Source: Cupriavidus pauculus (GTDB lineage Bacteria; Pseudomonadota; Gammaproteobacteria; Burkholderiales; Burkholderiaceae). Taken from it: DNA of 64,000 nt. Below, in pieces: positions 1-64,000 of this stretch. Position numbers and translations under genes: made by a program. A model generated the notes under the pieces. The model worked only from the letters and a program-made list of their open reading frames with translations, did no database searches and was not told the origin of the DNA. The stretch covers positions 124,001-188,000 of the forward strand of contig NZ_VZOW01000006.1 of the NCBI RefSeq assembly GCF_008801835.1. The letters are read 5' to 3'. Numbering within the stretch: the first letter of the stretch is position 1; every line of letters starts with the position of its first letter.

Positions 1-1
1 G

Positions 2-391
2 CCCGGCGCGCTCGACGGCAGCCCCGCCACCTACACGCGCCATCTGGTGCATGCCGATCCGTTCGAGCGCTACTCGGTGATGCTGCTGGTCTGGCGGCCG
101 GGCCAGCACAGTCCGGTGCACGGCCATCGCACATGGTGCGCGTACCGGGTGTTGCGCGGCACGCTGTCGGAGCGGCATTACCGCTGGAATCCCGACAATC
201 GCACCGCCACGCAGGTTGGCGCCGTCACGCGCGGCGAAGGCGACACCTTCAGCGTGCCGGCCGGCCTGCAGCATATCCACGCGCTGGGCAACGACAGCGA
301 TGCGGTTGCCGTATCGCTGCATATCTACGGCGTGGACCAGGATCGCATTGCCACCGGCGTCAATTTGCTGGTGGACACCATCGTCAGCTAG
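2..391 (+). CDS. Cysteine dioxygenase-like cupin protein, 5' end missing
   Basis: This is the last 129 residues of a small cupin iron enzyme; the frame is open to the left window edge, so the true start lies outside. The HGH pair after SPV, followed by the strand YRVLRGTLSE, fits the first cupin metal motif. A later segment, LQHIHALGNDSDAVAVSLHI, resembles the C-terminal His motif of cysteine dioxygenases, which oxidise cysteine to cysteine sulfinate with O2 in the cytoplasm. A GTG at 47 could be misread as a start, but homology-like sequence continues upstream of it. The Lrp/AsnC regulator follows 60 bp downstream on the same strand and may sense the substrate; that link is inference. Related thiol dioxygenases such as mercaptopropionate dioxygenase cannot be excluded. 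Confidence 0.75.
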   Translation, partial: PGALDGSPATYTRHLVHADPFERYSVMLLVWRPGQHSPVHGHRTWCAYRVLRGTLSERHYRWNPDNRTATQVGAVTRGEGDTFSVPAGLQHIHALGNDSDAVAVSLHIYGVDQDRIATGVNLLVDTIVS

Positions 392-451
392 TTCGCGCCC
401 GGCAGGGACGGCGGACGGCCGACGCCATCACACCCCTGTCCGAGAACTTCG

Positions 452-910
452 ATGGACCGCTATGACCGCCAGATCCTTGGCATCCTGCAAGAGGATGCCA
501 CCGTGCCCGTTGCCGATATCGGCGAGCAGGTCGGCCTGACTTCCACCCCTTGCTGGCGGCGCGTCCAGAAACTGGAAGAAGCGGGTGTGATCCGCAAGCG
601 CGTGGCGCTGCTCGACGCGGCGAAACTCAATGTCGGCGTCACGGTCTTCGTGTCGATCCGCACCAACCAGCACAACGTGAAATGGCTCAAGGCCTTCCAC
701 GGCCTGGTGGCGTCGATCCCCGAGGTGACCGAGTTCTACCGCATGGCCGGCGATACCGACTATCTGCTGCGCGTGGTGGTGCCCGATATCGCCGCCTACG
801 ACGCGGTGTACAAGAAGCTGATCCAGGGCGCCGAGCTGGCCGATGTCAGCTCGAGTTTCGCGATGGAGCAGATCAAGTACACCACGGCGCTGCCGCTGGA
901 CTACGCGTAG
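452..910 (+). CDS. Lrp/AsnC family transcriptional regulator
   Basis: A 152-residue DNA-binding protein of the Lrp/AsnC (feast/famine) family. An N-terminal winged helix-turn-helix (about residues 4-50, including VADIGEQVGLTSTPCWRRVQ) is followed by the RAM/AsnC ligand-binding fold (about 65-145), with the typical GDTDYLLRVVVPD segment. Members form octamers and respond to amino acids. The length is normal for the family. It lies 60 bp after the cysteine dioxygenase-like gene, which makes sulfur amino acid sensing a plausible but unproven role. Its end faces the ABC permease gene across 19 bp. Confidence 0.93.
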   Translation: MDRYDRQILGILQEDATVPVADIGEQVGLTSTPCWRRVQKLEEAGVIRKRVALLDAAKLNVGVTVFVSIRTNQHNVKWLKAFHGLVASIPEVTEFYRMAGDTDYLLRVVVPDIAAYDAVYKKLIQGAELADVSSSFAMEQIKYTTALPLDYA

Positions 911-929
911 GCGACTGCACCGGCGCGCG

Positions 930-1703
930 TCAGCCGCGATGCGCCCAGCTGGTCATGCGTTTTTCCAGCACGGCGAACAGCTCGTACATACCCATCGCCA
1001 TCGCTGCGATAACGACCAGCCCGGCAAAAGCCAGCGGCATCTTCATCGCCGAACCGGCCGACACCAGCAGATAGCCGATGCCTTCGTTGGCGGCATTCAT
1101 CTCGGAAACAGTCGTGCCGACGAAGGCGAGCGTGATGGCCACTTTGAGCGAGGCAAAGAAGAACGGCATGGCGCGCGGCAGGCCAACCTTGATCAGCACG
1201 TCGCGCCGCTTGGCGCCCAGCACGCGCAGCACGTCTTCCAGTTCCGGCTCCAGCGTGGCCAGCCCGGTGGCGATATTGACCATGATCGGGAAGAACGAGA
1301 TCAGGAATGCGGTCAGGATCGCCGGGCCCGCGCCCAGGCCCAGCCACACGACCAGGATCGGCACGAATGCGGCCTTGGGCAGCGCGTTGAACGCGGTCAT
1401 CAGCGGATAGGTAGCCGCATAGGCCAGCCGCGACGATCCCATCAGCATGCCCAGCACCACGCCGACGACGATCGCCAGGCCGAAGCCGACCATCGTGGTC
1501 CAGAACGTTCGCCACGCATGCCCGGCGATCACGCCGCCGTATTCGGCCAACGACGCCACGATGGCCGACGGGCTCGGCAGGATGAAGTCCGAGACATTGA
1601 AGACCAGACACGCGCCTTGCCACAGCAGCAGGCACGCGCCCAACAGGATCCAGGGGGCGACGCGCTGCACGCGCTTCGCCTGAAGTGAGGTCATCGTCGC
1701 CAT
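930..1703 (-). CDS. ABC transporter permease, SsuC/TauC type
   Basis: A 257-residue inner-membrane permease of the binding-protein-dependent family used by sulfonate, taurine, nitrate and pyrimidine-precursor importers. About six hydrophobic segments are visible, and the cytoplasmic EAA-type loop reads VLRVLGAKRRDVLIKVGLPRA (start LGAKRRD) before AMPFFFASLKVAIT. The ATG at 1703 lies 2 bp after the stop of the ATPase gene, so the two are translationally linked. It is the last gene of a binding protein, ATPase, permease operon on the minus strand. The substrate cannot be told from this protein alone. Confidence 0.93.
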   Translation of the reverse strand: MATMTSLQAKRVQRVAPWILLGACLLLWQGACLVFNVSDFILPSPSAIVASLAEYGGVIAGHAWRTFWTTMVGFGLAIVVGVVLGMLMGSSRLAYAATYPLMTAFNALPKAAFVPILVVWLGLGAGPAILTAFLISFFPIMVNIATGLATLEPELEDVLRVLGAKRRDVLIKVGLPRAMPFFFASLKVAITLAFVGTTVSEMNAANEGIGYLLVSAGSAMKMPLAFAGLVVIAAMAMGMYELFAVLEKRMTSWAHRG

Positions 1704-1705
1704 GA

Positions 1706-2596
1706 TCAATGCTGCCTGACGTGGCCGATCTTCTCGCGCAACTCGTGCACGCGTTCGGCAAATGGTTCGGTGTAGGTAACGTCGAGCGGACGCGGGCGCG
1801 GCAGGTCGATTTCCTTGCGCAGCAGCAGCCGTCCCGGCCGCGCGCTCATCACGTACACGGTATCGGCCAGGAACACCGCTTCGCGCAGATCGTGCGTGAC
1901 CAGAATCACGTTGAAGCGTTGCGCCTGCCAGAGATCGCGCAGCACGCACCACAGTTCCTCGCGCGTGAAGGCGTCGAGCGCGCCGAACGGCTCGTCCAGC
2001 AGCAGCATGCGCGGCTGGTGGATCAGCGCGCGGCAGATCGAGGCGCGCTGCTGCATGCCGCCCGACAACTGCCACGGATACTTGTCCTCGTAACCGGCCA
2101 GACCGACCGTCTTGAGCAGATCGCGCGCGCGCGCCACGTACTCGTCGCGCTTCTTGCGCATGGTCGACCGGTACGGCTCGACGATCTCCAGCGGCAGCAT
2201 CACGTTGTCGAGCGTGGTGCGCCACGGCAGCAACGTCGGCGCCTGGAATGCCATGCCGACCTGCTTGAGTGGCCCAGTCACCTTCGCGCCGTTGATGCTG
2301 ACCACGCCGCGCGTGGCCTGGCGCAGGCCGGTGGCCAGCTTCATGAAGGTCGACTTGCCGCAGCCCGACGGCCCGACGATGGCGATGAACTCGCCCTCGG
2401 CCGCCTGCAGCGAAATGTCCTCGACGGCGAACTCGCCGCGCCGTGCCAGCTCGTCGTCATAGGCCAGCCACACGCGGTTGAAATCGACGAACGGCTTGCC
2501 GGCAGGCGCGCCCGCGCTGTCGGCAACGCCACGGGCCGGCGCGGCGTCGGCCGGCACGCCGCCCGATGCGCCAATCAGTGCTTCTCTTGCCATCAT
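1706..2596 (-). CDS. ABC transporter ATP-binding protein, SsuB/TauB type
   Basis: A 296-residue ATPase that powers the neighbouring importer. It shows Walker A GPSGCGKST, the signature LSGGMQQRASICRA, Walker B MLLLDEPFGALD and the switch His in LVTHDLREAVFLAD. LPWRTTLDNV after the Q-loop is typical of nitrate/sulfonate/taurine-type ATPases. I chose the ATG at 2596 because it overlaps the stop of the binding-protein gene as ATGA; the longer frame upstream lies inside that gene. A Pro/Ala-rich stretch of about 35 residues precedes the ATPase core. Confidence 0.95.
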   Translation of the reverse strand: MMAREALIGASGGVPADAAPARGVADSAGAPAGKPFVDFNRVWLAYDDELARRGEFAVEDISLQAAEGEFIAIVGPSGCGKSTFMKLATGLRQATRGVVSINGAKVTGPLKQVGMAFQAPTLLPWRTTLDNVMLPLEIVEPYRSTMRKKRDEYVARARDLLKTVGLAGYEDKYPWQLSGGMQQRASICRALIHQPRMLLLDEPFGALDAFTREELWCVLRDLWQAQRFNVILVTHDLREAVFLADTVYVMSARPGRLLLRKEIDLPRPRPLDVTYTEPFAERVHELREKIGHVRQH

Positions 2597-3651
2597 CGCA
2601 ACACATCCAGTTCGGCGGCCGACGGCAGGTAGGCGTCGGTCCACAGCGTATCGGGGTTGATGCGTCCCTTGGTGGCGAAGGCATCGGCCACTTGCGACGC
2701 CATCAGCGACAGACGCGGCTTGTTGACACGGCCAAACCCTTCGGCCTTGGCGTCGGGCGACTTCACCACGCTGTCGAGCGCGATCTTCAGGCGGCGCACT
2801 TCCAGCTTCTCGTCGATGATGCCGTCGCGCGCCTTCACGGCCTTGATGCCTTCCTCGGGATTGGCGATCACATCCTTTGCGGACTTGGCAAAGGCGCGGA
2901 GGAACGCCTTCACCGCTTCGGGATTGCTCTTGAGAAATTGCTCGGACGCGATGACTGCGTTGCCGTACAGCTTCACGCCGTACTGCGGATACGGCAGCAC
3001 CACGATGTCCTCGTCCTTCACGCCGCGTGCGTTCAGGTTCAGGATCGACGTGAACGAGAAGCCGGTGATCGCATCGAGATCGCCGCGCGTGAGCATGGTT
3101 TCGCGCAGCGTCGGATCCATCGCCTGCCAGTTGAACGACGCGGCCTGCAGGCCGTTGGCCTTGGCAAAGATCGGGAAGGCGCGGCGGCCCGCGTCGAACA
3201 CCGGTGCGCCGAGCTTCTTGCCGGCCAGGTCGCGCGGCGACTTGATGCCCGACTTCTTCAGCGCCAGCACGGCCGCCGGCGTGTTGTTGTAGACCATCAT
3301 CACGGCTACCGGCTTGTTCTTCGCGTCCGGGTTGTTGCCGTAGAACTCCATCACGGACGCCAGGTCGGCAAAGCCCATGTCATAGGTGCCCGACGCCACG
3401 CGGTTGACCACGTTGCCGGAGCCATTGCCGGCGTCGATCGATACGTCGAGCTTTTCGGCCTTGTAGTAGCCCTTCTGTTCGCCGAGCAGAAACAGCGCGG
3501 ACGGACCTTCGAAACGCCAGTCGAGCTGGAAGCGGATCTTCGTCGCAGCTTGCGCCTGCGCGGTGCCAGCGCAGAGTGTCGACAGCACCATCGTGGTGCT
3601 CAATGCGGTGCACAGCTTCAGCAGATGACGGCGCACAGGGGATTGCGGCAT
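2593..3651 (-). CDS. ABC transporter periplasmic binding protein, NMT1/SsuA family
   Basis: A 352-residue solute-binding protein that starts the importer operon. The signal peptide runs from a basic segment (SPVRRHLLKL) through a hydrophobic core to a cleavage site near TAQAQA. The mature part begins IRFQLDWRFEGPSALFLLGE, as in NMT1/THI5-like proteins, and continues with DLAGKKLGAP and the hinge features of this family. GGAGAAGG lies just upstream of the ATG at 3651 and decides the start. A near-consensus sigma-54 promoter precedes it. Family members carry pyrimidines, sulfonates, taurine or other nitrogen and sulfur compounds; sigma-54 control points to a nitrogenous substrate, which is inference. 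Confidence 0.93.
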   Translation of the reverse strand: MPQSPVRRHLLKLCTALSTTMVLSTLCAGTAQAQAATKIRFQLDWRFEGPSALFLLGEQKGYYKAEKLDVSIDAGNGSGNVVNRVASGTYDMGFADLASVMEFYGNNPDAKNKPVAVMMVYNNTPAAVLALKKSGIKSPRDLAGKKLGAPVFDAGRRAFPIFAKANGLQAASFNWQAMDPTLRETMLTRGDLDAITGFSFTSILNLNARGVKDEDIVVLPYPQYGVKLYGNAVIASEQFLKSNPEAVKAFLRAFAKSAKDVIANPEEGIKAVKARDGIIDEKLEVRRLKIALDSVVKSPDAKAEGFGRVNKPRLSLMASQVADAFATKGRINPDTLWTDAYLPSAAELDVLR

Positions 3652-3691
3652 GAACCTTCTCCAGTAGTTGATCTCTCTGGGAAGGACTTTT

Positions 3692-3708
3692 CGCAAGGGC
3701 CGTGCCAG
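3692..3708 (-). promoter_or_regulatory. Sigma-54 (RpoN) promoter of the NMT1-type ABC operon
   Basis: The minus strand reads CTGGCACGGCCCTTGCG. This matches the -24/-12 consensus TGGCACG-N4-TTGC with GG and GC exactly 12 nt apart. Transcription would start near 3681, giving a leader of about 30 nt with the ribosome site GGAGAAGG just before the ATG at 3651. Position, orientation and spacing all fit the binding-protein gene. Confidence 0.82.
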
Positions 3709-3799
3709 CCCCGCATGGGACAATCGCGCACCGAAGCGAGGCGTGCGCGCGGTGCATTGACGAACCACGATTGTGCGCGCTCCCGTGTCAGCGCGACTT

Positions 3800-3838
3800 G
3801 CCGCCCAGGATTGTCGACAATCCGAGGCGGCGTTTTTT
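3800..3838. promoter_or_regulatory. Palindrome/hairpin upstream of the sigma-54 promoter, likely activator site
   Basis: A perfect 16-bp palindrome GGATTGTCGACAATCC (3808-3823) is flanked by GCCGCC and GGCGGC arms and followed on the plus strand by six T. Its centre lies about 135 bp upstream of the predicted sigma-54 start, where enhancer-binding proteins usually bind. Extra GATTGT half-sites occur at 3719-3725 (inverted) and 3769-3774. The hairpin plus T-run also looks like a plus-strand terminator, but no plus-strand gene ends here. It lies between the end of the Atm1-type gene and the importer operon. Confidence 0.5.
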
Positions 3839-3843
3839 GCGGA

Positions 3844-5736
3844 TCAGGCGTCCTGCGTGGCGTCGCCGACGTCGACCGCCAGCGCTTCCGCATCGGGCGC
3901 GCCCTTGGCGGCGTTGCGCGCCTGGATGTGCCACATTTCGGCGTAGCGGCCGTTGGCGCGCATCAGGTCTGCGTGCGTGCCGCGTTCGATGATGCGGCCG
4001 TGATCCATCACGAGAATCTGATCGGCATGCACCACCGTGGAAAGCCGGTGCGCGATCAGCAGCGTGGTTCGATTCTGCGCCAGCCGCATCAGTTCGGCCT
4101 GGATGGCCTGCTCGGTGCGCGAATCGAGCGCCGAGGTGGCTTCGTCGAACACCAGGATCGCGGGATTTTTGAGCAGCGTGCGCGCGATGGCCACGCGCTG
4201 CTTCTCGCCGCCCGACAGCTTCAGCCCGCGCTCGCCCACCGGCGTGTCGTAGCCCTGCGGCAGTTCGCGAATGAAGTGGTCGATCTGCGCGGCGCGCGCG
4301 GCCTCGATGACTTCCTCGCGCGAGGCGTCGGGCCGGCCATAGGAGATGTTGTAGTAGATGCTGTCGTTGAACAGCACCGTATCCTGCGGCACGATGCCGA
4401 TCGACGCGCGCAAGTCGGCCTGGCGCACGCGCCGGATATCCTGGCCGTCGATTTCGATGCTGCCCGTGGTCACGTCGTAGAAGCGGAACAGCAGACGCGC
4501 CAGCGTCGACTTGCCCGATCCGCTGTGCCCGACCACCGCGGTCGTGGTGCCGGCGGCGATCGTGAAATCGACATCGTCAAGGATCACGCGATTGGATTCG
4601 TAGCCGAAGCCGACATGGCGGAATCGCACCTGGGCACCGTCGACGCGCAACGCGGGCGCGCCGGGCGCGTCGGCCACTTCCTGGTTGGTGCCCAGCAGCA
4701 CGAACATGCGGTCCATGTCGGTGGTCGCCTGCTTGATTTCGCGATAGATCACGCCGAGGAAATTCAGCGGGATATAGAGCTGGATCATCAGCGTGTTGAC
4801 CAGCACGAGATCGCCGAGCGTGAGCTTGCCGGCGGCCACGCCAACCGTGGCGCGCCACAGGATCAGGATCAGCCCGACCGCGATGATCGCCTGCTGGCCG
4901 AAATTGAGCAGCGAAAGCGAATTCTGCGACCGAATCGCGGCGGCGCGGTAGGTGCGCAGGTTCTCGTCGTAGCGGCGCGCTTCGTATTCCTCGTTGCCGA
5001 AGTATTTGACCGTCTCGAAATTGAGCAGCGAATCGATCGCCTTCTGGTTGGCGCGCGAATCGAGTTCGTTCATCTTGCGCCGGAAATGCGTGCGCCACTC
5101 GGTCACCACGATCGTGAAGCCGATATAGCTGGCCAGCGCGCACAGCGTGATCGCGGCAAACCAGATGTCGTAGTGCAGGAAGAAGAAGCCGATCACCAGC
5201 GACATTTCCACCAGCGTGGGCAGGATGCTGTACAGCGAATACGAGATCAGCGACTGGATGCCGCGCGTGCCGCGTTCGATATCGCGGCTCATACCGCCGG
5301 TCTGTCGATCCAGATGAAAGCGCAGCGACAGTGCATGCAGATGACGAAACACCTGCAGCGCGATCTCCCTGACCGCGCTTTGCGTGACCTTCGAAAAGAG
5401 GATCTCGCGCAACTCCGTGAACAGCGAGCCGGAAAGGCGCAGCACGCCGTAGGCGACGATCAGGCCCACCGGCACCACCAGCAGCGCGGCGGCGTCGCCG
5501 GCCTTCACGTCCATGCTGTCGACAAGCTTCTTCATCAGCACCGGCACGCCCAGATTGGCCACCTTGGCGGCCACCAGGCACGCCAGCGCCAGCATCACAC
5601 GCCACTTGTAGTGCCACACATAGGGCAGCAGGTTGCGGACGGTCTGCCAGTCGCTGCGGGGAGCGCCCGCGTCTTTGAACAGCGTGTTTGCCGGCGGCGT
5701 GGGGACGGGCTCGGCGGTCGTGGAGTAGCGGCGCAT
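3844..5736 (-). CDS. Atm1/HMT1-type ABC exporter, fused membrane and ATPase domains
   Basis: A 630-residue half-transporter that acts as a homodimer in the inner membrane. The exporter-type transmembrane domain spans about residues 40-330 and contains SLRFHLDRQTGGMSRDIERG and NFETVKYFGNE, both typical of the Atm1/ABCB7 group. The ATPase follows with Walker A GHSGSGKST, signature LSGGEKQRVAIART and Walker B ILVFDEATSALD. Bacterial Atm1 proteins export glutathione conjugates or glutathione-bound metals and aid heavy-metal tolerance; that role is carried over from family knowledge. The gene is divergent from the thioesterase gene across 113 bp. No clear ribosome site precedes the ATG. Confidence 0.93.
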   Translation of the reverse strand: MRRYSTTAEPVPTPPANTLFKDAGAPRSDWQTVRNLLPYVWHYKWRVMLALACLVAAKVANLGVPVLMKKLVDSMDVKAGDAAALLVVPVGLIVAYGVLRLSGSLFTELREILFSKVTQSAVREIALQVFRHLHALSLRFHLDRQTGGMSRDIERGTRGIQSLISYSLYSILPTLVEMSLVIGFFFLHYDIWFAAITLCALASYIGFTIVVTEWRTHFRRKMNELDSRANQKAIDSLLNFETVKYFGNEEYEARRYDENLRTYRAAAIRSQNSLSLLNFGQQAIIAVGLILILWRATVGVAAGKLTLGDLVLVNTLMIQLYIPLNFLGVIYREIKQATTDMDRMFVLLGTNQEVADAPGAPALRVDGAQVRFRHVGFGYESNRVILDDVDFTIAAGTTTAVVGHSGSGKSTLARLLFRFYDVTTGSIEIDGQDIRRVRQADLRASIGIVPQDTVLFNDSIYYNISYGRPDASREEVIEAARAAQIDHFIRELPQGYDTPVGERGLKLSGGEKQRVAIARTLLKNPAILVFDEATSALDSRTEQAIQAELMRLAQNRTTLLIAHRLSTVVHADQILVMDHGRIIERGTHADLMRANGRYAEMWHIQARNAAKGAPDAEALAVDVGDATQDA

Positions 5737-5849
5737 ACGTTAGAATTCAGGCCAATGCCGCGATTGTCGCAGAGAACGCCAGGTCCGGCAGACCGTGCCC
5801 CGCCCGCCCCATGAACGCCCCGTATTTCCCCCTCTCCTCGATCGACACC

Positions 5850-6254
5850 ATGTCCACATCCGCCCCCATCTCCGAACTTCCTCGCGGCAAGAACCCCGCA
5901 TTGCGCGTGGTGCCGATGCCCGCCGATGCCAACGTGCACGGCGACGTGTTCGGTGGCTGGATCATGGCGCAGGTCGATATTGCCGGCTCGATCCCCGCGG
6001 TCGAGCGCGCACAGGGCCGCGTGGCCACGGTGGCGGTCAACTCGTTCCTGTTCAAGCACCCGGTGTTTGTGGGCGATCTGGTCAGCTTCTACGCGGACAT
6101 CGTCAAGACCGGACGCACCTCGATCACGGTGTCGGTCGAAGTCTACGCCCAGCGCATGCGGCACAGCCATGAGATCGTCAAGGTGACCGAAGCCACGCTG
6201 ACCTATGTGGCCACCGACGAAAGCCGCTCGCCGCGCGAATTGCCGACGGCCTGA
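5850..6254 (+). CDS. Acyl-CoA thioesterase, YciA/hot-dog family
   Basis: A 134-residue hot-dog-fold enzyme that hydrolyses acyl-CoA esters to free acid and CoA in the cytoplasm. It carries NVHGDVFGGWIMAQVDIAGS, in which the Asp and the GG region form the active site of YciA-type thioesterases, then NSFLFKHPVFVGDLVSFYA, the usual CoA-binding strand. I chose the ATG at 5850 (MSTSAPISELP) since it gives the family length; an upstream ATG at 5811 would add 13 residues unlike the family. The gene is convergent with the enoyl-CoA hydratase/isomerase gene. Confidence 0.9.
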   Translation: MSTSAPISELPRGKNPALRVVPMPADANVHGDVFGGWIMAQVDIAGSIPAVERAQGRVATVAVNSFLFKHPVFVGDLVSFYADIVKTGRTSITVSVEVYAQRMRHSHEIVKVTEATLTYVATDESRSPRELPTA

Positions 6255-6274
6255 GCAACGCGCCGACAGGCAGG

Positions 6275-6304
6275 CGTCCCTCGCCCGAGCAGGCCAGGGA
6301 CGCA
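6275..6304. terminator. Hairpin between convergent thioesterase and isomerase genes
   Basis: Perfect 8-bp arms GCGTCCCT (6275-6282) and AGGGACGC (6297-6304) enclose a 14-nt loop in the 78-bp gap between convergent genes. There is no strong T-run on either strand, so it may be a weak, bidirectional or Rho-aided terminator. Confidence 0.45.
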
Positions 6305-6332
6305 GCGCTGCCTGCGGCGCAAGACCGCACGC

Positions 6333-7109
6333 TCAGTCGAACTTCGAGAAGTCCGGCTTGCGCTTTTCGAAGAATGCGGTGAACGCCTCCTTCGCTTCGG
6401 CAGCCAGCAGCATGCGGCGGAACACCTCGCCTTCCTCCGCCATCTTCTTCTCGACTGCCGGCGTGTCGTCGCCCTTCATCAGACGCTTGGTTTCACGCAG
6501 CGAAGACGCCGGCAGCGCCGCCAGCTTGGCCGCCTGCTGACGCACGTGGTCCGCCAGTTCCGCAGCGGGCAGCACCTTCGTCACCAGTCCCATGGCGTGC
6601 GCTTCCTGCGCGCTGAATGCCTCGCCGAGCAGCAGTTTCTCGGCGGCGCGCTGATAGCCGACCAGGCGCGGCAGCAGCAGGCTCGACGCGGCTTCCGGGC
6701 ACAGCCCCAACTGCACGAACGGCAGCGACAGCCGCGCGGTGTCCGACGCGTAAACCAGATCGCAATGCAGCAGCAGCGTGGTGCCGATGCCCACCGCCGC
6801 GCCGCTGACCGACGCCACCACGGGCTTGGTGGCGTGGCTGATGGCGTGGAGAAACTGAAACACCGGCGCGGGCGCGCCGCCTTCTTCATGGGTGGGCGGA
6901 CGCTTCATGAAGTCTTCGAGGTCGTTGCCGGCCGTGAAGATTTCCGGCTTGCCCTCGATCACGATCACGCGCACGGCGTTGTCGCCTTCGGCGTCGCGCA
7001 GCGCATCGGCCATGGTCTGGTACATCGCCGCGGTGATGGCGTTCTTCTTGTCGATGCGATCGAAACCAATGGTCAGCACGCCCTGCTCGATGCGGGTGGT
7101 AATGCTCAT
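6333..7109 (-). CDS. Enoyl-CoA hydratase/isomerase family, likely delta3,delta2-enoyl-CoA isomerase
   Basis: A 258-residue crotonase-fold protein. The oxyanion-hole parts are visible as FTAGNDLEDF and VSGAAVGIGTTLLLHCD. In the active-site loop, LPFVQLGLCPEAASSLLLP, the first catalytic Glu of true hydratases is absent, while the Glu in PEAASS matches the single catalytic Glu of ECI2-type isomerases, which shift cis/trans-3 double bonds to trans-2 during beta-oxidation of unsaturated acids. The ATG at 7109 has GGAGACGAGGA upstream. It is the last gene of the beta-oxidation cluster, 38 bp after the DegV gene. The isomerase call is inference; a hydratase annotation would be the generic choice. 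Confidence 0.85.
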   Translation of the reverse strand: MSITTRIEQGVLTIGFDRIDKKNAITAAMYQTMADALRDAEGDNAVRVIVIEGKPEIFTAGNDLEDFMKRPPTHEEGGAPAPVFQFLHAISHATKPVVASVSGAAVGIGTTLLLHCDLVYASDTARLSLPFVQLGLCPEAASSLLLPRLVGYQRAAEKLLLGEAFSAQEAHAMGLVTKVLPAAELADHVRQQAAKLAALPASSLRETKRLMKGDDTPAVEKKMAEEGEVFRRMLLAAEAKEAFTAFFEKRKPDFSKFD

Positions 7110-7147
7110 GTCTTCCTCGTCTCCAGTGGGAATTCGATGTTTGCCGC

Positions 7148-8104
7148 TCACGCAAACGGTGGCGGCGTCTCGGAAAGATAACTCAAGCCGAACGCGCCCG
7201 CGCCAACATTGAGCGCGACGGTCAGGCTCATGGGCGCGAGCATCAGCTCTACGTCATGCGCGGCGGCCGCATCGGCCAGCGATTGCCAGGCCGGCCACGC
7301 CGTCACGTCATCGATGTCGCCCGCATAGGCGGCTGCGATCGTCGGTGTCATCAGGCATCCGGCGCGGATGCACGCTTCGGCATGACCCAACAGGCGACGG
7401 ATGCCTTCGTCGGTGCCGCGCGCCTTGGCAATCGCCTCGGTTGCGCCGCGATGCATGCGGATCACCGGGCGGATATTGAATGCGCTGCCCAGCATATAGC
7501 GGCCCCACGTGATGCTGTGCTCGCCCTTGAGCTTGGCGCGCGTGTACATGTACAACAGCTCGTCGGGAATCAGGAACATATGCGCCGCGTCGCGCAGGCG
7601 ATTTTCCACCGCATCGACCACCGCTGCCGCGCTGGCCCCGCCTGCCAGCATGCGCGCGGCCTCGCGCACGATCAGCGCCTGGCCCGGGCCGATCGCGCCG
7701 GTGTCGATCACGGTGAGATCGAACAGCCCGCTGCGCCCCGCGTCCTTGCGCAGCTTGAAACTGCGCGCGACCGTGCCCACCACCGCGCCGGTGGCGTTCG
7801 CATACAGCTTGCTGCGGCTGCTGGCGATGGTCAGCAGGATCGCGCGGTCGCATTGCGCCACCACGTTCCTGAGCAGATGGTCTTCGAGTTCGCGTTCGAG
7901 CAGCGGAATCGATTCGGCGTAATGATCCTGCTTGCCGACCAGATACTGCTGATAGAGATCGGGCAAGGCCGCCTCGTCGCGCGTATCGGCGACAAAGCGA
8001 TCGCCAGCGCGAATCCGGAACGGAATGGTGCGGACGCCCAACGCGTCCATCAGCGTGCGCGGCATGTCGCATGCCGCGTCGGCCAGAATGGCTGTCTCCT
8101 GCAT
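7148..8104 (-). CDS. DegV family lipid-binding protein
   Basis: A 318-residue protein with the DegV fold, which holds one fatty acid between two lobes. The N-terminal ILADAACDMP segment and the central VIDTGAIGPGQALIVREAARM match the family, as does PVIRMHRGATEAIAKARG. In Firmicutes, the related FakB proteins present fatty acids to a kinase, but no FakA-like kinase is visible here. Placement between the thiolase and the isomerase genes suggests a role in binding acyl chains for beta-oxidation; this is inference from context. Confidence 0.85.
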   Translation of the reverse strand: MQETAILADAACDMPRTLMDALGVRTIPFRIRAGDRFVADTRDEAALPDLYQQYLVGKQDHYAESIPLLERELEDHLLRNVVAQCDRAILLTIASSRSKLYANATGAVVGTVARSFKLRKDAGRSGLFDLTVIDTGAIGPGQALIVREAARMLAGGASAAAVVDAVENRLRDAAHMFLIPDELLYMYTRAKLKGEHSITWGRYMLGSAFNIRPVIRMHRGATEAIAKARGTDEGIRRLLGHAEACIRAGCLMTPTIAAAYAGDIDDVTAWPAWQSLADAAAAHDVELMLAPMSLTVALNVGAGAFGLSYLSETPPPFA

Positions 8105-8227
8105 TTCTTGTTCTCCTCCGGGTCAGTGCGTCAACGTGTTGGCATCTTCGTGTCCATACATTTCTTCATCTGATCGAAGGTCGGGACGGCTCGCCCGTGA
8201 GGCGGCCGTCCCTGCGGCGCGTTTTTG

Positions 8228-9424
8228 TTATACGCGCTCGAAGATTCCAGCAGCGCCCATGCCCGTTCCCACGCACATGGTCACCATGCCGTACTTCATG
8301 TTGTGGCGACGCAGCGCGTGCACCACGGTTGCCGAGCGGATCGCGCCCGTCGCGCCGAGCGGATGGCCCAGCGCAATCGCGCCGCCCATGCGGTTCACAC
8401 GCGACGGATCGAGATCGAGATCGCGCATCACCGCCAGCGACTGCGCAGCAAATGCCTCGTTCAGTTCGATCCATTCGATCTGGTCCTGCGTCAACCCTCC
8501 GGCCTTCAGCGCGGCGGGAATCGCCACCTTCGGACCAATCCCCATGATCTCCGGCGGCACGCCGCGGACCGCAAACGAGACAAAGCGCGCGAGCGGCACC
8601 AGGTTGAACTGCTTGAGGATCTTTTCCGAAACGAGGATCAGCGCACCGGCGCCGTCCGAGGTCTGCGAGCTGTTGCCGGCCGTCACGCTGCCCTTGTTGG
8701 CGAACACCGCGCGCAGCTTGCCCAGTCCTTCGGCCGACGTATCCGGGCGCGGCCCTTCGTCAAGCGAGATGGTGCGCGTCCTGACGCTGACCTGCCCCGT
8801 GGCGAGATCGGGAAATTTCTCGACGACTTCGATCGGGGTGATCTCGTCGCCAAATTCACCGGCCTGCTGGGCAGCGATGGCCTTCTGGTGCGACGCCAGC
8901 GAAAACGCGTCCTGGTCTTCGCGGCTCACCTTCCACTGCGTGGCCACCTTTTCGGCGGTCAGGCCCATGCCATAGGCAATCCCGACGTTCTCGTCGCGCT
9001 CGAAAATCGACGGCGACATCGACGGCGAATTGCCCATCATCGGCACCATGCTCATCGATTCCACGCCCGCGGCGATCATCACATCCGATTCGCCGACGCG
9101 GATGCGGTCGGCCGCCATGGCCACCGCGGACAGGCCCGAGGCGCAGAAACGGTTCACCGTGATGCCGCCGACGGTATTCGGCAAACCCGCCAGCAGCGCG
9201 CCGATGCGCGCCACGTTCAGGCCCTGCTGGGCTTCGGGAATCGCGCAGCCAACGATCGCGTCCTCGATCAGCGCCGGGTCCAGGCTCGGCACCTGGGCCA
9301 CGGCGGCCTTCAGGATCGTCGCCAGCAGATCGTCGGGACGGGTGTTCTTGAACGCGCCCTTCGGGGCTTTGCCGATCGGCGAACGCGTGGCCGCGACGAT
9401 GTAGGCGTCTTGCAGTTGTTTCAT
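8228..9424 (-). CDS. Acetyl-CoA C-acyltransferase (3-ketoacyl-CoA thiolase)
   Basis: A 398-residue thiolase that cleaves 3-ketoacyl-CoA with CoA into acetyl-CoA and a shortened acyl-CoA. The nucleophilic Cys lies in NRFCASGLSAVAMAA (near residue 95), and LNEAFAAQSLAVM, GGAIALGHPLGATGAIR and the C-terminal CVGTGMGAAG supply the other active-site parts. The length is standard. It follows the bifunctional hydroxyacyl-CoA dehydrogenase gene after 24 bp, so the two should be cotranscribed and may form the beta-subunit of a trifunctional complex. Confidence 0.95.
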   Translation of the reverse strand: MKQLQDAYIVAATRSPIGKAPKGAFKNTRPDDLLATILKAAVAQVPSLDPALIEDAIVGCAIPEAQQGLNVARIGALLAGLPNTVGGITVNRFCASGLSAVAMAADRIRVGESDVMIAAGVESMSMVPMMGNSPSMSPSIFERDENVGIAYGMGLTAEKVATQWKVSREDQDAFSLASHQKAIAAQQAGEFGDEITPIEVVEKFPDLATGQVSVRTRTISLDEGPRPDTSAEGLGKLRAVFANKGSVTAGNSSQTSDGAGALILVSEKILKQFNLVPLARFVSFAVRGVPPEIMGIGPKVAIPAALKAGGLTQDQIEWIELNEAFAAQSLAVMRDLDLDPSRVNRMGGAIALGHPLGATGAIRSATVVHALRRHNMKYGMVTMCVGTGMGAAGIFERV

Positions 9425-9448
9425 GATGTCGGTTCCTCGTTGGCCTGA

Positions 9449-11875
9449 TCAGTTGCGCACCGGCTTGCCCGTCTGCAGCATGCCCATGATGCGCTCCTGC
9501 GTCTTGCCGTTGCCCAGCAGGTCAATGAATGCCTTGCGTTCCAGCGCCAGCAGCCAGTCCTCGCTGACCAGCGAGCCTGCCTCCACGTCGCCGCCGCAGA
9601 CCACTTCGGCAATGCGCGTGGCGATCAGGAAATCGTGCGCCGAGATGAAGTTGCCGTCGCGCATGTTCACGAGCGACGCCTTGATCGTGGCGATGCCCGA
9701 GCGGCCGGCCACCGGAATCAGCTGGCCCGGCAGCGGCGCACGATAGCCGGCGTTGGCCAGCGCGCGCACTTCGCTCTGCGCCACGTACAGCAGTTCGTGG
9801 ACGTTGTAGACGATCGTATCGGTCGGCTGGACGTAACCAATCTGCTGCGCCTCCAGCGCCGAAGTCGACACGCGCGCCATGGCCGCGGCCTGGAAGCGGT
9901 TGGTGACGAAGTTCAGGTAGTTGGTGCTGCCGGCGGCCTGTGCGGCCCGCGCGGCGGCAATCGCGGCTTCCTTGAGGCCGCCGCCGGCAGGCACCAGGCC
10001 GACGCCCACTTCGACCAGGCCCACGTAGCTTTCCAACGCGACCACGCGTCGGGCCGAATGCAGCATCAGTTCGCAACCGCCGCCCAGCGCGATGCCGGAC
10101 ACCGCCGGCACCACCGGTACCGCGGCGTACTTCACGCGCATCATGGTGTCCTGGAACTTCTTCACGAACGGCTCGATGCCCTTGGCACCGCCCATCATGA
10201 AGGCCGGCATGGCGGCCTCGAGGTTGGCGCCCGCCGAGAACGGACCGCCGGGCGCGCCCAGCTGCAGCGATGTCGGCTGCCACACCACCAGTCCCTTGTA
10301 TTCGGCTTCGGCCAGTTCCACGGCGCGCACGATGGTGTCGAGCACGTCGGGGCCGATCGTGTTCATCTTGCCCTTGAACGAGATGATCAGCACATCGTCG
10401 GCGCCATCGCTGGTCCAGATGCGCGCGCCGTCGTTCTCTTCGATGGTCTTGCCGGCACGGCGCGGATCGGCCGCTTCGGTGCCCTTGAGTGCGGCCCGGA
10501 AAACCTGGCGCGCGTAGACCGGCAGGTCGGCGCGCTTGACGAACGCGCTGGCGGCCGGCGACCACGAACCCTGCGCGCCATGCACGCCGCCGTTCTCGGC
10601 CACCGCGCCATCAAACACCCACGCGGGCAGCGGCACGTTCGCCAGCGCGCGCCCAGCGTCGATATCTTCCTTGACCCACTCGGCCACCTGCTTCCAGCCC
10701 GCCGCCTGCCAGTCTTCGAACGGGCCGGAATTCCAGCCGAAGCCCCAGCGGATCGCCAGGTCGATGTCGGCCGCCGAACCGGCGATCTGCTCCAGATACA
10801 CGGCGATGTAGTGGAACACGTCGCGGAACACGCCCCACAGGAACTGCGCCTGCGGATTGGTCGATTCGCGCAGCAGCTTGATGCGTTCGGCCGGATCCTT
10901 CTTGAGCATGCGCACGACGATCTCGTCGGCTTTCTTGCCCGATTCCACGTACTGGCCGGTCTTGGCGTCCAGCACCTTGATCAGCTTGCCTTCCTTCTTG
11001 TAGAAGCCGGCACCGGTCTTCTGGCCCAGCGCGCCGGCGTCGACCAGCCCCTTGAGCACGGCTGGCGTCTTGTACACCGGCGCGAACGGGTCGTTGGCGA
11101 GCCCGTCCTGCATGGTCTTGATCACGTGCGCCATGGTGTCCAGCCCCACCACGTCGGCGGTGCGGAACGTGGCCGACTTGGCGCGGCCCAGCTTGGTGCC
11201 GGTCAGGTCGTCGACGATATCGAACGGAATGCCGAATTTCTCGGCTTCGGCAAACACGGCCAGGATCGAGAAGATGCCGACGCGATTGGCGATGAAGTTC
11301 GGCGTATCCTTGGCGCGCACCACGCCCTTGCCCAGCGACGTGGTCAGGAAGGCTTCCAGGCGGTCGAGGATCTCGGGCTGCGTGGTGGCGGTGGGGATCA
11401 GTTCCACCAGATGCATGTAGCGCGGCGGATTGAAGAAGTGCACGCCGCAGAAGCGCGCCTTGAGGTTGTCGTCGAAACCATCGGACAGCGCCGTGATCGA
11501 CAGGCCCGACGTATTGGTCGCGAAGATCGCGTTGGGCGCCAGATGCGGCGCCACTTTTCTGTACAGGTCGTGCTTCCAGTCCATGCGCTCGGCGATCGCC
11601 TCGATCACCAGGTCGCATTCCTTGAGCAGCTCGATGTCGTCCTCGTAGTTGGCGGCGCGGATCAGGCCCGCTTCGTCCTTGATGCCGAGCGGCGCGGGCG
11701 ACAGCTTCTTCAGGTTTTCGATGGCCCGCAGCGCGATGCCGCTCTTCGGGCCTTCCTTGGCCGGCAGGTCGAACAGCACCACAGGCACTCGGGCGTTGAC
11801 GAGGTGGGCGGCGATCTGCGCGCCCATGACGCCGGCACCCAGCACGGCGACCTTCTTGACGATGAAATTGGACAT
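9449..11875 (-). CDS. 3-hydroxyacyl-CoA dehydrogenase/enoyl-CoA hydratase, FadN-type
   Basis: An 808-residue bifunctional beta-oxidation enzyme. The NAD-binding dehydrogenase domain comes first (KKVAVLGAGVMGAQIAAHLV near residues 6-25; FCGVHFFNPPRYMHLVELI), followed by its dimerisation domain and then a crotonase-like hydratase domain at the C-terminus (GAPGGPFSAGANLEA; ALGGGCELMLH). This order is that of FadN and the reverse of E. coli FadB. CTCCAAGGAGCGCGC before the ATG at 11875 includes a strong AAGGAG ribosome site. It oxidises and hydrates acyl-CoA intermediates between the acyl-CoA dehydrogenase and thiolase encoded beside it. Confidence 0.93.
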   Translation of the reverse strand: MSNFIVKKVAVLGAGVMGAQIAAHLVNARVPVVLFDLPAKEGPKSGIALRAIENLKKLSPAPLGIKDEAGLIRAANYEDDIELLKECDLVIEAIAERMDWKHDLYRKVAPHLAPNAIFATNTSGLSITALSDGFDDNLKARFCGVHFFNPPRYMHLVELIPTATTQPEILDRLEAFLTTSLGKGVVRAKDTPNFIANRVGIFSILAVFAEAEKFGIPFDIVDDLTGTKLGRAKSATFRTADVVGLDTMAHVIKTMQDGLANDPFAPVYKTPAVLKGLVDAGALGQKTGAGFYKKEGKLIKVLDAKTGQYVESGKKADEIVVRMLKKDPAERIKLLRESTNPQAQFLWGVFRDVFHYIAVYLEQIAGSAADIDLAIRWGFGWNSGPFEDWQAAGWKQVAEWVKEDIDAGRALANVPLPAWVFDGAVAENGGVHGAQGSWSPAASAFVKRADLPVYARQVFRAALKGTEAADPRRAGKTIEENDGARIWTSDGADDVLIISFKGKMNTIGPDVLDTIVRAVELAEAEYKGLVVWQPTSLQLGAPGGPFSAGANLEAAMPAFMMGGAKGIEPFVKKFQDTMMRVKYAAVPVVPAVSGIALGGGCELMLHSARRVVALESYVGLVEVGVGLVPAGGGLKEAAIAAARAAQAAGSTNYLNFVTNRFQAAAMARVSTSALEAQQIGYVQPTDTIVYNVHELLYVAQSEVRALANAGYRAPLPGQLIPVAGRSGIATIKASLVNMRDGNFISAHDFLIATRIAEVVCGGDVEAGSLVSEDWLLALERKAFIDLLGNGKTQERIMGMLQTGKPVRN

Positions 11876-12043
11876 GCGCGCTCCTTGGAGAGTGAGCGTT
11901 TGGGAGAGAAGTATTCGAGCGTTCGGTGTGCTCGCGTCCCTGCCGTCCGGGCGGCAGGGCAGTTGCAGCAAGGGCTTCGGGTTACGGCGCGCCACGCATG
12001 GCCCGCCAACCGCTCCACCCCTGCCGGCCGTCGGTCGTTCAGA

Positions 12044-13831
12044 TCAGAACAGGTCGGCGTCGAGTGCCATCAGCGTGGCGCTGCCGGCGCGCGCCTTGCG
12101 GATTTCCGCCGCGGTTTCCGGCAGCAGCTTGGCAAAGTAGAAACGCGCGGTAGCCAGCTTGCTGACGTAGAACTTGTCGCCGCTGTCCTGCTTTTCGAGC
12201 GCGATCTTGGCCATGCGCGCCCAGAAGTACGAGAACACCAGATGGCCCACGACGCGCAGGTAAGGCACGGCCGCGGCGCCGACTTCGTCGGGGTTGCCCA
12301 TCGCCTTCATGCCGATTTCCATCGTCAGCTTCTGCACCTTGTCGCCGATGTCGGCCAGCGGGTTGACGAACTCCTGCATCGCCTCGTTGGTGCCCTCGGC
12401 CTCGACGAATTCCTGCACGATCTTGCCAAAGGCCTTCAACTTGGCGCCCATGTCGCCGAGGATCTTGCGGCCCAGCAGATCCAGCGCCTGAATCGTGTTG
12501 GTGCCTTCGTAGATCATGTTGATGCGGGCGTCGCGCACATATTGCTCCATGCCCCACTCGGCGATGTAGCCGTGGCCGCCGAACACCTGCATGCCTTCGT
12601 TGGTCGACGTGAACGCGTTGTCGGTCAGGAATGCCTTGATCACCGGCGTGAGCAGCGCCACCAGGTCGGCGGCTTCCTTGCGCACCGCTTCATCGGGATG
12701 CGACAGCTCGCGGTCGATCTGCAGCGCGGTCCAGTAGCTGAAGGCGCGGCCGCCCTCGGCATAGGCCTTCTGCGTGAGCAACATGCGGCGCACATCCGGG
12801 TGCACGATGATCGGGTCGGCCGGCTTGTCCGGCGCCTTCGGGCCGGTCAGCGCGCGCATCTGCAGGCGATCCTTCGCATAGGCGACCGAATTCTGGTACG
12901 CCACTTCGGTCAGGCCCAGGCCTTGCGCGCCGACGCCCAGGCGCGCGGCGTTCATCATCACGAACATCGCGTTCAGGCCCTTGTTGGCCTCGCCGACCAG
13001 CCAGCCGCGCGCGCCGTCCAGGTTCATCACGCAGGTGGCATTGCCGTGGATGCCCATCTTGTGCTCGATCGAGCCGCACTTGATGCCGTTGCGCTCGCCC
13101 GGATTGCCGCTGGCATCGGGGATGAACTTCGGCACGACGAACAGCGAGATGCCCTTGGTGCCTTGCGGGGCGTCCGGCAGGCGGGCCAGCACCAGGTGGA
13201 TGATGTTCTCGGCCAGGTCGTGTTCGCCGGCGGAGATGAAAATCTTGGTGCCCGTGATGGCGTAAGAGCCGTCGGCCTGCGGTTCGGCCTTGGTGCGCAG
13301 GATGCCAAGGTCGGTGCCGCAATGCGGCTCGGTCAGGCACATCGTGCCGGTCCACACGCCCGACACCAGCTTGGGCAGGTAGGTCTGCTTCAGTTCCGGC
13401 GTGCCATGTGCGTGCAGCGCTTCATACGCGCCGTGCGACAGGCCCGGGTACATCGTCCACGCCTGGCCGGCCGAGTTCAGCATCTCGTACAGCGCGTTGT
13501 TGACGACGATCGGCAGGCCCTGGCCGCCGAATTCGGGATCGCACGCCAGCGCCGGCCAGCCGGCTTCCACGTACTGCTGGTAGGCTTCCTTGAAGCCCTT
13601 GGGCGCGCGCACCACGCCATCGCCGACGTAGGTGCAGCCTTCGCGGTCGCCCGGCTGGTTCAGCGGGAACACCACGTCCGCGCAGAACTTGCCGGCTTCT
13701 TCGATGACCTGGTTGATGGTGTCCGCGTCGATGTCCGCGTGCTGCGGCATCGCCTTGAGTTCGGCTTCTGCGCCGAGCAGTTCGTGGAGCACGAACTGCA
13801 TGTCGCGCAACGGTGCGGTGTACTGGCCCAT
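12044..13831 (-). CDS. Acyl-CoA dehydrogenase with C-terminal extension
   Basis: A 595-residue FAD flavoenzyme that makes the first double bond in acyl-CoA beta-oxidation. N-terminal, middle and C-terminal dehydrogenase domains are visible: MCLTEPHCGTDLGILRTKA is the FAD/substrate middle segment, and QVFGGHGYIAEWGMEQYVRD with YEGTNTIQALDLLGRK is the C-terminal catalytic region. About 130 further residues form the extra C-terminal domain of large bacterial ACADs. I chose the ATG at 13831 (MGQYTAPLRDM), preceded by CTCCAAGGAG. The gene follows tetR after 86 bp and leads the beta-oxidation enzymes. Confidence 0.95.
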   Translation of the reverse strand: MGQYTAPLRDMQFVLHELLGAEAELKAMPQHADIDADTINQVIEEAGKFCADVVFPLNQPGDREGCTYVGDGVVRAPKGFKEAYQQYVEAGWPALACDPEFGGQGLPIVVNNALYEMLNSAGQAWTMYPGLSHGAYEALHAHGTPELKQTYLPKLVSGVWTGTMCLTEPHCGTDLGILRTKAEPQADGSYAITGTKIFISAGEHDLAENIIHLVLARLPDAPQGTKGISLFVVPKFIPDASGNPGERNGIKCGSIEHKMGIHGNATCVMNLDGARGWLVGEANKGLNAMFVMMNAARLGVGAQGLGLTEVAYQNSVAYAKDRLQMRALTGPKAPDKPADPIIVHPDVRRMLLTQKAYAEGGRAFSYWTALQIDRELSHPDEAVRKEAADLVALLTPVIKAFLTDNAFTSTNEGMQVFGGHGYIAEWGMEQYVRDARINMIYEGTNTIQALDLLGRKILGDMGAKLKAFGKIVQEFVEAEGTNEAMQEFVNPLADIGDKVQKLTMEIGMKAMGNPDEVGAAAVPYLRVVGHLVFSYFWARMAKIALEKQDSGDKFYVSKLATARFYFAKLLPETAAEIRKARAGSATLMALDADLF

Positions 13832-13872
13832 CAAAGACTCCTTGGAGGTTTTCAATGCCGCCACACGCGCGT

Positions 13873-13903
13873 GCCGCACGCCCCTGCCGGGGCATGGTGC
13901 GGC
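13873..13903 (-). other. Strong intercistronic hairpin between tetR and acyl-CoA dehydrogenase genes
   Basis: Arms GCCGCAC (13873-13879) and GTGCGGC (13897-13903) pair perfectly. Inside them, GCCCC and GGGGC pair around a TGCC loop, leaving only a 3-nt bulge. No T-run follows on the minus strand. It may lower read-through or protect the downstream mRNA, so that regulator and enzymes are made at different levels. Confidence 0.5.
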
Positions 13904-13917
13904 CGTTGCCGGACGGC

Positions 13918-14556
13918 TCAGGTACGGTAAGACTGAATCAGTTTGTTGAGCGCGACCATGGCAAGCTCGGCACTGTCCGGCAGGCGCAAGAAACGGGCGT
14001 CGTGATGCAAGCCTAGTTCAAGGCTGTACATTTCGAACAGCATCAGGCGCGGATCGCAATCCGCGCGCAGGTGCCCCTCTTCCTTTGCCTGGTCGATGGC
14101 ACGCATCAGCGCGGCCCGCCAGATTGTCACGCTCTTGACGAGTTCGTCACGTACCGGGCTTTCCGCGCGATCGTCGTACTCGACCGCCCCGCTGATGTAG
14201 ATGCAGCCGGTGGTCACTTCCTGGATGCGCTTTTCCATCCAGCGCCGCACCATCGACCACAGGCGAGGCAGACCGCGCGGCTCCTGCAGCGAGGGGTAGA
14301 ACACCTCCTGCTCGAACCGGCGGTGATACTCGCGCACCACTTCCACCTGCAGGTCTTCGCGCGAACCAAAATGCGCGAACACGCCGCTCTTGCTCATCTG
14401 CATGCGTTCCGCGAGCAGGCCGATGGTCAGCCCTTCAAGCCCGTCGCGGGACGACAGTTCCAGTGCGGCATCGAGAATCGCCACGCGCGTCATCTCGCCC
14501 TTGCGCAAGGGCGTAGGTGCGGCGGCGGATTCAAGACGGACTGACTGGTGTCGCAT
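13918..14556 (-). CDS. TetR family regulator of the beta-oxidation cluster
   Basis: A 212-residue repressor-type protein. The N-terminal helix-turn-helix covers about residues 18-65 (ILDAALELSSRDGLEGLTIG, then MSKSGVFAHFGSREDLQ). The C-terminal ligand-binding half contains TTGCIYISGAVEYDDR. I chose the ATG at 14556 (MRHQSVRLES) since upstream codons look unlike the family. It is upstream of and on the same strand as the acyl-CoA dehydrogenase gene; such regulators usually bind acyl-CoAs and repress their own fatty-acid operon. An AACG-centred inverted repeat upstream is its likely operator. Confidence 0.92.
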   Translation of the reverse strand: MRHQSVRLESAAAPTPLRKGEMTRVAILDAALELSSRDGLEGLTIGLLAERMQMSKSGVFAHFGSREDLQVEVVREYHRRFEQEVFYPSLQEPRGLPRLWSMVRRWMEKRIQEVTTGCIYISGAVEYDDRAESPVRDELVKSVTIWRAALMRAIDQAKEEGHLRADCDPRLMLFEMYSLELGLHHDARFLRLPDSAELAMVALNKLIQSYRT

Positions 14557-14896
14557 GGTTTTCTCTCCGTTCCTTGCGCCCCCGAAACAGGGGCGTTTGC
14601 TGGCCTGACGCTGCTTTCGGCAGGCACATTCGACAGCAAAAAGCCATCGTAAATGCACGAAGTCTAAGCCAAAAAAGAACGGTCGTTCAGATTATTCTGG
14701 CGGGGCCGATCTGCATCAAGCTTTTAATTAGACCCGTGTTTCTAAACGGGCGGCGCGGCACGGCCCGTTTGCGGCGCAATGCAGCATCGGCTTAAAAACC
14801 GCGTGAAATCGCGCCCTGCGCGCTGGTTCGCGCGGGTCTGGTGCGGCGTCGCAGCGCCGGCCGGCCAGCATCTTACCGTGGCCTCCTGCGGCGCGT
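14557..14896. other. 340-base gap between clsB end and tetR start
   Basis: No convincing gene is seen here. The stretch holds the likely tetR operator (14677-14688) with a weak -10-like TACGAT on the minus strand at 14651-14646. The inverted repeat CCCGT/ACGGG at 14733-14750 could be the end of the clsB transcript. The rest is an AT-richer leader. Confidence 0.6.
14677..14688. promoter_or_regulatory. Putative TetR operator GAACG-GT-CGTTC
   Basis: Perfect 5-bp arms separated by 2 bp, in the upstream region of the tetR gene and next to a weak minus-strand -35/-10 pair. Its form AACGnnCGTT resembles operators of TetR proteins that control acyl-CoA metabolism. Autorepression of the beta-oxidation cluster is the expected effect; this is inference. 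Confidence 0.5.
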
Positions 14897-16246
14897 TCAG
14901 TAGCGGCCGGTCACGCCCGCGATCACGACGCCCATACGCAACACGTAGTACGCGGCCCAATTGGCAAAACGGCGCAAACGCGGCAGCTTTGCGTGGACTT
15001 CCGGAATCACGCGGGCGCTGCGCTGATCCATCGCGCGTTCCAGGCGCGCGCGCAGCGTATTGGCGAAGGTCGCATCGTAGACCGCCACATTGGCCTCGCG
15101 CGCCAGCAGCAGGCTGAACGGATCCATGTTGCTGGAGCCAACGGTCGCCCACGTGTCGTCCACCACCGCCACCTTGGCATGCAGGAAGCTCGCTTCGTAC
15201 TCGAAGATCTCGACGCCGGCTTCCAGCAGGCGCGCATAGAGCGCATGGGTGGCGTAATGCTGGAGCTTGTACTCGACCATCCCCTGCAACAGCAGCCGCA
15301 CGCGCACGCCGCGCTCGCGGCAGGCCAGCAGCGCGCGGCGCATCTTGTGTCCGGGCAGGAAATACGCGTTGGCCAGGATCACGTCGCTGCGCGCGGCGCC
15401 CAGCGCGTACAGGTATTCGCGTTCGATGGTGCGGCGATTGCGCAGGTTGTCGCGCAGCAGCAAGGCGGCGGGCACGCCGTCGGCATGGATATCGTTGCGC
15501 GCATGACGCGCGGCGCGGGTCAGCGTTTCCACCTCGGCAAAGGCCGTGGCCGTCTCGCTCAGGCTGCGCCGCTGGGCAATGCGAAACCACAGCCGCGCCG
15601 ACGCCAAGGCAATCTGCGCCACCAGCGGGCCGCGCACGCGCACCGCGAAATCGTAGCGCGGGCCCAGTTCGGGCAGCTCGACCGGGCCGTGGTTGTGATC
15701 GTCGATGATGTTGATGCCGCCGACGAAGGCCACTTTGCCATCGATCACCGCAATCTTGCGATGCAATCGGCGCAGATGCCGGCGCGCCAGCTTGAAGCCG
15801 CGCAGCGGCCGATAGATTTCCAGCTGCACGCCGCCCGCGCGCAGGCGCTCCACGAGTGCGACGGGGATATCGCCCGCGCCGAATCCGTCGATCACCAGCC
15901 GCACATCGACGCCGCGCTGCGCCGCCGCAATCAGCGCATCGCTCACGCGCGCGCCGACGGCGTCGTCGGCGTAGATGTACGTCTCGACGACGACATGGAC
16001 CTGCGCACTGTCGATCGCCTCGATCAGCGCGGGGAAGAACTCCTGGCCGTTGCGCAGCAGATCGACGCGGTTGCCGGGCACCGGGCTGCCGCGGCGCCGC
16101 ACCCAACGCATCAGGCGCGCCTTCGCCTGGGCGCCGGCGCCCTGCGGCCATGCGGTCCGGGCGTGGCCGGCGGCCGGGTCGGGCGCCGCCGCGACGTCGG
16201 GCGGATTGGGCGGACGATCTTCTGCGCGGTCGTAGGGGCGTGACAT
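14897..16246 (-). CDS. clsB: Cardiolipin synthase B-type phospholipase D family protein
   Basis: A 449-residue membrane-associated phosphatidyltransferase that makes cardiolipin from phospholipids. Two HKD motifs are present: HRKIAVIDGKVAFVGG (His162, Lys164, Asp169) and HAKVAVVDDTWATVGSSNMD (His356, Lys358, Asp363). As in ClsB, no long N-terminal transmembrane pair is seen; the first 45 residues are Pro/Ala-rich and hydrophilic, and hydrophobicity occurs only at the extreme C-terminus. The gene is divergent from mobB. Other PLD-family roles are possible, but length and motif spacing fit ClsB. Confidence 0.88.
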   Translation of the reverse strand: MSRPYDRAEDRPPNPPDVAAAPDPAAGHARTAWPQGAGAQAKARLMRWVRRRGSPVPGNRVDLLRNGQEFFPALIEAIDSAQVHVVVETYIYADDAVGARVSDALIAAAQRGVDVRLVIDGFGAGDIPVALVERLRAGGVQLEIYRPLRGFKLARRHLRRLHRKIAVIDGKVAFVGGINIIDDHNHGPVELPELGPRYDFAVRVRGPLVAQIALASARLWFRIAQRRSLSETATAFAEVETLTRAARHARNDIHADGVPAALLLRDNLRNRRTIEREYLYALGAARSDVILANAYFLPGHKMRRALLACRERGVRVRLLLQGMVEYKLQHYATHALYARLLEAGVEIFEYEASFLHAKVAVVDDTWATVGSSNMDPFSLLLAREANVAVYDATFANTLRARLERAMDQRSARVIPEVHAKLPRLRRFANWAAYYVLRMGVVIAGVTGRY

Positions 16247-16340
16247 GGACTCGATTATCGGCCAACGGGCGGCTTGTGCACATCGCCCGGACCAACTCTG
16301 CTATCGTCAGCGCATTCTGACGCCCAACAGGGAAAGCATT

Positions 16341-16853
16341 GTGAAGGTATTCGGCATCACCGGTTCATCGGGAAGCGGCAAGACCACGCTGCTGGACCAG
16401 CTGATTCCCCGCTTTGTGGCCAACGGCATGCGCGTGGCCGGCATCAAGCACACCCACCATGGCTTCGATCCCGACACCCCCGGCAAGGATTCCTGGCGCA
16501 TGCGGCAAGGCGGTTGCGAAAACGTGGTGCTGGTGGGCGCGCGCCATCTCACGCTGATGCGACACTATCCGGAACATGCGCAGTCGCCGGAACTCGTTGA
16601 CGCGTTGGCGGTGCTGCCGCCCGACACCGATCTGGTGGTGGTGGAAGGCTACAAGTGGAGCGATTTTCCGAAGTTGGAGATCTATCGCCCGGCCCATGGC
16701 AAGGGCCCGCTGTGGCCCGAAGTGCCGGGCGTGGTGGCGGTGGCCAGCGACGCGGTGGCCGAGGTGGCCGGCCAGACGGCGCTGCCGGTGCTGGACCTGG
16801 CCGATATCGAGTCGATCTACGCGTGGATTCGCGACTACCTGGCGTCCCACTAA
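16341..16853 (+). CDS. mobB: Molybdopterin-guanine dinucleotide biosynthesis protein B
   Basis: A 170-residue GTP-binding adaptor of molybdenum cofactor guanylylation. The P-loop GSSGSGKTTLLDQL begins near residue 8, followed by GIKHTHHGFDPDTPGKDSWR, a typical MobB segment with two His, and by VVVEGYKWSDFPKLEIYRP. The start is GTG at 16341, supported by AGGGAAAG 5 bp upstream; the in-frame upstream sequence overlaps the clsB promoter side. MobB helps MobA attach GMP to molybdopterin for DMSO-reductase-type enzymes. The hydroxylase operon 20 kb away would need the cytosine form instead, made by its own MocA-like protein. Confidence 0.92.
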   Translation: MKVFGITGSSGSGKTTLLDQLIPRFVANGMRVAGIKHTHHGFDPDTPGKDSWRMRQGGCENVVLVGARHLTLMRHYPEHAQSPELVDALAVLPPDTDLVVVEGYKWSDFPKLEIYRPAHGKGPLWPEVPGVVAVASDAVAEVAGQTALPVLDLADIESIYAWIRDYLASH

Positions 16854-16868
16854 CCTGCGCAGCCAGTC

Positions 16869-17624
16869 TCAGGCCTCGGGAATGGCCACGCGATGCGCCA
16901 GTTCGGCCATCAGCGGCACGTGATCGGAGCGCTCGGCCCATTCGCGCCCGGTCAGCGCCTGCGAGCGTTCGATCTCGAAGCCGCGCACGTAGATGCGGTC
17001 GAGCTGCCACCACGGCATGTGGCTCGGAAAAGTATGAATGCGCCCATTGCGCGCATGCGCCGATTCCACCGCGCCGAGCGTGTTGCAGATGCGCGCGTCG
17101 AGTTTGTGGTTCCAGTCGTTGAAATCCCCGGCGATCACCAGCGGCGCATCGGCCGGCACCACGGCGCGCACGCGATCGACCAGCGCGCTGGCCTGACGCA
17201 CGCGGCTGCGCGCGAACAGGCCGAAATGCACGCAGATCAAGTGCGCTTCCACGCCATGGATATCGGCCACCGCGTGCAATAGCCCGCGCTGTTCGAAGCG
17301 ATGATCGGAGATGTCGAGGTTTTCCGACATCACGATCGGATGGCGCGACAGTATCGCGTTGCCGTGATGCCCGTGCTCATAGACCGCGTTGCGCCCGTAG
17401 ACCGAGTGCGGATAGGCGTCGGTCGCCAGATAGTTGAGCTGGGTGTGGTCCGGATCGAACAATTCGGCGGCAATCAGGCGGTCATTGCGATCCTGCACTT
17501 CCTGCAGGAAGACGATATCCGCGTTCATCGCCTGCAGCCCGGTGCGCACGCTCTGGATACGCGGCTTTCCGGTGAAGCCCTTGACGCCCTTGTGAATGTT
17601 GTAGGTCACCACGCGCAGCTTCAT
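16869..17624 (-). CDS. Endonuclease/exonuclease/phosphatase family protein
   Basis: A 251-residue metal-dependent phosphodiesterase fold. The catalytic blocks are TYNIHKGVKG, FLQEVQDRN, HFGLFARSRVRQ, AGDFNDWNH and the C-terminal SDHVPLMAE. This set occurs in DNase I-like enzymes that act on nucleic acids, phospholipids or inositol phosphates. The ATG at 17624 overlaps the nudB stop (ATGA), so the two genes are translationally coupled. Together with clsB downstream the arrangement hints at phospholipid metabolism, but no substrate can be named. It is convergent with mobB. Confidence 0.88.
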   Translation of the reverse strand: MKLRVVTYNIHKGVKGFTGKPRIQSVRTGLQAMNADIVFLQEVQDRNDRLIAAELFDPDHTQLNYLATDAYPHSVYGRNAVYEHGHHGNAILSRHPIVMSENLDISDHRFEQRGLLHAVADIHGVEAHLICVHFGLFARSRVRQASALVDRVRAVVPADAPLVIAGDFNDWNHKLDARICNTLGAVESAHARNGRIHTFPSHMPWWQLDRIYVRGFEIERSQALTGREWAERSDHVPLMAELAHRVAIPEA

Positions 17625-18097
17625 TGCGCGACTCCCGCGGTCACGGCCTGGCGCGCAGCCGTGCGCCATACCAGCTGTCGCACGGCTTCGGCATTGCTCG
17701 CTGAAAAGCAGCGCTCGGCGGCAGCCTGCCAGGGCAGCCATTCGAACTGTAGATGTTCGCGCGGTGCCAGCGTGACCGGCAGCGGCTCCGGCACACACAA
17801 CCCGAACCAGTGTTCGGTATTGCGGATGACGCCGGGCGCGTAGCGGTGACGCCACTGGGGATAGATTTCGTAGTCGATCGTGTGCCGCCAGTCGGTCAGC
17901 GCAAAGCGGCTGGCAACAATGCCGGTTTCCTCGGCCACCTCGCGCGCCGCGGTGACCGCCAGCGGTTCATCCTCGGCGTCGAGACTGCCGGTGACCGACT
18001 GCCAGTAGCCGGGCCGGTCGGCTCGTTCGATCAACAGGACTTGCAGGTCTGGTGTGTGGATCACAACCAGCACCGATTCTGGAATCTTGTAGCGCAT
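17621..18097 (-). CDS. nudB: Dihydroneopterin triphosphate diphosphatase (Nudix)
   Basis: A 158-residue Nudix hydrolase that removes pyrophosphate from dihydroneopterin triphosphate in folate synthesis. MRYKIPESVLVVIHTPDLQVLL, SVTGSLDAEDEP and RHRYAPGVIRNTEHWF align well with E. coli NudB. The Nudix box ends REVAEETGI, but the spacing from Gly to the first Glu is six residues instead of five, a one-residue insertion. Start 18097 gives the family length. The gene lies downstream of aspS as in many beta- and gamma-proteobacteria, separated here by the coiled-coil gene. Confidence 0.9.
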   Translation of the reverse strand: MRYKIPESVLVVIHTPDLQVLLIERADRPGYWQSVTGSLDAEDEPLAVTAAREVAEETGIVASRFALTDWRHTIDYEIYPQWRHRYAPGVIRNTEHWFGLCVPEPLPVTLAPREHLQFEWLPWQAAAERCFSASNAEAVRQLVWRTAARQAVTAGVAQ

Positions 18098-18203
18098 GGG
18101 GGCGTGGGAATGGACAGACCCAAGCATAGCGCAGCGGGGCGCCACTGGCGCGCGCCGGGCCGATTTACCGCAATGCGGAATCAGGCGGCGCGCAGCCACC
18201 GCC

Positions 18204-19157
18204 TCACGCCAGAGTGTGCGTGCCGGGTTGCTTGGGCGGCAAATAGTGGCTGCCGGACGGCTCGGCCTGGGCCGACGCCGGGGCATTGCGCAGCCAGGTG
18301 TCGAACACCTCGGGCGAATCGCCGTGTCCCCACGCGGCACGCAGCTGCTGCATCAGCGGTGCCAGCGCCTCGGTATATCGTCGGGACGCCACATGCGCGT
18401 GCTCGGCCAGCGCATCGGTGCTTTCGCGCACCTGCGCCGCCAGTTCGGCGCGCTCGTGTGCGATCTCCTTTTCGCGAATGCCCAGTTGGTTGTATTTCTG
18501 GATCAGGAAGCGCTGGTAGTCGCCGGCCTCCACGCCTTGCGCGGCCTGCGCGTTGACCTGCTCGAAACGCATCACGATGCTGGCGGTTTCCTGTTCGACA
18601 TGCGCCACCTCGCTGTTCAACGCCTGCAACGCCTCCTGCAGGCGCAAGGCTTCGCGGCGATGGGTCTGCAGCCGCGAAGCCTCGTCGTCGAACGTGCGCT
18701 GGGCGCTCAGGTAGGCCTGCACCACCGGCTGCGGCGCCACGACCAGCAGCGGATCGGCCCCGCCGGCGCGGCGCCCGGACAGCAACGCATCCTCGGGCAG
18801 CCGCAGATTGCCGACGTCTTCGAGCCAGCGGCCCCGCGCCATTACCGTGGCCACCGTATCCAGCGCCAGCTTGCGCAGCGCCTCGGCACGCTGTGCGGCC
18901 ATCGACGTGGCGCCCTGCGAACCGTCGGCATACAGCGGCGACGCGTTCTGCACCGCATGGGCGACATCGGGCACGCACGCGGCCACCGTGGTGGCGACCG
19001 ATTCGGACATCGCCTTCGCGGACTTGCGCACCGCGCGGCGCAGTTCGAAGCGCGCCAGCATCATCATCACCAGACCGGCCACCAGCCAGGTCAGAATGGT
19101 TTCCGCATGGGCCAGCACAAAGGTGCGGATCAATTCGGTATCGAGCTCGAAGTTCAT
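18204..19157 (-). CDS. Membrane-anchored coiled-coil protein of unknown function
   Basis: I do not recognise this 317-residue protein. One transmembrane helix is visible near residues 15-35 (ILTWLVAGLVMMMLARFEL). The rest is hydrophilic, with a long region rich in Gln, Glu, Arg and Ala from about 150 to 260 that should form coiled coil. An Asp/Gly-rich loop near 120-135 (LLSGRRAGGADP) breaks it. GGGAGGAT before the ATG is a strong ribosome site, so it is surely expressed. It sits between aspS (after a terminator) and nudB. A role as a scaffold at the inner membrane is only a guess. Confidence 0.85.
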   Translation of the reverse strand: MNFELDTELIRTFVLAHAETILTWLVAGLVMMMLARFELRRAVRKSAKAMSESVATTVAACVPDVAHAVQNASPLYADGSQGATSMAAQRAEALRKLALDTVATVMARGRWLEDVGNLRLPEDALLSGRRAGGADPLLVVAPQPVVQAYLSAQRTFDDEASRLQTHRREALRLQEALQALNSEVAHVEQETASIVMRFEQVNAQAAQGVEAGDYQRFLIQKYNQLGIREKEIAHERAELAAQVRESTDALAEHAHVASRRYTEALAPLMQQLRAAWGHGDSPEVFDTWLRNAPASAQAEPSGSHYLPPKQPGTHTLA

Positions 19158-19293
19158 TGGTCTTATCCTCCCTCGTCGCGATCGCCCTTCGGATGTCCTC
19201 GGGGTCCACGTCGCGCATCAGGCAGGAAGACCTTGCCGGCCAGCGCTTCGTTCCGGCTGGTAACAAATAGAAACGCATCCTTGCGACCAAAAC

Positions 19294-19320
19294 AAAAAAG
19301 CCGCGCACTGGCGCGGCTTT
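19294..19320 (-). terminator. Intrinsic terminator of aspS
   Basis: On the minus strand GCCGCGC and GCGCGGC pair around a CAGT loop, extended by AAA/TTT pairs, and a run of six T follows. It lies 34 bp after the aspS stop and before the coiled-coil protein gene, so that gene should have its own promoter. Confidence 0.85.
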
Positions 19321-19353
19321 CCTGCTTGCGGTCGAAATGATCGGTCGAGGCGA

Positions 19354-21162
19354 TCAGGCCGTGGTTTTCGGCTCCTGCGCGCGCAGGCGGATATGCAGCT
19401 CGCGCAGTTGCTTCTCGTCGACCGTGCTCGGCGCCTGCGTCAGCAGATCCTGCGCGCGTTGCGTCTTCGGGAAGGCGATCACGTCACGGATCGAATCGGC
19501 GCCGGCCATCATCGTCACGATACGGTCCAGGCCGAAAGCCAGGCCGCCGTGCGGCGGCGCGCCATATTGCAGCGCGTCGAGCAGGTAGCCGAACTTGGCG
19601 CGCGCTTCCTCGTCGTTGATCTTCAGCGCGCGGAACACCTTGCTCTGCACGTCCTCGCGGTAGATCCGCACCGAGCCGCCGCCCATTTCCCAGCCGTTGA
19701 GAACCATGTCGTAGGCCTTGGCGATGCACTTGCCCGGATCGGTTTCCAGATATTGCAGATGCTCGTCCTTCGGGCTGGTGAACGGGTGATGCATGGCCAC
19801 CCAGCGAGCGTCGTCCTCGTCGTACTCGAACATCGGGAAGTCGATCACCCACAGCGGCTTCCACGTGTCCTCGAACAGGCCCGTGCTCTTGCCGAATTCC
19901 GAATGGCCGATCTTCAGGCGCAGCGCGCCGATGGCGTCGTTGACGATCTTTGCCTTGTCCGCGCCAAAGAAGATGATGTCGCCGTCCTGGGCTTGCGTGC
20001 GCTTCAGGATCTCGGCAATCGCGGCGTCGTGCAGATTCTTGACGATCGGCGACTGCAGGCCGTCGCGGCCCTTGGCCACTTCGTTGACCTTGATCCACGC
20101 CAGGCCCTTCGCGCCGTAGATGGCGACGAACTGCGTGTACGCTTCGATCTCGCCGCGCGAGATGGCGCCGCCGCCGGGCACGCGCAGGCCGACCACGCGA
20201 CCGTTGTCGCTGTTGGCCGGGCCCGAGAACACCTTGAAGTCGACGTCCTTCATCACGTCGGTCAGCTCGGTGAATTCCAGCTTCACGCGCAGGTCGGGCT
20301 TGTCCGAACCGAAGCGCGCCATGGCCTCGCGGAACTCCATCACCGGGAACTTGGCGTCGAGGTCCACATCGATGGCGTTCTTGAACACGGTGCGCATCAT
20401 GTCCTCGAACAGGTCACGGATTTCCTGTTCGGTCAGGAACGACGTTTCGCAGTCGATCTGCGTGAATTCGGGCTGGCGATCGGCGCGCAGGTCTTCGTCG
20501 CGGAAGCACTTGGTGATCTGGTAGTAACGGTCGAAACCGGACACCATCAGCATCTGCTTGAAGATCTGCGGCGACTGCGGCAGCGCGAAGAAGTGGCCCG
20601 GATTCACACGCGACGGCACGAGATAGTCGCGCGCGCCTTCGGGCGTGCTCTTGCCCAGCATCGGCGTTTCGATGTCGATGAAGCCCTGTGCATCGAGGTA
20701 CTTGCGCACTTCCATCGCCACCTTGTAGCGCAGGCGCAGGTTGTACTGCATCTGCGGGCGGCGCAGGTCGAGCACGCGATGCGTGAGGCGCGTGGTTTCC
20801 GACAGGTTGTCGTCGTCGAGCTGGAACGGCGGCGTGACCGACGGGTTCAGCACGGTCAGCTCGTGGCACAGCACCTCGATCTTGCCCGAGGTCAGGTTGC
20901 TGTTTTCGGTGCCGGCCGGGCGCGGACGGACCTTGCCGACCACGCGGATGCAGAACTCATTGCGGATCTCTTCGGCGGCCTTGAACATTTCCGGACGATC
21001 CGGATCGCACACCACCTGCACCAGGCCCTCGCGATCGCGCAGGTCGACGAAAATCACGCCGCCGTGGTCGCGGCGGCGCTGCACCCAGCCGGTCAGGGCC
21101 ACTTCCTGGCCGATCAGTTGTTCGGTCACCAGACCGCAGTAGTGAGTACGCATGGAGGACAT
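19354..21162 (-). CDS. aspS: Aspartyl-tRNA synthetase, bacterial type
   Basis: A 602-residue class II synthetase that loads aspartate on tRNA. The N-terminal OB fold binds the anticodon ([19 protein letters not shown]). Motif 2 reads [18 protein letters not shown], and motif 3 is [13 protein letters not shown] near residue 540. The large GAD insertion of bacterial AspRS is present in the middle. In many beta-proteobacteria this enzyme is non-discriminating and also charges tRNA-Asn for amidation; this could not be tested here. I chose ATG 21162 ([10 protein letters not shown]); ATG 21153 is also possible. It follows the DUF502 gene. Confidence 0.97.
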
Positions 21163-21210
21163 AGGAGGAATTCCCTGTAAAGCGAGGCCGCAAGGCGCGG
21201 CCGCGCGCAA

Positions 21211-21915
21211 TCAATTGGTATGGGTGTCGACGATCTCGTCGTCATCGGCGCCGATCGCCAGCGCGCCAGCGGTCGCGGGCTGCGCGCCTTGCTTGCGTGG
21301 CAGGTCGGCGGGGGCCACCACGCCCATCGACACGATGTACTTCAGCGCCGCGTCGACGGTCATGTCCAGCTCGATGGTGTCGGCCTTGGGCATCATCAGG
21401 AAGAAGCCCGAAGTCGGATTGGGCGTGGTCGGCACATAGACGCTGACGTATTCGCCCTGGAGGTGATTCTGCACGTCTCCGCCCGGGCGCCCGGTCAGAA
21501 ACGCAATCGTCCACGATCCTTCGCGCGGATACTGCACCAGCAGCGCCTTGCGAAACGCGTTGCCGGACGAGGACAGCAGCGTGTCCGAAACCTGCTTCAC
21601 GCTGGTGTAGATCGGACCGACAACGGGGATGTGGCCGAGCAGCGCCTCCCACCAGCGCACCAGGCGCTGGCCGATGAAGTTGTGGGCCAGCACGCCCACC
21701 AGCAGGATGAACAGCAGCGTCAGAATCGCGCCCAGGCCGGGAATGCGCCGCCCGAACAGGTTCTCGGGCTGCCACGCCAGCGGCAGCAGCGCCATGCTCT
21801 GATCCATCGTGCCGATGATCAGGTTGAGCACCCATAGCGTGATGCCCAGCGGCACCAGCACGAGCAGCCCGGTCAGGAACCAGGTCTTGAGAGCGGAAGT
21901 CTTGTTGGTGGCCAC
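21211..21915 (-). CDS. DUF502 family inner-membrane protein
   Basis: A 234-residue membrane protein of unknown function. Two hydrophobic helices are visible near residues 10-35 (WFLTGLLVLVPLGITLWVL) and 60-80 (LGAILTLLFILLVGVLAHNF). They are followed by the conserved HIPVVGPIYTSVKQV and by a beta-rich soluble part containing VYVPTTPNPTSGFFLMMP, the hallmark of DUF502. The last 30 residues are acidic. It lies 14 bp after the FmdB-type gene and 48 bp before aspS, a conserved order in this group of bacteria. Confidence 0.92.
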   Translation of the reverse strand: MATNKTSALKTWFLTGLLVLVPLGITLWVLNLIIGTMDQSMALLPLAWQPENLFGRRIPGLGAILTLLFILLVGVLAHNFIGQRLVRWWEALLGHIPVVGPIYTSVKQVSDTLLSSSGNAFRKALLVQYPREGSWTIAFLTGRPGGDVQNHLQGEYVSVYVPTTPNPTSGFFLMMPKADTIELDMTVDAALKYIVSMGVVAPADLPRKQGAQPATAGALAIGADDDEIVDTHTN

Positions 21916-21929
21916 GGCGCGCCTGACGA

Positions 21930-22271
21930 TCAGTGGCTGGCGCTGGAGCCGGCGTTACCGCCAGCTGCCGGCGCGGCCGAAGCGCTGGCGCTCGAGCCCG
22001 TCGAACCCGACGAGTCGCCCGATGCGCCCGATGCGCCGGAGGCCGGTGCAGCGGACGTGGCCGCGGCGCCGGTCGCGCCGCCGCTGCCGCCACGGAAGTC
22101 CGTCACATACCAGCCCGAGCCCTTGAGCTGGAAGCCGGCGGCGGTGAGCTGCTTCTTGAAGGTGCCGGCGGCGCCGCAGGATGGGCAGTCCGTGAGCGGG
22201 GAATCGCTCATCTTCTGCAGCACATCGCGCCCGTGGCCACAGGCGTCGCAACGGTAGGCATAGATCGGCAT
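21930..22271 (-). CDS. FmdB-type zinc-ribbon regulatory protein
   Basis: A 113-residue protein whose first 45 residues form a zinc ribbon with two CxxC knuckles (CDACG and CPSCG), matching the FmdB/CxxC_CxxC_SSSS family. Residues 60-113 are a low-complexity Gly/Ser/Ala tail, often seen in beta-proteobacterial members. The ATG at 22271 begins MPIYAYRC, the family start. A TATAAT box lies 130 bp upstream on the same strand. It is the first gene of the fmdB-DUF502-aspS transcript. The function is unknown; family members were named for a supposed regulator of amide use. Confidence 0.92.
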   Translation of the reverse strand: MPIYAYRCDACGHGRDVLQKMSDSPLTDCPSCGAAGTFKKQLTAAGFQLKGSGWYVTDFRGGSGGATGAAATSAAPASGASGASGDSSGSTGSSASASAAPAAGGNAGSSASH

Positions 22272-22399
22272 GATGGTTTTTTCGCGGAAATCAGGAACGT
22301 AAAGCGGATAAATGGCGGCGCCACGCGGTTTTGACAAGGCCGCCAAACGGGGCGGGCCAATGTCGCAACAAGGGGGCGTGCGGCGATGCAAAGCTTTGG

Positions 22400-22405
22400 A
22401 TTATA
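22400..22405 (-). promoter_or_regulatory. Possible -10 box of the fmdB-DUF502-aspS operon
   Basis: An exact TATAAT occurs on the minus strand in otherwise GC-rich DNA, in the 249-bp gap upstream of the FmdB gene. No good -35 box is seen at 16-18 bp. If real, the mRNA would have a leader of about 120 nt. Confidence 0.35.
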
Positions 22406-22520
22406 AACCGTCGGAGTTCGACAGGCCGTCACGAATAGCGGCCAATCGCGGTCGCAAACGTCGTCGACACATCGCCGCGTCGCGCTGGACCCGCCCGGCA
22501 CGGCGTTCCCGCATGAAAAG

Positions 22521-23957
22521 TTAAGCGATGTGCACTTCCCGGACCGACGGCCGATCGCTGATCCATTGCGGGAGCAGCGACCCGAAGATCATGCCTGAAA
22601 TCGAAAACAGCAGGCCAACCATTTGAGGGGGCATCGCGGCATCGGCAAAGGCCACCTCGCAGGTCAGCCACGACACCAGGCCGAGCAGAATCGCCAGCAA
22701 CCCGCCTTGCCGCGTGGCGGGCTTCCAGAACAGACCAAAGGCCAGCGGCACGAACGACGACACCAGCGTCACCTTGTAGGCGTTTTCCACCATATGGAAA
22801 ATCGACAGGTGCGAATTGAGCGCGAACAACGTGACCAGGGTCGTGAAGACCAGCACCACCGCCTGCATCACGCGCAGGAACTGCTTGTCGCTGAGATGGC
22901 GGAAATAGGGCCGCATGATGTTTTCGGCGAAGGTCACCGACGGCGCCAGCAACGTCGCCGAAGCGCAACTCTTGATCGCCGAAAGCAGCGCACCGAAGAA
23001 CATTACCTGCGCGAACATCGGTGCGTGGGTCAGGATCAGTTTTGGCAGGATCAATTGCGAATCGGCGTTGATGTATTTCTCGACCATGCCCGGGTCGATC
23101 AGCGTGGCCGAATAGGCCAGGAACATCGGAATGAAGGCGAAGAAGAAATACAGCACGCCGCCCAGCACCGATGCGCGCCCGGCGATTTTCTCCGTCTTGG
23201 ACGATGTCACGCGCTGGAATACGTCCTGCTGCGGAATCGACCCGAGCATCATCGTGAACAGCGCCGCTGCAAACCCGATGATCTGCACCAGATCGAGCGA
23301 AGGAAGGAATTCGAACTTGCCGGCCGCGGCTGCGTGGGACACCACCGCGGCGACGCCGCCGGCCTGGCCGCTGACCTCGTAGCCGATGTAGAGCATGCCG
23401 ACCACGATGATAATCATCTGGATGAAATCGGTCACGGCCACCGACCACATGCCGCCGAACAACGTGTAGACCAGCACGCTGGCCGCCCCGATCATCATGC
23501 CCGCGTCCTGCGACAGCGCGCCGTCGGACACCGTGTAGAACACCAGGCCAAGCGCCTTGATCTGCGCGGCCACCCAGCCCAGATACGACACCACGATGCA
23601 CAGCGTGGTCAGCACTTCGGCCAGTCGCCCGTAGCGGTTATGGTAGTAGTCGCCGATGGTGAGCAGGTTCATCCGGTACAGCGGCCGGGCGAAGAACAGA
23701 CCTACCAGGATCAGGCACAACGATGAGCCGAAGGGATCGGACACCACGCCCGATAGCCCTTCCTTGAGGAACACGGCGGGAATGCCCAGCACCGTCTCGG
23801 AGCCGAACCAGGTGGCGAACACCGTGGCGGTGACGATATAGAACGGCAGGCTGCGGCCCGCGACGGCGAAGTCGGCGGTGCCCTTGACGCGCAGTGCCGC
23901 CCACAGGCCGATGCCGACCGAGATAATCCAATAGACGATGACGAACCAGATCAGCAT
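22521..23957 (-). CDS. Sodium:solute symporter (SSS family)
   Basis: A 478-residue inner-membrane transporter with about 13 hydrophobic segments. ADFAVAGRSLPFYIVTATVFATWFG (start AVAGRSLP) and the GGMWSVAVTDFIQM segment are typical of Na+-coupled symporters related to PutP and PanF. The start is uncertain: the ATG at 23957 follows GGGATGGGG and begins directly before the first helix, while an in-frame start at 24065 would add 36 polar residues. The substrate is not evident. It is downstream of ubiB but separated by a 278-bp gap. Confidence 0.92.
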   Translation of the reverse strand: MLIWFVIVYWIISVGIGLWAALRVKGTADFAVAGRSLPFYIVTATVFATWFGSETVLGIPAVFLKEGLSGVVSDPFGSSLCLILVGLFFARPLYRMNLLTIGDYYHNRYGRLAEVLTTLCIVVSYLGWVAAQIKALGLVFYTVSDGALSQDAGMMIGAASVLVYTLFGGMWSVAVTDFIQMIIIVVGMLYIGYEVSGQAGGVAAVVSHAAAAGKFEFLPSLDLVQIIGFAAALFTMMLGSIPQQDVFQRVTSSKTEKIAGRASVLGGVLYFFFAFIPMFLAYSATLIDPGMVEKYINADSQLILPKLILTHAPMFAQVMFFGALLSAIKSCASATLLAPSVTFAENIMRPYFRHLSDKQFLRVMQAVVLVFTTLVTLFALNSHLSIFHMVENAYKVTLVSSFVPLAFGLFWKPATRQGGLLAILLGLVSWLTCEVAFADAAMPPQMVGLLFSISGMIFGSLLPQWISDRPSVREVHIA

Positions 23958-24235
23958 GCCGCTGCCCCATCCCAAATAGCCAGAAATGCCCTGGTGGCGA
24001 AAAACCGAATGCCGGCCGGGGCCCTGGCGCTTGCCCAGGATGACTCCGGCCGGAGTCCAATTCATCGGTCGGGGCCGCGGGCGCCCGGGCGGGCATAAGC
24101 GGTCGTAGCCGAATCAAACCGCGGATTATAGCGACGCAGACCCGTGCGGGAGGAAAAAATTCCCGCCGACGCGGTCAATTCCCCACAGTGGCGCCGCGTC
24201 GGTGCGGCATCGGGCGCATCGGCGCAGCGCAGCGC

Positions 24236-25813
24236 TTACCAGTAACCCGCCCAGGCCAGCGCCTGCACGATCACGATGCCGGCCAGGAAGCCGCCGACCA
24301 GCAGCAGCGCGGTGGACAGCCGGCGGTTGGTGCGGCGCTGCTCGAGCACCAGCAGCGCGAGCAGGCGCTCCTGCTCGGCGTTGTTCTGCAGCGCGCGGCG
24401 CTCCAGGAACTGATGCGCCAGCCGCGGAAAATCGGGCAGCATCTTGGCCCATTGCGGCGCCTCGACCTTGACCCGCTCCCACGCGCCCTGCCATCCCACC
24501 TGCTCGTACATCCAGCGTTCCAGGAACGGCTTGGCGGTTTTCCAGAGATCGAGATCGGGATCGAGCTGGCGTCCCAGTCCTTCGATATTGAGCAGCGTCT
24601 TCTGCAACAGCACCAGTTGCGGCTGGATTTCCACATTGAAGCGGCGCGACGTCTGGAACAGGCGCATCAGCACCATGCCCAGCGAAATTTCGCGCAGCGG
24701 CTTGTCGAAATAGGGTTCGCAGCACGCGCGCACGGCCGATTCCAGTTCCTCGACACGCGTCTCGGGCGGCACCCAGCCTGATTCCACATGCAGCAATGCC
24801 ACGCGGTGATAGTCGCGCCGGAAGAATGCGATGAAATTCTGCGCCAGGTAGTTCTTGTCGAATTCCGACAGCGCGCCGACGATGCCGAAATCGAGCGCGA
24901 TATAGCGCCCGAACGTCTCCGGCTGCACCGACACGAGGATGTTGCCCGGGTGCATGTCGGCGTGGAAAAAGCCGTCGCGGAACACCTGCGTGAAGAAGAT
25001 TTCCACGCCCTCCTCGGCCAGCTTGTGCATGTCGACGCCAGCCGCCTTCAGCGATTCGGTACGGGAAATCGGGATGCCGTGCATCCGCTCCATCGTGAAC
25101 ACGCTGCTCGTGCACCAGTCCCAGAACACCTCCGGCACGCACAGCAGGTTGCTGTCGGCAAAGTTGCGGCGCAACTGGCTGGCGTTGGCCGCCTCGATCA
25201 TCAGGTCGAGTTCGTCATGCAGGTACTTGTCGAACTCGGCCACCACCTCGCGCGGCTTCAGCCGGCGACCGTCGACCCAGACGCGCTCCAGCCACGTGGC
25301 CATGTCGCGCATCAGCGCCAGATCGCTGTCGATGATCGGCAGCATGCCGGGCCGCAGCACCTTCACGGCCACCTCGCGGCCGTGGTTGGGCCCGCCGCGC
25401 AGCGTGGCAAAGTGCACCTGTGCGATCGACGCGCTGGCCACCGGCTGGTGCTCGAAGTTGTCAAACAGGTAATCAAGCGGCCTGCCCAGCGACTTCTCGA
25501 TGATCCGGACCGCCAGGGCCGAATCGAACGGCGGCACCTGATCCTGCAGCTTGGCCAGTTCGTCGGCAATGTCGGGAGGCATCAGGTCGCGGCGCGTCGA
25601 CAGCACCTGGCCGAACTTGACGAAGATCGGCCCCAGCGCGGTCAGCGCAAGGCGCAGACGCTCGCCGCGTGGCAATTCGAGCTTGCGGCCGATGGTGATG
25701 ACGCGCACCAGAAACTTGATGCGCCGGCTCTTGAAACCGGACAGCACGAGTTCATCGAGCCCGTAGTAGAGGACGATGAAAATAATCTTGCAGAGGCGCA
25801 GCAGGCGGGTCAT
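24236..25813 (-). CDS. ubiB: Ubiquinone biosynthesis ATPase/kinase-like protein UbiB
   Basis: A 525-residue member of the UbiB/ADCK atypical kinase family that supports ubiquinone synthesis at the inner membrane. The KxGQ motif ([16 protein letters not shown], near 65-80) replaces a normal kinase lid. The Ala-rich loop is [10 protein letters not shown], the catalytic loop [10 protein letters not shown], and the metal-binding motif LDFGIVG. A C-terminal transmembrane helix pair ends the chain ([19 protein letters not shown]). It follows ubiJ after 74 bp. In E. coli the two act with UbiE-region genes; here ubiE is 2 kb upstream. Confidence 0.96.
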
Positions 25814-25887
25814 GCGGGGATCTTCAGAAGACAACGCCGCGCGACGCGGCGACGGAAAGCAACATGGCGGCAATCATCGGCCGGCGT

Positions 25888-26571
25888 TCAGCGGTGGGCC
25901 GATGGCAGCGACCCCGGGGAACCCGCTCCCGGCGTCTGGCTTGCCGACCGCTCCAGGCGTTCGAGCCGCTTTTCCAGCCGCGCCAGATCGTCGCGCAGAC
26001 GCGCCACGTCGCTGCTGAATTCGTCCAGTGCGGCATGCCGCACCAGCGTCGGCTGCTCGTCGAGCAGGTATTCGGTGACGTTGTCGATCAGCGCGCGGCC
26101 CACCCGCGTGGCGCTTTCGTGCACCTGGCGTGCGCCTTCGACCACGCGCTGCGCCACGCTGTCGCTGACTGGGCCGCCCATCACACCGCGCAACGCGCGC
26201 GACAGGTCTTCGGCGGCATCCCAACGCAGGTTGCGCGCCAACGTCGACACCACGTTGGCCAGTTCGGCATCGCCTTCGATGCGCACATGACGCATGGCCG
26301 CGGCCTGACCGCCTTCGGCCACGTCGGCCACCACCAGCGGCCACTGCTGCAGCGGCACGATCAACGTGACGGCCGCTTCCGATCCCGCTGGCGCCTGCTC
26401 GACACCGCCTTGCGCGGTCACGTTGAGCGACAGTGAAAATGCCGCCGCGTCGTAGCGGACGACCCGGCCCGCAAACGGCGCCAGCAGGCTGCAGGCCCAT
26501 GGTTCCTGTTCGATCAGGTGATTCAGTGCGGCGACGATTGGCGCGGCCAGCGGTGTCGGCAAAGCGTTCAT
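25888..26571 (-). CDS. ubiJ: Ubiquinone biosynthesis accessory factor UbiJ (SCP2 domain)
   Basis: A 227-residue soluble protein whose SCP2-like lipid-binding domain occupies about residues 15-120 (SLSLNVTAQGG; MRHVRIEGDAELANVVSTLA). A coiled-coil tail follows, ending with VARLRDDLARLEKRLERLE near 190-210. UbiJ binds ubiquinone precursors and, with UbiK, scaffolds the soluble Ubi complex. It is directly upstream of ubiB, and a terminator separates it from the Tim44-like gene, so ubiJ-ubiB likely has its own promoter. Confidence 0.93.
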   Translation of the reverse strand: MNALPTPLAAPIVAALNHLIEQEPWACSLLAPFAGRVVRYDAAAFSLSLNVTAQGGVEQAPAGSEAAVTLIVPLQQWPLVVADVAEGGQAAAMRHVRIEGDAELANVVSTLARNLRWDAAEDLSRALRGVMGGPVSDSVAQRVVEGARQVHESATRVGRALIDNVTEYLLDEQPTLVRHAALDEFSSDVARLRDDLARLEKRLERLERSASQTPGAGSPGSLPSAHR

Positions 26572-26584
26572 GGCGTCCGGTAAT

Positions 26585-26611
26585 AAAAAAGGCCCACGCG
26601 CACGTGGGCCT
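26585..26611 (-). terminator. Intrinsic terminator of the Tim44-like gene
   Basis: On the minus strand, GGCCCACG and CGTGGGCC pair around a 4-nt loop and a run of six T follows. It stands between the Tim44-like gene stop and the ubiJ start, ending the ubiE-side transcript. Confidence 0.85.
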
Positions 26612-26672
26612 CCATTCTAAGCTACTCGCCCGCCGCTTCATGTCATCCATGTCGCGGCAGGACGGGCCCGCT

Positions 26673-27659
26673 TCAGGATTCCTGCTGGATCCCGGCCAGC
26701 AGCCAGCCGCCGTCCCCGGACGTCGACTTGGCCAGGTTCCAGACCTCACCGAACGGCTGCGCGGCCTCGCCCGCGTTCTCGCGGATCATGCCCGAGAAAC
26801 GCACGCTGGCGATATGCTGCGTCGGCGTCGATTCGATGCCAAGCAATTGCGCATCCAGCGTCACGACATCGGTCTTGTTGGGCTGTGCACCGCGCTCGGT
26901 CAGATCCATCTTGATCTCGGCGAACATCTCGGGCGTGGTGAATTCGCGGATGTCGTCGAGATTGCCGGCGTCCCACGCGGCCTGCAGCCGAACATAGTGC
27001 ACCTTGGCGTTGCGCAGGAAGGCTTCGGTATCGAAATCGGCCGGAACGCCCCATGGCTGCGCGACGGAAGCCGCAGCACCGGCAGCCGCCCCGCCCATCA
27101 CGGGATTGGATGCCGCCCCGTTGAAGACCGGGCTTTCCGCCTGGCGCAACGTCGGCTCGGCCTGGCGGCTGGCACCGCCATAGCCGGCGTTCGACGCGCT
27201 GCCGTTACCCATGCCGGCGTAAGCGGGCGTTTGCGAACGGGCCGAACCACCGCGGAACTTGCGGTAGAGCCACAGTGCGATCAGCGCGATCACGCCAATC
27301 ATGATCACATTGGCCAGGAAGCTGGCCGCTGCGCCGCCCAGACCGAAGTGCGACAGCAGGTAGCCCAGGCCCAGACCGGCCGCCAGACCGCCCAGCATGC
27401 CGCCCCAGTTGCGCTTGGGCGCCGCCGCGGCGGCAGTGCCCGCAGCACCGGCCGCGGCAGGCGCGGCCTGTTGTGCCGGCTGGGCCGGCGTGGTGTTCTG
27501 CTGCGGCGGCGTGCTCTGGCGCTGCTGCGTTACCGTTGACGATTGCTTGCCGATGCTGCGCGAACCGCCGAGGCGCTTCGCATTGGCGTCGACCGCTGCC
27601 CCGAGGGCCAGTGTCGCCATCAGCGCAATAGCCAGGAATTTTCCACGAAAAGAAGACAT
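26673..27659 (-). CDS. Tim44-like domain protein with signal peptide and transmembrane segment
   Basis: A 328-residue envelope protein. A signal peptide (FLAIALMATLALGAAVDANA) is followed by a Gln/Pro/Ala-rich linker, a Gly-rich hydrophobic helix region near 90-135 (WGGMLGGLAAGLGLGYLL; VIMIGVIALIALWLY), and a Tim44/MBA1-like domain in the last 130 residues (DFDTEAFLRNAKVHYVRLQA). The domain is known from mitochondrial import motors, but in bacteria its role is unclear. AGGGGATC precedes the ATG at 27659. It follows ubiE after 50 bp and is ended by a terminator. Confidence 0.9.
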   Translation of the reverse strand: MSSFRGKFLAIALMATLALGAAVDANAKRLGGSRSIGKQSSTVTQQRQSTPPQQNTTPAQPAQQAAPAAAGAAGTAAAAAPKRNWGGMLGGLAAGLGLGYLLSHFGLGGAAASFLANVIMIGVIALIALWLYRKFRGGSARSQTPAYAGMGNGSASNAGYGGASRQAEPTLRQAESPVFNGAASNPVMGGAAAGAAASVAQPWGVPADFDTEAFLRNAKVHYVRLQAAWDAGNLDDIREFTTPEMFAEIKMDLTERGAQPNKTDVVTLDAQLLGIESTPTQHIASVRFSGMIRENAGEAAQPFGEVWNLAKSTSGDGGWLLAGIQQES

Positions 27660-27709
27660 TATCTGCGATCCCCTGTCATTTTCGGCCATTATTAGCCGAA
27701 CATGGCGAA

Positions 27710-28441
27710 TTAATACTTTCTTCCAACGTGGAGCGCCACTACTCCGCCCGTCAGATTGAAGTATTCGACCTTTTCCAGTCCAACTTGTTCCATTATGCGT
27801 ACAAGTGAACCCTGGTCCGGATGCATTCTGATCGATTCCGCCAGATAGCGATAGCTAGGGGCATCCCCGGCGACGCGCTCGCCCAGCCACGGCAGCACCT
27901 TGAAAGAATAGACGTCGTAGATTTTTTCGAGCGGTTTCCAGACTTTGGAGAATTCCAGCACCATCACCTTGCCGCCCGGCTTGACCACGCGGCGCATCTC
28001 GGCCAGCGCGCGGTCCTTGTGCGTCATGTTCCGGAGCCCGAACGCCACGGTCACCAGATCGAAATAGTTGTCCGGGAACGGGATCTTTTCAGCGTCGCAA
28101 AGCGCCACCGGTGTCACGACGCCCTTGTCCAGCAAGCGGTCGCGTCCCACGCGCAGCATCGACTCGTTGATATCGGTAAGCCAGACCTCGCCGGTCGGGC
28201 CCGCCTGCCGGGCGAACGCCTTGGCCAAATCACCGGTGCCGCCGGCGATATCGAGTACCTTCTGGCCGGGTCGCACGTTGGCCTGCGCAATAGTGAACAT
28301 CTTCCAGAGCCGGTGCATGCCGCCGGACATCAGGTCGTTCATCACATCGTATTTGGCAGCCACCGAATGGAATACGCCGGCAACCTTGCCGGCCTTTTCC
28401 GCTTCGTCGACTTTCTCGAACCCGAAGTGGGTCTCGCTCAT
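27710..28441 (-). CDS. ubiE: Ubiquinone/menaquinone C-methyltransferase UbiE
   Basis: A 243-residue SAM-dependent methyltransferase that methylates the benzoquinol ring in ubiquinone (and menaquinone) synthesis. SAM motif I is [16 protein letters not shown] near residue 65, and [18 protein letters not shown] and [18 protein letters not shown] are UbiE signatures. The ATG at 28441 (MSETHFGF) was preferred to one 6 nt upstream. It lies 21 bp after the DUF971 gene and upstream of the Tim44-like gene. Confidence 0.97.
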
Positions 28442-28462
28442 TCTCAAACTCCAGGGCTGAAT

Positions 28463-28879
28463 TTAGTGGTGATGACCGCAACCATGGCCGCCCGCGGCGG
28501 GCATCGGATCATCGCGGTTCAGGCCGGCGACTTCGAGCCGCTTCAGATAGTCCGCCCACAACGCATCCTGCTGGTCGCCCAGGCGGTACAGCAGTTCCCA
28601 GCTGTAGATGCCGGTGTCATGGCCGTCGTCGAAGCGAATCAGGATGGCGTAGTTGCCTACCGGTTCCACCGCCGCGATGCCGACGCCGCGCTTGCCGGTC
28701 TGCAGCGTCTCCTGGCCAGGGCCGTGGCCCTGCACTTCCGCGGAGGGCGAGTATACGCGCAGCAACTCGAACGGCAGGCGCCAAGCGCGGCCGTTGTCGA
28801 AGCCGATTTCCAGCACGCGCGATTGCGTGTGGACGGTCAGCGCGGTGGGGTGTGGGGTGTCTTTTTCCAGGCCAGCCAT
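28463..28879 (-). CDS. DUF971 / GBBH-like N-terminal domain protein with His-rich tail
   Basis: A 138-residue protein with the DUF971 domain (LEIGFDNGRAWRLPFELLRV; IRFDDGHDTGIYSWELLYRLG). This domain also occurs at the N-terminus of gamma-butyrobetaine hydroxylases and beside ApbC-type Fe-S carriers. The last residues, GGHGCGHHH, form a His/Cys tail that could bind metal. It lies just before ubiE, a common pairing in this group of bacteria. A link to Fe-S or metal handling is suggested but unproven. Confidence 0.9.
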   Translation of the reverse strand: MAGLEKDTPHPTALTVHTQSRVLEIGFDNGRAWRLPFELLRVYSPSAEVQGHGPGQETLQTGKRGVGIAAVEPVGNYAILIRFDDGHDTGIYSWELLYRLGDQQDALWADYLKRLEVAGLNRDDPMPAAGGHGCGHHH

Positions 28880-28949
28880 GATCAGGGGCGCGGCGCCATC
28901 CGCACGCCGCTCTGTGCCATGGGAGCGACTGGGGGCAGAACGGTCGCCG

Positions 28950-30860
28950 TCACGCGTCTTGTACGACCCGATAGCTTACTCCACCGCCCTCGCCTTGCCC
29001 ATCCCGCGGCCCCGCGCCGCTTTCGTCCGCGCCATCGCCGACCGGCACGTAGCGCAGCCTGCGGTCATGGAAGGCCGCAACGGTGCTGCGGTGCGCAATG
29101 CTGACGATCGCCGCATCGGGCAGCGCCTGCACCATCAGCTGGTACATCGCGCGTTCGGTGTCCTCGTCGAGCGCGCTGGTGGCTTCGTCCAGGAACAGGA
29201 AATCGGGCTTCTGCAGCAGCGCGCGCGCAAAGGCCAGCCGTTGCTGTTCGCCGGGCGACAGCCGCAGCGACCAGTTGTCGAACACGTCCAGGTGTCTGGC
29301 CAGCATGCCCAGCCGCGCCTGGTGTAACACGTTGACCAGCGTCTCGCGCGAATGGACGTTGCCGGCGTCGGGATACGACAACGCATCGGCAAGCGTGCCG
29401 ATCGGCAGGTAGCTGCGCTGCGGCAGGAACAACATGCGCCGGTGCGGCACGGTGATACGCCCGCTGCCATAGGGCCAGATGCCCGCCAGCGCGCGAAACA
29501 GCACGCTCTTGCCGCACCCCGACGGCCCGTTCACGAGCCAGCGCTCGCCCGGGGCGATCGACAGTGAGAACGGCGCGACCAACGGCCGCACGCCCGGATG
29601 ATGGAGCGGGTCGACGCCTTCTGCGTCCACGTCCGTGCCGCCTCGCACCGGCAGCGCCAGCGCCAGTCCGCTGACCCTCACGTCGCCTTGCGCGGGATCC
29701 GCAGCCTGCACCACTTCGACATCGCCGGGGCCTTCGTGCGTCAGGTCCTGGCGTTCGGCCACCCGCATGGCTTCCTGGAAATCGATCAGCCGGTTGGCTG
29801 CCGCTTTCCATCCCACCAGCGTCGCGTAGCTGTCCACGAACCACGACAGCGCCCCCTGCACCTGCCCGAAGGCCGAATTGATCTGCATAAGGCCGCCCAG
29901 CGTGAGCTTGCCGGAGAAATACCGCGGCGCGGCAACCAGCAGCGGGAAGATGATCGCGAACTGCCCATAGCCCGAATTCACGAATGTCAGGCGGCGCGTA
30001 TAGCGCATCAACTGGTTCCAGTTGGCGCGGATGCGTTCAAACCGCGCGCGCAGCCCTGCTTCCTCCGTCGGCTCGCCGCGATACAGCGCCACCGGCTCGC
30101 TGTTTTCGCGCAGCCGGACCAGCATGAAACGGAAATTTGCCTCGTACTGTTCCTGCTGGAACGACAGGCCGATCAGCGGACGCCCCACGAAGTGGGCAAT
30201 CAGCGAGCCAACCACCGCATAGGCAATGGCAAACCACACCATGTAGCCGGGAATAGTCAGATCGACGCCGCCCAGCGCCAGGCTGATCGGCCCGGACACG
30301 GTCCACAGAATGCCGATGAACGACACCAGCGTCACGACCGAATTGAGCAGGCCCATCGACAGCGACAACGCGCCATCGGTGAACTGGCGCAGATCGTCGG
30401 CCAGCCGCTGGTCGGGGTTGTCGGTGGCATGGGTCTGCTCGATGCGGTAGTACGCCTGGTGGCCGAGCCAACGCCGCAGGAACGTGCCGGTCATCCACGT
30501 CCGCCAGCGCATCTGCAGCATCATCTGGTAATACTGGCGCGAGATGGCCAGCACGATGAAGGCCGCGGCGATCCAGGAAAACCGCACCAGCAACAGCTTG
30601 AACGACGCGTAGTCGCGCTGCTCGATGGCGTTGTAGAACACGCGGTTCCACTCGTTGAGCAGCACGTTGATATAGACGATGCCCAGGTTCAGCGCCACCA
30701 CCAACAGCAGCAGGCCGACGCCCGCCTTGCGGTCATCGGATTTCCAGTAGGGCTTGATCAGCGCCCAGGTAGCGGCCAGGCGCAGCCGGCTCTGGTTCTT
30801 GAGTGCCTCGGCTGGGACTGCGGGGCCGGGCACGATAACGGACGACGGTGTGGAAGACAT
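28950..30860 (-). CDS. SbmA/BacA-type ABC protein with ATPase domain (YddA-like)
   Basis: A 636-residue fusion of an SbmA/BacA-like membrane domain and an ABC ATPase. The membrane part carries LNEWNRVFYNAIEQRDYASF and WRTWMTGTFLRRWLGHQAYY, hallmarks of the family. The ATPase shows GPSGCGKSVLFRALAGIWP, signature LSPGEQQRLAFARALL and Walker B FLFLDEATSALDEDTE. Members import peptides, cobalamin or bleomycin, or resemble peroxisomal acyl-CoA ABCD transporters. The C-terminus is rich in Gly/Asp. It begins the minus-strand run toward ubiE. The substrate is unknown. Confidence 0.92.
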   Translation of the reverse strand: MSSTPSSVIVPGPAVPAEALKNQSRLRLAATWALIKPYWKSDDRKAGVGLLLLVVALNLGIVYINVLLNEWNRVFYNAIEQRDYASFKLLLVRFSWIAAAFIVLAISRQYYQMMLQMRWRTWMTGTFLRRWLGHQAYYRIEQTHATDNPDQRLADDLRQFTDGALSLSMGLLNSVVTLVSFIGILWTVSGPISLALGGVDLTIPGYMVWFAIAYAVVGSLIAHFVGRPLIGLSFQQEQYEANFRFMLVRLRENSEPVALYRGEPTEEAGLRARFERIRANWNQLMRYTRRLTFVNSGYGQFAIIFPLLVAAPRYFSGKLTLGGLMQINSAFGQVQGALSWFVDSYATLVGWKAAANRLIDFQEAMRVAERQDLTHEGPGDVEVVQAADPAQGDVRVSGLALALPVRGGTDVDAEGVDPLHHPGVRPLVAPFSLSIAPGERWLVNGPSGCGKSVLFRALAGIWPYGSGRITVPHRRMLFLPQRSYLPIGTLADALSYPDAGNVHSRETLVNVLHQARLGMLARHLDVFDNWSLRLSPGEQQRLAFARALLQKPDFLFLDEATSALDEDTERAMYQLMVQALPDAAIVSIAHRSTVAAFHDRRLRYVPVGDGADESGAGPRDGQGEGGGVSYRVVQDA

Positions 30861-31028
30861 GGCGCCAGCGGTTTGGCCCGCCGCACGGTGCGCCGGCGGG
30901 CGTGTTGTTGTTCGACCGGTGTCAGACGCGCCGCCACGATGGCGGGTTCCGTACCAGACTGCAACGGCACTTTACCAAGGCCGCGGGGAATCTTGCAGGA
31001 GGGATGACAAGCGCGCTGCGCGGGCCGG

Positions 31029-31463
31029 TCAATCGGCGGTGTCGAGCGCCGCGAGCGCGGTGCGCAGCGCCGGCAGCCGGCTGGCCAGCTCGGCGATCCG
31101 CGCCGGATCGGCGGCGCGTTGCGGCGCGGCCCAGACGGCCTCGGGGAAATGCGAATCCCAGCGATAGCGCGGAATGATGTGCCAATGCAGATGCGGCACG
31201 ATGTTGCCCAGCGCGGCGAGATTGATCTTGTCCGGCGTCATGACCTCGCGCACCAGCCGCTCGACGCGCGCCACCAGCCGCATCAGCCAGGCCTGGTCAG
31301 TATCGTCGAGATCGGTCAGTTCCGCGGCGTGGTCGTTCCACACCACGCGGCAGAATCCCGGAAAACGGTCGCGCTCGACCAGGATCACGCGCGCGCGGTC
31401 CCCCATCCAGACCAGCTCGCCGCCATCGGCTTCGCACAACGGACAATTGGGAATTCGTTTCAT
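31029..31463 (-). CDS. HIT family nucleotide hydrolase/transferase
   Basis: A 144-residue histidine-triad protein. The catalytic HLHWHIIPRY (His91, His93, His95) is followed by RWDSHFPEAVW, common in proteobacterial HIT proteins. An N-terminal CPLC (Cys7, Cys10) may bind zinc. HIT enzymes cleave nucleoside phosphoramidates or dinucleotides. I chose the ATG at 31463 (MKRIPNCPLC) as the family start; the frame upstream is not conserved in style. It sits 102 bp downstream of the large FAD/Fe-S gene. Confidence 0.92.
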   Translation of the reverse strand: MKRIPNCPLCEADGGELVWMGDRARVILVERDRFPGFCRVVWNDHAAELTDLDDTDQAWLMRLVARVERLVREVMTPDKINLAALGNIVPHLHWHIIPRYRWDSHFPEAVWAAPQRAADPARIAELASRLPALRTALAALDTAD

Positions 31464-31565
31464 CGAGATATCTGAAAGGGCGAAGCTGCCGCGCACGCTC
31501 CCGCGCCGCGGAACGGGATGCGCATCGCGAGCGGCGGCACGCTGGGCGCCGCCGTCCGCGTCCGG

Positions 31566-34500
31566 TTACACCAGCACCCGCTCGATGCCGCCGGCATTTG
31601 CCTTGGCCACGTAATCGGGCATCCAGTCCGGCCCCAGCAGATGCTTGGCCATCTCCACGACGATGTAGTCAGCGGTCACCGACGCATCCTCGTTATAACG
31701 CGACAGGCCCTGCAGGCACGACGGGCAGCTGGTGAGAATCTTCACATCGCCGCCAAAGTCGTCGGCACGCAGCTTGTCGGCGCCCTTGCGCATTTCCTCT
31801 TCCTTGCGGAAACGGACCTGCGTGGAGATGTCCGGCCGCGTCACCGCCAGCGTGCCCGATTCGCCGCAGCAGCGTTCGTTCTTCTCGATCTTGCCGCCGC
31901 CCTGGTTGCCGCCCATCAGGTCGTTCACCAGCTTGGTCGGGTCCATGGTCTTGATCGGCGTGTGGCACGGATCGTGATACATGTAGCGCGTACCCGTGAC
32001 ACCTTCGAGCTTCACGCCCTTTTCGAGCAGATACTCGTGGATGTCGATGATGCGGCAGCCCGGGAAGATCTTGTCGAATTCGTAGCCGGCAAGTTGGTCG
32101 TAGCAGGTGCCGCAGCTCACCACCACGGTCTTGATGTCGAGATAGTTCAGCGTATTGGCCACGCGGTGGAACAGTACGCGGTTGTCGCTGACCATCTTCT
32201 CGGCCTTGTCGTACTGGCCGTTGCCGCGCTGCGGATAGCCGCAGCACAGGTAACCCGGCGGCAGCACGGTCTGCACGCCCACGTGCCAGAGCATGGCCTG
32301 CGTGGCGAGCCCCACCTGCGAGAACAATCGCTCCGACCCGCAGCCCGGGAAGTAGAACACGGCCTCGGTTTCGGCCGTGGTCGTCTTCGGATTGCGGATG
32401 ATCGGAACGATCTCGTTGTCCTCGATGTCCAGCAGCGCGCGCGCCGTCTTCTTGGGCAGGTTGCCCGGCATCTTCTTGTTGATGAAGTGGATCACCTGCT
32501 CCTGCACGGGCGGCTTGCCGACCGTGGCGGGCGGATGCTGGGTCTGCTTCCTGGCCAGCTTCTTAAGCAGTTCGTTGCCCAGGCGCTGCGCCTTGTAGCC
32601 CACGCCCATCATGGCCGTGCGGGCCAGATTGATGGTCTGCGGGTTGGTCGCGTTCAGGAAGAACATCGACGCGGCGGTGCCCGGGTTGAATTTCTTCTGA
32701 CCCATCTTGCGCAGCAGGTTGCGCATGTTCATCGACACATCGCCGAAGTCGATCTTGACCGGGCACGGCGTCACGCACTTGTGGCACACGGTGCAGTGAT
32801 CGGCCACGTCGGAAAATTCGTCCCAGTGCTTGATCGACACGCCGCGGCGCGTCTGTTCCTCGTACAGGAACGCCTCTACCAGCAACGACGTCGCCAGGAT
32901 CTTGTTGCGCGGGCTGTATAGCAGATTGGCGCGCGGCACGTGCGTGGCGCACACCGGCTTGCACTTGCCGCAGCGCAGGCAGTCCTTGACGCTATCGGCA
33001 ATCGCGCCGATATCGCTCTGCTGCATGATGATGGACTCGTGCCCCATCAGGCCGAACGACGGCGTGTACGCGTTGCGCAGGTCCGCGCCGGGCAGCAGCT
33101 TGCCCTTGTTGAAGCGGCCTTGCGGATCGACGCGCTGCTTGTAGTCGCGGAATTCGCCGATCTCGGCTTCGGTCAGGAATTCGAGCTTGGTGATGCCGAT
33201 GCCATGCTCGCCGGAAATCACGCCATCGAGCGAACGGGCCAGCGCCATGATGCGGGCCACCGCGCGGTGCGCGTCCTGCAGCATGTCGTAGTCGTCGGAG
33301 TTGACGGGAATGTTGGTGTGAACGTTGCCGTCGCCGGCATGCATGTGCAGCGCGACGAACACCCGGCCGCGCAGCACCTGTTTGTGGATCTTCTGCGCTT
33401 CGTCGAGGATCGGCTTGAATTCGCCGCCGTTGAAGATCTTGCGTAGCTCGGCGCGGATCTCGGTTTTCCAGCTCACGCGGATGGTGCGGTCCTGCAGCAG
33501 ATGGAACACCGCCGCATCGGGCTGCACCTGCAGGCGTTGTTCGAAAGCGGGGCCGAGCAGGCCCAAACCGTGCCCGATCAGCGACGCGCGCGCCGCCGCC
33601 AGCGGCGTATCGAGATGATCCTGCAGATAGCGCCAGCGCGCGCGGATTTCGCGCAGCAGCGTCAGCGCGTGCTGCACGCGGTCTTCCAGCAGTTCGGCGC
33701 TGGGAATCTCGTTGGCGTCGTCGCTGCGGCCAAGCGGCAGGTTGCCGCGCGCGAAGAACGCTTCGAGTTCGTCGGTGAGCTTGAGCTTGTTCTTGATCGA
33801 CAGCTCGATGTTGATGCGCTCGATGCCGTCGGTGTATTCGCCCATGCGCGGCAGCGGAATCACCACGTCTTCGTTGATCTTGAAGGCGTTGGTGTGGCGC
33901 GCGATGGCCGCGGTGCGCGAGCGGTCGAGCCAGAACTTCTTGCGCGCCTCGGGGCTGACGGCGATAAAGCCTTCGCCGCTCTTGCCGTTGGCCATGCGGA
34001 TCACTTCCGAGGTGGCGCGCGCCACGGCGTCTTCATCGTCGCCGACGATATCGCCGATCAGCACCATCTTCGGGAAAGCATTGCGCTTGCTCTTGGTGGC
34101 GTATCCCACCGCGCGCAGATAGCGTTCGTCCAGATGCTCCAGCCCCGCCAGGATCGCGCCGCCCTCGCGCTTCGATTCGGCGTCGAGGTAATCCTTGATT
34201 TCGACGATGCTTGGAATGGCGTCGCGCGGCTGGCCGAAGAATTCGAGGCACACCGTGCGGACATGGCGCGGCATGCGGTGCAGGATCCAGCGCGCGCTGG
34301 TGATGATGCCGTCGCAACCTTCCTTCTGCACGCCCGGCAGGCCCGCGAGGAACTTGTCCGTGACGTCCTTGCCCAGCCCTTCCTTGCGGAACTTGCGGCC
34401 CTCGATGGCCAGCGTTTCGGTGCGCAGCACCTTCTCGCCCGGCTTGCGATTGCCGTCCGACCACTTCAGTTCGAACGTGGCGACCGGCACATCGTGGATC

Positions 34501-35540
34501 TTGCCCAGGTTGTGGTCCATGCGCGTGATCTCGAGCCAGTTGCCCTCGGGATCGACCATGCGCCACCACGCCAGGTTATCGAGCGCCGTGCCCCACAGCA
34601 CCGCCTTCTTGCCGCCCGCGTTCATCGCCACGTTGCCGCCGATGCACGAAGCATCGATCGACGTGGGATCGACCGCGAACACCAGGCCAGCCTTGTCGGC
34701 CGCGTCGGCCACGCGGCGCGTCACCACGCCGGCGCCCGAGAAGATCGTCGCCACCTTGTGCGCAACGCCCGGCAGGTCGGACATCTCGACCGGATCGAGC
34801 TGTTCGAGCTTTTCGGTGTTGATGACGGCCGAGAACGGCGTCAGCGGCACGGCGCCGCCGGTGTAACCGGTGCCGCCTCCGCGCGGGATGATGGTCAGGC
34901 CCAGTTCGAAGCAACCCTTGACGAGCCCGGCGATCTCTTCCTCGGAATCCGGGGTCAGCACCACGAACGGATATTCGACGCGCCAGTCGGTGGCGTCGGT
35001 CACATGCGACACGCGCGACAGTCCGTCGAACTTGATGTTGTCCTTCTGCGTAACCTTGCCCAGCACGCGCTGCGCGCGCTTGCGCAACGCATAGGCTTCG
35101 GCGAATTCGGTCTTGAACGATTCGATCGCCTGCTTGGCGAACGCCACCAGTTGCTCAACGCGGTGCGAGCGGTCTTCGGCGGCGGGCTCGGCGTGCTCGG
35201 CGCGATCGGCCGCGCGGCGCTTTTCGATTTCGCTCAGGCGATGGTGCAGCGCGCCGACCAGCATCTGGCGGCGCTTGGGATTTTCGAGCAGGTCGTCCTG
35301 CAGATACGGATTGCGGCGCACCACCCAGATGTCGCCCAGCACTTCGTACAGCATGCGGGCCGAACGGCCGGTGCGGCGTTCGCCGCGCAATTCGTCGAGA
35401 ATGCGCCAGGCTTCTTCGCCCAGCAGCCGGATAACAATCTCGCGATCCGAAAACGACGTGTAGTTATAGGGGATCTCGCGCAGGCGCGGCGGGGCGTCCT
35501 GCGCTGCGAGCTTGGCGTCGAGCACGAGTGGGGCGTTCAT
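31566..35540 (-). CDS. Giant FAD-linked oxidoreductase with Fe-S and CCG domains
   Basis: A 1324-residue fusion enzyme related to D-lactate and glycolate dehydrogenases. The N-terminal 130 residues form a DUF3683-type region ([20 protein letters not shown]). A FAD-binding type 4 domain follows ([19 protein letters not shown]), then the FAD-oxidase C-terminal domain ([25 protein letters not shown]). Two 4Fe-4S motifs, [11 protein letters not shown] and [12 protein letters not shown], come near residues 860-930. Two CCG domains end the chain ([15 protein letters not shown]). It should pass electrons from a 2-hydroxy acid to the quinone pool. An in-frame TTG at 35603 is a less likely start than ATG 35540. 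Confidence 0.9.
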
Positions 35541-35719
35541 GGGCGGGACCGCTTCGAAGCTGCGCACGGGGACAGTGCGCGGATTTTCGTCATTAAAGGG
35601 CAATTGTACTGCAACGCCCTGTTTCGCTGCACCGCACCATTCGCCTTTTGCCCGAATAACCCCTGAATCGATCCGGGATCTTCGCGCTTTGCATGCAATT
35701 CATGCTGTTGGCGAATCTT

Positions 35720-36298
35720 CTAGAACCACTGGCGGATCGCCTCTCCCACGCCGTGCCAGAACGAGTCGGGAATCCAAAGCAAGCTGCCGGTCATGATCAG
35801 GTAGCGCAGGAACTTGCCGATCGCCATATAGCCCAGGCTTTGCCAGAACGGCATGCGCAACCATCCGGCCAACGTGCACAAAGGATCACCAATGCCCGGC
35901 AGCCACGACAGCAGCATGGTCGGCGGGCCATAGCGGCGCATCCAGCGGAAATATTTCGCGTCCAGCTTGGGCTTTTGGCGCTTGCGCGGATGCGGGCGGT
36001 GCGCGGCGTGTTCCAGTTCATGCTGGTGATGCTGGCGCCGTTGGCGGTAGCGCACCAGCGCCAGCTTGGCCGCGTAGCCCAGCCACCAGTCGATCGCGCC
36101 GCCCAGCGTATTGCCGGCCGTGGCCACGATCACGGCGGGCCAGAACATCTGCGGGTTCAGCTTCACATAGCCGAACACGGCCGGCTCGGACCCCAGCGGC
36201 AGCAACGTGGCCGACACCAGGCTGACCACGAAAATGGCCGGCAGCCCTACCTTGGGCAGTGCAATCGTGTCGAACAGCCAGTCGATAAAGGCTTCCAT
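35720..36298 (-). CDS. YqaA/DedA-type SNARE-associated membrane protein
   Basis: A 192-residue inner-membrane protein with four or five hydrophobic segments. LVSATLLPLGSEPAVFGYV and VATAGNTLGGAIDWWLGY match YqaA, a DedA relative. A charged cytoplasmic loop (RYRQRRQHHQHELEHAAHR) splits the two halves, and LLSWLPGIGDPLCTLAGWLR carries the conserved helix break. DedA proteins flip lipid carriers or exchange ions. I chose the ATG at 36298 (MEAFIDWLF). It is divergent from the hydroxylase operon. Confidence 0.9.
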   Translation of the reverse strand: MEAFIDWLFDTIALPKVGLPAIFVVSLVSATLLPLGSEPAVFGYVKLNPQMFWPAVIVATAGNTLGGAIDWWLGYAAKLALVRYRQRRQHHQHELEHAAHRPHPRKRQKPKLDAKYFRWMRRYGPPTMLLSWLPGIGDPLCTLAGWLRMPFWQSLGYMAIGKFLRYLIMTGSLLWIPDSFWHGVGEAIRQWF

Positions 36299-36553
36299 GC
36301 GTCGGATAACAGAGGGCGGCGAAGCGCAGAGTAACCCGCATGGCGACACCCCAGGTTTTGTGATTAACTGTTAGAGCCTGTAGCGGCGATTCGTTCATCG
36401 CGCCGCGTCGATGGGGCAAACCCGGCAGCACCAATATCACGAAATAGCCGTCTCAACCAAGCGGCAGTACCGCGTCGTGGCCTGTCCCGCGCAGTCGTCA
36501 TTATCGGGATCGGCGGAGCTGGCCATGCGCGCACCACCCACATGGAGACAAGC

Positions 36554-37069
<516 letters not shown>

Positions 37070-37081
37070 GGGAGGCCCGTC

Positions 37082-39466
37082 ATGAACGCACCCGACAAAC
37101 AGGCGCTGATCGGCGCATCCGTGCGCCGCAAGGAAGACTATCGCTTCCTCACCGGCAACGGCCAGTACACCGACGACGTCACGCTGCCGCACCAGAGCTA
37201 CGCGTATTTCGTGCGCTCGCCGCACGCTCACGCGCGCATTCGTTCGATCGATACCAAAGAAGCGCTCGCCTCGCCCGGCGTGATCGCCGTGCTGACTGGC
37301 GAGGACATGGCCGCCGACAAGGTGGGCGGCCTGCCCTGCGGCTGGCTGATCCACAGCATCGACGGCTCGCCGATGAAGGAGCCGCCGCACCCCGCGCTGG
37401 CGCACGGCAAGGCGCGCCACGTGGGCGACCAGGTGGCGCTGGTGATCGCCGAATCGGTGCAGCAGGCACGCGACGCCGCGGAAAAGATCGACGTCGACTA
37501 CGAGGAACTGCCCGCCGTGGTGAACCCCGCCGAGGCCGCCGCGGCTTCGACGCTGGTGCACGACGATGTGCCCGCCAACACCTGCTATACCTGGGGTCAC
37601 GGCGACAAGGCCGCCACCGACGCGGCGTTCGCCAAGGCCGCGCATGTGACCACGCTGGAGATCGTCAACAACCGGCTGATCCCGAATGCGATCGAGCCGC
37701 GCGCGGTCAACGCCAGCTACACGCGCCAGGACGACGCCTACACCGTGTACGTGTCGAACCAGAACCCGCATGTAGAACGCCTGCTGATGGGCGCGTTCGT
37801 GCTCGGGCTGCCCGAATCGCGGCTGCGCATCATCGCGCCCGACGTCGGCGGCGGCTTCGGCTCGAAGATCTTTCTCTACCCTGAAGACGTCGCGCTGACC
37901 TGGGCGTCAAAGAAGGTCGGCCGCCCGGTCAAGTGGACGGCCGAGCGGTCCGAGTCGTTCCTGACCGACGCCCACGGGCGCGATCACGTGACCCGTGCCG
38001 AACTGGCGCTCGATGCGGACGGCAAGTTCCTGGCGATGCGCGTGCATACGGTCGCCAACATGGGCGCGTACCTGTCCACCTTCGCCAGCAGCGTGCCGAC
38101 CATCCTCTACGCCACGCTGCTCGCGGGCCAGTACGCCACACCCGCGATCTACGCGGAAGTGCAGGCCGTGTTCACCAATACGGCACCGGTCGACGCATAT
38201 CGCGGCGCGGGCCGGCCCGAGGCCACCTATGTGGTCGAACGGCTGGTCGAGGCCGCCGCGCGCGAAACCAACACCGACCCGGCCGCGCTGCGCCGCAAGA
38301 ACTTCATCCGCACCTTCCCGTACGCCACGCCGGTCGGCCTGACCTACGACACTGGCGACTACGAGCCCTGCCTGGCGCGCGCCGAGGAACTGGCCGACGT
38401 GGCCGGCTTTCCCGCCCGGCGCGACGCCGCCCGCCAGCGCGGCAAGCTGCGCGGCCTGGGCTATTCCTGCTACATCGAAGCCTGCGGCCTGGCGCCTTCC
38501 AATATTGCCGGCGCGCTCGGCGCGCGCGCGGGGCTGTTCGAAGTGGGCGAAATCCGCGTGCATCCGACCGGAACGGTGACGGTGTTCACGGGATCGCACA
38601 GCCACGGCCAGGGCCACGAGACCACCTTCGCGCAGATCGTGGCAGACCGCCTCGGCATTGCGCTGGATGCGGTGGAGGTCGTGCACGGCGATACGGGACG
38701 CGTGCCGTTCGGCATGGGCACATACGGATCGCGCTCGCTGGCGGTGGGCGGATCGGCCATCATGAAGGCGCTCGACAAGATCGAGACCAAGGCCAAGAAG
38801 ATTGCGGCGCATTTGCTGGAAGCGTCCGACACCGACATCGAATTCAGCGATGGTGTGTTCCGCGTGGCCGGCACCGACCGCACCAAGACCTTTGGCGAAG
38901 TGGCGCTGACCGCCTACGTGCCGCACAACTACCCGCTCGACAAGCTCGAACCGGGCCTGAACGAAAACGCCTTCTACGATCCGACCAACTTCACCTATCC
39001 GTCCGGCGCCTACATCTGCGAAGTCGAAGTCGATCCCGACACCGGCGAATCGCAGGTGGTCAAGTTCGTGGCGGTCGACGATTTCGGCAACATCATCAAT
39101 CCGATGATCGTGGAAGGACAGGTGCACGGCGGCATCGGCCAGGGCCTCGGACAGGCGATGCTCGAACAATGCATCTACGATCCCGACAGCGGCCAGTTGC
39201 TGACCGGCTCGTACATGGACTACGCGATGCCGCGCGCGGGCGACCTGCCCGACTTCACGGTGGAAACCTCTCAAGGCACGCCATGCACGCACAATCCGCT
39301 GGGCGTAAAGGGCTGCGGCGAAGCAGGCGCCATCGGGTCGCCGCCCGCGTTCATCAACGCGCTGGTGGACGCGCTGTCGCCGCTTGGCGTGCATGACATA
39401 CAGATGCCCGCCACGCCCCACCGCGTGTGGCAGGCCATCCAGGCCGCGCAATCCAGTGCGTCGTAA
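37082..39466 (+). CDS. Molybdenum hydroxylase large subunit, form II (CoxL-like)
   Basis: A 794-residue molybdopterin-binding catalytic subunit of the xanthine dehydrogenase family. The active-site loop AYRGAGR lies at residues 372-378, in place of the AYxCSFR of true CO dehydrogenases. The general-base Glu is Glu747 in [20 protein letters not shown] and [19 protein letters not shown] are further cofactor contacts. GGGAGG precedes the ATG. It should hydroxylate an aldehyde, purine-like or other aromatic compound; no substrate can be named. The MocA-like gene downstream implies the cytosine dinucleotide form of the cofactor. Confidence 0.95.
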
Positions 39467-39480
39467 CCGGGGAGATCGAC

Positions 39481-40281
39481 ATGTACGCATTTCAGTTTGA
39501 ACGGCCCGCCGATGCCAAGTCCGCCGTGGCCCGCCTCAAGGCCGATGGCGATGCGAAATTCCTGGCTGGCGGCCAGAGCCTGCTCGCGGCGATGAAGCTG
39601 CGGCTGGCAGCTCCGTCGATGCTGGTCGATGTGGCGCGCATTCCCGGCATGGCCGACATCCGCGTGGAAGGCGACGCACTGGTGATCGGCGGCGCCGCAC
39701 GCCATGCCGACGTCGCGGCCAATGCCGAGGTCCGCCGGCGCATTCCGTCGCTGGCGGTGCTGGCCAACGGCATCGGCGACCGCCAGGTGCGGGCGATGGG
39801 CACGATCGGCGGATCGCTGGCCAACGATGATCCGGCCGCCGACTATCCCGCCGCGGTGCTGGCGCTGAACGCCACGGTGGTCACCGACCGTCGCGAGATC
39901 GCCGCCGATGACTTCTTCAAGGGCCTCTACGAAACCGCGCTGGCACCCGACGAACTGATCACGGCGGTGCGCTTTCCATCGCCCGATCAGGCCGCCTACA
40001 TCAAGTTCCGCAATCCGGCGTCGCGCTTCGCGCTGGTTGGTGTGATGGTGGCGCGCACTGGGGGTGCGGTGCGCGTGGCCGTCACCGGCGCGGCCGACAG
40101 CGTATTTCGCTCGACTGCACTGGAACAGGCGCTCGCGGCCAGTTTCACGCCGGCGGCGGCGCGCGCAGTGAAGATCGATCCTGCCGGGCTCAATGCGGAT
40201 CTGCATGCGTCCGCGGCGTATCGCGCGCATCTGATTCCGGTGCTGGCGTCGCGCGCGGTGGAGCAGGCATCGAAGGGGTAG
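39481..40281 (+). CDS. Molybdenum hydroxylase medium subunit, FAD-binding (CoxM-like)
   Basis: A 266-residue flavoprotein that passes electrons from the Fe-S subunit to the acceptor. The FAD pyrophosphate loop reads LAGGQSLLAAMKLR (near 33-46) and the second site is GTIGGSLANDDPAAD (near 105-120). Ribosome site GGGGAG lies 8 bp before the ATG at 39481, and the gap to the large subunit is 14 bp. The protein is about 20 residues shorter than typical CoxM. A long perfect hairpin follows the stop, before the MoxR ATPase gene. Confidence 0.95.
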   Translation: MYAFQFERPADAKSAVARLKADGDAKFLAGGQSLLAAMKLRLAAPSMLVDVARIPGMADIRVEGDALVIGGAARHADVAANAEVRRRIPSLAVLANGIGDRQVRAMGTIGGSLANDDPAADYPAAVLALNATVVTDRREIAADDFFKGLYETALAPDELITAVRFPSPDQAAYIKFRNPASRFALVGVMVARTGGAVRVAVTGAADSVFRSTALEQALAASFTPAAARAVKIDPAGLNADLHASAAYRAHLIPVLASRAVEQASKG

Positions 40282-40299
40282 CCAGCCGCGCCGCGCCCT

Positions 40300-40336
40300 G
40301 CGCCCTTTTTCCAGGCGCCGTTCGGAAAAAGGGCGC
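40300..40336 (+). other. Perfect 13-bp-stem hairpin between catalytic and maturation genes
   Basis: Arms GCGCCCTTTTTCC (40300-40312) and GGAAAAAGGGCGC (40324-40336) pair without mismatch around an 11-nt loop, in the 94-bp gap between the FAD subunit and MoxR ATPase genes. No T-run follows it, so it is not a plain terminator. It may stabilise the upstream mRNA, act as a processing site or weaken read-through into the maturation genes. Confidence 0.75.
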
Positions 40337-40375
40337 GGGCGCGCTTCACAGCCGTCATCGCGAACCTCGGACTCA

Positions 40376-41272
40376 ATGCTTCCCACCTCGATCGACCATA
40401 CCCTCGCGCTGCTGGCCCGGCAGCAGTATTTCGCGGATCGCGAGACCGCCACGGTGCTGTATCTCGCGTTGCGCATGCAGCGCCCGCTGTTCCTGGAAGG
40501 CGAACCCGGCGTCGGCAAGACCGCGCTGGCCCACGCGATGTCCGGCATGCTTGGCACGCGCCTGCTGCGGCTGCAATGCTACGAAGGGCTCGATGCCGCC
40601 AGCGCGCTGTACGAATGGGACTATCCGCGCCAGATCATGGCGCTGCGGCTCGCTGAAGCACGCGGCGAGCGGCCCGAACAGCAGTCGCTCTATCACGACG
40701 ACTTTCTGCTCAAACGGCCGTTGCTCGAAGCGCTGCTGCCCGACCCGGCCGCGCCGGGCACGCCGCGCGTGCTGTTGATCGACGAGATCGACCGCGCCGA
40801 CGAACCGTTCGAGGCCTTCCTGCTCGAAGTGCTGTCCGAATACCAGGTGTCGATTCCCGAAGTCGGCGTGGTGCGCGCGGAACGGCCGCCACTGATCGTG
40901 ATCACGTCGAACCGCACGCGCGAGGTGCATGACGCGCTCAAGCGCCGTTGCCTCTATCAATGGATGGGCTATCCGGAGCGCGATCGCGAGCTGCAGATCG
41001 TGGCCGCGCGCGCGCCCGAAGCGGCGGCTGCGCTGCAGCGCCAGGCGGTCGATTTCATCCATCGGCTGCGCGGCATCGACCTGTTCAAGGCGCCCGGTAT
41101 CGCCGAAGCGATCGACTGGTGCCGCGCGTTGTCGGCGCTGGGCGTGACCGAACTCGATCCGCAATCGGTGCGCGACACGCTCGGCGTGCTGCTAAAGTAC
41201 CAGGACGACCTGGCGCGCGCAGATGGACCCACGATCGCCGAACTGCTTGCCGCCGCGCCGGCTTCTGCCTGA
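40376..41272 (+). CDS. coxD: MoxR-type AAA+ ATPase (CoxD-like)
   Basis: A 298-residue AAA+ chaperone. Walker A is GEPGVGKT (near 43-50), Walker B VLLIDEIDRADEPF, and the sensor region ITSNRTREVHDALKRRC. CoxD in Oligotropha inserts sulfur and copper into the CO dehydrogenase active site together with CoxE; the copper step may not apply to a form II enzyme. It is preceded by the hairpin and followed after 1 bp by the vWA gene, with which it should form a working pair. Confidence 0.95.
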   Translation: MLPTSIDHTLALLARQQYFADRETATVLYLALRMQRPLFLEGEPGVGKTALAHAMSGMLGTRLLRLQCYEGLDAASALYEWDYPRQIMALRLAEARGERPEQQSLYHDDFLLKRPLLEALLPDPAAPGTPRVLLIDEIDRADEPFEAFLLEVLSEYQVSIPEVGVVRAERPPLIVITSNRTREVHDALKRRCLYQWMGYPERDRELQIVAARAPEAAAALQRQAVDFIHRLRGIDLFKAPGIAEAIDWCRALSALGVTELDPQSVRDTLGVLLKYQDDLARADGPTIAELLAAAPASA

Positions 41273-41273
41273 T

Positions 41274-42533
41274 ATGGCGCACGCCGCACCGATCGTCCGC
41301 CAGGCCGCGCCTCACGCGCTGCCGATGCTGGCGCGCAATGTCACGCATTTCATGCGGCTGCTGCGCGGTGCGGGCTTCGGCCTGTCGCCCGCGCATGCCG
41401 TGGATGCGCTCGATGCGCTGCGGCATGTCGACATCGGCACGCGCGCCGAAGTACGCGCCGCGCTGGCCGCGCTGGTGCTGTCCGGGCCCGAGCAACGGCC
41501 GTTGTTCGACGCGGCCTTCGACCTGTTCTGGCGCGATCCCGACTGGGAAGGCAAGCTGCGCGCGATGCTGCTGCCGCGCGTGGATGCGGGCGCGCCGCCG
41601 CCCAAACGCAGCAATCGCCTGGCCGACGCGCTGGCCGCACGGCAGCCGTCGACGCCGAGACCGGCCCAGCCGCCGCGCGAGGAACACTTCACCGCGCCGC
41701 TGACCTTTTCCGGCCAGGAACGCCTGGCCAGCCGCGATTTCGAAACGCTGGACGCCGAAGAATGGCGCGCGCTGCAGCACTTGGTGCGCACACGCCGCGC
41801 GCATCTGGCGCTGCAGCGCACCCGGCGCCTGCGCGCGGCCGCCAGCGGCACGCACGCCGACCTGCGCGCGAGCGCACGACTGGCGGTGCGTCAACACGGC
41901 GAATGGCTGCGCTGGAAATTCCGCAAGCATGCCGAACGCAAGCCGCCGGTCGTGCTGCTGCTCGATATTTCCGGATCGATGAGCCAATACTCGCGCGCGG
42001 TGCTGTACTTCTGCCATGCGCTGATGCAATCGCGCGAACGCATGCATGTGTTCCTGTTCGGCACCCGGCTCACCAACGTGACGCGCGCATTGCGCGAACG
42101 CGATCCCGACGAGGCCGTGACGCTGATCACCGAACAGGTACGCGATTGGGCCGGCGGCACCCGCATCGGCGCCGCACTCGCCGCGTTCAACCGCCAGTGG
42201 GCGCGCCGCACGCTGTCGGGCCGCGCCACGGTGCTGCTGGTCAGCGATGGCATCGATCTCGAACATATCGAATTGCTCGATCAGGAAATGGCGCGGCTGC
42301 GCCGCTTTGCGCACCGCATCGTGTGGCTCAATCCGCTGCTGCGCTATGCGGGGTTTTCGCCACAGGCGCGCGGCATGCAGGCCATCCTGCCGCATGTCGA
42401 TGCGCTGCGGCCGGCGCACAACCTTGAAAGTCTTTTCGCGCTGGAATCGCTGCTCGCAGACCCCGGCATCCGGCGCGCTGTTCCACCCGTGAGACAAACC
42501 AGCCTCGGCAAAGGAATCCCGCCATGGAAATGA
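41274..42533 (+). CDS. coxE: von Willebrand factor A domain protein (CoxE-like)
   Basis: A 419-residue maturation partner of the MoxR ATPase. The vWA metal-ion site DISGSMS lies at residues 231-237, with FGTRLTNVT and SDGIDLEHIE as the other loops. The N-terminal half is helical and rich in Arg/Ala, typical of CoxE. The ATG at 41274 sits 1 bp after the ATPase stop. Its end overlaps the CoxG start by 10 bp. MoxR-vWA pairs remodel target enzymes, here likely the hydroxylase large subunit. Confidence 0.94.
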   Translation: MAHAAPIVRQAAPHALPMLARNVTHFMRLLRGAGFGLSPAHAVDALDALRHVDIGTRAEVRAALAALVLSGPEQRPLFDAAFDLFWRDPDWEGKLRAMLLPRVDAGAPPPKRSNRLADALAARQPSTPRPAQPPREEHFTAPLTFSGQERLASRDFETLDAEEWRALQHLVRTRRAHLALQRTRRLRAAASGTHADLRASARLAVRQHGEWLRWKFRKHAERKPPVVLLLDISGSMSQYSRAVLYFCHALMQSRERMHVFLFGTRLTNVTRALRERDPDEAVTLITEQVRDWAGGTRIGAALAAFNRQWARRTLSGRATVLLVSDGIDLEHIELLDQEMARLRRFAHRIVWLNPLLRYAGFSPQARGMQAILPHVDALRPAHNLESLFALESLLADPGIRRAVPPVRQTSLGKGIPPWK

Positions 42534-43117
42534 CCCAGACCCAACGCCTGCCGGTGCCGCAACAGGTGGCATGGGAAGCGCTGAACGACCCGGCGCTGCT
42601 CAAGCAATGTATCCCCGGATGTGAGAGCATCGAGCCCGATGGCGAAAACGCCTATCAACTGGTGCTGACCGCGGCGGTCGGGCCGGTCAAGGCGCGCTTC
42701 AAGGGACGCATGGCGTTGCAGGACATCCACGCGCCCGACAGCTACACCATCCAGTTCGACGGACAGGGCGGCGCGGCCGGATTCGGCAAGGGCTCTGCGA
42801 ACGTGACGCTGGCGCCCGAAGGCGACGAGACGCTGCTGACCTACGTCGTGCAGGCGCAGGTGGGCGGCAAGATCGCCCAGATCGGCTCGCGCCTGGTGGA
42901 TGCCGCTGCGCGCAAGATGGCCGACGCGTTCTTTGCGCGCTTCACCGAAGCGGTGGGCGGCAACGATAGTGGCAACGACGGCGACAGCGAAGCGCCGCAC
43001 AGTGACAACAACGATACCCAGAGCAACGGGGCCGCCGGCGACAGTGACGCGGACGGCGAAGAGAATCAGGAAAAAAAGCGGAAACGATCATGGACAGCGT
43101 GGATCTCGAAGTCCTGA
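42524..43117 (+). CDS. coxG: CoxG-like SRPBCC protein with acidic linker and basic tail
   Basis: A 197-residue protein with a START/SRPBCC domain in its first 140 residues (LPVPQQVAWEALNDPALLKQ; CIPGCESIEPDGENAYQL). Then comes an unusual 40-residue Asp/Asn/Ser-rich linker and a tail reading EKKRKRSWTAWISKS. CoxG in other bacteria recruits the hydroxylase to the membrane and, in mycobacteria, delivers quinone. Here no hydrophobic anchor is seen; the basic and Trp-rich tail could bind the membrane surface instead. It overlaps CoxE by 10 bp and the XdhC-like gene by 28 bp. Confidence 0.9.
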   Translation: MEMTQTQRLPVPQQVAWEALNDPALLKQCIPGCESIEPDGENAYQLVLTAAVGPVKARFKGRMALQDIHAPDSYTIQFDGQGGAAGFGKGSANVTLAPEGDETLLTYVVQAQVGGKIAQIGSRLVDAAARKMADAFFARFTEAVGGNDSGNDGDSEAPHSDNNDTQSNGAAGDSDADGEENQEKKRKRSWTAWISKS

Positions 43118-44157
43118 AGAGCAGCGTCAAGTGGCAGCAAGAAGGACATGGCGTATTGCTGGTAACGGTGGTTAGAACGTGGGGCTCGTCGCCACGTCCG
43201 GAAGGCGCCATGCTGGCGGTGCGTGACGACGGCCTGGTGGTCGGCTCGGTATCGGGCGGCTGCATCGAGGACGACATCATCTATCGCGTGCATCGCGAAG
43301 GCATCCGGGCCACACGCCCGGAAGCGATGAAATACGGCATCAGCGCCGAGGAAGCGCACCGCTTCGGCCTGCCCTGCGGCGGCACGATCGAACTCGTGGC
43401 CGAGCCGCTGGCGGCGCACAGCGGCATTGCCGAATTGCTCGCAGCCGTGGAAGGCGGCCGGCTGGTCGCGCGCTCGCTCGACATGGCCAGCGGGCGCGCC
43501 ACGCTCGCGCATGCCGAAGCGGCCGATGGCCTGTCGTTCGACGGCAAGACGCTGCTGACGATTCACGGCCCCCGCTATCGCATGCTTGTGATCGGCGCGG
43601 GCCAGTTGTCGAAGTATCTGTGCCAGATCGCGGTGGGGCTGGGATTCCAGGTCACCGTGTGCGACCCGCGCGAGGAATACACGGAAACCTGGGATATCCC
43701 CGGCGTGACCATGGTGCGCACGATGCCCGACGACACCGTGATGGAAATGAAGCTCGACGAACGCTGCGCGGTCATCGCCCTCACGCACGATCCCAAGCTC
43801 GACGATCTGGCGCTGATGGAAGCGCTGCGCACGCCCGCGTTCTATGTCGGCGCGCTGGGTTCGCGCCGCAACAACCAGGCGCGGCGCGAACGCCTCAAGG
43901 AATTCGATCTGACCGACCAGCAGCTGGCGCGCCTGCATGGTCCCGTCGGCATCTATATCGGTAGCCGCACGCCGCCCGAGATCGCCATCTCGGTGCTGGC
44001 CGAAGTGATCGCCGCGAAGAACCACGTATCGCTGCCGGACATCCTGCAGGTGGAAGGCGCCAAGGCCGCACGCGAGATCGCGGCGGGCGAGGCCGAATGC
44101 CCGATCCTGCCGCAGGCGTCGCCTACTTCGACAACCACTTCCGCGACGTCGTCATGA
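43090..44157 (+). CDS. XdhC/CoxF family molybdenum cofactor maturation protein
   Basis: A 355-residue XdhC-type chaperone that binds molybdenum cofactor and aids its sulfuration and insertion. The N-terminal XdhC/CoxI domain holds SVSGGCIEDDI, and the C-terminal Rossmann domain holds MLVIGAGQLSKYLCQIA, GALGSRRN and IGSRTPPEIAISVLAEVIA. The last 25 residues are rich in Ser/Thr. The start lies inside the 3' end of the CoxG gene. The stop overlaps the MocA-like start as ATGA, so cofactor chaperone and cytidylyltransferase should be made together. Confidence 0.94.
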   Translation: MDSVDLEVLKSSVKWQQEGHGVLLVTVVRTWGSSPRPEGAMLAVRDDGLVVGSVSGGCIEDDIIYRVHREGIRATRPEAMKYGISAEEAHRFGLPCGGTIELVAEPLAAHSGIAELLAAVEGGRLVARSLDMASGRATLAHAEAADGLSFDGKTLLTIHGPRYRMLVIGAGQLSKYLCQIAVGLGFQVTVCDPREEYTETWDIPGVTMVRTMPDDTVMEMKLDERCAVIALTHDPKLDDLALMEALRTPAFYVGALGSRRNNQARRERLKEFDLTDQQLARLHGPVGIYIGSRTPPEIAISVLAEVIAAKNHVSLPDILQVEGAKAAREIAAGEAECPILPQASPTSTTTSATSS

Positions 44158-44774
44158 GCAAACCCGCCCGCCCCGCGCTGACGCAGACCGACCTGCCGAC
44201 CGGCATCCTGCTGGCCGCCGGATTCGGCCGCCGCTTTGATCCGCAGGGCTTGCGCAACAAGCTCCTGGAGAAAATGCCGGACGGCCGCACGGTGGCCTGG
44301 CGCAGCGCGCGCACGCTGGCGGCCGGACTGCCGAACTCGATTGCGGTGGTGCGTCCCGGACAGCCGGAACTGGCGGAAGAATTGCGACGCGGCGGCTGCC
44401 AGGTCATCGAGTCCGCCGCAGCCGAGGCAGGCATGGGCGCGGCGCTGCGGGCCGGCGTGGCGGCCAGCGCCGATGCACGCGGCTGGGTGGTGGCGCTGGC
44501 TGACATGCCGTGGCTGTCGATGGAACTGGTGCGCGCAGTGGCGCTGACGATCGCCGCGCGCGACACCATTGCCGCGCCGTGGCGCAACGGACAGCGCGGC
44601 CATCCGGTCGGTTTCGGCGTGGCGTGGCGCGACGAACTGCTGCGGCTCGATGGCGACGAAGGCGCTCGCGCGCTGCTCAAAACGCAGCCGGTCACGCGCG
44701 TGCTGACCGAGGACGACGGCGCGTTCCGCGATATCGACACACCGGCGGATCTGACGCCCAGTCCACTGCGCTAG
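44154..44774 (+). CDS. MocA-like molybdenum cofactor cytidylyltransferase
   Basis: A 206-residue nucleotidyltransferase related to MobA/MocA. The P-loop-like LLAAGFGRRFDPQGLRNKLL (near 18-37) binds the nucleotide, ADMPWLS holds the metal-binding Asp, and RGHPVGFG with RDIDTPAD close the family pattern. MocA attaches CMP to molybdopterin, the cofactor form used by CoxL/XDH-type enzymes, so it supplies the operon's hydroxylase. An insertion of a few residues in the P-loop region differs from E. coli MocA. It is the last gene of the operon. Confidence 0.9.
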   Translation: MSKPARPALTQTDLPTGILLAAGFGRRFDPQGLRNKLLEKMPDGRTVAWRSARTLAAGLPNSIAVVRPGQPELAEELRRGGCQVIESAAAEAGMGAALRAGVAASADARGWVVALADMPWLSMELVRAVALTIAARDTIAAPWRNGQRGHPVGFGVAWRDELLRLDGDEGARALLKTQPVTRVLTEDDGAFRDIDTPADLTPSPLR

Positions 44775-44784
44775 GCAACAGCGA

Positions 44785-44805
44785 GCGCCTGCCGGAGCCA
44801 GGCGC
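44785..44805. terminator. Hairpin between convergent mocA-like and otsA genes
   Basis: Perfect 7-bp arms GCGCCTG and CAGGCGC around loop CCGGAGC, 10 bp after the stop of the hydroxylase operon. No T-run follows; likely a weak or Rho-aided end. Confidence 0.45.
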
Positions 44806-44877
44806 CGGCAACGCGCTCATCAAGCGACGCGACTGCACCTTGGCCCAAGGCGCCCTTAGCCTGCGTTCAGCGACCGG

Positions 44878-46272
44878 TCAACCCCCGTCCGTATCCATCA
44901 ACGCGCGCAGGTATTCGCTGCTCCACCAGTGCACATCCTGCTGGCGAATCCGTTCCAGCAATTTCTGATGACGCGCGCGGCGTTCCGACAGCGGCATGTG
45001 CAGCGCCTGCTGGATCGCCTGCGCCGTGGCGCGCGTGTCGTACGGATTGACCAGCAGCGCTTCCTTGAGCTGTTCGGCGGCGCCGGCGAAGCGCGACAGC
45101 ACCAGCACGCCCGGATCGTCGGGATCCTGCGCGGCGATATATTCCTTGGCCACCAGATTCATGCCATCGCGCAGCGGCGTCACCAGCGCCACGCTGCTGG
45201 CGCGGCAAAGCCCCGGCAGCCGGCGCCGGGAGGTCGAGCGGTGGATATACCGCACCGGCATCCAGTCCAGTTCGCCGTATTCGCTGTTGATCGCGCCCGT
45301 GATGCCTTCCATGTCGCGCCGCAGGTCAGCATACGCATCGACCGATTCGCGCGACGGTGCGGCGATCTGGATCAGCGTGGCGCTGGAGCGGTTCTCGGGA
45401 TACTCGGCCAGCAGGGTCTGGAACGCCTTGAGTCGCTGCGGCAGGCCCTTGGAATAATCGAGCCGGTCGATCCCCAGCAGCAGACGCCGCGTCGAGTACT
45501 GGCCGCGCATCATCTCGTAGGTTTCGGTCGCGTCCGATTCGCGGCCCAGCTCGATGAATTCGTCCACATCGATGCCGATCGGAAACGCCTGCGCGCGCAC
45601 GGTGCGATGAAAAGCGCGGAAGCGATATTCGCCCATCGGCTCGGCGCCCGCCTCGCCTTGCACATAGCGCGAGAAATGATCGAGATCGGCCTGGCTCTGG
45701 AAACCCAGCAGGTCGTACGCGAACAACGCGCGCATCAGCCATTCGTGCTGCGGAATGGCCGCCAGGATCAGCGGCGGCGGCAACGGTACGTGCAGGAAGA
45801 ATCCGATGCGCTGGCCGCAGCCGATGGCGCGTAGTTCCGAAGCCAGCGGGATCAGGTGGTAATCGTGGATCCAGATCACGTCGTCGGGCTTGAGCAGCGG
45901 CGCCAGCTTGCGCGCGAACAGCTGGTTCACGCGCCGGTAGGCGTTCAGGTTGCCGCCCGAATCGAAATCGGCCAGGTCGACGCGATAGTGGAGTACCGGC
46001 CAGAGCACGCCGTTGCTGTAGCCGAGGTAATACGAATCGTGATCCTCGCGGCTCAGGTCCACGGTGGCCAGCGTCACGTTGCCGGCCTGCGTCTGATGCA
46101 GTTCACCTTCGCCTGGCGTGCCGCCGTGCGCCGCGTCCACCACCTTTCCGCTCCAGCCGAACCACAGGCCGCCAGTCTTGTTGAGCGCCTCGGAGAGCGC
46201 CACTGCAAGCCCACCCGCCGCATGGTTGCGCGGATCCGCGACCCGGTTCGATACCGCTACTAGTCTGCCCAT
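44878..46272 (-). CDS. otsA: Trehalose-6-phosphate synthase
   Basis: A 464-residue GT20 glycosyltransferase that joins UDP-glucose and glucose 6-phosphate in the cytoplasm. VSNRVADPRNHAAGGLAVAL, IHDYHLIPLASELR, DRLDYSKGLPQRLKAF and LVTPLRDGMNLVAKEYIAA are the donor and acceptor loops of OtsA. The length is normal. It is the last gene of the otsB-GH15-otsA operon, 30 bp after the GH15 gene. Trehalose made here serves osmotic and desiccation protection. Confidence 0.97.
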   Translation of the reverse strand: MGRLVAVSNRVADPRNHAAGGLAVALSEALNKTGGLWFGWSGKVVDAAHGGTPGEGELHQTQAGNVTLATVDLSREDHDSYYLGYSNGVLWPVLHYRVDLADFDSGGNLNAYRRVNQLFARKLAPLLKPDDVIWIHDYHLIPLASELRAIGCGQRIGFFLHVPLPPPLILAAIPQHEWLMRALFAYDLLGFQSQADLDHFSRYVQGEAGAEPMGEYRFRAFHRTVRAQAFPIGIDVDEFIELGRESDATETYEMMRGQYSTRRLLLGIDRLDYSKGLPQRLKAFQTLLAEYPENRSSATLIQIAAPSRESVDAYADLRRDMEGITGAINSEYGELDWMPVRYIHRSTSRRRLPGLCRASSVALVTPLRDGMNLVAKEYIAAQDPDDPGVLVLSRFAGAAEQLKEALLVNPYDTRATAQAIQQALHMPLSERRARHQKLLERIRQQDVHWWSSEYLRALMDTDGG

Positions 46273-46302
46273 ATGTACGTTATGTGGTTGCCAATCCTTT
46301 CT

Positions 46303-48168
46303 TCAGATCACGGTGTCCCAGGGTGCCGACAGCCGCATGGCACCGTTGATCAGGCCGACCATCGAATAGGTCTGCGGGAAGTTGCCCCACATCTCTCCGG
46401 TGATCGGGTGTGTGTCCTCCGAGAGCAATCCAAGCGGATTGCGCGCGGCCAGCATGGCCTCGAAGATCTCGCGCGCCTCTTCGCGCCGGCCAATGCGGGC
46501 CAGCGCGTCGATACGCCAGAAGGTGCAGATATTGAAGGCCGTCTCGGGCTTGCCGAAATCGTCCGGTGCCTCGTAGCGCCGCATGTATGGCCCATCGCAC
46601 AGCGATTCCTCGAGCGCCTTCACGGTCGAGACGAAGCGCGGATCCTTCGGGTCGATGAAGTTGACCTCGGCCATCAGCAGCACGCTGGCGTCCAGTTCCT
46701 TGCCGCCGAAGCTCTCGGCGAAGGCCTGCCGCTGCTCGTTCCACGATTCCTCAAGAATGCGCGTCTTCATGCGATGCGCGTGGTCGTGCCAGTACGCGGC
46801 ACGCGCGGGCTGCTCCAGCTTGACGGCGATCTTGGCCAGGCGGTCGCACGCCACCCAGCTCATCAGCGCCGACGAGGTGTGAATGCGCGCACGCGTGCGC
46901 AATTCCCACATGCCCGCGTCGGGCGTGCCGAACACGCGCACCGCCTGCTCGCCCACGTCCTCGAGCCTGCGGAATTCGGCCGGGCCGCCGCGAAACAGCA
47001 GGCGGTGATCGTGAAACGCCTGCGCGGCGGCCAGCACCACGTTGCCGTAGACATCGTGCTGGAAGTGTTCCTGCGCCTGGTTGCCGACGCGCACCGGGCC
47101 CATACCGCGATAACCGCCCAAGTGGTCGAGGATGCTTTCGGGCAGTTCGCGCTCCAGCCCGATGCCGTAGAGGGGCTGGATATGGCCGTCCTGCGACTGC
47201 ATCACCACGTTCGAGAGCCAGCGCAGATAGTCTTCCATCGTGCCGACTTCGGACAGGCTGTTCAGCGCGCGCACCACGAAAAACGCGTCGCGCAGCCAGC
47301 AGTAGCGGTAGTCCCAGTTGCGTCCGCTGCCCGGCGCCTCGGGAATGCTGGTGGTCATCGCCGCCACGATCGCGCCCGTTTCCTCGTAGAGCGACATTTT
47401 CAGCGTGATGGCCGCGCGGATCACCGCTTCCTGCCATTCGCGCGGCACCGCGAGCCGGCGGCTCCACAGGCGCCAGTACGCGGTGGTTTCCTGTTCGAAA
47501 TCGCGCGCGATGTCTTCCACGCTGTGCGTGAGCGTTTCATCGGGCCCGAGGATGAAGTTGTAGCCGCGCGTGACCAGGAACGGCGTCTGCGACAGCACGT
47601 AGGCCAGCGGCGCATCGGTGGTCATGCGCAGTGTCATGTCCTCGCCGACGTAGCGCACGTGGCTGCTGCCGCGCGTGACCTGTGGCTTGGTGCGTCCCCA
47701 GTTGAAACGCGGCGCGACGGTCACGCGCACGCGCGGCGCGCCGTGGATCGGCCGGATGCGCCGCACCAGCGTCAGCGGCCGGAAGTAGCGGCCGAGCCGG
47801 AAAAAGCGCGGGCAGAAATCGGTGATCTCGAGGCAGCCGCCATGGCGGTCGATCAGCCGCGTGCGCAGCACGGCGGTGTTCGGCTCGTACCACTGCGTGG
47901 CCTCATGAAAGTCTTCGATCTCGATGTTGAAATGCCCGGCGTTCTCGCTGGTGTCCAGCAACGCGTTGAACACCGGATCGCCGTCGAAGCGCGGCATGCA
48001 GCACCACACGATGCGTCCGCGCCCATCCACCAGCGCGGAAAACGCACAGTTGCCGATCATGCCCAGCGACAGCGACGGTTCGGCCTGGCGACAGGAATCG
48101 TCCGAATCGGTGTTGATCGCGGGCGCCTCGGTGGCAACCGTGGGGTTGAGGTTGGCAGGTTCACTCAC
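46303..48168 (-). CDS. Glycoside hydrolase family 15 protein in trehalose operon
   Basis: A 621-residue cytosolic enzyme of the GH15 (glucoamylase/trehalase) type. An N-terminal beta-sandwich (LSLGMIGNCAFSALVDGRGR; FDGDPVFNALLD) is followed by an alpha/alpha barrel with SGRNWDYRYCWLRDAFFVVR and ETAFNICTFWRIDALARIGR, which carry the catalytic acids. Translation starts at GTG 48168, which overlaps the otsB stop by one base (TAGTG) and follows GGGAGGACC. GH15 enzymes act as trehalases in some actinobacteria, so it may degrade trehalose or process glucans; which one is open. Confidence 0.9.
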   Translation of the reverse strand: MSEPANLNPTVATEAPAINTDSDDSCRQAEPSLSLGMIGNCAFSALVDGRGRIVWCCMPRFDGDPVFNALLDTSENAGHFNIEIEDFHEATQWYEPNTAVLRTRLIDRHGGCLEITDFCPRFFRLGRYFRPLTLVRRIRPIHGAPRVRVTVAPRFNWGRTKPQVTRGSSHVRYVGEDMTLRMTTDAPLAYVLSQTPFLVTRGYNFILGPDETLTHSVEDIARDFEQETTAYWRLWSRRLAVPREWQEAVIRAAITLKMSLYEETGAIVAAMTTSIPEAPGSGRNWDYRYCWLRDAFFVVRALNSLSEVGTMEDYLRWLSNVVMQSQDGHIQPLYGIGLERELPESILDHLGGYRGMGPVRVGNQAQEHFQHDVYGNVVLAAAQAFHDHRLLFRGGPAEFRRLEDVGEQAVRVFGTPDAGMWELRTRARIHTSSALMSWVACDRLAKIAVKLEQPARAAYWHDHAHRMKTRILEESWNEQRQAFAESFGGKELDASVLLMAEVNFIDPKDPRFVSTVKALEESLCDGPYMRRYEAPDDFGKPETAFNICTFWRIDALARIGRREEAREIFEAMLAARNPLGLLSEDTHPITGEMWGNFPQTYSMVGLINGAMRLSAPWDTVI

Positions 48169-48962
48169 TACAGGTCCTCCCTGTCTGGCGATGGGGGTGA
48201 GAGGGAATGCTGACCGTTGCGCTGCGCCATCTGCTGAGTCAGTGCATGCGCACAACGGTGCAGCCAGCTGCGCAGGGCGGCAGGCCCTGTCACGCTGACC
48301 GATGCGGCGGTGGCGCGCTGGCCGACCAGCACGCCGATGCCGCCAAGTTCGCGTACCACGCTGAAGCCGGCTTCATCGGTGACGTCATCGCCGGCGAACA
48401 CGGGCAGGCGGCCGGCAAACGGCGGCGAACGCATGAACGTGGCAATCGCGCCGCCCTTGTCGACACCGGCCGGCTTGATCTCCACCACCATCTTGCCGGG
48501 CAGCGCTTCCAGGCCGACCGCATCGCGCAGCACGTCGGCCACGGCCGCGCGCACCAGCGGTTCGAGTTCCGGAACCTGCCGGTAATGAATCGCCACGGCG
48601 ACCGATTTTCGTTCGAGCTGCAGCCCCGGATGGCGCGCCACAAGTGCCTCCAGATGGGGCAGTAGCGGGCCGATGCCGGGCGCCGGCGGGCGCACGATGC
48701 GCTCGGCGCCGTTACGGAATTCCGCGCCGTGCACGCCCGCGGCAGGCAGGCGCAACGGCTGCAGGAAGTGATCGAGCTCGGCCACGGGCCGGCCGGAGAC
48801 AATCGCCAGCGCGCCATCGAGGCAGACATGCAGCGCACGCAGCGTGCCGACCAGTTCCGGTTCGACCTGCACCAGCTCGGGGCGCGGCGCGAGGTCCGCC
48901 AGCGTGCCGTCGAAGTCCAGAAACAGCGCGGTATTGGGTTCGATAAGAGGTAGCGGGGGCAT
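48168..48962 (-). CDS. otsB: Trehalose-6-phosphate phosphatase
   Basis: A 264-residue HAD-superfamily phosphatase that removes phosphate from trehalose 6-phosphate. The nucleophile motif is FLDFDGTLADLAPRP (near 12-26), motif II LAIVSGRP, and motif IV VFAGDDVTDEAGF. VEIKPAGVDKGGA is the typical OtsB lysine segment. I chose the ATG at 48962 (MPPLPLIEPN), which places the first motif at the usual distance. It begins the otsB-GH15-otsA operon and is divergent from ilvA. Confidence 0.95.
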   Translation of the reverse strand: MPPLPLIEPNTALFLDFDGTLADLAPRPELVQVEPELVGTLRALHVCLDGALAIVSGRPVAELDHFLQPLRLPAAGVHGAEFRNGAERIVRPPAPGIGPLLPHLEALVARHPGLQLERKSVAVAIHYRQVPELEPLVRAAVADVLRDAVGLEALPGKMVVEIKPAGVDKGGAIATFMRSPPFAGRLPVFAGDDVTDEAGFSVVRELGGIGVLVGQRATAASVSVTGPAALRSWLHRCAHALTQQMAQRNGQHSLSPPSPDREDL

Positions 48963-49148
48963 CGCGTGAAACCGTAACACGTCGATTTGACGAGCGTCCA
49001 CCGGGCGCTGTCCTACAACAGTGGCCTTTGCGGCACGTTTGCGCTGCGGACCCGTTGGCCGGGGCCGCCCGTGCGCCATCCATTATCATTGGCGCTTTCC
49101 GCCGATTTTTCCGGCTTTTTTTGCCACCGCGCCGTGGCAATCGCAGAC

Positions 49149-50684
49149 ATGACCCGCACCCCAGCCCAGCCCGACTATTTGAAGAAGATCCTGACCGCCA
49201 AGGTGTACGACGTGGCCCAGGAAACCGAGCTTACCTATGCGAGCGCGCTGTCGGCGCGCACCAACAATGCGGTGTGGTTCAAGCGCGAGGACACCCAGCC
49301 CGTGTTCTCGTTCAAGCTGCGGGGCGCGTACAACAAGATGGCGTCCCTCGCGCCGGAAGAGCTCAAGCGCGGCGTGATCGCGGCATCGGCCGGCAACCAT
49401 GCGCAGGGGGTGGCCCTCTCGGCCGCGCGGCTGCAGTGCAAGGCGATCATCGCGATGCCCACCACCACGCCGCAGGTGAAGATCGACGCGGTGCGCGAGC
49501 GCGGCGGCGAATGGGTGCAGATCGTGTTGCACGGCGATTCGTACAGCGACGCCTACCTGCACGCGGCCGAGCTGGAAAAGAAGCACAAGCTGACCTTTAT
49601 CCATCCGTTCGACGATCCCGACGTGATTGCCGGCCAGGGCACCATCGCGATGGAAATCCTGCGCCAGCATCCGGGCCCGATCCACGCGATCTTCGTCGCG
49701 ATCGGCGGCGGCGGCCTGATTTCCGGCATCGCGTCGTACGTCAAGGCCGTGCGCCCGGAGATCAAGGTGATTGGCGTGCAGACCTACGATTCGGACGCGA
49801 TGAAGCGTTCGATCGACGCCCGCAAGCGCGTCGAGTTGAAGGACGTGGGCCTGTTCTCCGACGGCACCGCCGTGAAGCTGGTCGGCAAGGAAACCTTCCG
49901 CATTACGCGCGAGCTGGTCGACGACATCATCCTGGTCGACACCGACGCGATCTGCGCGGGCCTCAAGGATGTCTTCCAGGACACGCGCAGCATCCTGGAA
50001 CCGGCCGGCGCGCTGGCCGTGGCGGGCCTGAAGGCCTACGCCGCGCGCGAAAAGCTCAAGAACCAGCACCTCGTGGCGATCGCCTGCGGCGCCAACATGA
50101 ACTTCGACCGCCTGCGCTTCGTGGCCGAACGCGCCGAGGTGGGCGAAGCGCGCGAGGCGATCTTCGCCGTGACGATCCCCGAGGAACGCGGCAGCTTCAA
50201 GCGCTTCTGCGAGCAGGTTGGCACGCGCAGCGTGACCGAGTTCAACTACCGCATCGCCGACACCGGCGTGGCGCATATCTTTGTGGGCGTGCAGATCGCC
50301 AGCCGCGCGGAAAGCGACAAGATCGCCGCCAATTTCCGCCGCCACGGTTTCGACACGCTGGACCTGTCCAATGACGAGCTGGCCAAGCAGCACATCCGCT
50401 ACATGGTCGGCGGCCATTCGCCGCTGGCGCACGACGAGCTGCTGTATCGCTTCGAATTCCCCGAGCGGCCGGGCGCGCTGATGCGTTTCCTGTCGAGCAT
50501 GAGCCCGAACTGGAACATCAGCCTGTTCCACTACCGCAACCAGGGCGCCGACACCTCGAACATCCTGGTCGGCATCCAGGTGCCGAAAAACGAGAAGCGC
50601 GCATTCCGCAGCTTCCTTTCCACGCTCGGTTACGTACACTGGGACGAGACCGACAATCCCGTCTACAAGCTGTTCCTGTCCTGA
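49149..50684 (+). CDS. ilvA: Threonine ammonia-lyase, biosynthetic
   Basis: A 511-residue PLP enzyme that turns threonine into 2-oxobutanoate, the first step of isoleucine synthesis. The PLP lysine is Lys56 in [12 protein letters not shown], and the phosphate loop is [15 protein letters not shown]. Two ACT-like regulatory domains fill the C-terminal 180 residues ([26 protein letters not shown]), as in isoleucine-inhibited enzymes. I chose the ATG at 49149 ([13 protein letters not shown]), the usual start region. queF follows after 8 bp. Confidence 0.97.
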
Positions 50685-50692
50685 ATCGAATC

Positions 50693-51526
50693 ATGACGCT
50701 TCCTGAGCACTCGCCGCTAGGCAAGGCCTCGGCCTACAAGACCGAATACGATCCCACCCTGCTGTTTCCGATTCCGCGCCAGGCCAAGCGCACGGAAATC
50801 GGCCTCGATGAAGGCAAGGCGCTGCCGTTTTTTGGCGTCGACATCTGGAATGCCTACGAGGTGTCCTGGCTCAATCTCAAGGGCAAGCCGCAGGTGGCGC
50901 TGGCCACGTTCATCATTCCGGCCGATACGCCGAATATCGTCGAATCGAAGTCGTTCAAGCTGTATCTGAATTCGTTCAACCAGACCAAGCTGGCATCGGC
51001 CGAAGCGCTGCAGCAGATGCTCCAGCGCGATGTCTCGGCGGCCACGGGCGGCACGGTGCAGGTGCGGCTGGTGACCGAGGCCGATCTGGGCACGCAGAAG
51101 ATGGGCGAACTGGACGGCCTGCTGCTGGACCGGCTCGACATCGAGACCGACATCTACGAGCCGGACCCGACGCTGCTCAAGGCCGATCAGGAAGAGTCGC
51201 CCGTGGAGGAATCGCTGGTGTCGCATCTGCTGAAGTCGAACTGCCTGGTGACGGGCCAGCCTGACTGGGGCAGCGTGCAGATCCGCTACGTGGGCGCACC
51301 GATCGACCAGGAAGGCCTACTCAAGTATCTGATCTCGTTCCGCAACCACAACGAGTTTCACGAGCAATGCGTCGAGCGGATCTTCACCGACGTGATGCGC
51401 ATGTGCAAGCCGGTAAAACTTGCGGTCTACGCGCGCTACACACGTCGTGGCGGGCTCGACATCAACCCGTTCCGCACCAACTTCAACACGCCGTGGCCCG
51501 ATAACCGGCGCAACGCGCGGCAGTAA
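50693..51526 (+). CDS. queF: NADPH-dependent 7-cyano-7-deazaguanine reductase
   Basis: A 277-residue tunnelling-fold enzyme that reduces preQ0 to preQ1 for queuosine in tRNA. The catalytic pair is Cys184 in [17 protein letters not shown] with Asp191. [18 protein letters not shown] (near 81-98) is the NADPH-binding QueF motif. The long form with two T-fold halves matches E. coli QueF. It is 8 bp downstream of ilvA, so the two are likely cotranscribed, although the pathways are unrelated. Confidence 0.97.
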
Positions 51527-51536
51527 GCACCGCACC

Positions 51537-51553
51537 GGCAGGCGTTTCCTGCC
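51537..51553. terminator. Hairpin just after queF
   Basis: Perfect arms GGCAGG and CCTGCC around CGTTT, 10 bp after the queF stop, in the 75-bp gap to the convergent porin gene. T-run is absent. Confidence 0.45.
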
Positions 51554-51568
51554 GCCCTCGCCGTCACT

Positions 51569-51594
51569 GCGTTGCGCGGGATCCCGCGCAACGC
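51569..51594. other. 26-bp perfect palindrome between queF and porin genes
   Basis: The two 13-bp halves, GCGTTGCGCGGGA and TCCCGCGCAACGC, are exact reverse complements with no spacer. It ends 7 bp before the porin stop. As RNA it would fold into a long hairpin from either strand, so it may stop both convergent transcripts; as DNA it could bind a dimeric protein. Confidence 0.8.
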
Positions 51595-51601
51595 GCGTCG
51601 C

Positions 51602-53008
51602 TCAGAACTCCGCGTGCGCGCGGATGCCGATGAATTTGGCCGGTCCGCGATCGCGGTTGTAGCCCGGGTTTCGCACGTACTGGAAATCCGGGCTCAGGCT
51701 CAGCGTCTTCCACACGGCAATGCTGTAGTAGACCTCGAAGACCTGTTCTGGCCCATAGCGCAGCGCGCCATCGCCAAGGAACGCGCCCAGTCCGCCGGCG
51801 GCCAGGTAGCTGCGGTGCGATGATCCCAGCATGTTCACCGCCACCGCAATGCCCAGTTCGTCATTGGGACGGCCCCATGACGCGCCCTTGAGCGTGCCGC
51901 CGCCCGACACCTGCCGGCCGATTTCCGTGAACGCGTAAGTTTCTGTCTTGTCATCGGACCAGTTGGCGCGCACGAACACGCCGGCGCCGTCGGCCACTTC
52001 CTGCAGCAGCGCAACGCCGACACCCATCTTGGTGTGCTCGCGGCGCACGTCGCCCACATCGGGCGTCACGCCGTTGGCCTGGCCGAATGCGATCGCGTCG
52101 TTGAAGGCGCCCATGTTGGCCTTGTTCCGCCACAGCAGCAGCCGCGCCTGCCCGGGGCGGCCTGCGATGGCATAGCGCTTTTCCAGTTCCAGCATCTGGC
52201 CGTAGTGCTCGAACAGCCGCGTGTCGAGCGCGCGGCCGTTCGATTCCTGCGGCTGCAGGAAATGCCCGAAGCGCGCCGACCAGCCATCGCCGATGTATTC
52301 GATGGCCGCGCCCCAGTCGTAGCCGCGCGAATCGGCCGGGTAATCCCAGGAGCCGTGCGTCATGAACGACCAGTTCATGAATTGCGTGCGCGGGTCCGAC
52401 CAATAGGGATTCACGTCGAACACATCGATCACGCCGAAGTTGCCGGCGGTCAGCACGACGCGCTGCTTGTCGACGGTACGCGCGAACTGGTTGAAATCGG
52501 CCTCAAGCGTTTCCTCGCCGCCGCCCATGCCCCAGTACTGCCGGATAAAGGCGCGGGCGCGATAGACCTTCGGGCTCGTGCTGGCCGTCTTGGCCAGTTC
52601 GCCATTGGACAGGCCGCCCATGCCGTGCAACTCGGAAAATGGCACGCCCTGTGCCACCTCGGGGTTGAGGTGGAATTCGGCTCCCTTCCAGAGCCGCAGG
52701 CCCAGGTCAAACGTGGCGGTGAACGAATAGCTCTTGGCACGATTCGGCGTCAGGCTGTTTTCCCCGGAGTACGCGGCGCCGAACGACGGCTTGCGCTGCC
52801 AGATGTAGGTGGTCTGGCCGTGGAAAGCGAACGGGCTTTCCAGATCGTTCACCAGCGGCACGCTGGCCGCAGGCGGGTTCACGGCCGTCGTTTCCTGCGC
52901 CTGGGCCGCCCACGGCAATGCCGTACTCGCGACGATGCAGGCGGCGAGGTGACGGACAAAGCGAGGGCGCGGCCGCGGCATGGCGGCCAGGAAACGGAAA
53001 CGCAGCAT
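51602..53008 (-). CDS. OprB-type carbohydrate porin
   Basis: A 468-residue outer-membrane channel. A signal peptide ends near ALPWAAQAQE (about residue 39). FAFHGQTTYIWQRKPSFGAA, the AYSGENSLTP segment, and SFTATFDLGLRLWKGAEFHL are typical of carbohydrate-selective OprB porins. The chain ends in Phe (HAEF), as needed for assembly by the BAM machine. I chose the ATG at 53008 (MLRFRFLAAM). It is convergent with queF and divergent from the TetR regulator. The sugar is not known. Confidence 0.92.
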   Translation of the reverse strand: MLRFRFLAAMPRPRPRFVRHLAACIVASTALPWAAQAQETTAVNPPAASVPLVNDLESPFAFHGQTTYIWQRKPSFGAAYSGENSLTPNRAKSYSFTATFDLGLRLWKGAEFHLNPEVAQGVPFSELHGMGGLSNGELAKTASTSPKVYRARAFIRQYWGMGGGEETLEADFNQFARTVDKQRVVLTAGNFGVIDVFDVNPYWSDPRTQFMNWSFMTHGSWDYPADSRGYDWGAAIEYIGDGWSARFGHFLQPQESNGRALDTRLFEHYGQMLELEKRYAIAGRPGQARLLLWRNKANMGAFNDAIAFGQANGVTPDVGDVRREHTKMGVGVALLQEVADGAGVFVRANWSDDKTETYAFTEIGRQVSGGGTLKGASWGRPNDELGIAVAVNMLGSSHRSYLAAGGLGAFLGDGALRYGPEQVFEVYYSIAVWKTLSLSPDFQYVRNPGYNRDRGPAKFIGIRAHAEF

Positions 53009-53062
53009 AGGAAACCCGGGATGCGGATGCACCAACCACGGGCACCCTTCTGGACAGGCGCG

Positions 53063-53091
53063 AGCATAGCCAAGCCCACATGACATGTCTA
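53063..53091 (-). promoter_or_regulatory. Sigma-70 promoter of the porin gene
   Basis: On the minus strand, TAGACA (53091-53086) and TATGCT (53068-53063) are separated by exactly 17 bp. Transcription would start near 53056, giving a leader of about 48 nt before the porin ATG. An 8-bp palindrome GACATGTC overlaps the -35 box and spacer. Confidence 0.55.
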
Positions 53092-53184
53092 CCTCGCTTT
53101 GCTGCGTTGCAGCATTCCTCCAACGCTTGCTTTATCAACACGTGCCGGTGAAGCCAAGCCGACGTTGTAACGGATCTTGTATTA

Positions 53185-53202
53185 ATTAATTCGAAAATTA
53201 AT
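53185..53202. promoter_or_regulatory. AT-rich inverted repeat, putative operator of the TetR gene
   Basis: Arms ATTAATT and AATTAAT are separated by CGAA in an AT-rich island 45 bp before the TetR start. In a genome this GC-rich such an island is likely a promoter and repressor site. It lies between the divergent porin and TetR genes. Confidence 0.45.
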
Positions 53203-53246
53203 ATTGAGCGGAATTCGCTGACTTCGACGTATCTGAACCGGTTCCG

Positions 53247-53921
53247 ATGCCTGCTCGCACGCCACCCGATCCACCGCGCCGCCCTGGCCGCCCTGCCGCG
53301 CAGGCAGCCGACGCCGGCCAGCGCGACCGCCTGATCGACGCCGCCGTCACGCTGTTTGCCCGCCACGGCGTGGCGGCGACGTCGACCAAGGCCATCGCCG
53401 CCGGGGCTGGCGTCACGCCCGCGCTGGTCCACTACTACTTTGGCGACCGCGACGCGCTGCTCGACGCGATCTTCGAAGAACGGCTGCAGCCGCTGATCGA
53501 GCATGTCTTCGGGACGCTCCAGGCCGGTCCGCCCGACCCCGTCGCACGCATCCAGGCGCTGGCCGGTCAGTTGATCCGCACCGCGTCGGCCACGCCATGG
53601 TTTCCGGGCCTGTGGATCCGCGAGATCGTCGGCACCGAGGGCCAGTTGCGCGAGCGGCTGTTGCAGCGGGTGGCCCTGCAACGCGCGCAGTTGATCATCA
53701 ATCCGCTGGCGGCCGCCCATGCGCAGGGCCGCCTAAATCCCGACCTGGAGCCCGCGCTGGTGATGGTGTCGCTGATCGGACTGACGCTGTTGCCGCTGGC
53801 CACCACGCATATCTGGCGCGCTTTGCCCGGCGCCGCTGACATCGACACCGACACGCTGGTGCGCCACGTCACCGCCCTGCTGGGCCACGGCCTGTCCGCG
53901 CCGCCCAAGAACCCTGCCTGA
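53247..53921 (+). CDS. TetR family regulator of the adjoining ABC exporter
   Basis: A 224-residue repressor-type protein. A Pro/Arg-rich N-terminus (RTPPDPPRRPGRPAAQA) precedes the helix-turn-helix near 27-72 (LIDAAVTLFARHGVAATST; TPALVHYYFGDRDALLDA). The C-terminal half should bind a drug-like ligand. The gene begins a run with the membrane fusion, ABC and outer-membrane genes, as CecR precedes ybhGFSR in E. coli. It probably represses this operon. The CecR comparison is by gene order, not sequence. Confidence 0.93.
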   Translation: MPARTPPDPPRRPGRPAAQAADAGQRDRLIDAAVTLFARHGVAATSTKAIAAGAGVTPALVHYYFGDRDALLDAIFEERLQPLIEHVFGTLQAGPPDPVARIQALAGQLIRTASATPWFPGLWIREIVGTEGQLRERLLQRVALQRAQLIINPLAAAHAQGRLNPDLEPALVMVSLIGLTLLPLATTHIWRALPGAADIDTDTLVRHVTALLGHGLSAPPKNPA

Positions 53922-53942
53922 ACCTGGTATCCCGGAGCCCGC

Positions 53943-54914
53943 ATGACGCTTCCCGTCCCGAACCGCGCCTGGCCCCTGCTTCTGGCCGCGATGACCGTGC
54001 CGCTGCTCGCTGCCTGCAGCAACGACAAGACCACGACCTGGCAGGGCTATGTCGAAGGGGAATTCGTCGCGGTGGCGTCGCCGTTCGCGGGCCGGCTCGA
54101 AAAGCTTGCCGTCGACCGAGGCCAGCAGGTCGACAATGGCGCGCCGCTGTTCACGCTGGAATCGGATGACGAACGCGCCGCGCGTCAGCAGGCCGCCGAG
54201 CAGGTGCGCGTGGCGCAGGCACAACTGGCCGACATCCAGACCGGCAAGCGCCCTGTGGAAGTCGACGTCAATCGCGCGCAACTGCTGCAGGCGCAGGCGC
54301 AGGCCAATCGCAGCGCCGCGCAGCGCAAGCGCGACGAAGCGCAGTTCGAGATCGGCGGCATCTCGAAAGCGCAGCTCGACGAAAGCCGCGCCACCGCCGA
54401 CGCCGACGCGGCACGCGTGCGCGAACTGCAGCGCGATATCGATGTGGCGCGCCTGCCCGGCCGCAAGGACCAACTGGCCGCGCAAAGCGCGCAAGTGGAG
54501 GCCGCGCGCGCAGCGCTGGCGCAGGCCGAATGGAAGCTGTCGCGCAAATCGGTCAACGCCACCGTGGCGGGCCTGGTCTACGACGTGCCGTTTCGCCCCG
54601 GCGAATGGGTGCCGGCCGGCAGCGCCGTAGTGCGCATGCTGCCGCCGGGCAACGTCAAGGTGCGCTTCTATGTGCCGGAGGCTGTGGTGGGATCGCTGCG
54701 CAATGGCCAGGCGGTCAGCGTCCGCTGCGACGGTTGCGCGGCACCCGTCGCTGCCACGATCACCTACGTGTCGAACGAAGCCGAGTTCACGCCCCCGGTC
54801 ATCTACAGCAACGAAACGCGCCGCAAGCTGGTATTCCTGATCGAGGCCCGCCCCGCCACGGCCGACGCCCCGAAACTGCGTCCGGGCCAGCCGGTAGAGG
54901 TGGCGTCATCATGA
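53943..54914 (+). CDS. HlyD-type membrane fusion lipoprotein (YbhG-like)
   Basis: A 323-residue periplasmic adaptor. The lipobox VPLLAACS places the lipidated Cys near residue 24. A biotinyl-lipoyl half (VASPFAGRLEKLAVDRGQQV) is split by a long coiled-coil hairpin rich in Gln/Ala/Arg (about 75-190), and a beta-barrel region follows (GEWVPAGSAVVRMLPPGNVK). It links the inner-membrane ABC pump with the outer-membrane factor encoded downstream. It starts 21 bp after tetR and overlaps the ATPase start as ATGA. Confidence 0.94.
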   Translation: MTLPVPNRAWPLLLAAMTVPLLAACSNDKTTTWQGYVEGEFVAVASPFAGRLEKLAVDRGQQVDNGAPLFTLESDDERAARQQAAEQVRVAQAQLADIQTGKRPVEVDVNRAQLLQAQAQANRSAAQRKRDEAQFEIGGISKAQLDESRATADADAARVRELQRDIDVARLPGRKDQLAAQSAQVEAARAALAQAEWKLSRKSVNATVAGLVYDVPFRPGEWVPAGSAVVRMLPPGNVKVRFYVPEAVVGSLRNGQAVSVRCDGCAAPVAATITYVSNEAEFTPPVIYSNETRRKLVFLIEARPATADAPKLRPGQPVEVASS

Positions 54915-55921
54915 CGGCCGCGGCAAACGGCCAGGGCGGCCTGGCGATCGATGTGCACAACCTGAACAAGCACTTCGGTGACAAGCACGTGGTCAACGAT
55001 CTGACCATGCAGGTGGCGCGCGGCGAGATCTTCGGCTTCCTTGGCCCCAACGGCAGCGGCAAGACCACGTCGATCCGCATGATGTGCGGCCTGCTGACCC
55101 CCGATTCGGGGTCGGGCACCTGCCTAGGATTCGACATCATCAAGGAAGCGGCGCAGATCAAGCGCAACGTCGGCTACATGACGCAGCGCTTTTCCTACTG
55201 GGAAGATCTGTCGATCCGCGAAAACCTCGATTTTGTCGCGCGCGTCTACGGCATGGCCAACCGCCGCGACGTCGTGGATCGTGCGCTGGAGGACCTGGGG
55301 CTGCAGTCTCGCGCCGAACAGCTGGCGGGCTCGCTGTCGGGCGGCTGGAAGCAGCGGCTGGCGCTGGCCGCGTGCCTGCTGCACAAGCCGCAGCTGTTGC
55401 TGCTCGATGAGCCCACGGCGGGCGTGGACCCGAAAGCGCGCCGCGACTTCTGGGAACAGCTGCATCAGCTGGCGGCGCAAGGCATCTCCGTGCTGGTCAG
55501 CACGCACTACATGGACGAGGCCGAGCGCTGCCACAAGCTTGCCTATATCGCGTACGGCAAGCTGCTGGCGCAAGGCACATCGGACGAGGTGGTCGCCAGC
55601 CAGCATCTGAGCACATGGAGCGTGGAAGGCGAAAACCTCGCCGCGCTGTCCGCGCAACTGCAAGGCAAGCCCGGCGTCGACCAGACCGTGGCGTTCGGCA
55701 CCGCGCTGCACGTCACCGGCAAGGACCCCGCGCTGCTCGAACAGACGCTCAGGCAGGCCGCTGGCGCCAATCATCGGATCACGCCAGCGCAGACCAGCCT
55801 CGAAGACGTGTTCATCTACATGATGGGCGGCGCACAGGACAACATGGCCACTGCGGGCGCCGGCAAGCCGGCCGCGCGGGCTGGGCGGAGCCGGCCGCAC
55901 GACACCCGGGAGCCGTCATGA
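54911..55921 (+). CDS. ABC-2 exporter ATP-binding protein (YbhF-like, single domain)
   Basis: A 336-residue ATPase with Walker A GPNGSGKTTSIRMMCGLL, signature LSGGWKQRLALAACLL, Walker B LLLLDEPTAGVDPKARRD and the H-loop STHYMDEAERC. The last 80 residues form the accessory C-terminal region of ABC-2 drug exporters. E. coli YbhF has two ATPase halves; this protein has one. The ATG at 54911 overlaps the HlyD stop, and the stop overlaps the permease start (ATGA both times), so the three are tightly coupled. Confidence 0.95.
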   Translation: MTAAANGQGGLAIDVHNLNKHFGDKHVVNDLTMQVARGEIFGFLGPNGSGKTTSIRMMCGLLTPDSGSGTCLGFDIIKEAAQIKRNVGYMTQRFSYWEDLSIRENLDFVARVYGMANRRDVVDRALEDLGLQSRAEQLAGSLSGGWKQRLALAACLLHKPQLLLLDEPTAGVDPKARRDFWEQLHQLAAQGISVLVSTHYMDEAERCHKLAYIAYGKLLAQGTSDEVVASQHLSTWSVEGENLAALSAQLQGKPGVDQTVAFGTALHVTGKDPALLEQTLRQAAGANHRITPAQTSLEDVFIYMMGGAQDNMATAGAGKPAARAGRSRPHDTREPS

Positions 55922-57081
55922 ACGCGCCACGGCAGCCATCGCGCTGGCATTCCGCGTTTTCCGTGCAGCGCTGGTGGAGCATCGTCCTCAAGGAATTCCT
56001 GCAACTGCGCCGCGACCGCGTGACGTTCGGCATGATCGTCGGCCTGCCGATCGTGCAGTTGCTGCTGTTCGGCTTTGCCATCAACAGCGATCCACGCCAT
56101 ATGCCGACAGCGGTGATCGTGGCCGAGCACAGCGATTTCTCGCGCACGTTCCTCGCCGCGATGGAGAACACCACGTACTTCAAGATCGTCCGCACAATGC
56201 CCGACGAGCAATCCGGCCGCGAGGCGCTGTTGCGCGGCGATGTGCAGTTCGTGGTCAGCATCCCGGCCGATTTTTCGCGTCGGCTGCTGCACGGCGACCG
56301 GCCATCGATCCTGGTGGAAGCCGACGCTACCGATCCGTCCGCCACCGGCCCGGCGATCGCGGCGCTGGCGCAATTGCCGGGCACCGTCGCGCGGATCGAC
56401 CTGAAAGGCGCGCTGGCACCGCTGGCAGGCGGCAAGCCCGCGTTCGATGTCAATGTGCAGCGGCTCTACAACCCGGAAGGCATCACGCAATACAACATCG
56501 TGCCGGGCCTGATGGGCACCATCCTGACCATGACGATGGTGATGATGACCGGCCTGGCGATGACGCGCGAACGCGAGCGCGGCACGATGGAAAACCTGCT
56601 GGCCACGCCGGTGCAGCCGATCGAGGTCATCTCGGGCAAGATCGTGCCGTACATCTTCATCGGGCTGGTGCAGGCCACCATCATCGTGCTGGCCGCGCAC
56701 TTCGTCTTCGACGTGCCGTTCCTGGGTTCGGTAGTCGCCGTGTATCTGGCTGCGCTGCTGTTCATCGCGGCCAACCTGACCGTTGGCATCACGCTCTCGT
56801 CGCTAGCCAGCAATCAGTTGCAGGCGGTGCAGCTCACGTTCTTCTATTTCCTCCCCAACATCCTGCTCTCGGGCTTCATGTTTCCGTTCGCGGGTATGCC
56901 GCGCTGGGCGCAATGGATCGGCAACGTGCTGCCGATGACGTATTTCAACCGCATGATCCGCAGCATCATGCTCAAGGGCAGCGGTTGGACGGAACTGTGG
57001 CCCAACGTATGGCCCGTGGCATTGTTCACGGTGCTCATCATGGCGATTGCGGTGCGCTTCTACAAGCGCACGCTCGACTGA
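55918..57081 (+). CDS. ABC-2 type exporter permease (YbhS/YbhR-like)
   Basis: A 387-residue inner-membrane permease. One helix near residues 38-58 (FGMIVGLPIVQLLLFGFAI) is followed by a periplasmic domain of about 130 residues, then five C-terminal helices (MGTILTMTMVMMTGLAMTRE; PNILLSGFMFPFAGMPRWAQ). RERERGTMENLLATPVQP is the conserved ABC-2 coupling motif. E. coli uses two permeases, YbhS and YbhR; only one is present here, so it should act as a homodimer. The likely cargo is a drug or lipid-like compound. Confidence 0.94.
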   Translation: MNAPRQPSRWHSAFSVQRWWSIVLKEFLQLRRDRVTFGMIVGLPIVQLLLFGFAINSDPRHMPTAVIVAEHSDFSRTFLAAMENTTYFKIVRTMPDEQSGREALLRGDVQFVVSIPADFSRRLLHGDRPSILVEADATDPSATGPAIAALAQLPGTVARIDLKGALAPLAGGKPAFDVNVQRLYNPEGITQYNIVPGLMGTILTMTMVMMTGLAMTRERERGTMENLLATPVQPIEVISGKIVPYIFIGLVQATIIVLAAHFVFDVPFLGSVVAVYLAALLFIAANLTVGITLSSLASNQLQAVQLTFFYFLPNILLSGFMFPFAGMPRWAQWIGNVLPMTYFNRMIRSIMLKGSGWTELWPNVWPVALFTVLIMAIAVRFYKRTLD

Positions 57082-57096
57082 CGGGAGAGCCCTGGC

Positions 57097-58581
57097 ATGC
57101 GAACTCATCCAACCTTGAACATGTCGATGGCGACGATTGCGGCGGCGATGGCGCTGCTGCTCGGCGGCTGCACGGTGGGCCCCGATTTCCGCACGCCCGA
57201 ACCGACCACGGACGCGCGCTACACGGCCAGCGCCCAGCCCGCGCAGATGAGCGCGGCCGGATATCCCACGCAGACGCTGGCCACGGCCGATATTCCGCGG
57301 CAATGGTGGGCGTTGTTCCGCAATCCGAAGTTGGACGAGACGATCCGCGTCGCGCTGGCAAATAGTCCGACACTGGCCCAGGCGCAGGCGCGCCTGCGCG
57401 AGGCCCAGGAAAACCTGGCCGCGCGCACGGGTGCGACGCAGTTTCCGCAGGTCGACGCCAAGCTCAACGCCACGCGCCAGCAGGTGGATCTGACGTCGGT
57501 CGGCATCACGCAGTTTCCCAGCCCCGGTCCGTTCACGCTGTTCAATGCCAGCGTGCAGGTTTCCTATGCGCTCGACCTGTTCGGCGGACAGCGCCGCGAA
57601 CTGGAGGGCTTGCAGGCGGCGGTCGATTACCAACGCTTCGAACTCGAAGCCGCGCGCCTGTCGCTGGCCGCGAATGTGGCCACCGCGGCGATCCGCGAGG
57701 CCAGCCTGCGCGCGCAACTGGCCGACACGACCGCCATCGCACAGGCGCAACAGCGGCAACTCGGCATCCTTCAGGCGCGACTCGAAGCGGGCGGCGTGGC
57801 GCGCGTCGACGTGCAACGCCAGCAAGCGGAACTGGCGCAGACACAGGCGCTGATTCCGGCGCTTGCGCAGCAGCTCGATGCCACGCGCCATCAACTGGCC
57901 GTCTACGCGGGACAGACGCCGGCCAGCGCGCAACTGCCCGCATTCACGCTCGAAGACCTGCACCTGCCGGACACGCTGCCGCTTAGCCTGCCGTCCGAAC
58001 TGGCGCGCCGCCGGCCGGACATTCGCGCGGCCGAAGCGCTGCTCCATCAGGCATCGGCCAATATCGGCGTGGCCACGGCGAATCTCTATCCGCAGATCAC
58101 GCTGACTGCCAGCGGCGGCACGCAGGAAATGCGCGCGCGCGATTTGTTCAACAGCATGAACATCTGGAGCCTCGCCGCCGGCGTGGTGCAGCCGGTGTTT
58201 CATGGAGGCGAGTTGCGCGCGCAGAAGCGCGCCAAGGAAGCGGCATACGAACAATCGCTGGGCGCGTATCGACAAGCGGTATTGCAGGGCCTGCAGAATG
58301 TCGCCGACACGCTGCGCGCGCTCGACGCCGATGCGCAGACGCTGCAGGCCCGCGCCGAAAACGCCCGGCAGACGCGCGACACATTGGCCATCGTCAGCGC
58401 GCAATACCGGCTGGGCGGCGTCAGCCAGTTCACCGTCATCGATGCGGAACGGCAGGCGCGCCAGGCCGCGCTCGATCTGTCGCAGGCCCGCGCCGCGCGG
58501 CTGGCCGATTCCGCCGCATTGATGCAGGCGCTGGGCGGCGGATGGTGGAACGCGCAGGAAACGCCGGGCGCGATCGAGTAG
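57097..58581 (+). CDS. Outer-membrane efflux lipoprotein, NodT/TolC family
   Basis: A 494-residue outer-membrane factor. The lipobox LLLGGC gives lipidated Cys25, followed by TVGPDFRTPE, typical of NodT-type proteins. Two repeated coiled-coil halves contain LAQAQARLREAQENLAA, SYALDLFGGQRRELEGLQAA and PSELARRRPDIRAAEALLHQ, all hallmarks of the family. It completes a tripartite pump with the HlyD, ATPase and permease genes. GGGAG precedes the ATG, and the gap to the permease is 15 bp. Confidence 0.96.
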   Translation: MRTHPTLNMSMATIAAAMALLLGGCTVGPDFRTPEPTTDARYTASAQPAQMSAAGYPTQTLATADIPRQWWALFRNPKLDETIRVALANSPTLAQAQARLREAQENLAARTGATQFPQVDAKLNATRQQVDLTSVGITQFPSPGPFTLFNASVQVSYALDLFGGQRRELEGLQAAVDYQRFELEAARLSLAANVATAAIREASLRAQLADTTAIAQAQQRQLGILQARLEAGGVARVDVQRQQAELAQTQALIPALAQQLDATRHQLAVYAGQTPASAQLPAFTLEDLHLPDTLPLSLPSELARRRPDIRAAEALLHQASANIGVATANLYPQITLTASGGTQEMRARDLFNSMNIWSLAAGVVQPVFHGGELRAQKRAKEAAYEQSLGAYRQAVLQGLQNVADTLRALDADAQTLQARAENARQTRDTLAIVSAQYRLGGVSQFTVIDAERQARQAALDLSQARAARLADSAALMQALGGGWWNAQETPGAIE

Positions 58582-58598
58582 GTGCGCGTGGGTCGCCT

Positions 58599-59798
58599 TC
58601 AGCCGGCCAGAAACGCGCGCAAGCGGCGCACGCCTTCGTCGAGGCGCGCCACGTCGCAGGCGTAGCACCATCGCACGAAGCCTTCGCCCTCATCGCCGAA
58701 TGCGCTGCCCGGCGCGAGGCCCAGCCGGGCGTCGCGCACCAGCTGCTTGCATAGCGACAGGCTGTCGGCCGCACCGGCGAGGCGGAAGAACACGTACATC
58801 GCGCCGTCCGGCGCGTGCGCCTCGACGCCGGGCAGCGCCGACAGCGCGGCCACCAGATGATCGCGCGCCGTGCGCAGCCGCTGCACCAGATCCTGCGTAA
58901 AGGCCTCACCATCGCGCACGGCAACGACGCCCGCTTCCTGCACGAACGAAGGCGCGCACGAGGTGTTGTACTCGACCAGTTTGCCGAGATCGTCGAGCAA
59001 CGATGCGGGCAGCACCATCCAGCCAAGCCGCCAGCCCGTCATCAGCCACGCCTTGGAAAACGAGTTCACGGCGATCACACGCTCATCGCGGCTGGCGATA
59101 TCGAGGAAAGACGGCGCAACGCCGCCCTCGCGCCCGTAGTAGAGGCGCTCGTAGACTTCGTCCGCGATGATCCAGATACCGTGGCGGCGGCAATGGTCGA
59201 GCACGGCCTGCTGCTGCGCGCGCGACATCACCCAGCCGGTCGGATTGTTCGGCGAATTGATCATCACCGCGCGCGTGCCAGGCGTCAGCGCGCGCAGCAG
59301 CTTGTCGACGTCGAGCGTCCAGCCGTCGGCGCCGAAGTCGAGCGTGACCGTTTCCACTGTGGCACCGAGAATGCGCGGAATCTCCACCAGATTCGGCCAC
59401 AGCGGCGTGACTGCCACCACGCGGTCGCCTGGTCCCGCTACCAGCTGCGCAGCCAGCATCAGTGCATTCACGCCCGCGCTGGTCACGGCAATGTGGTCGA
59501 CCGGCGTCGCGCCGTGCAAGCGGCTCACGTAGTCGGACAACGCGGCGCGCAGCGGGGCGATCCCGAGGTTGTGCGTATAGAACGTCGCGCCGCCGGCAAG
59601 CGCCTGGGCGGCCGCATCGCGGATGAACTGCGGCGTGACCTGATCCGATTCGCCAAACCAGAACGGCAGCACATCGGGCAGGCCGATGCCGGCGTTGGCG
59701 ACCTCGCGGATGCGCGAGGCGCGCAAGCCGTGCACGATATCGCGCGCCAGCGGCGCGGCCTCGGTGGTGGAAGACTGGCGGGACGGGCTGACGGACAT
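58599..59798 (-). CDS. Class I/II PLP-dependent aminotransferase
   Basis: A 399-residue fold type I aminotransferase. NSPNNPTGWVMSRAQQ, ADEVYERLYYGREG and the PLP-lysine segment NSFSKAWLMTGWRLGW (Lys near residue 245) are present. The family includes aspartate, aromatic and valine-type enzymes. AGGAG lies 5 bp before the ATG at 59798; an in-frame GTG at 59804 is less likely. It is the last gene of the omega-aminotransferase-BKACE operon, 70 bp after BKACE. It may remove nitrogen from the same substrate or from its product; that is inference. Confidence 0.93.
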   Translation of the reverse strand: MSVSPSRQSSTTEAAPLARDIVHGLRASRIREVANAGIGLPDVLPFWFGESDQVTPQFIRDAAAQALAGGATFYTHNLGIAPLRAALSDYVSRLHGATPVDHIAVTSAGVNALMLAAQLVAGPGDRVVAVTPLWPNLVEIPRILGATVETVTLDFGADGWTLDVDKLLRALTPGTRAVMINSPNNPTGWVMSRAQQQAVLDHCRRHGIWIIADEVYERLYYGREGGVAPSFLDIASRDERVIAVNSFSKAWLMTGWRLGWMVLPASLLDDLGKLVEYNTSCAPSFVQEAGVVAVRDGEAFTQDLVQRLRTARDHLVAALSALPGVEAHAPDGAMYVFFRLAGAADSLSLCKQLVRDARLGLAPGSAFGDEGEGFVRWCYACDVARLDEGVRRLRAFLAG

Positions 59799-59868
59799 CG
59801 GCACTCCTGGGCGGAAAACGGATGAAGCGCCAAGCGTACCGGATTCCCGCCGCTCCCGCTGCCTTGCG

Positions 59869-60714
59869 CTACGCCAACGCGCCGCGCAGCTCGTCGGCCG
59901 TCATCGCCGCATAGCCAAGGCTTTGCAGCGGTGCCCGCACCGCGCGCAGCAGCCCGGCGTTGTCGGGCGCCGTCGATCCGTCGGGCAGCGTCATGTTGTT
60001 TTCGAAGCCGATGCGCGCGTGGCCGCCCAGCATCACCGCAGCGGCCGCACAATCGGCCTCCTGCCTGCCGAACGCGCACACGGCCCATTGCGTGCCACTG
60101 CGGTCGAGACCCGCTTCGGTCCAGGCCGCCAGGAACGGCAGCAAATCGGACGGCGACGATTTCTGACCCGCCGAATACCGCCCCAGCACGAACAGCACCC
60201 AGTGGCGTCCTTCGGGAATCGCACCGCTGGCGCGCAGCGCGGCGTAACGGCGCACGTCGTCGGCGTCGTACAGGATGTATTGCGCCACGACGTGTTCCCG
60301 ATGCATCCACTGGAAGAACTGCGCAGCGGCAGGCAATGCCGCGTCGTCGGGCGCCAGCTCGCGCACGGCAACCGACGCGGCCTCCGGGCGCAATGCCTGC
60401 ACCGTTGCGATCTGCTGTGCCGGCCGATAGATGCCCACGGCTTCGGTAGTGAGCTGCAGCACCAGTCGATCGCCGACTGCCTTGCGCACCGCCGCGATGG
60501 CGGGCACGTAGTCGGCCACTTCCAGGCTGTGCGTGGCGTCGGCCTTGCGCACGTGCAGATGGATCATGGCCGCGCCGGCGTCGACGCATTCGCGTGCGCA
60601 CTGCGCCAGCTCGTCGGGCGTGACAGGCAGCCGTGGATGATCGACATGCGTCTTACGTGCGCCATTGGGCGCCACCGCCAGCGCAAACGGCCGGCGCAGG
60701 GTTTCGCTTTGCAT
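59869..60714 (-). CDS. BKACE (beta-keto acid cleavage enzyme, DUF849) family protein
   Basis: A 281-residue TIM-barrel zinc enzyme of the family first known from 3-keto-5-aminohexanoate cleavage in lysine fermentation. It condenses a beta-keto acid with acetyl-CoA to give acetoacetate and a new acyl-CoA. The N-terminal VAPNGARKTHVDHP and the zinc motif HLHVRKADATHS are visible, as is RIGFENNMTLPDGS near the C-terminus. The substrate of each BKACE varies widely. It lies 10 bp after the omega-aminotransferase gene, which could supply the keto acid; the true substrate is unknown. Confidence 0.92.
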   Translation of the reverse strand: MQSETLRRPFALAVAPNGARKTHVDHPRLPVTPDELAQCARECVDAGAAMIHLHVRKADATHSLEVADYVPAIAAVRKAVGDRLVLQLTTEAVGIYRPAQQIATVQALRPEAASVAVRELAPDDAALPAAAQFFQWMHREHVVAQYILYDADDVRRYAALRASGAIPEGRHWVLFVLGRYSAGQKSSPSDLLPFLAAWTEAGLDRSGTQWAVCAFGRQEADCAAAAVMLGGHARIGFENNMTLPDGSTAPDNAGLLRAVRAPLQSLGYAAMTADELRGALA

Positions 60715-60724
60715 GGAACGATCC

Positions 60725-62050
60725 TCAGCCTGGCAGGACCTGGTTCACCGACTGCACGAAGCGGTCGACGATGTTGTCGATATCGGCCGGCGTGCAGATA
60801 AACGGCGGTGCAAACAAGACATGATCGCCATGAACGCCATCGACGGTGCCGCCCATCGGATAGACGAGCAGACCGTTATCCATGCAGGTGCGCTTGAGTG
60901 CCGCGTGCGTCTTGCGGGCTGGGTCGAGCGTCGCCTTGCTGGCGCGGTCCGCCACGAATTCCACGCCGACAAACAGACCGCGGCCCCGCACGTCGCCGAC
61001 ATTGGGATGCGCGCCGAGCGCTTCGCGCAGACGCGCGCGCAGCTGCTCGCCACGCGCCCGCACGTTGTCGAGCAATCTGTCCTCGGCAATCACGCGCTGT
61101 ACGGCCAGCGCTGCCGCGCACGCCGTGGCGTGGCCGATGTAGGTGTGGCCGTGCTGGAAGAAACCGCTGCCGCCGACAATGACATCGAAGATGCGCGACG
61201 TCGACAACATCGCGCCGATCGGCTGATAGCCCGCGGCCAGGCCCTTGGCGATGGTGACGATATCGGGCGTCACGCCGTCCTCTTCGCACGCAAACAGGTA
61301 GCCGGTACGACCCATGCCCGACATCACCTCGTCAAGGATTAGCAGCACGCCGTACTTGTCGCACACGGCGCGGATGCGCTTCAGGTAATCGCCCACCGGG
61401 GGCAGCGCGCCCGCCGTGGCGCCGACCACGGTCTCGGCGACGAAGCCGGCCACGGCGTCCGGTCCCAGTTCGAGGATCTTGGCTTCCAGTTCTTCGGCCA
61501 GGCGCTGCGCGTATTGGGCGTCGGTCTCGCCCGCGGCCTGGTCGCGATAGGCGTAGCACGGCGACACGTGATAGGCGGGCACCAGCAGCGGCAGGAACGG
61601 CTCGCGTCGCCACGCGTTGCCGCCGATGGCCAGCGCACCGAGCGTGTTGCCGTGATAGCTCTGGCGGCGCGCGATAAAGTGACGCCGCTGCGGCTGGCCG
61701 ATCTCCACGAAATACTGGCGCGCCAGCTTCAGCGCCGCCTCAACCGCCTCGGATCCGCCCGAAACGAAGTAGACGTGATTCAGATCGCCGGGCGCGGCCT
61801 CGGCCAGGGTGCGTGCCAACGTCTCGGACACTTCCGTGGTGAAGAACGACGTGTGGGCGTACGCAAGCGTATCGACCTGCGCCTTGATCGCCTCGATTAC
61901 GCGCGGATGCCCGTGTCCGAGACACGACACTGCCGCGCCGCCCGAAGCGTCCAGATAGCGGCGCCCATTGCTGTCGATCAGTTCGATACCGCTGCCGCCA
62001 ACGGCGACCGGCATGGTTTGCTTGGGATTACGGTGGAATACGTGCGTCAT
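60725..62050 (-). CDS. Class III (omega) aminotransferase
   Basis: A 441-residue PLP aminotransferase of the aspartate aminotransferase III family that acts on distal or beta-amino groups. DASGGAAVSCLGHGHPRV, the YFVSGGSEAVEAALKLARQY cofactor region and LILDEVMSGMGRTG are visible. The PLP lysine is in DIVTIAKGLAAGYQPIGAML. I chose the ATG at 62050 (MTHVFHRNPK) as the family start. It is the first gene of the operon, facing the RpiR regulator across 196 bp. It would give a keto acid or semialdehyde for the following BKACE. Confidence 0.94.
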   Translation of the reverse strand: MTHVFHRNPKQTMPVAVGGSGIELIDSNGRRYLDASGGAAVSCLGHGHPRVIEAIKAQVDTLAYAHTSFFTTEVSETLARTLAEAAPGDLNHVYFVSGGSEAVEAALKLARQYFVEIGQPQRRHFIARRQSYHGNTLGALAIGGNAWRREPFLPLLVPAYHVSPCYAYRDQAAGETDAQYAQRLAEELEAKILELGPDAVAGFVAETVVGATAGALPPVGDYLKRIRAVCDKYGVLLILDEVMSGMGRTGYLFACEEDGVTPDIVTIAKGLAAGYQPIGAMLSTSRIFDVIVGGSGFFQHGHTYIGHATACAAALAVQRVIAEDRLLDNVRARGEQLRARLREALGAHPNVGDVRGRGLFVGVEFVADRASKATLDPARKTHAALKRTCMDNGLLVYPMGGTVDGVHGDHVLFAPPFICTPADIDNIVDRFVQSVNQVLPG

Positions 62051-62107
62051 GGTTTGGAGAGGCAACAAGGGCGCAGCCGGAATGCGGCACTACGCCAGAC
62101 AGGTGCG

Positions 62108-62136
62108 AGTATAGGAACAACCTTTCGGGTACGCAA
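62108..62136 (-). promoter_or_regulatory. Sigma-70 promoter of the aminotransferase-BKACE operon
   Basis: On the minus strand, TTGCGT (62136-62131) and TATACT (62113-62108) are 17 bp apart. The -35 box overlaps the first operator-like repeat, as expected if a regulator blocks RNA polymerase. The leader would be about 50 nt. Confidence 0.6.
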
Positions 62137-62149
62137 CAATTGTTTCATT
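62133..62149. repeat. Operator-like repeat 1 for the RpiR regulator
   Basis: GCAACAATTGTTTCATT contains the perfect palindrome AACAATTGTT (62135-62144). It recurs with one change 78 bp away and overlaps the -35 box of the aminotransferase operon. Confidence 0.7.
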
Positions 62150-62210
62150 TTGCTGATTCAAAGAAACATATGCACCGACCGCCGTTGGCGTGAAGCGGGC
62201 GGCAACCTGT

Positions 62211-62227
62211 GCAACAATCGTTTCATT
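62211..62227. repeat. Operator-like repeat 2 for the RpiR regulator
   Basis: GCAACAATCGTTTCATT is identical to repeat 1 except for one base. It ends 20 bp before the rpiR-type start codon, where it could block the regulator's own transcription or translation. Confidence 0.7.
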
Positions 62228-62246
62228 CCATCTTTCGCAAACGCCG

Positions 62247-63143
62247 ATGTCCGCCGATTCCGCCACCCCGCCGCAGTCCCTCGATGCGCTGATGAGCCAG
62301 CTTCGGGCCGAGTTTCCCAATCTCAGCGCGCAATTTCAGGGCGGCGCGCGATATCTGCTCGATCATCCGCGCGATATCGCCATCCAGTCGATGCGCAAGG
62401 TGGCGGCAAGCGCCGGCGTGCAGCCCGCCACGCTGGTGCGGCTGTCGCAATCGCTCGGATTCGAGGGATGGCAAGCGTTGCGTGAGCTGTTCGTCGCGGC
62501 CGTGCGCGAAAACGGCAGCCAGCCTTATGCGCGGCGCGCGCGCAAGGTGGTCAAGGAAACCGGATCGAGCAAGATGCTTGCGGAGATGATCGAGGTTCAG
62601 CACCACAACCTCGACACGCTGCTGGCCAACAATGCCGATGCGCTGCCGCGCGCCGCCGATCTGCTGGCCGCCGCGCCCACCGTGCACGTGGCCGGCTTCC
62701 GCTCGTGCTTTCCGATTGCGTTCACGTTTCACTATATCTACGGGCTGTTCCGCAGTTCCGTCAGGCTGATTCGCGGCGACGCCGGCACGCTGGAAATGGA
62801 ACTGCGCGCGCTCGGCGCCAAGGATGCGGTGTTGGTGGCAGGCTTCGCGCCGTATTCGCAGGAAAGCCTGCGCGTGGCCACCGCCGCACGCGACGCGGGA
62901 TGCAAGGTGATCGCGCTGACCGACAGCACGGTGGCGCCGATCGCGCTCGAGGCCGACTGCACGCTGCTGTTCGCGATCGACAGCCCGTCGTTCTTTCCTT
63001 CGATCACCTCGGGCGTGACGATGGTGGAAGCGCTGGTCGAACAACTGCTGGCGCGCAAGGGCAAGGGCGCGATCCGCGCGCTGGAGCAGACCGAGGGTCA
63101 GCTCCACCGCACCGGCGCCTATTTGCCCGAAGGCCGTCGCTGA
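62247..63143 (+). CDS. MurR/RpiR family transcriptional regulator
   Basis: A 298-residue regulator with an RpiR helix-turn-helix in the first 80 residues (VAASAGVQPATLVRLSQSLG) and a SIS domain near 125-260 (VHVAGFRSCFPIAFTFHYIY; ALTDSTVAPIALEADC). SIS domains usually bind phosphosugars, but many RpiR members beside aminotransferases respond to amino acid-derived ligands. The ATG at 62247 (MSADSATPPQ) was preferred to one at 62190 that lies upstream of the operator. It is divergent from the aminotransferase-BKACE operon and is its probable regulator. Confidence 0.93.
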   Translation: MSADSATPPQSLDALMSQLRAEFPNLSAQFQGGARYLLDHPRDIAIQSMRKVAASAGVQPATLVRLSQSLGFEGWQALRELFVAAVRENGSQPYARRARKVVKETGSSKMLAEMIEVQHHNLDTLLANNADALPRAADLLAAAPTVHVAGFRSCFPIAFTFHYIYGLFRSSVRLIRGDAGTLEMELRALGAKDAVLVAGFAPYSQESLRVATAARDAGCKVIALTDSTVAPIALEADCTLLFAIDSPSFFPSITSGVTMVEALVEQLLARKGKGAIRALEQTEGQLHRTGAYLPEGRR

Positions 63144-63165
63144 CCGCGCTTGTTCGTTTATTCGC

Positions 63166-64000
63166 TTATTCGAACGCCTCGTCGTTCGGATTGGCGTAGG
63201 CCTTTTTGATCTGCTCGCTCTGCGGCAGGTCGAACGACAGGTTCTTCGGCGGCACCGGTTTCTGGAACCACTTCGCGTACAGCGTGTTGATTTCGCCGCT
63301 GCGCATCAGACTGCTCATTGCGCCGTCAACCACCTGTTTGAAGCCGGGATCGTCGCGCCGCATCATGAAGCCATAGGCCTCGAACGATTGCGGCGTGCCG
63401 ACCACCTGCCAGTCGTTCGGATTCGGCGCCAGCGTGCGGGAACCGGACAACAGCACGTCGTCCATCATGAACGCCGCCACGCGGCCCGACTGCAGAATCA
63501 GGAACGATTCGCCATAGTCCTTGGCACTCTGGATCGTGATATTCGCGCCCTTTTCGTCGTTCAGCCTGCGCAGGATGCGCTCCGACGTGGTGCCCGCGTT
63601 GGTCACCACGTTCTTGCCTGAGAGATCGCCAAAATCGTGCACCGGACTGCCCTTCTTCACGAGCAGGCGCGTACCGGCAACGAAATAGGTGGTTGAGAAC
63701 GCCACCTGCTGTTGGCGCGCCTTCAGGTTGGTGGTGACGCCGCATTCGAGATCGACGGTGCCGTTCTGCACCAGCGACATGCGGTTTTGCGACGTGACCG
63801 GCACCATGCGCACTTGCAGGTTCGGCGTGGCGGTTTCCTTCTTCACGGCGTCGACCACGCGATCGCAAATATCCTGGGCGAAACCGATCACCTTCTGGTT
63901 GGCGTCGTAGTACGAAAACGGAATCGACGAGGTGCGATGCCCGATCGAAATGGCCCCGGACGACTTGATCTTGCTGAGCGTGGGGCTCGCAGCCACATCG
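63166..64000 (-). CDS. gltI: Glutamate/aspartate ABC transporter binding protein, 5' end missing
   Basis: The last 277 residues of a periplasmic family 3 solute-binding protein; the gene runs off the right window edge and lacks its signal peptide. GHRTSSIPFSYYDANQKVIG, VPVTSQNRMSLVQNGTVDLE and GTTSERILRRLNDEKG closely follow E. coli GltI, and VAFMMDDVLLSG contains the ligand-contact region. It would deliver glutamate or aspartate to a GltJKL-type permease encoded beyond the edge. It is convergent with the RpiR gene across 22 bp. A link with the adjacent aminotransferase operon is possible, but opposite transcription makes it uncertain. Confidence 0.94.
   Translation of the reverse strand, partial: DVAASPTLSKIKSSGAISIGHRTSSIPFSYYDANQKVIGFAQDICDRVVDAVKKETATPNLQVRMVPVTSQNRMSLVQNGTVDLECGVTTNLKARQQQVAFSTTYFVAGTRLLVKKGSPVHDFGDLSGKNVVTNAGTTSERILRRLNDEKGANITIQSAKDYGESFLILQSGRVAAFMMDDVLLSGSRTLAPNPNDWQVVGTPQSFEAYGFMMRRDDPGFKQVVDGAMSSLMRSGEINTLYAKWFQKPVPPKNLSFDLPQSEQIKKAYANPNDEAFE

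Follow-up and report, generated by a model that had tools for sequence, protein, structure and literature searches.

A class III aminotransferase and an Asn231-type DUF849 protein as a candidate beta-amino acid catabolic module

What reactions are encoded by a short operon in which a class III aminotransferase (ATIII), a DUF849 protein of the BKACE fold and a class I aminotransferase are read away from a divergent RpiR-type regulator? The sequence-only reading of the window, as we call the whole 64 kb stretch of DNA analysed, had proposed that the first aminotransferase supplies a beta-keto acid to an acetyl-CoA-dependent BKACE enzyme. It had matched the set to no named pathway, and we likewise found no described pathway or paper for the gene set or the enzyme in the open-licence literature searched. 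From sequence comparison we somewhat favour a beta-amino acid catabolic module in which the DUF849 protein would decarboxylate the beta-keto acid coming from ATIII, with beta-glutamate or beta-glutamine as the leading substrate.

Layout and conservation of the gene cluster

58599-59798, minus strand: class I aminotransferase, PRK06108 subfamily, 399 aa from ATG, optional third gene
59869-60714, minus strand: DUF849/BKACE-fold enzyme of the Asn231 clade, 281 aa, proposed beta-keto acid decarboxylase
60725-62050, minus strand: ATIII, class III aminotransferase of PRK07483 type, 441 aa, ATG start, first operon gene
62132-62147, no strand: O2, operator-like palindrome CGCAACAATTGTTTCA, upstream of ATIII, position checked
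62210-62225, no strand: O1, operator-like palindrome TGCAACAATCGTTTCA, 21 bp upstream of the start codon of RpiR
62247-63143, plus strand: RpiR-type regulator (HTH_6 + SIS), 298 aa, ATG checked, divergent from the operon
63166-64000, minus strand, cut by the window end: GltI-type solute-binding protein, probable accessory (whole gene at L049:6167-7114)

The ORF coordinates bear out the arrangement described earlier, three same-strand genes with gaps of 10 bp (ATIII/DUF849) and 70 bp (DUF849/class I aminotransferase) and a divergent RpiR gene, and the class III aminotransferase, BKACE-family, class I aminotransferase and RpiR/SIS assignments all stood, with profile scores over cut-off. A GTG lies near the class I aminotransferase start, at 59804.

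Because ATIII and RpiR recur beside the DUF849 gene in named relatives, ATIII at no more than 1.5 kb in 35 of 37 and RpiR at no more than 5 kb in 31 of 37, the association of these genes goes beyond chance; mere chance neighbours were rejected, the gene set being conserved across many taxa. The core of the module is ATIII-DUF849, often with RpiR. The class I gene fell out as a fixed member, being optional. In the phylum-wide sample, where neighbours were counted by tblastn and the counts are lower bounds, ATIII lies within 1.5 kb of the clade DUF849 gene at 25 of 33 loci (in two of them, G487 and G489b, as another class III type, 37% identical) and is not seen there at the other eight, four of which (G571, G546, G399, G579) have neither ATIII nor a dehydrogenase beside DUF849. 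Locus L179 is a 5.3 kb contig, and its neighbouring genes are only partly visible.

Two aminotransferases and an altered DUF849 active site

ATIII scores 806.9 bits against NF005685 (PRK07483; NCBIfam cut-off 485), the sole model over its cut-off when the top 25 of its 69 NCBIfam hits are considered, and 314.9 bits against PF00202, and reaches 251 of the 612 bits required by the putrescine aminotransferase model. Its Lys269, presumably the PLP lysine of this family, is invariant in 13/13 aligned homologues. Class III aminotransferases are used by ectoine, taurine and polyamine degradation modules, which our locus resembles in combining such an enzyme with an uptake system and a dedicated regulator; it differs from them in the PRK07483 assignment and in the partner of ATIII, a DUF849, CMD-like or PF01177-type gene. 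An omega-aminotransferase that leads a catabolic-looking module and makes a beta-keto acid, as first proposed, is a probable reading of these data. No residue of ATIII proves the use of beta-glutamate.

The class I aminotransferase belongs to PRK06108 (NF004770, 646.7 bits, NCBIfam cut-off 422; PF00155, 189.7 bits). Its gene is found in seven of the eight Cupriavidus-type loci with contig coverage (L011-L017 and L019, the exception being L016) and was not seen in C. plantarum L020. Phylum-wide it lies near clade DUF849 at only 2/33 loci by the same lower-bound count, and the idea of two transaminases needed as an essential pair was given up on this ground.

The DUF849 protein is a member of the BKACE-fold family (PF05853, 226.7 bits, gathering cut-off 24.8). 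Its AlphaFold2 model (pLDDT 93.7) finds Kce, 2y7d, as the best Foldseek match (E 4.3e-22), and it shares with Kce the TIM-barrel fold and the HxH + Glu zinc site. In Kce numbering, the window protein retains the zinc ligands His46, His48 and Glu230 as well as Arg226 and Tyr145, and all five are also conserved in 73/73 rows of the clade to which it belongs. The window protein is nevertheless only 28-30% identical to Kce, and in it three acidic residues are replaced: Asp231, which reportedly has a known role in Kce, by Asn (73/73 clade rows, a universality that is partly a product of selection, as the clade loci were collected by patterns or a profile made from clade members), Glu141 by Gln (72/73) and Glu143 by Ile (73/73). 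Outside the clade Asp231 is retained in 55/55 rows, and Glu141 and Glu143 both in 48/55, in a non-random sample composed of 30 top-scoring matches, 20 proteins hand-picked from a 14-genome list, two paralogues encoded elsewhere in the genome that contains the window, L048 and two PDB sequences. It is this clean split from the 55 other rows, rather than Asn231 in every clade row, that constitutes the finding. In a quick tree the 73 rows form one side of a branch with SH-aLRT 100, the join of the clade to its neighbour group being possibly a long-branch effect. Unusual active sites occur also in other sampled DUF849 proteins (L003, L168-L175).

The window protein has also gained glutamates at Kce positions Gly84 and Thr111 and arginines at Glu14, Gly110 and Val175; the arginines are found in 68 (R14), 70 (R110) and 70 (R175) of the 73 clade rows, none being universal. 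A sample of 398 Pseudomonadota genomes contained clade members in 32, and the clade makes up 33 of the 273 PF05853 matches in the whole sample (a hand sum, with at most six candidates scored per genome). A large clade of a well-known fold was seemingly rebuilt, and since the family name suggests acetyl-CoA-dependent cleavage, pathway predictions based on the name may be wrong.

Proposed decarboxylation and its rivals

A further view of the reaction comes from loci where ATIII has no clade DUF849 beside it, 20 of which were examined out of 30 with PRK07483. A carboxymuconolactone-decarboxylase (CMD)-like gene is near ATIII in six, a PF01177-type (Asp/Glu-racemase-superfamily) gene in three, and neither in 11. 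The assignments are PF02627 at or over cut-off in five of the six CMD-like proteins, weakly (23.0-38.7 bits, cut-off 23) and with no match for L182, and PF01177 over cut-off in both proteins tested. All six CMD-like proteins have EW..H in common and lack CxxC; the two tested PF01177 proteins carry one Cys each in the C-terminal part (L191 Cys172, L193 Cys168), shortly ahead of a LAQF stretch, presumably the place that holds the second of the catalytic Cys residues in two-Cys racemases. Searches of the PDB gave E 0.055 at best for one CMD-like protein and no match for one PF01177 protein. Both families include non-decarboxylases too, among them the racemases and isomerases of PF01177. Decarboxylation is the common denominator of the replacements, and therefore the module may be read as transamination followed by CO2 loss; this slot-replacement pattern makes the reaction checkable by a single assay.

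The cleavage proposed at the outset, in which the DUF849 protein and acetyl-CoA would split the beta-keto acid of ATIII into acetoacetate and a new acyl-CoA, keeps in its favour the fold, the zinc ligands and the equivalents of Arg226 and Tyr145. Among control loci with canonical DUF849, 7/32 likewise have a class III aminotransferase match in the vicinity (13/32 a dehydrogenase), and an acetoacetate-CoA ligase directly downstream of DUF849 in L092 (898 bits, cut-off 520.9) fits this reaction as well as it fits decarboxylation of 3-oxoglutarate; the ligase is found in 1/94 loci only and in 0/33 of the phylum-wide sample, searched as above. Still, we consider acetyl-CoA-dependent cleavage unlikely: the clade has lost the three acids, the Kce, 3-oxoadipate and 3,5-dioxohexanoate cleavage equivalogs of NCBIfam are not reached (119.9 of 382, 90.5 of 350 and 81 of 430 bits), which led us to reject a BKACE equivalog identity, and 9/20 loci have the slot filled by decarboxylase-containing families for which use of acetyl-CoA is unexpected. 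Carnitine-type BKACE loci carry a 3-hydroxyacid dehydrogenase, and a gene of this kind does stand beside the clade DUF849 in L037, L093-L095, L098, L100, L109 and L110; these loci differ from the carnitine type in that the dehydrogenases fall under the carnitine dehydrogenase cut-offs (3/3 tested) and the adjoining DUF849 proteins are of the Asn231 clade. Such a dehydrogenase also stands beside DUF849 in some loci that lack ATIII, where it possibly provides another route to the beta-keto acid.

Another keto-acid reaction of the clade, namely hydrolysis, isomerisation or tautomerisation, would agree with the racemases and isomerases of PF01177 and with a fold that has changed its chemistry before: cis-epoxysuccinate hydrolase 5zmy appears in the match lists, and BsfD is presented in PMC12871164 as a DUF849 protein with divergent chemistry. 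The CMD-like replacement and a published DUF849 group that decarboxylates beta-ketoglutarate favour CO2 loss instead, and we give such a reaction quite a low probability. It would be harder still to defend beta-alanine or a beta-alanyl amide as substrate, with ATIII forming malonate semialdehyde, DUF849 or CMD forming acetaldehyde and an aldehyde dehydrogenase finishing. An insect member of the C45 family cleaves beta-alanyl amides, and C45-type hydrolases are present within the module in L092, L103, L105, L176, L177 and L182; aldehyde dehydrogenase genes occur in L107, L117 and L186 (PF00171) and, by gene-family clustering, in L116 and L118. From the gained arginines and the Glu/Asp- and Gln-type transporters one would expect an amino acid that is larger than beta-alanine or more acidic, and no aldehyde dehydrogenase of that family is found in the clustered Cupriavidus/Pandoraea loci (clustering left out 19/74 loci, 18 Cupriavidus/Pandoraea near-duplicates and L048), which makes this alternative improbable.

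In the preferred reading, transamination and then decarboxylation, ATIII would move the amino group of a beta-amino acid to a keto acid, the DUF849 zinc enzyme with its altered active site would remove CO2 from the resulting beta-keto acid with no acetyl-CoA cleavage, and the class I aminotransferase may act as an optional helper. Because of the Glu/Asp- and Gln-type transporters, the gained arginines and the published beta-ketoglutarate-decarboxylating group, our tentative guess for the substrate is beta-glutamate (or beta-glutamine), which would pass through 3-oxoglutarate to acetoacetate and CO2, and then to acetoacetyl-CoA. The group in question, G6 of Bastard, is described in PMC4922564 as a 'not BKACE' group holding 70/725 of the DUF849 family, a share similar to the 33/273 of our clade; the Asn231 clade may correspond to this group.

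The locus might then, though we would not expect it with confidence, represent a first beta-glutamate/beta-glutamine catabolic gene set: GltI, GlnHPQ or TAXI-TRAP uptake, release of amide by a C45 hydrolase/amidase where there is one, formation of 3-oxoglutarate by transamination, and its decarboxylation to acetoacetate, a step for which three unrelated enzymes (Asn231 DUF849, CMD-like or PF01177) would be alternatives. No beta-glutamate catabolic genes were found in the open-licence literature among the matches listed, and a 3-oxoglutarate search there gave nothing bearing on the gene set. Beta-glutamate is an abundant archaeal osmolyte (PMC8269262), reported at 730 mM inside the marine archaeon Nitrosopumilus maritimus, so that this reading, if true, would provide a bacterial route and a sink for it.

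Uptake genes and regulation

The GltI-type gene noted earlier beside the cluster is real and lies outside the operon, convergent with RpiR. The protein scores 98.7 bits against PF00497, and the full-length gene scores 378.1 bits against the Glu/Asp-binding subfamily model NF008063, barely over the cut-off of 375 (368.6 for the part cut by the window), so it falls within that subfamily, its ligand being predicted; the nearest solved structure is 2ia4/2vha (332.5 bits). Of the nine close Cupriavidus-type loci (L011-L019) eight have it, whereas the Pandoraea loci all lack it, and for this distribution and its orientation it was rejected as an operon part. A GltI-like binding protein, 49% identical, stands beside ATIII in L181, from another genus. 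GlnHPQ-type uptake genes accompany the module in L092, L105, L176 and L182, and a TAXI binding protein in at least 16/33 phylum-wide loci.

The regulator belongs to the RpiR/MurR family (HTH_6 PF01418, 36.1 bits, cut-off 28.3; SIS PF01380, 36.7 bits, cut-off 25), and it would control the operon through O1 and O2, as the conservation of these sites suggests. The O1 core AACGATTGTTGCA is invariant in an alignment of intergenic regions from Cupriavidus and Pandoraea (15/15); O2 is aligned in the same 15 regions with less strict conservation. The motif TGNAACNATTGTTGC, derived from both, has only these two occurrences in the window. Near O2, a -10-like TATACT is found on the minus strand at 62108-62113.

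The operon in the window and its regulator

The gene row read from the sequence alone, with gaps of 10 bp (ATIII/DUF849) and 70 bp (DUF849/class I aminotransferase) and a divergent RpiR regulator, was confirmed by coordinates in this part (G000:C6:124001-188000) of a 6.4 Mb genome whose nearest named relatives are Cupriavidus.

Features of the module in the window
60725-62050, minus strand: ATIII, class III aminotransferase of the PRK07483 type, first in transcription order
59869-60714, minus strand: DUF849/BKACE protein, second in transcription order
58599-59798, minus strand: class I aminotransferase, third in transcription order
62132-62147: looser palindrome upstream of ATIII
62210-62225: palindrome near RpiR
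62247-63143, strand opposite to ATIII (divergent): RpiR regulator
from 63166 on, convergent with RpiR: GltI-type binding protein

The full-length GltI-type gene barely exceeds the cut-off of the Glu/Asp-binding subfamily (378.1 versus 375 bits). An efflux-like set (HlyD-like protein, ABC ATPase/permease and outer-membrane factor, named by eye) adjoins the operon at 53943-58581; it is convergent with the operon and lies outside the module.

Alignment of 15 RpiR/ATIII intergenic regions, 11 of Cupriavidus type (the window and C. plantarum among them) and 4 from Pandoraea, revealed a palindrome near RpiR whose 13 core bases, AACGATTGTTGCA, never vary, and a less strict copy 5' of ATIII; the motif derived from both window palindromes, TGNAACNATTGTTGC, has no further occurrence in the 64 kb. 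Since the pair is conserved and the motif is confined to both sites, autoregulation by RpiR and its control of the operon through the palindromes would fit, and are predicted here. In some Alphaproteobacteria (loci L040, L041 and L044) RpiR lies ahead of ATIII on the same strand.

Conserved core and variable partners

The module is real and conserved. Comparison across relatives upheld the RpiR/ATIII/DUF849 gene set: the search gave 38 loci, 37 of them in the clade of the window's DUF849 protein (L048 falls outside). In 35 of the 37 ATIII lies no more than 1.5 kb from DUF849 (exceptions L037 and L039), and in 31 RpiR lies no more than 5 kb away. The clade profile matches 32 of 398 genomes (33 loci) in a phylum-wide draw of Pseudomonadota and 6 of 300 genomes in a draw of the order. 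Of the 33 loci, 25 (19 of 25 genera) have an ATIII match no more than 1.5 kb away, and 20 have it on the same strand at 300 bp or less; the match in G487 and G489b is of a different class III type, with 37% identity. RpiR occurs in 14 of the loci (limit 5 kb), a TAXI binding protein in 16 (limit 6 kb) and a 3-hydroxyacid-dehydrogenase-like gene in 5 (limit 500 bp). A class I aminotransferase within 3 kb is confined to 2 of the 33, the window and G594, which does not support two transaminases as an essential pair. Eight loci have no ATIII within 1.5 kb: three carry the dehydrogenase (G461, G604, G234), in G489 (L103) ATIII lies about 2 kb away, beyond the limit, and four (G571, G546, G399, G579) have neither gene near DUF849. 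Canonical DUF849 genes, taken as control, had a class III aminotransferase match within about 1.5 kb in 7 of 32 loci and a dehydrogenase match in 13 of 32, and these pairings are therefore not unique to the clade.

At E <= 1e-150, 53 of the 398 genomes have PRK07483 aminotransferases, at 54 places in all and always above the curated cut-off. By coordinates 24 of these places adjoin a DUF849 gene of the clade and 30 do not, and 20 of the 30 were sampled for what replaces DUF849. A carboxymuconolactone-decarboxylase-like (CMD-like) gene lies near ATIII in six (L176, L177, L182, L186, L189, L190), adjoining it in five and about 1.6 kb off in L186; a PF01177-type gene lies downstream of ATIII in three (L181, L191, L193), with a solute-binding-protein match between; in 11 of the 20 neither was found. 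Five of the six CMD-like proteins are at or over the PF02627 cut-off of 23 (23.0, 26.8, 38.7, 32.7 and 37.5 bits), and the L182 protein, with no PF02627 match, shares 55% identity with its L177 counterpart; EW..H is common to all and CxxC is absent. The two PF01177-type proteins scored (L191, L193) exceed the cut-off of 31 with 37.6 and 51.6 bits. Of 73 clade-gene loci, one (L105) also holds a gene of either type, about 8 kb away. Both replacing families have decarboxylases among their members. Three unrelated families, all including decarboxylases, thus occupy this slot, a pattern best explained by a putative decarboxylation step after transamination.

A changed active site

The clade was aligned to Kce, the reference BKACE enzyme, in 73 rows representing 72 genes (the window protein and L049 are the identical gene), with numbering of chain minus 6, which places HxH at 46/48 and Tyr at 145. 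Asp231 of Kce, which presumably takes part in catalysis, is Asn in 73/73 rows; Glu143 is Ile in 73/73, Glu141 is Gln in 72/73, and both Gly84 and Thr111 are Glu in 73/73, while arginines are gained at Gly110 (70/73), Val175 (70/73) and Glu14 (68/73). Non-clade rows keep Asp231 in 55/55 and both Glu141 and Glu143 in 48/55, and in a quick tree a branch with SH-aLRT 100 sets the clade apart. Retained are His46, His48, Glu230, Arg226 and Tyr145, the last thought catalytic according to the BsfD paper, where BsfD is a DUF849 member with other chemistry (PMC12871164). The AlphaFold2 model of the window protein (pLDDT 93.7, pTM 0.91) has Kce as its closest match.

Judged by its residues, the clade protein is probably not a canonical BKACE. 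The acetyl-CoA-dependent cleavage of a beta-keto acid, which had been proposed for it, is not supported: Asp231, Glu141 and Glu143 are replaced, and CMD-like or PF01177-type genes take the slot at 9 of 20 loci. The reaction of these proteins should not be read from the BKACE label. In the same 398 genomes, 33 of the 273 PF05853 matches belong to the clade (a hand sum, fragments included, with at most 6 candidates scored per genome), a share near that of G6 (70/725 of the family), the Bastard group published as 'not BKACE' with beta-ketoglutarate decarboxylation, and the clade may be identical with G6. In two further DUF849 proteins (L168, L169) Ala replaces the first zinc-ligand His (Kce His46), and those of L173 and L175, on a very long branch, retain Asp231 within a quite different active-site pattern.

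Candidate substrates and variant loci

We suggest that the genes probably form a new catabolic module centred on a clade of rewired DUF849 proteins, in which ATIII would transaminate the substrate and decarboxylation, not BKACE cleavage, would come next; this chemistry is predicted with moderate confidence. Glu/Asp- or Gln-type uptake, the gained arginines, amide hydrolases in some loci and an acetoacetate ligase in one point to a beta-amino acid bearing an acidic or amide side as the best-fitting substrate. In L092, which belongs to a different family of Burkholderiales, an RpiR relative (30% identity; Pfam detects its SIS domain and no HTH domain) lies on one strand with an SBP_bac_3 protein, GlnP and GlnQ (these two above their NCBIfam cut-offs), a C45/AAT hydrolase, ATIII, DUF849 and an acetoacetate-CoA ligase (898 bits, cut-off 520.9). 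This ligase was found in none of the other loci of the 94 searched; one is encoded elsewhere in the window genome (774.5 bits). L105, from another class of the phylum, has transporter genes (69-71% identical) together with a C45 hydrolase, ATIII, RpiR and DUF849; in L176 and L182 this transporter and hydrolase accompany the CMD-like gene. Further amide hydrolases are an amidase in L038 (PRK08310, over cut-off), with relatives in L042, L043 and L045, and a creatininase-like gene below cut-off in L099 and L102. A GltI relative, 49% identical to that of the window, lies between ATIII and the PF01177-type gene of L181. Genes resembling 5-oxoprolinase subunits (by eye) lie a few kb from the module at L122:14403-17082.

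Beta-glutamate is the leading candidate, a tentative one with low confidence. Chemically it leads to 3-oxoglutarate, whose decarboxylation yields acetoacetate; ATIII would perform the first step and the decarboxylation would follow. Beta-alanine or other beta-amino acids may serve instead, and aldehyde dehydrogenase genes in L107, L117 and L186 would suit beta-alanine. The named Cupriavidus and Pandoraea are not known to be marine. Beta-glutamate is described as a methanogen osmolyte, with beta-glutamine present in Methanohalophilus (PMC1224877), and in Nitrosopumilus maritimus it was the identified metabolite of highest abundance, at 730 mM (PMC8269262); according to a gut study, KEGG holds one entry for it (PMC12502400). 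No paper on beta-glutamate catabolic genes was among the matches listed from the open-licence literature, judged mostly by titles and the openings of abstracts.

At L037, L093-L095, L098, L100, L109 and L110 the clade DUF849 gene adjoins a 3-hydroxyacid/carnitine-dehydrogenase-like gene, and these loci may represent a sister pathway that starts with a beta-hydroxy (sugar) acid. A gene of the sugar-acid dehydratase type is also present in L037, L093 and L094 (above the PRK06131 cut-off in L037 and L094, by similarity in L093), and L093-L095 and L100 have Tyr where the clade has Arg14. The contig of L038 is titled Mesoflavibacter (a Bacteroidota MAG); its DUF849 groups with the Rhodospirillales L043 and L045 (SH-aLRT 100) with a common gene order, and the record is probably mis-binned or mis-titled. 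L109:9591-12759 and L110:7175-10459 hold another class III aminotransferase (PRK07482-like; 556 bits in L110, below the cut-off of 687), a dehydrogenase-like gene and clade DUF849 in one row.
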